DNA of 12,603 nt from positions 1-12,603 of the forward strand of contig JADLEN010000305.1 in NCBI GenBank assembly GCA_020846105.1. Direction: 5' to 3'. Below are positions 1 through 12,603 of this stretch, one piece after another. The stretch is from Chitinophagaceae bacterium (GTDB taxonomy: Bacteria > Bacteroidota > Bacteroidia > Chitinophagales > Chitinophagaceae). Under the pieces are notes generated by a model. The model was not told where the DNA came from, did not search any database, and was given only the letters and a program-made list of their open reading frames with translations. Within the stretch, counting starts at the first letter, position 1. The number at the start of each line of letters is the position of its first letter. The position numbers were made by a program, and so were the translations under genes.

Positions 1-1847
1 AGGTTATCATCAGCAAATCGAAAACTAAAAAGCGCACAGAGGGTATTGTAATAGAAGTAACCAACCGCAAGCAGTCCGATTTTATAGGACGTATGGAAGT
101 AAAGCCAAATTTCGCTTTCCTTATCCCCGACAACGAAAACATTCCGATGGATATTTTTATCCCAATAGAAAACCTCAACGGGGCTGTAGATGGCGACAAA
201 GCCATAGTGCGTGTTACCGAGTGGCGCAAAAGCAAAAACCCTGTGGGCAATGTGTTGCGCGTACTTACTAATGAGTCGGCAAACGAGCAGGCAATGCAAG
301 ACATCCTCTCCGAAAACGGCTTCCCGCTAACGTTTCCAGATGAGGTAGTAGAAGAAGCCGCACGCATCTCAGACGTACTAGACCCCAAAGAAATTGCGAA
401 GCGAGAAGACTTTCGCAAGACCCTCACCATGACCATAGACCCGCACGACGCCAAAGATTTTGACGATGCTATCTCTATCAAAACTATAGAAAACGGATAC
501 TATGAGGTAGGTGTGCATATTGCCGATGTGAGCCATTATGTGCTGCCTGGCACTGCCCTAGACAAAGAGGCCTACAACCGCGCCACCAGCGTATACCTGC
601 CAGACAGGGTATTGCCTATGCTGCCAGAGCACCTCAGCAATCAGCTGTGCTCGCTACGCCCCAACGAAGAAAAATTTACCTTCTCGGCCATCTTCGAAAT
701 CAATACCTCAGGCAACATTCGCAACTACCGCCTTGGCAAAACCATCATCAACTCTGACCGCCGCTATAGCTACGAAGAGGCCCAAGAAATAATAGAAGGC
801 AAAAGTGGCGACAACGAAAAAGAAATTCGCATACTAGACACCATCTCCAAAGCCTTGCGCAAAGAGCGTTTCGACAAAGGTGCTATCAACTTCAACTCTA
901 CCGAAGTGCGTTTCCAGCTCGATGATAAAGCAGTGCCCATAGGCATCATTATCAAAGAAAGCAAAGACGCACACAAGCTTATCGAAGAGCTCATGCTCCT
1001 CGCCAACAGATACGTAGCGGCACACGTGGGCAAGGTCAAATTCCAAAACAAACCCCTACCCTTTCCCTACCGTATCCACGACCAGCCCAACGAAGAAAAG
1101 CTCGCCACCTTTGCAGCATTTGCAGCACGCTTTGGCTACAAGCTCAACCTTAGCACACCCGAAAAAATTGCAGAATCATTCAACGAAATGCTACGCAACG
1201 TACACGGCAAGCCCGAGCAACACGTCATAGAAACCCTAGGCATACGCACCATGAGCAAGGCCATATATACCACCGAAAACATAGGGCACTACGGCCTAGG
1301 CTTCGAAGACTATTGCCACTTTACATCGCCCATCCGCCGATACCCCGATGTGCTAGTGCACCGCATACTGCACGACGTGCTCAACGAAAAAATACAACCC
1401 CTTCACGGCCTCGAAGAAATGTGCCAACACTGTAGCACCCAAGAGCGTGGCGCTATGGACAGCGAGCGCACCGCCACCAAATACAAGCAGGTAGAGTATA
1501 TGCAGCAGCACGTAGGCGACGAGCTAGATGGCCTTATCTCTGGCGTCGCAGCTTTTGGCATATTTGTAGAAACCATCAACGAAAAATGCGAAGGCATGAT
1601 ACCCGTAAACGACTTGATGGAAATAGACCGTTTCGAGTTTTCAGAGCGCGACTATGCCATGGTAGGCCGCAATACAGGCCTACGGTTCACTATCGGCGAC
1701 AAAATAAAAGTGCGCGTACTCCGTGCCGATCTCGACAAGCGCCAAATAGATTTCGAGCTATCCGAAGCGCCCCAACAAAAAGACCGAAAACCAGCCACAG
1801 ACAGCAAGCGAGAAAAAAAACCAACCACCCCTCGTAAAAAGAAATAA
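1..1847 (+). CDS. rnr: Ribonuclease R, 5'-truncated by the window edge
   Basis: RNase R is a processive 3'-to-5' exoribonuclease of the RNase II/RNB family that degrades structured RNA in the cytoplasm. The reading frame is open from base 3, in frame with the internal ATG at 93, and the residues before that ATG (ending DFIGRMEVKP) read as cold-shock-domain sequence, so 93 is not the true start. About 614 residues are visible, against roughly 700 or more for the family. Numbering from the ATG at 93: cold-shock-like segment 1-60; RNB catalytic domain from about 105, with metal-binding DPHDAKDFDDA giving D116, D122, D124 and D125; an S1 RNA-binding domain at about 474-553; and a Lys/Arg-rich tail of about 25 residues, typical of RNase R rather than RNase II. 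The catalytic aspartates are intact and there is no frameshift. The gene ends in TAA and is followed by a strong hairpin, so it is the last gene of its transcript. Identity is near certain. Confidence 0.96.
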   Translation, partial: VIISKSKTKKRTEGIVIEVTNRKQSDFIGRMEVKPNFAFLIPDNENIPMDIFIPIENLNGAVDGDKAIVRVTEWRKSKNPVGNVLRVLTNESANEQAMQDILSENGFPLTFPDEVVEEAARISDVLDPKEIAKREDFRKTLTMTIDPHDAKDFDDAISIKTIENGYYEVGVHIADVSHYVLPGTALDKEAYNRATSVYLPDRVLPMLPEHLSNQLCSLRPNEEKFTFSAIFEINTSGNIRNYRLGKTIINSDRRYSYEEAQEIIEGKSGDNEKEIRILDTISKALRKERFDKGAINFNSTEVRFQLDDKAVPIGIIIKESKDAHKLIEELMLLANRYVAAHVGKVKFQNKPLPFPYRIHDQPNEEKLATFAAFAARFGYKLNLSTPEKIAESFNEMLRNVHGKPEQHVIETLGIRTMSKAIYTTENIGHYGLGFEDYCHFTSPIRRYPDVLVHRILHDVLNEKIQPLHGLEEMCQHCSTQERGAMDSERTATKYKQVEYMQQHVGDELDGLISGVAAFGIFVETINEKCEGMIPVNDLMEIDRFEFSERDYAMVGRNTGLRFTIGDKIKVRVLRADLDKRQIDFELSEAPQQKDRKPATDSKREKKPTTPRKKK

Positions 1848-1854
1848 CACACAA

Positions 1855-1896
1855 GCAAAGAAAAAGCGCAACCTCAACGTTGCGCTTTTTCTTTGC
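1855..1896 (+). terminator. Perfect 18-bp hairpin terminator after rnr
   Basis: The arms at 1855-1872 and 1879-1896 are perfectly complementary over 18 nt with a 6-nt loop (CTCAAC). The core is GCGCAAC/GTTGCGC, flanked by an A tract on the left and a T tract on the right inside the stem. It begins 7 nt after the rnr stop codon. Because of its symmetry it could also stop transcription on the other strand. Confidence 0.85.
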
Positions 1897-1992
1897 ACCC
1901 CTTCATAAAACCATTTTCCACTTTCATCAGCTGCTTTACCCTTTTCCTAAAACAAGCCCAAAACCAAAACACCAGCCCACTACTTTTACACC

Positions 1993-2496
1993 ATGATACA
2001 GAAAATACTACTTACCGCTACGTTGGCACTCAGCTTTGCCTTCACGTCTTATGCTCAAAACACCAAAGAGCAAAAAAAGGAAAATAAAAAAGAAGCTTGT
2101 AGTGATAAATTCAAAGTGGACGATGCGAACGTCGTCATCACCAACGACAAGTCCTTTCTCAGTGGCTACTTTGCCATCCGTCTCGATGCCACAAGCGATG
2201 TACCCACTACCATGAAGGTGATTATGGAAATCAGCGATTGCAAAAGCAACATCAGCTACATTTCTATACCAATGGTGTTGGATGCAAAAGCCAACCTTTG
2301 GGTAGGCAAAGGCGGTATCCCACAACTACTAGGTTGCAACTATAACGAAAAATCACTGACTTTAGTCATCACCAACGAGTGTGGCGAAACCTTCGAGTCT
2401 AGAAGCAATAACGATAACAACCAAAATAGAACTTCAGATGGGGAATTTGGTAAAAAGAGAGTAATTGCATCAGCTATTCAAGATCAACAGCCATAA
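1993..2496 (+). CDS. Small secreted protein of unknown function
   Basis: A 167-residue protein I do not recognise. Residues 1-21 form a clear Sec signal peptide: K4, a hydrophobic core, and a cleavage site after SYA with mature Gln22. A short Lys/Glu-rich stretch follows (about 24-34), then a region with alternating hydrophobic residues suggesting beta strands and four cysteines (in ACSDKF, SDCKSN, LLGCNY, TNECGE), which could form two disulfides in the periplasm or outside the cell. The C-terminal 25 residues are polar and disordered-looking. There is no T9SS sorting domain and no lipobox. The gene stands alone between two hairpin terminators. Just before the start lies TACTTTTA (1981-1988), a weak match to the Bacteroidota -7 box TAnnTTTG. 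If that box is used, the mRNA leader is almost absent; no convincing -33 box was found. Confidence 0.72.
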   Translation: MIQKILLTATLALSFAFTSYAQNTKEQKKENKKEACSDKFKVDDANVVITNDKSFLSGYFAIRLDATSDVPTTMKVIMEISDCKSNISYISIPMVLDAKANLWVGKGGIPQLLGCNYNEKSLTLVITNECGETFESRSNNDNNQNRTSDGEFGKKRVIASAIQDQQP

Positions 2497-2515
2497 CATA
2501 CACATACAACCAACA

Positions 2516-2552
2516 AAAAGCCCTGCCATCTATCACCGATGGCAGGGCTTTT
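2516..2552 (+). terminator. Hairpin terminator, probably bidirectional
   Basis: Perfect 15-bp arms at 2516-2530 and 2538-2552 around a 7-nt loop. The GC-rich core (GCCCTGCCATC and its complement) is bounded by AAAA on the left and TTTT on the right, with a further T6 shortly after. It lies 19 nt past the secreted-protein gene. Read on the minus strand it also ends in T5, so it may back up termination of the convergent T9SS cargo gene. Confidence 0.85.
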
Positions 2553-2592
2553 AATTTTTTGGGGCGTGCCCACTGTGGTGCTCCTCAGTAAA

Positions 2593-2612
2593 AGACAGTA
2601 TCCCCACTGTCT
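2593..2612 (-). other. Small hairpin, possible weak terminator of the T9SS cargo gene
   Basis: Seven-bp arms (AGACAGT/ACTGTCT) with a 6-nt loop. On the minus strand the stem is followed directly by TTTACTG, a short T tract only, so termination is possible but weak. The rest of the 2553-2729 gap shows nothing convincing apart from one isolated TGTAGCAC at 2649-2656 that resembles the array unit at 5212-5442. Confidence 0.25.
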
Positions 2613-2729
2613 AAAATAGAAATCTTGTTTTTTTATGGCAGCCTGCCTTGTAGCACAGACATTTAGGCTTTGCTTTTAGTGTTGCTCCAATTTGCAAACA
2701 TTGAGGCGCCGCACCTCGGCTACCCACTT

Positions 2730-3398
2730 TTACTCTTTATAAAATTTCCCCACCCCTATTTTATGCTGCTCCTTATCATACACCGCTATATAATAAAGCC
2801 CACCACTTAGCAGCACCACAGGTATAGGCTGCTGTGCAGCTACATTATTAGTTTGCAGCACCACCTTCCCGTAGGTATTATATATCAGTAGCTCGCTTGC
2901 AGCTATGGCTAGGCTTATAAATGCGCGTGTAGGGTTGGGGTATATAGCCAAGGCCTTTACCGTATTTTGCTCTTCGATGCCAGATGTGCCTACGTAAAAC
3001 GTGGTATCAAATTGGTTCCAAACGGTATCTTTTACATACATACCACTAGCGTCTGTATACCCATTTACAATGCTAGTAGAAACATGGAAATAATTAACAT
3101 CAGTATACGGGTTTGCATACCTTACAGTATCAAATGTGGTAGAGAAAAATGTAGACCAAAAGATACCCGTCGGGTCGTACAATGCTTTTATAAAAACAGT
3201 ATCATTAGATTTGTTGAAATAAGTAAACTTCACCCTAGGGCCATTAGTACCACTGCCGTAAGCAAATGATGAAGCGATATAAAAGCTGTAATCCATCCCC
3301 GAATTTGCATAAGAGAAAGCTGAAAAACCAATTTTTTGCCCCGCAACATCTTTATGAAAAGCAAGGATAACCATAAACAATACAAACAATTTCTTCAT
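2730..3398 (-). CDS. T9SS type A sorting domain-containing secreted protein
   Basis: A 222-residue exported protein. The start MKKLFVLFMVILAF is a Sec signal peptide, probably cut after the Ala-Gly near residue 20. The middle (about 24-140) is rich in Tyr, Phe, Thr and Asp, looks like beta structure, and matches no family I can name. From about residue 145 the protein has a type A C-terminal sorting domain: the YPNPT motif near its start, then SELLIYNTYGKVVLQ, then a LSGGLYYIAVYD strand and a final KFYKE. This domain directs proteins through the type IX (Por) secretion system across the outer membrane, where it is normally cleaved. The cargo part is unusually short, so this may be a small adhesin-like or surface protein. 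The gene is monocistronic, with 91 nt to the next gene upstream; no clear promoter is visible. Confidence 0.85.
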   Translation of the reverse strand: MKKLFVLFMVILAFHKDVAGQKIGFSAFSYANSGMDYSFYIASSFAYGSGTNGPRVKFTYFNKSNDTVFIKALYDPTGIFWSTFFSTTFDTVRYANPYTDVNYFHVSTSIVNGYTDASGMYVKDTVWNQFDTTFYVGTSGIEEQNTVKALAIYPNPTRAFISLAIAASELLIYNTYGKVVLQTNNVAAQQPIPVVLLSGGLYYIAVYDKEQHKIGVGKFYKE

Positions 3399-3436
3399 CT
3401 TCTAGTTTTTTTTAAAATTAAAAGCCCTTGTTGCTA

Positions 3437-3466
3437 GGCTACGCTGCAACACACTGCGCCTCTGCC
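3437..3466. repeat. Short intergenic repeat, copy 1 of 2
   Basis: This 30-nt segment matches 4168-4197 at 24 of 30 positions. The shared blocks are GGCTA, CTGCAACAC and TGCGCCT. It also contains GCGCCTCT (3455-3462), which is identical to part of the first three units of the 21-nt array starting at 5212. Both copies sit in gaps between minus-strand genes. A small hairpin, GTTGC (3430-3434) with GCAAC (3446-3450), overlaps it. Confidence 0.5.
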
Positions 3467-3489
3467 AATACCAGCCCTATACCTACTTC

Positions 3490-4098
3490 CTAGCGACTAT
3501 CGCGCAATCGATTGATATGGTTCAGCATATCCATACCACTGCCTAGCATCATTTTCACCATTATACTCCTAAACTTCTCTATATCCTCCACCTCGCAGTC
3601 CATTATTTCGGGGTAGGTATCTAACAGATAGTTTATAATATGCTTTTCCAAATTGTCCAGAAAGTCGTCGCTGCGCAACATATTAGTAGGTATCGCCTGC
3701 TTCAAGCCTTCAAGCTTTTGCTCAAGGTCTTGTTGCACTTTTTTGGGCAGCGGAGCCCTGTTCTGATACTCAATATCTCCTTCTATATGGTCTTGCCGCG
3801 ACGCTTGTAGCCAATACTTACAGACATACGATTCAAAATCAAAACCCTCCTCCATCATTTGGTACATCACAGCTTTATGCTTTGGTCCGTAGCCACCCAT
3901 TTGGTTGCGTATATCGTCGCAATAGCGGGCGATGTTGGGTTCTTCGCTTTTAAAATAATCCAGCAACATAAAGAAACTCAAATATAATTCCGCTCTTTGT
4001 TCGCCTTTTTGCACCCAGATAAAAAAATGAATATTATCATCACCAAAAAGCTCTTCGATAGTATAATGATAATCGCTGAAATGATAAATACTTGTCAT
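3490..4098 (-). CDS. Hypothetical acidic cytoplasmic protein
   Basis: A 202-residue protein I do not recognise. It has no signal peptide and no membrane segment. The N-terminal 60 residues (MTSIYHFSDYHYTIEELFGD, then HFFIWVQKGEQRAELYLSFF) are aromatic-rich and may form a small alpha/beta fold. The rest looks mostly helical and acidic, with a Met-rich end (MVKMMLGSGMDMLNHINRL). No catalytic motif stands out. The ATG at 4098 is a sensible start: the upstream 30 nt are A/T-rich, as is usual where Shine-Dalgarno sequences are not used. Composition resembles the higher-G+C neighbours and contrasts with the A+T-rich gene next upstream, so the two probably have different origins. It could encode a small regulator or an immunity-type protein, but nothing in the sequence proves either. 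Confidence 0.68.
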   Translation of the reverse strand: MTSIYHFSDYHYTIEELFGDDNIHFFIWVQKGEQRAELYLSFFMLLDYFKSEEPNIARYCDDIRNQMGGYGPKHKAVMYQMMEEGFDFESYVCKYWLQASRQDHIEGDIEYQNRAPLPKKVQQDLEQKLEGLKQAIPTNMLRSDDFLDNLEKHIINYLLDTYPEIMDCEVEDIEKFRSIMVKMMLGSGMDMLNHINRLRDSR

Positions 4099-4167
4099 TG
4101 TTTAATGTTTTGTATTGTTATAAATATTTGCCTTTGTTTACTTGGCTAGCACTATTTCTTGTTGGTG

Positions 4168-4202
4168 GGCTATACTGCAACACCGTGCGCCTATACCGCA
4201 AC
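4168..4202. repeat. Short intergenic repeat, copy 2, with internal 21-nt period
   Basis: Positions 4168-4197 match the copy at 3437-3466 (24 of 30). Inside it, the 12-mer CTATACTGCAAC (4170-4181) recurs as CTATACCGCAAC (4191-4202), 11 of 12 identical and exactly 21 nt apart, the same period as the large arrays at 4998-5442. The gap (4099-4224) also carries a perfect 9-bp inverted repeat, GCCTTTGTT (4130-4138) with AACAAAGGC (4200-4208), which would enclose the element in a 61-nt loop. Confidence 0.5.
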
Positions 4203-4224
4203 AAAGGCTAAAAGGTGAAAGAAA

Positions 4225-4869
4225 CTAAAAATTTATCTTGGTTTTTCTAAACCCCTCATCTTGAAGAGTAACAACATAAATTATTATTATCAAAACATAG
4301 ATTAGAGATCCTATAGTTTGATAAATGAAATTACTAATCACACGGCCATAAAAACCGCAGGAAAGATTTGGAAGCCAATTAATTAAACAAAAGCAAATAA
4401 AAGACAAAATTGTCATTGCAATTATATTTTTGAGTGATTTATCTACATCTTTAATGAAAATTAACGACAAAATAAATAATGAATAAAAAACTCCTACTGA
4501 ACTAAATATAGTCCAAAAGGAAAAAAAATTAATATTTTCACTATCGACACCGTTCAATTCTTCTTTTATTTTCAAAAGATTTGCTGTTGGTTTTATTACA
4601 TTGTAAGGATGATCTAAAGTTGTGTAATAATTAATATCATTATTCAACTTTAAAAATAACAGTGTGTCATCTCTATTTTGATTTCTTAAATTGATTAGTG
4701 ATTTAATTGTGCTCACTTTATAGTTAGTGAAGATGAATTCAGATAAATGAACACTATAATCAATTATACAAATTACTGCGACAATACCAAATACTACTAA
4801 AATTCTATTATATAGTTTTATAGTTTTTTTTGACATAAACTTGATTACAAACATTATCCATTCAGTCAT
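4225..4869 (-). CDS. A+T-rich multi-spanning membrane protein, unknown function
   Basis: A 214-residue protein with about four hydrophobic membrane segments: near 22-42 (ILVVFGIVAVICII), 117-140 (FSFWTIFSSVGVFYSLFILS), 147-166 (IAMTILSFICFCLINWL) and 180-203. A polar loop of about 70 residues lies between the first two. No family motif is recognisable. Translation could begin at 4869 or, perhaps more naturally, at the internal ATG at 4836 (MSKKTIKLYN), since a basic tail before the first helix is a common beginning; neither has a Shine-Dalgarno sequence. Base composition is the striking point: sampled 60-nt lines are only about 22-23% G+C, against about 55% in rnr and the peptidase gene. Codon use follows (many AAT, ATA, TTA). 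This suggests recent horizontal gain. A role as an immunity or defence-type membrane protein is only a guess. Confidence 0.65.
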   Translation of the reverse strand: MTEWIMFVIKFMSKKTIKLYNRILVVFGIVAVICIIDYSVHLSEFIFTNYKVSTIKSLINLRNQNRDDTLLFLKLNNDINYYTTLDHPYNVIKPTANLLKIKEELNGVDSENINFFSFWTIFSSVGVFYSLFILSLIFIKDVDKSLKNIIAMTILSFICFCLINWLPNLSCGFYGRVISNFIYQTIGSLIYVLIIIIYVVTLQDEGFRKTKINF

Positions 4870-4997
4870 ATTTTATCATTTTATTTTTTAAGGTTTTGCT
4901 ACTGCTGCTATCGAGTCTTCGCCCCCACCCTCCTCCATCCACCCTCCAAAAATACCCTCTCCCCATCACATATCCAAAACAAAACAATACCCATAAA
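4870..4997. other. C-rich, G-poor intergenic stretch upstream of the repeat arrays
   Basis: There is no credible gene here. The first 40 nt are A/T-rich and act as the upstream region of the minus-strand membrane gene. From about 4920 the plus strand is dominated by C and A with very few G. CCCAT/CACAT-like words at roughly 21-nt steps suggest this may be the decayed edge of the adjacent array, but that is weak. Confidence 0.4.
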
Positions 4998-5207
4998 TAC
5001 GCCCATCACCCCCATCTGCCTTAGCCACACCATTGCACCGCCGCACCAATCCATCATTCCTGCGCCACTATCCTACGCAGCAGCGCCCAGCACCACCACC
5101 AAAGCAGCCAAAACCTACATATTAGCAGCCAAAACCTACATATTTGCCCCCACAACCACCACAAAAGCACCCAAAACCACCCTCGTAAAGCCCAAAACCC
5201 ACATTAT
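4998..5207 (-). repeat. 21-nt tandem repeat array, family A (CTACATA core)
   Basis: Two adjacent units, 5103-5123 and 5124-5144, are identical over 21 nt. The same 21-nt step continues to the right (5145, 5166, 5187) and to the left (5082, 5061, and with loss of identity 5040, 5019, 4998). In the six units from 5082 to 5207, CC at unit positions 6-7 and ACC at positions 11-13 are invariant, with C at position 16. The unit at 4998 again shows CCA, ACC and CAT in register. The two perfect units contain CTACATA, which on the minus strand is TATGTAG, the core of the family B array on the plus strand. The plus strand is almost free of G. The two central units and the period are certain; the leftmost units are tentative. 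Confidence 0.75.
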
Positions 5208-5211
5208 TCTA

Positions 5212-5442
5212 TGTAGCGCCTCTTTATATGCTTGTAGCGCCTCTTTATACCTATGTAGCGCCTCTTTATACCTATGTAGAGCCACTTTAGATTATTGTAG
5301 AGCATCTTTATAACAGTGTAGCGCACATTTCTATACTTGTAGCACCACTTTATACCATTGTAGCGCACAAATATATTATTGTAGCGTTGGTTTATATTGG
5401 TGTAGAGCCTGTATATTTGTATGTAGAGGCTATATATATGCT
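5212..5442 (+). repeat. 21-nt tandem repeat array, family B (11 units, TGTAG core)
   Basis: Eleven consecutive units begin at 5212, 5233, 5254, 5275, 5296, 5317, 5338, 5359, 5380, 5401 and 5422, every one exactly 21 nt long. The consensus is TGTAG-[CA]-GC-N3-TTTATA-N4. TGTAG is present in 11 of 11 units; G at position 7 in 10, C at position 8 in 9, T at position 14 in 11, and A15, T16 and A17 in 10 each. Positions 9-11 and 18-21 vary widely. Units 2 and 3 are identical and unit 1 differs from them at three places; later units diverge but never gain or lose a base. The period equals two turns of B-DNA. The array ends 48 nt before the helical-protein gene. It is not a CRISPR array: repeats are too short and there are no spacers of normal length. 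Confidence 0.95.
5387..5419 (+). promoter_or_regulatory. Candidate Bacteroidota promoter inside the array
   Basis: TATATTTG at 5412-5419 fits the Bacteroidota -7 consensus TAnnTTTG exactly, and TTG at 5387-5389 lies 22 nt upstream as a possible -33 element. It falls in units 9 and 10 of the family B array and would give a leader of about 65 nt before the ATG at 5491. If real, any protein that binds the array would control this gene. A chance match is possible in such T/A-rich sequence. Confidence 0.4.
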
Positions 5443-5490
5443 CCGAGTATTTATACTATTCCTCCCTTTTTTCATGTTCAAGCTACCATT

Positions 5491-6201
5491 ATGAAAATAA
5501 AAGCAAGCAACCTTGCCCAAAGCAAGCTCTACGGCTGCGCTCGCCGAGCCTGGCAAAGCTGCGAAAGATACCAAAGCAGCTTTATAACACTCCGCGCCTG
5601 CTATACGCCAGCATACATTGCCCATCAGCTAGCAGTGGTAGCCGCTGCGCAAAAACTGCCAGACTTTCAGGCACGCACCGCCGAAACCGAAGCGCGGCGT
5701 ATAGAGCTCATACACTACATGCGCCATGCTACGGCACATTGGCAGCAGCTCAAAAGGTATATCAGCACCAGCTTTCCGGCAGACATGCAGCATATTATGT
5801 ATGGCGCCGCTGGCGAGCAATACTACCGTGCCGCCGCGCTCAAAAGCTGGGTAAAACTAGCATCACTCATGCAAGCCGGGCATCTGTTTATAACCAAGCA
5901 TCAGGCCCAGCTTGCTGCCAACAACAATATGCCGGCCTCTTTTGTGGCCGATTTTGCAGCCATTACCACAGAGCTACACCAAAAGCTAGACGTTTTTCGC
6001 CATGGCCGCCAGACCGACCACAGAAACACGGCCGATAAAATTGCTGCCAACAACCATGTGGCTGCCCAGCTCAGTATCCTCCTTGCCGATGCCAAGGTTG
6101 TCTTTCGGAATGATGATGTTGTGCGCCAATTTTTTACCCTTAACTACCTGCGCCACTCGGTGCATCATACTGTAGAAAACACCAACAATACCCAACCGTA
6201 G
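5491..6201 (+). CDS. Orphan alpha-helical protein downstream of the 21-nt repeat array
   Basis: A 236-residue protein that I cannot assign to a named family. It looks entirely helical, is Ala-rich, and has many His, Arg and Lys; there is no signal peptide or membrane segment, so it is probably cytoplasmic. Recognisable stretches are RRIELIHYMRHATAHW (69-84), AAGEQYYRAAALKSWVKLASLM (106-127, written for location only), NNNMPASFVADF (144-155) and FRNDDVVRQFFTLNYL (205-220). No enzymatic motif is visible. The start at 5491 follows a short C/T-rich stretch without a Shine-Dalgarno sequence. The frame stays open upstream through the array to a TAA at 5311-5313, but contains no ATG, GTG or TTG there, so 5491 is the first usable start. 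The stop codon TAG is the first part of a palindromic repeat cluster, hinting that the C-terminus was set by that insertion. Position suggests a functional link to the array, for example as its binding protein; this is inference. Confidence 0.75.
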   Translation: MKIKASNLAQSKLYGCARRAWQSCERYQSSFITLRACYTPAYIAHQLAVVAAAQKLPDFQARTAETEARRIELIHYMRHATAHWQQLKRYISTSFPADMQHIMYGAAGEQYYRAAALKSWVKLASLMQAGHLFITKHQAQLAANNNMPASFVADFAAITTELHQKLDVFRHGRQTDHRNTADKIAANNHVAAQLSILLADAKVVFRNDDVVRQFFTLNYLRHSVHHTVENTNNTQP

Positions 6202-6280
6202 GGGCAAACCTATGTGTTCGCCCTGCAAACCGTTGGGGCGAACCTATGTGTTCGCCCAGCGCACCTATGCGTTCGCCCAG
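6199..6280. repeat. Cluster of three palindromic GGGCGAAC/GTTCGCCC repeats
   Basis: Three tandem copies share ACCTATG[TC]GTTCGCCC. In copy 2 the arms GGGCGAAC (6236-6243) and GTTCGCCC (6250-6257) are perfectly complementary around CTATGT. Copy 1 (6202-6209 with 6216-6223) has one mismatch, and copy 3 (right arm 6271-6278) has a degraded left arm. They resemble REP-type extragenic palindromes. The first copy overlaps the stop codon of the upstream gene. Confidence 0.75.
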
Positions 6281-6296
6281 CATATTATCACCGCAT

Positions 6297-6330
6297 CCGC
6301 CCCCTACTAGCACCCGCTATGAGGGGGCGG
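6297..6330. repeat. G+C-rich inverted repeat
   Basis: Nine-bp arms CCGCCCCCT (6297-6305) and AGGGGGCGG (6322-6330) are perfect complements. The 16-nt loop contains a nested TAGC (6308-6311)/GCTA (6316-6319) pair. There is no T tract on either side, so it is not a standard terminator, though it could protect or end the mRNA of the gene at 5491. Confidence 0.5.
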
Positions 6331-6346
6331 CGGCACACCCCAAAAC

Positions 6347-6380
6347 ACAAACGCTCCTGAAAATCATCAAGAGCGTTTGT
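6347..6380 (-). terminator. Hairpin terminator of the M3 peptidase gene
   Basis: Ten-bp arms at 6347-6356 and 6371-6380 (core AACGCTC/GAGCGTT) enclose a 14-nt loop. On the minus strand the stem is followed by GTTTTGGGG. It begins about 22 nt beyond the peptidase stop codon. The T tract is short, so efficiency is uncertain. Confidence 0.65.
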
Positions 6381-6402
6381 AGTATTGGGTGGGCATTGTG
6401 GG

Positions 6403-8502
6403 CTATTGTAGCCCGGCGTTGCGTAGGTAGGGGGCCACTTCCATCTTGTGGCCTACCAGGTCTTCGAAGGCTTTGTTCAGGTCGGTGCTGTTGCCTACAG
6501 AAAGTATGTGCGTACGAAATTTGTCGCAGTTTTCGCGGGTCATGCCGCCGTTGGCTTTAAACCAGTCATACACGTTGTAGTCTAGGGTTTTGCTCCAAGT
6601 ATAGGCGTAGTAGCCGGCGCTGTAGCCGCCGCCCCAGATGTGGGCAAAGTAGGGTGTGTGGTAGCGCGTGGGTACTTGGGGCACTAGCAGGCCGTATTTG
6701 GCAAGTGCTTCTTGCTCAAATTCGAGGGTAGGTTTTAGCTGGCTTTGGTTGGTGGCCATGTGCCAAGTCATGTCTAGCGTGGCGGCGGCTAGCAGCTCTG
6801 TGATGGCGTAGCCTTGGTTAAAGCTTGTGGCTTTCATTATCTTGTCTATAAGGGTTTGGGGTATTACTTCTTTGGTTTGGAAATGGATGGCGTAGTTTTT
6901 GAGTACCACGGGGTCTAGTGCGGCATGCTCATTTATCTGCGACGGAAACTCTACATAGTCGCGAGGTACAGCCGTGCCAGACAGAGATACGTATTGTTGG
7001 TTGGCAAATAGGCCGTGGAGGGTGTGGCCAAACTCATGAAACATGGTCGTCACATCGTCGAAACTAATGAGCGAGGGGTTGGTGCCTGTAGGTTTGGCAA
7101 AGTTGAAGACGTTCACGATAACAGGTTTTTGCTTCAGGTAATGGCTTTGGTTTACAAAATTGTTCATCCAAGCGCCACCGTTTTTATTGTCTCTGGTATA
7201 AAAGTCTAGGTAGTAAATGGCCATGCTGCTACCATCTTTATCAAAAACCTCGTAGGCCACCACGTCTGGGTGGTATAGCGGCAAGTCGGTGCGCACCTTG
7301 AAGGTGATGCCGTACATCTGCTCGGCGGCAAAGAATACGCCTTTTTCCAGCACGGTTTTCACTTCAAAGTAGGGGCGCACTTGGCTTTCGTCTAGGTCGT
7401 ACTTGGCCTTGCGCACTTGCTCTGCGTAGTAGTCCCAGTCCCAAGGCTCTAGTGCAAAGCCACCTTTCTGCGCATCTATCAATGCTTGGATATCTTTGGC
7501 TTCGGTTTTGGCACGTGCTACAGCGGGTGCTGCTATCTGCGCCAGTAGGCCCATTGCGGCTTCGGGTGTTTTGGCCATTTGGTCTTGTATTTTCCACTCG
7601 GCAAAGCTGGCCTTGCCCATAAGCTGTGCTTTTTGTAGGCGCAGGCTGGCTAGTTTTTCTAGGATGCTGCGGGTGTCGCCATCATCGTTTTTTTCGGCGC
7701 GTGTCCATGAGGCTGTAAAAAGTTTTTCGCGAGCGGCACGGTTTTTCATGGTCATCAGCGGTGGCTGCTGCGTGGTGTTGATAATGCCGATAGCATATTT
7801 GCCAGCCTTACCCTCTTCGGTAGCTTTGGCTTTGGCAGCGTCTATATCGCCCGCCGATAGGCCATCTAGCTCATTGGCATTGTCGTAATACACGGTAGCG
7901 TTTTTGCGGGCTACCAATAGTTTGTTGGTGTATTGGGTGCTTAGGGTGGCTAGCTCTTCGTTTATTTTCTTTACTTTTTCTTTAGCGGCATCGTCTAGGT
8001 TGGCACCTGCCATCTCAAATTGTTGTAGGTAATACTCCGTAAGTCGCAGGTCTTCGCCTTTTAGTAGGCTTAGGTCTAGCGCTTTTATGCGTTGGTATAT
8101 TTTGCTGTTGAGGTATAGCTTGTCGGAGTGGGCAGAGAAGATGGGCGCATATTCTTCTTCTATTTTTTGCAGTGTAGGGTTGGTGTTGGCGCCAGTAAGG
8201 TTGCCAAAGATAATGGTAGCACGGTTGAGGTCTTCGCCACTGGTTTCGATAGCAAGTATGGTATTGGCAAAAGTAGGCGCCTCGGTGTTGTTGGCTATTT
8301 TTTCTATTTCGGCATCATGGGTTTTCAGCCCTTGGTCAAAAGCCGGTTTAAAATGCTCGTCTTTTATAAGATCAAAGCGTGGCGCTTGGTATTGGAGGTC
8401 GCTTTTTTGCAATAGCGGGTTTTGGCTGGTGGTAGCTTTTTCGTTGCTACCGCCGCAAGATGCCAATATACCAGCAGACATAATAGAGAGGTATTTTTTC
8501 AT
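6403..8502 (-). CDS. dcp: M3-family peptidyl-dipeptidase (Dcp-like), lipoprotein
   Basis: A 699-residue zinc metallopeptidase of family M3 (thimet oligopeptidase/Dcp group), which trims short peptides; Dcp enzymes release C-terminal dipeptides. The zinc site is intact: HEFGH at 489-493 (H489, E490, H493), with the third ligand E518 in DYVEFPSQ, 29 residues after the first histidine as expected for the family. Conserved downstream stretches such as YFAHIWGGGYSAGYYAY are also present. The length matches Dcp (about 680) plus an export signal. The N-terminus is a lipoprotein signal ending in the lipobox LASC, with acylated Cys16 followed by GGSN, so the enzyme should be anchored in an envelope membrane rather than cytoplasmic as in E. 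coli. It is transcribed alone, between the secG operon terminator and its own hairpin. Family assignment is very secure; the exact cleavage preference is inferred. Confidence 0.95.
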   Translation of the reverse strand: MKKYLSIMSAGILASCGGSNEKATTSQNPLLQKSDLQYQAPRFDLIKDEHFKPAFDQGLKTHDAEIEKIANNTEAPTFANTILAIETSGEDLNRATIIFGNLTGANTNPTLQKIEEEYAPIFSAHSDKLYLNSKIYQRIKALDLSLLKGEDLRLTEYYLQQFEMAGANLDDAAKEKVKKINEELATLSTQYTNKLLVARKNATVYYDNANELDGLSAGDIDAAKAKATEEGKAGKYAIGIINTTQQPPLMTMKNRAAREKLFTASWTRAEKNDDGDTRSILEKLASLRLQKAQLMGKASFAEWKIQDQMAKTPEAAMGLLAQIAAPAVARAKTEAKDIQALIDAQKGGFALEPWDWDYYAEQVRKAKYDLDESQVRPYFEVKTVLEKGVFFAAEQMYGITFKVRTDLPLYHPDVVAYEVFDKDGSSMAIYYLDFYTRDNKNGGAWMNNFVNQSHYLKQKPVIVNVFNFAKPTGTNPSLISFDDVTTMFHEFGHTLHGLFANQQYVSLSGTAVPRDYVEFPSQINEHAALDPVVLKNYAIHFQTKEVIPQTLIDKIMKATSFNQGYAITELLAAATLDMTWHMATNQSQLKPTLEFEQEALAKYGLLVPQVPTRYHTPYFAHIWGGGYSAGYYAYTWSKTLDYNVYDWFKANGGMTRENCDKFRTHILSVGNSTDLNKAFEDLVGHKMEVAPYLRNAGLQ

Positions 8503-8581
8503 TTGTTGAAATTGTTTTTTTTATTGAAGCTTTAAAATTAGGCAATTATTTTGCTTAATTGTGTGCACAAGTGATATGGGC

Positions 8582-8614
8582 AAAAAAAATCGGAGCGATT
8601 GAAGTCGCTCCGAT
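8582..8614 (-). terminator. Rho-independent terminator of the secG operon
   Basis: Perfect 10-bp arms at 8589-8598 and 8605-8614 (ATCGGAGCGA and its complement) with a 6-nt loop, followed on the minus strand by seven T (8582-8588). It sits 38 nt after the secG stop codon and marks the end of the six-gene minus-strand operon. Confidence 0.92.
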
Positions 8615-8652
8615 AGAAATGTGTTTTAAGAATGTTTGTAGCTGATGGCTTA

Positions 8653-8955
8653 TTATTTGCCACTTGCTGGTGCTTGTTTAGGGCTAGTTTGTCCGCTAGA
8701 TTGTTTAATAACGTCTCTTGATTTTTTAGGTTTTTCGAGAAACATTACAGAGATGATACAAAGCGCACCAATAAGGCCCATGATAGTCCAAGTGCCTTTT
8801 TCCATCACATCGCCACTTTGTTTCACACCCATTATCTGAGAGCTCATACTACCAAAGCTACCAGAAAGGCCACCACCTTTTGGGTTTTGAACCAAGATGA
8901 AAAAAGCAAGAACGGCACAAGCTATAAGTATAATAACGGTAATAAAGATGATCAT
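8653..8955 (-). CDS. secG: Preprotein translocase subunit SecG
   Basis: A 100-residue inner-membrane protein that assists SecYEG-mediated protein export by supporting the SecA-driven cycle. Two membrane helices are evident, at about 2-22 and 55-73, separated by a loop that carries the diagnostic LVQNPKGGGLSGSFG motif (21-35). Phe-Gly and Ser-rich residues follow in the loop as in other Bacteroidota SecG proteins. The C-terminal 25 residues are a polar Lys/Ser/Gln tail. The length is usual for the family. The start codon lies 2 nt after the stop codon of the preceding TPR-like gene, so translation is likely coupled. It is the last gene of the operon and is followed by a strong terminator. Confidence 0.95.
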   Translation of the reverse strand: MIIFITVIILIACAVLAFFILVQNPKGGGLSGSFGSMSSQIMGVKQSGDVMEKGTWTIMGLIGALCIISVMFLEKPKKSRDVIKQSSGQTSPKQAPASGK

Positions 8956-8957
8956 AA

Positions 8958-9728
8958 TTAGTTTTCTTTGTTTAGTTGAGTTATTTTGGCGGCAAAGTAA
9001 GCCTTTTTTTCAGGATTCTGCAAACTTAATTTTCTATAAATCTCAATTGCTTTCTCAAACTTGCCTTGTTTGGTATGTATTTCGGCTAGCGACTCGCTCA
9101 CCATTATATCTTGCTTGTCTATAGAGCTTATGGCCATTTCGAAAACCGCTTCAGGAATATTATCGTCTTCTTCGCCCATAGCAGCAGCAAGCTTTTCGCG
9201 TTGCCACATAGACCTAAGCATTGCTTTGTCTTCTTCTTCGCTTTGTTTGGCTTCGTTTTTCTTTTTGAGAAAAAGCAACCACTCGTCAAAACCCATCATT
9301 ATCATTAAAGCCTTTTCGCTCACCTCGTCTTTATCGGCAAGGGCAGCTACGGCAGGCAACTCATCAGACACGGCAATGCCCTCTGATTGAAAATAATTTG
9401 TCGTTGCAAGATGTTCGGGCAGGTTTAAGTCCTCAGAAAGTGGCTCTGCGTGGGTATCTACAATAGTTGTAAGCTCCGCATTAGCATCTTGGGTGGCAGT
9501 TATGGCTTGTTGTTGCACTAGCCAGTTTCCCTGATACAAAATGCTTTGAAGCCTAGTGGTTTCGCTCGTGCCATTTGCATCTATTTGGGCTCTTAGCTGC
9601 ATCCATTGTGCAGGTACAAAATAAGGGTACCTGTTAAGCAAGGATGCAATACTGGCTTCCTCTGCCTGTGTAAGTGCTGTAGGGTTGCTGAGCCAATGGC
9701 TCACTAATTTGGTTGGTGCTAACTGCAT
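8958..9728 (-). CDS. TPR-like protein of the lptE-secG operon
   Basis: A 256-residue soluble protein with no signal peptide. The N-terminal 70 residues (LVSHWLSNPTALTQAEEASI, then YPYFVPAQWMQLRAQ) look helical and could form a small helical repeat. A polar, acidic linker runs from about 85 to 140. The C-terminus (about 211-244, SLAEIHTKQGKFEKAIEIYR with NPEKKAYFAAKI after it) matches a single tetratricopeptide-like motif: the AEIHTKQGKFEKAIEIY pattern fits helix A, turn and helix B. TPRs mediate protein-protein contacts, so an adaptor role is plausible. I recall unnamed proteins of this kind between lptE and secG in other Bacteroidota, but cannot name a function. The gap to lptE is 33 A/T-rich nt, and only 2 nt separate it from secG. 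Confidence 0.8.
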   Translation of the reverse strand: MQLAPTKLVSHWLSNPTALTQAEEASIASLLNRYPYFVPAQWMQLRAQIDANGTSETTRLQSILYQGNWLVQQQAITATQDANAELTTIVDTHAEPLSEDLNLPEHLATTNYFQSEGIAVSDELPAVAALADKDEVSEKALMIMMGFDEWLLFLKKKNEAKQSEEEDKAMLRSMWQREKLAAAMGEEDDNIPEAVFEMAISSIDKQDIMVSESLAEIHTKQGKFEKAIEIYRKLSLQNPEKKAYFAAKITQLNKEN

Positions 9729-9761
9729 TTATTAATAATAATTATGAATAAACAATGGTGT

Positions 9762-10283
9762 TTACCAATTGACAAATGCTTTATTGAAAATATCATCTGC
9801 CAATTGTCGTCCTATCTCATCTATCAATTGATTTTCTACATTCTGGAGTGCTTGCGTAGCTGCAAAATCGGCAAATCGCGAAAAGCTTTGCTTATAACTT
9901 GCCTTCGGGTTTTTCCGATTCACAAAATCTACTTGAATACTAATTGTAAGCCTGTTTTGTGAGGCAGTTTGTGTATTCTGAATACCCGTAACCGTAACAT
10001 CGTAGCCTACAATGGTACCCGAAAGGTCATAATCGGCCTCATCGCTACTTGTTGGTGCAAGGCCTGTTTGCGACAAAATTCTATTTCGTATTTTATCGGT
10101 AAGCGTAGCATTTAACGAGGGCATTACATTGCGCGCTCTGTTTTCAAAAGTGTGAAAATTTATGTTTTTGCCCTCAACGCTAGCACCCGTAAAGCTATAC
10201 ACCCCACACGACATTTGTAGTGAGGCTATAATAATGAGCAGCAAAAAGGCGGCGCTAAGTTTTAGGTTTCTTTGTTTCAACAT
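9762..10283 (-). CDS. lptE: LPS-assembly lipoprotein LptE
   Basis: LptE plugs the outer-membrane LptD barrel, and together they insert lipopolysaccharide into the outer leaflet. The 173-residue protein has a lipoprotein signal (hydrophobic core LSAAFLLLIIIASL) ending in LQMSC with Cys26; Leu is one place further out than in the classic lipobox, a mild deviation. The mature part begins GVYSFTGASVEGKNINFHTF, characteristic of Bacteroidota LptE. It continues with PSLNATLTDKIRNRILSQTG and a beta-rich part containing DLSGTIVGYDVTVTGIQ, as in the LptE fold, and ends in a helix. Its ATG directly follows the stop codon of the sigma-54 activator (TAG then ATG, no gap), so the two are almost certainly co-transcribed. 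No LptD gene lies in the window. Confidence 0.9.
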   Translation of the reverse strand: MLKQRNLKLSAAFLLLIIIASLQMSCGVYSFTGASVEGKNINFHTFENRARNVMPSLNATLTDKIRNRILSQTGLAPTSSDEADYDLSGTIVGYDVTVTGIQNTQTASQNRLTISIQVDFVNRKNPKASYKQSFSRFADFAATQALQNVENQLIDEIGRQLADDIFNKAFVNW

Positions 10284-11546
10284 CTAGTCTTTTATATCGT
10301 ATTCTTTAATCTTGCGGTACAATGTTCGCTCCGAAATACCTAATTCGGCTGCAGCATCACGTCTTCTATTTTTGTGTTTGCGTAGCGCTTTTATGATAAA
10401 TTCTTTTTCACGGTCGCTAAGAGCAAGCGTTTCTTCCACCTCTTCATGATGATCCACCAATTGGTCTGGCTGAGGGTAATATAATGGATTGCCAGGCAGG
10501 TAGTTTGTAGCTACAATAGGATTGCTATGCTCGTTACTGTCGTTATAATTTTTGGCAGGCATCAAATGCTCAAGCCCTTGCCCAGACATGCCTACACTGC
10601 CACCACGTGCCATATCAAACACCAATTGCTTGAGGTCGTTGAGGTCTTTTTTCATATCAAAAAAGAGCTTGTAAAATATATCTCTTTCGGTATCGTTAAG
10701 ACTGTCGTGCTGGTGACCATAACTGCCAGATGCAGGCATCAAAGCCATACTAGCAGTGCGGTCTGAGGCTTGTGGCAAAAACCTTTGCAACACATCTGCT
10801 GTTACTTGGCTATCGCTTGCCAATACAGATATTTGCTCTGCAATATTTTTAAGTTCCCGAATATTTCCAGGCCATTTATAAGACAGCAAAAGATTGTTGG
10901 CATTATTGTCTAATTGAATGGCTTTTGTACGGTATCGCTCAGCAAAATCAATAGCAAATTTGCGAAACAACAAAGGAATATCTTCTGGTCTATCGCGCAA
11001 TGCAGGCACACGAATAGGCACTGTGCTTAGGCGATAATAGAGGTCTTGGCGAAATTTTCCTTGATAAGTCAGTTCAAGCAAATCTTTATTGGTAGCGGCT
11101 ACCACACGCACATTTGCTTTTTGCACCTTCGATGAGCCCACTCGGATGTACTCGCCAGTTTCCAACATTCTTAAAAGCCGAGCTTGTGTACCCAATGGCA
11201 ATTCGCCAATTTCGTCGAGAAAAATAGTTCCACCATTTACAGTTTCAAAATAGCCTTTACGACTATCTACGGCACCAGTGAAGGCTCCTTTTTCGTGACC
11301 AAAAAGCTCGGAATCAATCGTTCCTTCGGGTATTGCGCCACAGTTTACTGCAATAAACGGATTGTGTTTTCGGGCCGAAAGAGAATGAATAATTTGTGAA
11401 AAAATTTCCTTTCCTACCCCACTTTCGCCCACTATTAATACGGTCAAATCGGTATTCGCGACTTGCTCCGCCACATTCAGTGCGTGGTTCAGCCCTGCCG
11501 AATTACCAATGATGCCAAACCTATTTTTTATACTTTGTAATTCCAT
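10284..11546 (-). CDS. Sigma-54-dependent transcriptional activator without receiver domain
   Basis: A 420-residue bacterial enhancer-binding protein that uses ATP hydrolysis to open promoters bound by sigma-54 RNA polymerase. The AAA+ domain starts almost at the N-terminus: Walker A GESGVGKE at 40-47, the sigma-54-contacting GAFTGA loop at 87-92, and Walker B GGTIFLDEIGE at 105-115, all intact. An arginine-rich segment (RLSTVPIRVPALRDRPEDIP) and WPGNIREL follow. A linker of roughly 110 residues rich in Gly, Asn and Met precedes a Fis-type helix-turn-helix (about 378-418; RRRDAAAELGISERTLYRKI). There is no receiver, GAF or PAS domain, so activity is probably set by a partner protein, ligand or protein level rather than by phosphorylation. 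It sits at zero spacing between the membrane-protein gene and lptE. No -24/-12 promoter could be confirmed in the window, so the targets are unknown. Confidence 0.93.
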   Translation of the reverse strand: MELQSIKNRFGIIGNSAGLNHALNVAEQVANTDLTVLIVGESGVGKEIFSQIIHSLSARKHNPFIAVNCGAIPEGTIDSELFGHEKGAFTGAVDSRKGYFETVNGGTIFLDEIGELPLGTQARLLRMLETGEYIRVGSSKVQKANVRVVAATNKDLLELTYQGKFRQDLYYRLSTVPIRVPALRDRPEDIPLLFRKFAIDFAERYRTKAIQLDNNANNLLLSYKWPGNIRELKNIAEQISVLASDSQVTADVLQRFLPQASDRTASMALMPASGSYGHQHDSLNDTERDIFYKLFFDMKKDLNDLKQLVFDMARGGSVGMSGQGLEHLMPAKNYNDSNEHSNPIVATNYLPGNPLYYPQPDQLVDHHEEVEETLALSDREKEFIIKALRKHKNRRRDAAAELGISERTLYRKIKEYDIKD

Positions 11547-12146
11547 TTAGTTTTCAAAATTCTTTTCTTGTAAATAATTTTTCTCTTTTAAAAACGATAA
11601 AATGAATGTTGCTTCCGCCTCATCAATACCACCAGCAAATTTGATTGTTTTCATTCCATAATCGAAACGTATCCTACCTTCTGGAATTACTTTTCCGAAA
11701 TCATTTTTACGATTTGCAAAAATCCCATAAAATCGGTAATCATCTTCTTTAACGCGAAACTTCTTTGAAACTTCTAAATCGTATGTTTTTTTATTTCCAA
11801 AAAAAGGAACATCAATTGTAATCTCAATAAGTCCACTTTGAACAAACAATATTTCTTTACCAAATACCCCCCAAAGAAACCCTTTAAACGCAAGCAAACC
11901 TCCAATTACCCAAAATATCAGCCATACAAATATTATAAATTTCAATAAAATTGGACCTGCTATTAGAATTGAAATGGTAAAAAACAAACCTAAAGCCCAT
12001 ACAATAATCCAAAATCCCAAGAAAATTGATTTGCCCCAATCTTTATTAGAGGGTATTGTAATTTGAATACCATTATCAAACTGTTCAAATATTGCATTTC
12101 CTTTAAATGGTTCTTCCAATTCTATTTCAATTTTATCGGTATCCAA
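11547..12146 (-). CDS. Two-helix membrane protein, unknown function
   Basis: A 199-residue protein not assigned to a named family. Two membrane helices lie at about 41-63 (SIFLGFWIIVWALGLFFTIS) and 68-90 (LKFIIFVWLIFWVIGGLLAF), separated by a short turn, so both ends should be on the same side, probably the cytoplasm. The N-terminal 38 residues are acidic. The C-terminal 105 residues are soluble and look beta-rich (FVQSGLIEITIDVPFFG, TYDLEVSKKFRV, RIRFDYGMKTIKFAGG), ending in a helix with Glu-Ala-Glu repeats. This arrangement resembles membrane proteins with a PH-like domain after paired helices, but that is only a shape comparison. It overlaps the upstream gene by 25 nt and abuts the sigma-54 gene with no gap, so it could relay a signal to that receiver-less activator; this is speculation. 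Confidence 0.8.
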   Translation of the reverse strand: MDTDKIEIELEEPFKGNAIFEQFDNGIQITIPSNKDWGKSIFLGFWIIVWALGLFFTISILIAGPILLKFIIFVWLIFWVIGGLLAFKGFLWGVFGKEILFVQSGLIEITIDVPFFGNKKTYDLEVSKKFRVKEDDYRFYGIFANRKNDFGKVIPEGRIRFDYGMKTIKFAGGIDEAEATFILSFLKEKNYLQEKNFEN

Positions 12147-12601
12147 ATCTCTTCCTCCGATTCAGGGTCATTGTTTTTATACTTTGAGCCCAAAATTTCA
12201 AAATGCTGACGCTGGTCTAAAACATAATCAGATGCGGGCAACCAAGTTCCAAAAATGTATTGAAAAATACTAGTATTAGTATTCAAACCCTTATACTCAA
12301 AAACCGCATATAATCCTGCTCCCAAAGTAAAACATTCCATTTCGTCTGGAATACTATCAAAGCTTGAAACCTCCGCAGCTGCCCATTTTTCGAAAGGAGC
12401 ATTTATATCAAAATTGCTAAAACTAAATGACTCAGGGTAAACCTGCATCGAAATCAAATCCTCATTTACTCTGTTTTTTATTTCATTACGCCGAGGCATA
12501 AAAGCCTTCCACAATGCCATTGTCTGGTTGTTGGCATAAGTCATTTCGACTTTTTTACCTATCAATATTCTATGAGATGAATTTTCAATTCTGACTTGCA
12601 T
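12122..12601 (-). CDS. GyrI-like small-molecule-binding domain protein
   Basis: A 159-residue stand-alone protein of the GyrI-like/AraC effector-binding superfamily, which binds small hydrophobic or cationic molecules in a pocket built from two SH2-like repeats. The start MQVRIENSSHRILIGKKVEM is a typical first strand of this family. The motif YANNQTMALWKAFMPRR (22-38), the core SIFQYIFGTWLPASDY (111-126) and the ending HFEILGSKYKNNDP then EEEIWIPIK are strongly conserved features; the glutamates just before the final strand line the ligand pocket in relatives. There is no DNA-binding domain, so it works as a ligand sensor, a drug-binding protein or possibly an enzyme of the cyclopropanoid hydrolase type. 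The ATG at 12601 fits the family's usual beginning, so the gene is probably complete, although the window ends 2 nt later. It overlaps the next gene by 25 nt. Confidence 0.88.
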   Translation of the reverse strand: MQVRIENSSHRILIGKKVEMTYANNQTMALWKAFMPRRNEIKNRVNEDLISMQVYPESFSFSNFDINAPFEKWAAAEVSSFDSIPDEMECFTLGAGLYAVFEYKGLNTNTSIFQYIFGTWLPASDYVLDQRQHFEILGSKYKNNDPESEEEIWIPIKLK

Positions 12602-12603
12602 TA

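Follow-up and report, generated by a model that had tools for sequence, protein, structure and literature searches.

Gene-linked, helix-phased 21-bp repeat arrays in Chitinophagaceae as possible DNA-address systems

Plasmid iterons are direct repeats of about two helical turns that lie beside a gene, differ between replicons and are read on one face of the DNA. In type III toxin-antitoxin systems of the ToxIN kind, an antitoxin RNA made up of repeats of about 34-48 nt lies upstream of a gene. In RAYT/TnpA-REP systems, a gene is accompanied by an intergenic repeat of its own class, copies of which are dispersed, and one genome holds several classes; the REPs are short palindromes and the RAYTs are HUH tyrosine transposases (PMC3116915, PMC8266576). 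BrickBuilt of Porphyromonas gingivalis is a minisatellite-bearing MITE with one 23-nt unit found at 19 places, most copies of which carry leader or tail flanks, and it is not described as tied to a gene family (PMC4596501).

The window analyzed here, a stretch of 12,603 nt, is an entire contig of a fragmented 1.9-Mb Chitinophagaceae genome (G000) that is 73% complete. It contains an array of 21-nt units next to an uncharacterized gene of what we call family A, and similar arrays accompany a second family, B. Each of the four systems above has a trait in common with these arrays, and each fails in at least one defining feature. Like iterons, the arrays are in-phase direct repeats, each unit about two helical turns long, that adjoin a gene and vary in sequence from one locus to the next; unlike iterons, they occupy many chromosomal places, have no Rep-family match and include solo arrays beside unrelated genes. 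As in RAYT-REP systems, a gene lies beside its own repeat class, gene-linked classes are also dispersed (6 of 9 classes in genome G297, 2 of 5 arrays in the window's genome) and several classes and genes occur in one genome, whereas the repeats here are tandem, direct, 21 bp long and helix-phased and the proteins are helical with no known catalytic domain. BrickBuilt is likewise a dispersed intergenic tandem array of the Bacteroidota with conserved and variable unit positions, but the present arrays have many units of 21 bp, linked genes and no common flanks (12 of 12 pairs). The tandem repeats upstream of family-A genes recall ToxIN, but here conservation follows the helix, family-B arrays lie downstream and there is no match to a toxin or nuclease family. 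No account of gene-linked, helix-phased 21-bp arrays was found in searches of the open-licence literature.

Structure and helix phasing of the arrays

The window has the following features:

5212-5442, + strand: array of 11 units of 21 nt with cores TGTAG-G-C and TTTATA (Tandem Repeats Finder, motif count and column tabulation)
5491-6201, + strand: linked gene of family A, 236 aa, predicted all-helical bundle, pI 9.73
5387-5419, + strand: match to the promoter consensus TTG-N-TAnnTTTG in the last array units; it may be due to chance
5092-5181, + strand: C-rich stretch with a 21-nt period and two exact copies at 5103-5144 (Tandem Repeats Finder)

An earlier note, made from the sequence of the window, had described 11 exact 21-nt units with an invariant TGTAG, a mostly kept TTTATA-like block and highly variable columns 9-11 and 18-21, and column tabulation bore out all of these. 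TGTAG (columns 1-5) is identical in 11 of 11 units and columns 7 and 8 are conserved in 10/11 and 9/11, so that the core over columns 1-8 is TGTAG-G-C, with column 6 variable as well (7/11). The TTTATA-like columns 12-17 are conserved in 10, 8, 11, 10, 10 and 10 of the 11 units, and agreement in columns 9-11 and 18-21 is just 4 to 7 of 11. Tandem Repeats Finder picked up the same array. The motif TGTAG-N16-TGTAG occurs 10 times on the + strand, within the array, with one further occurrence on the - strand (5115-5140); the expectation from 200 dinucleotide shuffles is 0.02. The gap between the array and the linked gene is 48 nt. On contig C316 of the same genome, a second 11-unit array with TGTAG in 11 of 11 units is followed, after 51 nt, by a degraded relative of that gene.

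The C-rich stretch directly upstream of the window array is perhaps the remnant of an older, decayed array; a stretch resembling it also precedes the C316 array. Directly 3' of the linked gene, positions 6205-6281 hold several copies of a palindromic motif of the type G-G-C-G-A-A-C-C-T-A-T-G-T/C-G-T-T-C-G-C-C, two of which form a 21-nt tandem (6238-6281), with the appearance of a dispersed palindromic repeat. Three imperfect copies of an A+T-rich 18-19-nt repeat lie at 4084-4138.

The absence of indels remarked on in the earlier note holds for the window array and fails for the related arrays. With six loci with doubtful arrays excluded, 374 of 515 unit-to-unit spacings were 21 and 44 of 515 were 22, the remainder being multiples, half units and stray hits. 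Column conservation was then taken as a spectrum over 36 related arrays (44 with at least six units at period 21, of which 38 passed a spacing filter, minus two near-duplicates). The sole peak lay at 10.5 bp (0.239 versus a null of 0.099, sd 0.014) and was reached by 0 of 1000 column permutations, and power at 3 nt was below the null. The same peak was found in 30 family-B arrays (0.179 versus 0.100, sd 0.016; 0 of 1000 permutations), along with a small extra 7-nt signal (26 of 1000 permutations), and in 13 further arrays of genome G297 (0.228; 0 of 1000), among them one beside a truncated family-A copy; this last set had an extra signal at 21. At a lag of 10 in the related arrays, A+T content is anticorrelated and consensus bases repeat less than expected by chance, so the two turns of a unit carry one core each, and these cores differ. 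By eye, the unit consensuses look like plain direct repeats.

Conservation at 10.5 bp without a 3-nt signal argues against coding or RNA and for a protein that contacts the DNA on one face. Selection on cores and spacing, with the cores on one helix face, was proposed in the earlier note and is supported by the peak in three array sets. Its alternatives, a processed RNA or simple curved DNA, are disfavoured, since at lag 10 A+T content is anticorrelated rather than correlated. The resemblance to iterons or operators lies in the helix-phased direct repeats and is one of analogy.

Association of the arrays with two gene families

The linked gene has eight relatives in the window's own genome. 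The flanks of 80 family-A loci, some of them weak or partial matches, were scanned over 1.5 kb at periods 10 to 60 with no prior on 21 and a threshold of at least 52/84; five further loci were excluded as the same genes as L065-L069. Genes were counted only with at least 200 nt of flank, and four loci had too little sequence upstream and five downstream. An array of period 20-22 or 41-44 was found within 1.5 kb upstream of 52 of 76 genes and in the downstream flank of 4 of 75; arrays of any period numbered 55 upstream (76 genes) and 7 downstream (75 genes). Shuffled flanks, with one shuffle per flank, gave no arrays at threshold. Aberrant upstream periods occur at L071 (56), L147 (14) and L052 (16), and decayed units are visible at L058, whose score of 46 is below threshold. 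No upstream array at threshold was found for 21 of the 76 genes. Two copies without an array at threshold, L032 and L033 (G078 and G091), lie directly after a pheS-like gene as judged by eye, and the G091 copy contains a stop codon; L032 and L033 are perhaps the ancestral, fixed form. Units at family-A relatives are mostly unlike the window unit and differ from locus to locus, even within one genome.

The window's linked protein is basic and lacks the C-terminal transthyretin-like domain found in many of its relatives; the 71 family-A proteins for which pI was calculated are mostly acidic, with a median of 5.3. No transposase, Rep, nuclease, toxin or recognised DNA-binding domain was found in family A using Pfam, NCBIfam, PHROG and PADLOC, no relative was found among 72,556 plasmids or in viral and phage searches, and a profile search of PDB sequences gave no match. 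With a predicted full-length model, Foldseek and VIA matches fell on the C-terminal transthyretin-like domain; the N domain alone matched no PDB structure below E 0.36, a result that does not imply a novel fold. A first scan of genome contigs confirmed 0 of 41 candidate stretches, and a second gave 8 loci in two MAGs titled Chitinophagaceae.

The possibility that the arrays are a private mark of family A was ruled out by controls over 400 kb and 800 kb of G297, a genome of the same GTDB-type family as that of the window. The 800 kb, chosen away from seven known family-A genes, held 17 arrays, 15 of them of period 21, or about one period-21 array per 50 kb (the first 400 kb held 8 arrays). One of these background arrays flanks an eighth, truncated family-A copy, another flanks family B, two precede genes for proteins whose C-terminus is fibronectin-like, and 11 of the 15 period-21 arrays adjoin no known family gene. 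This abundance of arrays away from family A led the search on to family B and to array classes. Scanning 280 kb of G657 gave two period-21 arrays, one at a family-B gene; no arrays were found in 120 kb of G454 or in 346 kb from five genomes without family A or B. The two G297 proteins with a fibronectin-like end (L193 420-1049 and L166 2547-3242; one a sub-threshold Pfam fn3 match, the other judged by eye) have a helical-looking start and a period-21 array upstream of each, and may form a third array-linked family.

Family-B proteins have about 245 aa and are uniformly basic (median pI 9.4, 36 proteins). In the first 37 loci, a period-21 or period-42 array lies downstream of 31 genes and upstream of none, and six have no downstream array at threshold. 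The 13 remaining loci, mostly weak, interrupted or partial and with distances taken from the match rather than the gene end, have an array downstream in 4 of 12 and upstream in 3 of 13, which brings all 50 fetched loci to 35/49 downstream and 3/50 upstream. The family occurs in 30 of 248 genomes of the order and in 7 of 15 chosen genomes. In a database clustered at 90% identity, 7998 candidates were scored and gave at least 4904 relatives. It gave no Pfam or NCBIfam match near the cut-off, no transposase or toxin/nuclease family with PHROG included, and no Rep or recognised DNA-binding domain; among the matches listed, a Pfam domain was present in 0 of 120 relatives, and PDB-sequence profile hits were weak, at E 0.08 and above. 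Common ancestry of families A and B was rejected at the level of sequence profiles, which show no similarity (hhalign probability 0.4%).

A non-coding RNA array, such as an antitoxin RNA of the type III toxin-antitoxin kind, would account for the position of tandem repeats ahead of a small gene and for the promoter-like block that precedes the array at G297 loci. It fits poorly with conservation that tracks the DNA helix, with the downstream array of family B and with an Rfam search of the window that gave no match, and we consider it highly improbable; helix phasing and the family-B position were the grounds on which it was dropped.

TTG-N-TAnnTTTG is the Bacteroidota-type promoter consensus. 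Perfect matches lie between array and start at 6 of 56 family-A loci (0.20 expected), with 0 of 52 upstream of the array and 0 of 48 in a control region. Together with the upstream position of family-A arrays, this speaks for a plain autoregulatory operator, in which the array would control its own gene's promoter only and be read by the gene product or another regulator. However, when one mismatch is allowed, matches are equally common near the gene (11/56, 6.2 expected) and upstream of the array (11/52, 5.6 expected), and four G297 loci have a promoter-like block in the latter place; family-B arrays lie downstream, and solo arrays have no family gene near them. We regard an operator of this kind as improbable. 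The block at the four G297 loci (L065-L068) is conserved, carries the palindrome CTTATCACGTGATAAG and TACGTTTGTCCCATC, and lies about 600-820 nt before the gene. The window's own match falls within the last array units and not between array and gene.

At six G297 loci an open frame begins with an ATG and continues across the array, and at four of them its end is GTNHPPW-like. The array might accordingly encode the seven-residue repeat of a small protein, and in G297, 28 of 83 distinct changes are synonymous in this frame versus 14, 14, 15, 16 and 24 in the other five frames. Over all 20 arrays, however, the six frames give 68 to 82 synonymous of 333 changes, the best-looking frame contains a stop codon in the window and C316 arrays, some arrays have period 22, and variation shows no 3-nt periodicity in 23 arrays or in the spectra. 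Heptad coding, which we find scarcely credible, was dropped on period 22, the absent 3-nt periodicity and the equality of frames over all arrays.

Array classes and their distant copies

Two genes have the same unit only where they encode nearly identical proteins. Where proteins are at least 80% identical, unit consensuses agree at a mean of 16.9 of 21 positions and 7 of 8 pairs at 16 or more; mean agreement is 11.5 at 60-80% identity and 11.3 at 50-60% (1 of 49 pairs at 16), while pairs with no protein match have a mean of 10.0 and a largest value of 17. Family-B proteins 91-95% identical have a unit class common across genomes.

Distant arrays with the same unit also exist. In G297, consensuses of family-A-linked and unlinked arrays agree at 19, 17, 17 and 16 of 21 positions (random mean 10.3), and two pairs of solo arrays at 20/21 and 19/21. 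A search of this genome with ten gene-linked arrays, representing nine classes, gave distant members for six classes, the weakest matches lying close to the E 0.01 limit, and no distant copy for the other three. In the window's genome, the C134 class recurs at C211 and the C107 class at C138; the window's own class was found elsewhere at C316 only, beside the degraded relative, and no other copy of the C153 class was found. The C93 and C92 arrays are identical at contig ends and may be one split array. Contigs C78, C261, C3, C93 and C92 of this genome end in or near family-A genes or their arrays, so assembly probably breaks at the arrays, which makes the copy numbers too low.

Twelve distant array loci have no family gene nearby and are solo arrays beside unrelated genes. 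When gene-linked arrays were paired with distant ones, none of the 12 pairs had anything in common outside the array, whether flanks, ends or inverted repeats. Thirteen congener genomes, one of which (G358) carries family A, gave no match to any of these G297 arrays. The gene to the right of solo array C3:41729 is present in 12 congeners and its surroundings have no array at threshold in 12 of 12; the left and right flanks of this solo array match different contigs in the congeners. Conservation profiles of gene-linked and distant arrays agree with a mean r of 0.34 versus -0.02 for other rotations, and in 6 of 12 pairs no other of the 21 rotations does better than the true register; a single pair in this set has a consensus match of only 10/21. 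This agreement could come partly from copied units rather than from selection.

Solo arrays that carry a gene-linked unit and are absent from 13 congeners mean that units must have been copied recently. The main rival to binding is therefore dispersal of the RAYT-REP type, in which the linked gene would be a domesticated mobility or recombination factor, its array the parental substrate and the solo arrays, at unlinked intergenic places, non-autonomous copies. Yet neither family has a known nuclease or transposase domain, the 12 pairs have no common boundaries of any kind, copy numbers are low, and mobility leaves the 10.5-bp phasing unexplained. Such dispersal appears unlikely to us, and it can be compatible in part with the address-system reading set out below. 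Neutral minisatellites, kept alike by slippage and conversion, would explain the fast turnover of units and the arrays away from the gene families, but they run counter to the directional gene link, the 10.5-bp peak in three sets and the unlinked arrays with a common unit, and we give them very little credence.

Protein and array as a candidate address system

The reading that we favour, at close to an even chance, is that the array is a recognition site bound along one helix face, probably by the product of the adjacent gene, with one core contacted per turn. It takes in what was observed, namely a gene-array link in two families, a two-turn period and a 10.5-bp conservation peak. The adjacent gene is the candidate reader because it is the only locus-specific candidate seen; the earlier note had also named the neighbouring protein as candidate binder, which fits the gene-array link, binding itself being inferred. 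A locus-specific unit, one core per turn and the same unit at several places together lead to a matched protein-array address system, and each gene with its array is best read as one DNA-recognition class.

Under this proposal, the product of the linked gene would bind its own array along one DNA face, contacting one core per turn. Distant arrays of the same class would be further targets in trans, seeded by the copying of array units. Bound arrays may nucleate a regularly spaced nucleoprotein assembly, which would act both at the dispersed copies and locally, in the latter case on expression of the linked gene if its array is upstream.

The basic charge of family B and of the window protein counts for binding. 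Against it, units cease to match once protein identity drops under about 80%, a faster loss than expected of a conserved reader whose specificity does not change as well, and most family-A proteins have an acidic predicted pI, with no recognised DNA-binding domain in the sequences of A or B. Array-less genes (21 of 76 in A, 6 of 37 in B), the 11 of 15 family-free background arrays in G297, the three of nine G297 classes with no distant copy, the single further copy of the window's class, beside a degraded relative, and the three weak or partial family-B matches with an array upstream also count against it.

More broadly, and more tentatively, these loci may represent unrecognised DNA-address systems of the Bacteroidota, in which a helical orphan protein reads, keeps or spreads, and assembles on a private 21-bp array, with orthogonal pairs coexisting and at least two unrelated families involved; we hold this to be possible, at appreciably less than an even chance. 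The rule that ties families A and B to helix-phased arrays is a first functional handle on both. If each protein reads its own array, these genomes would hold a natural library of matched DNA-protein address pairs. If this is true, sister genomes without the arrays would serve as controls, and the pairs would offer a route to study how DNA-recognition specificities diverge.
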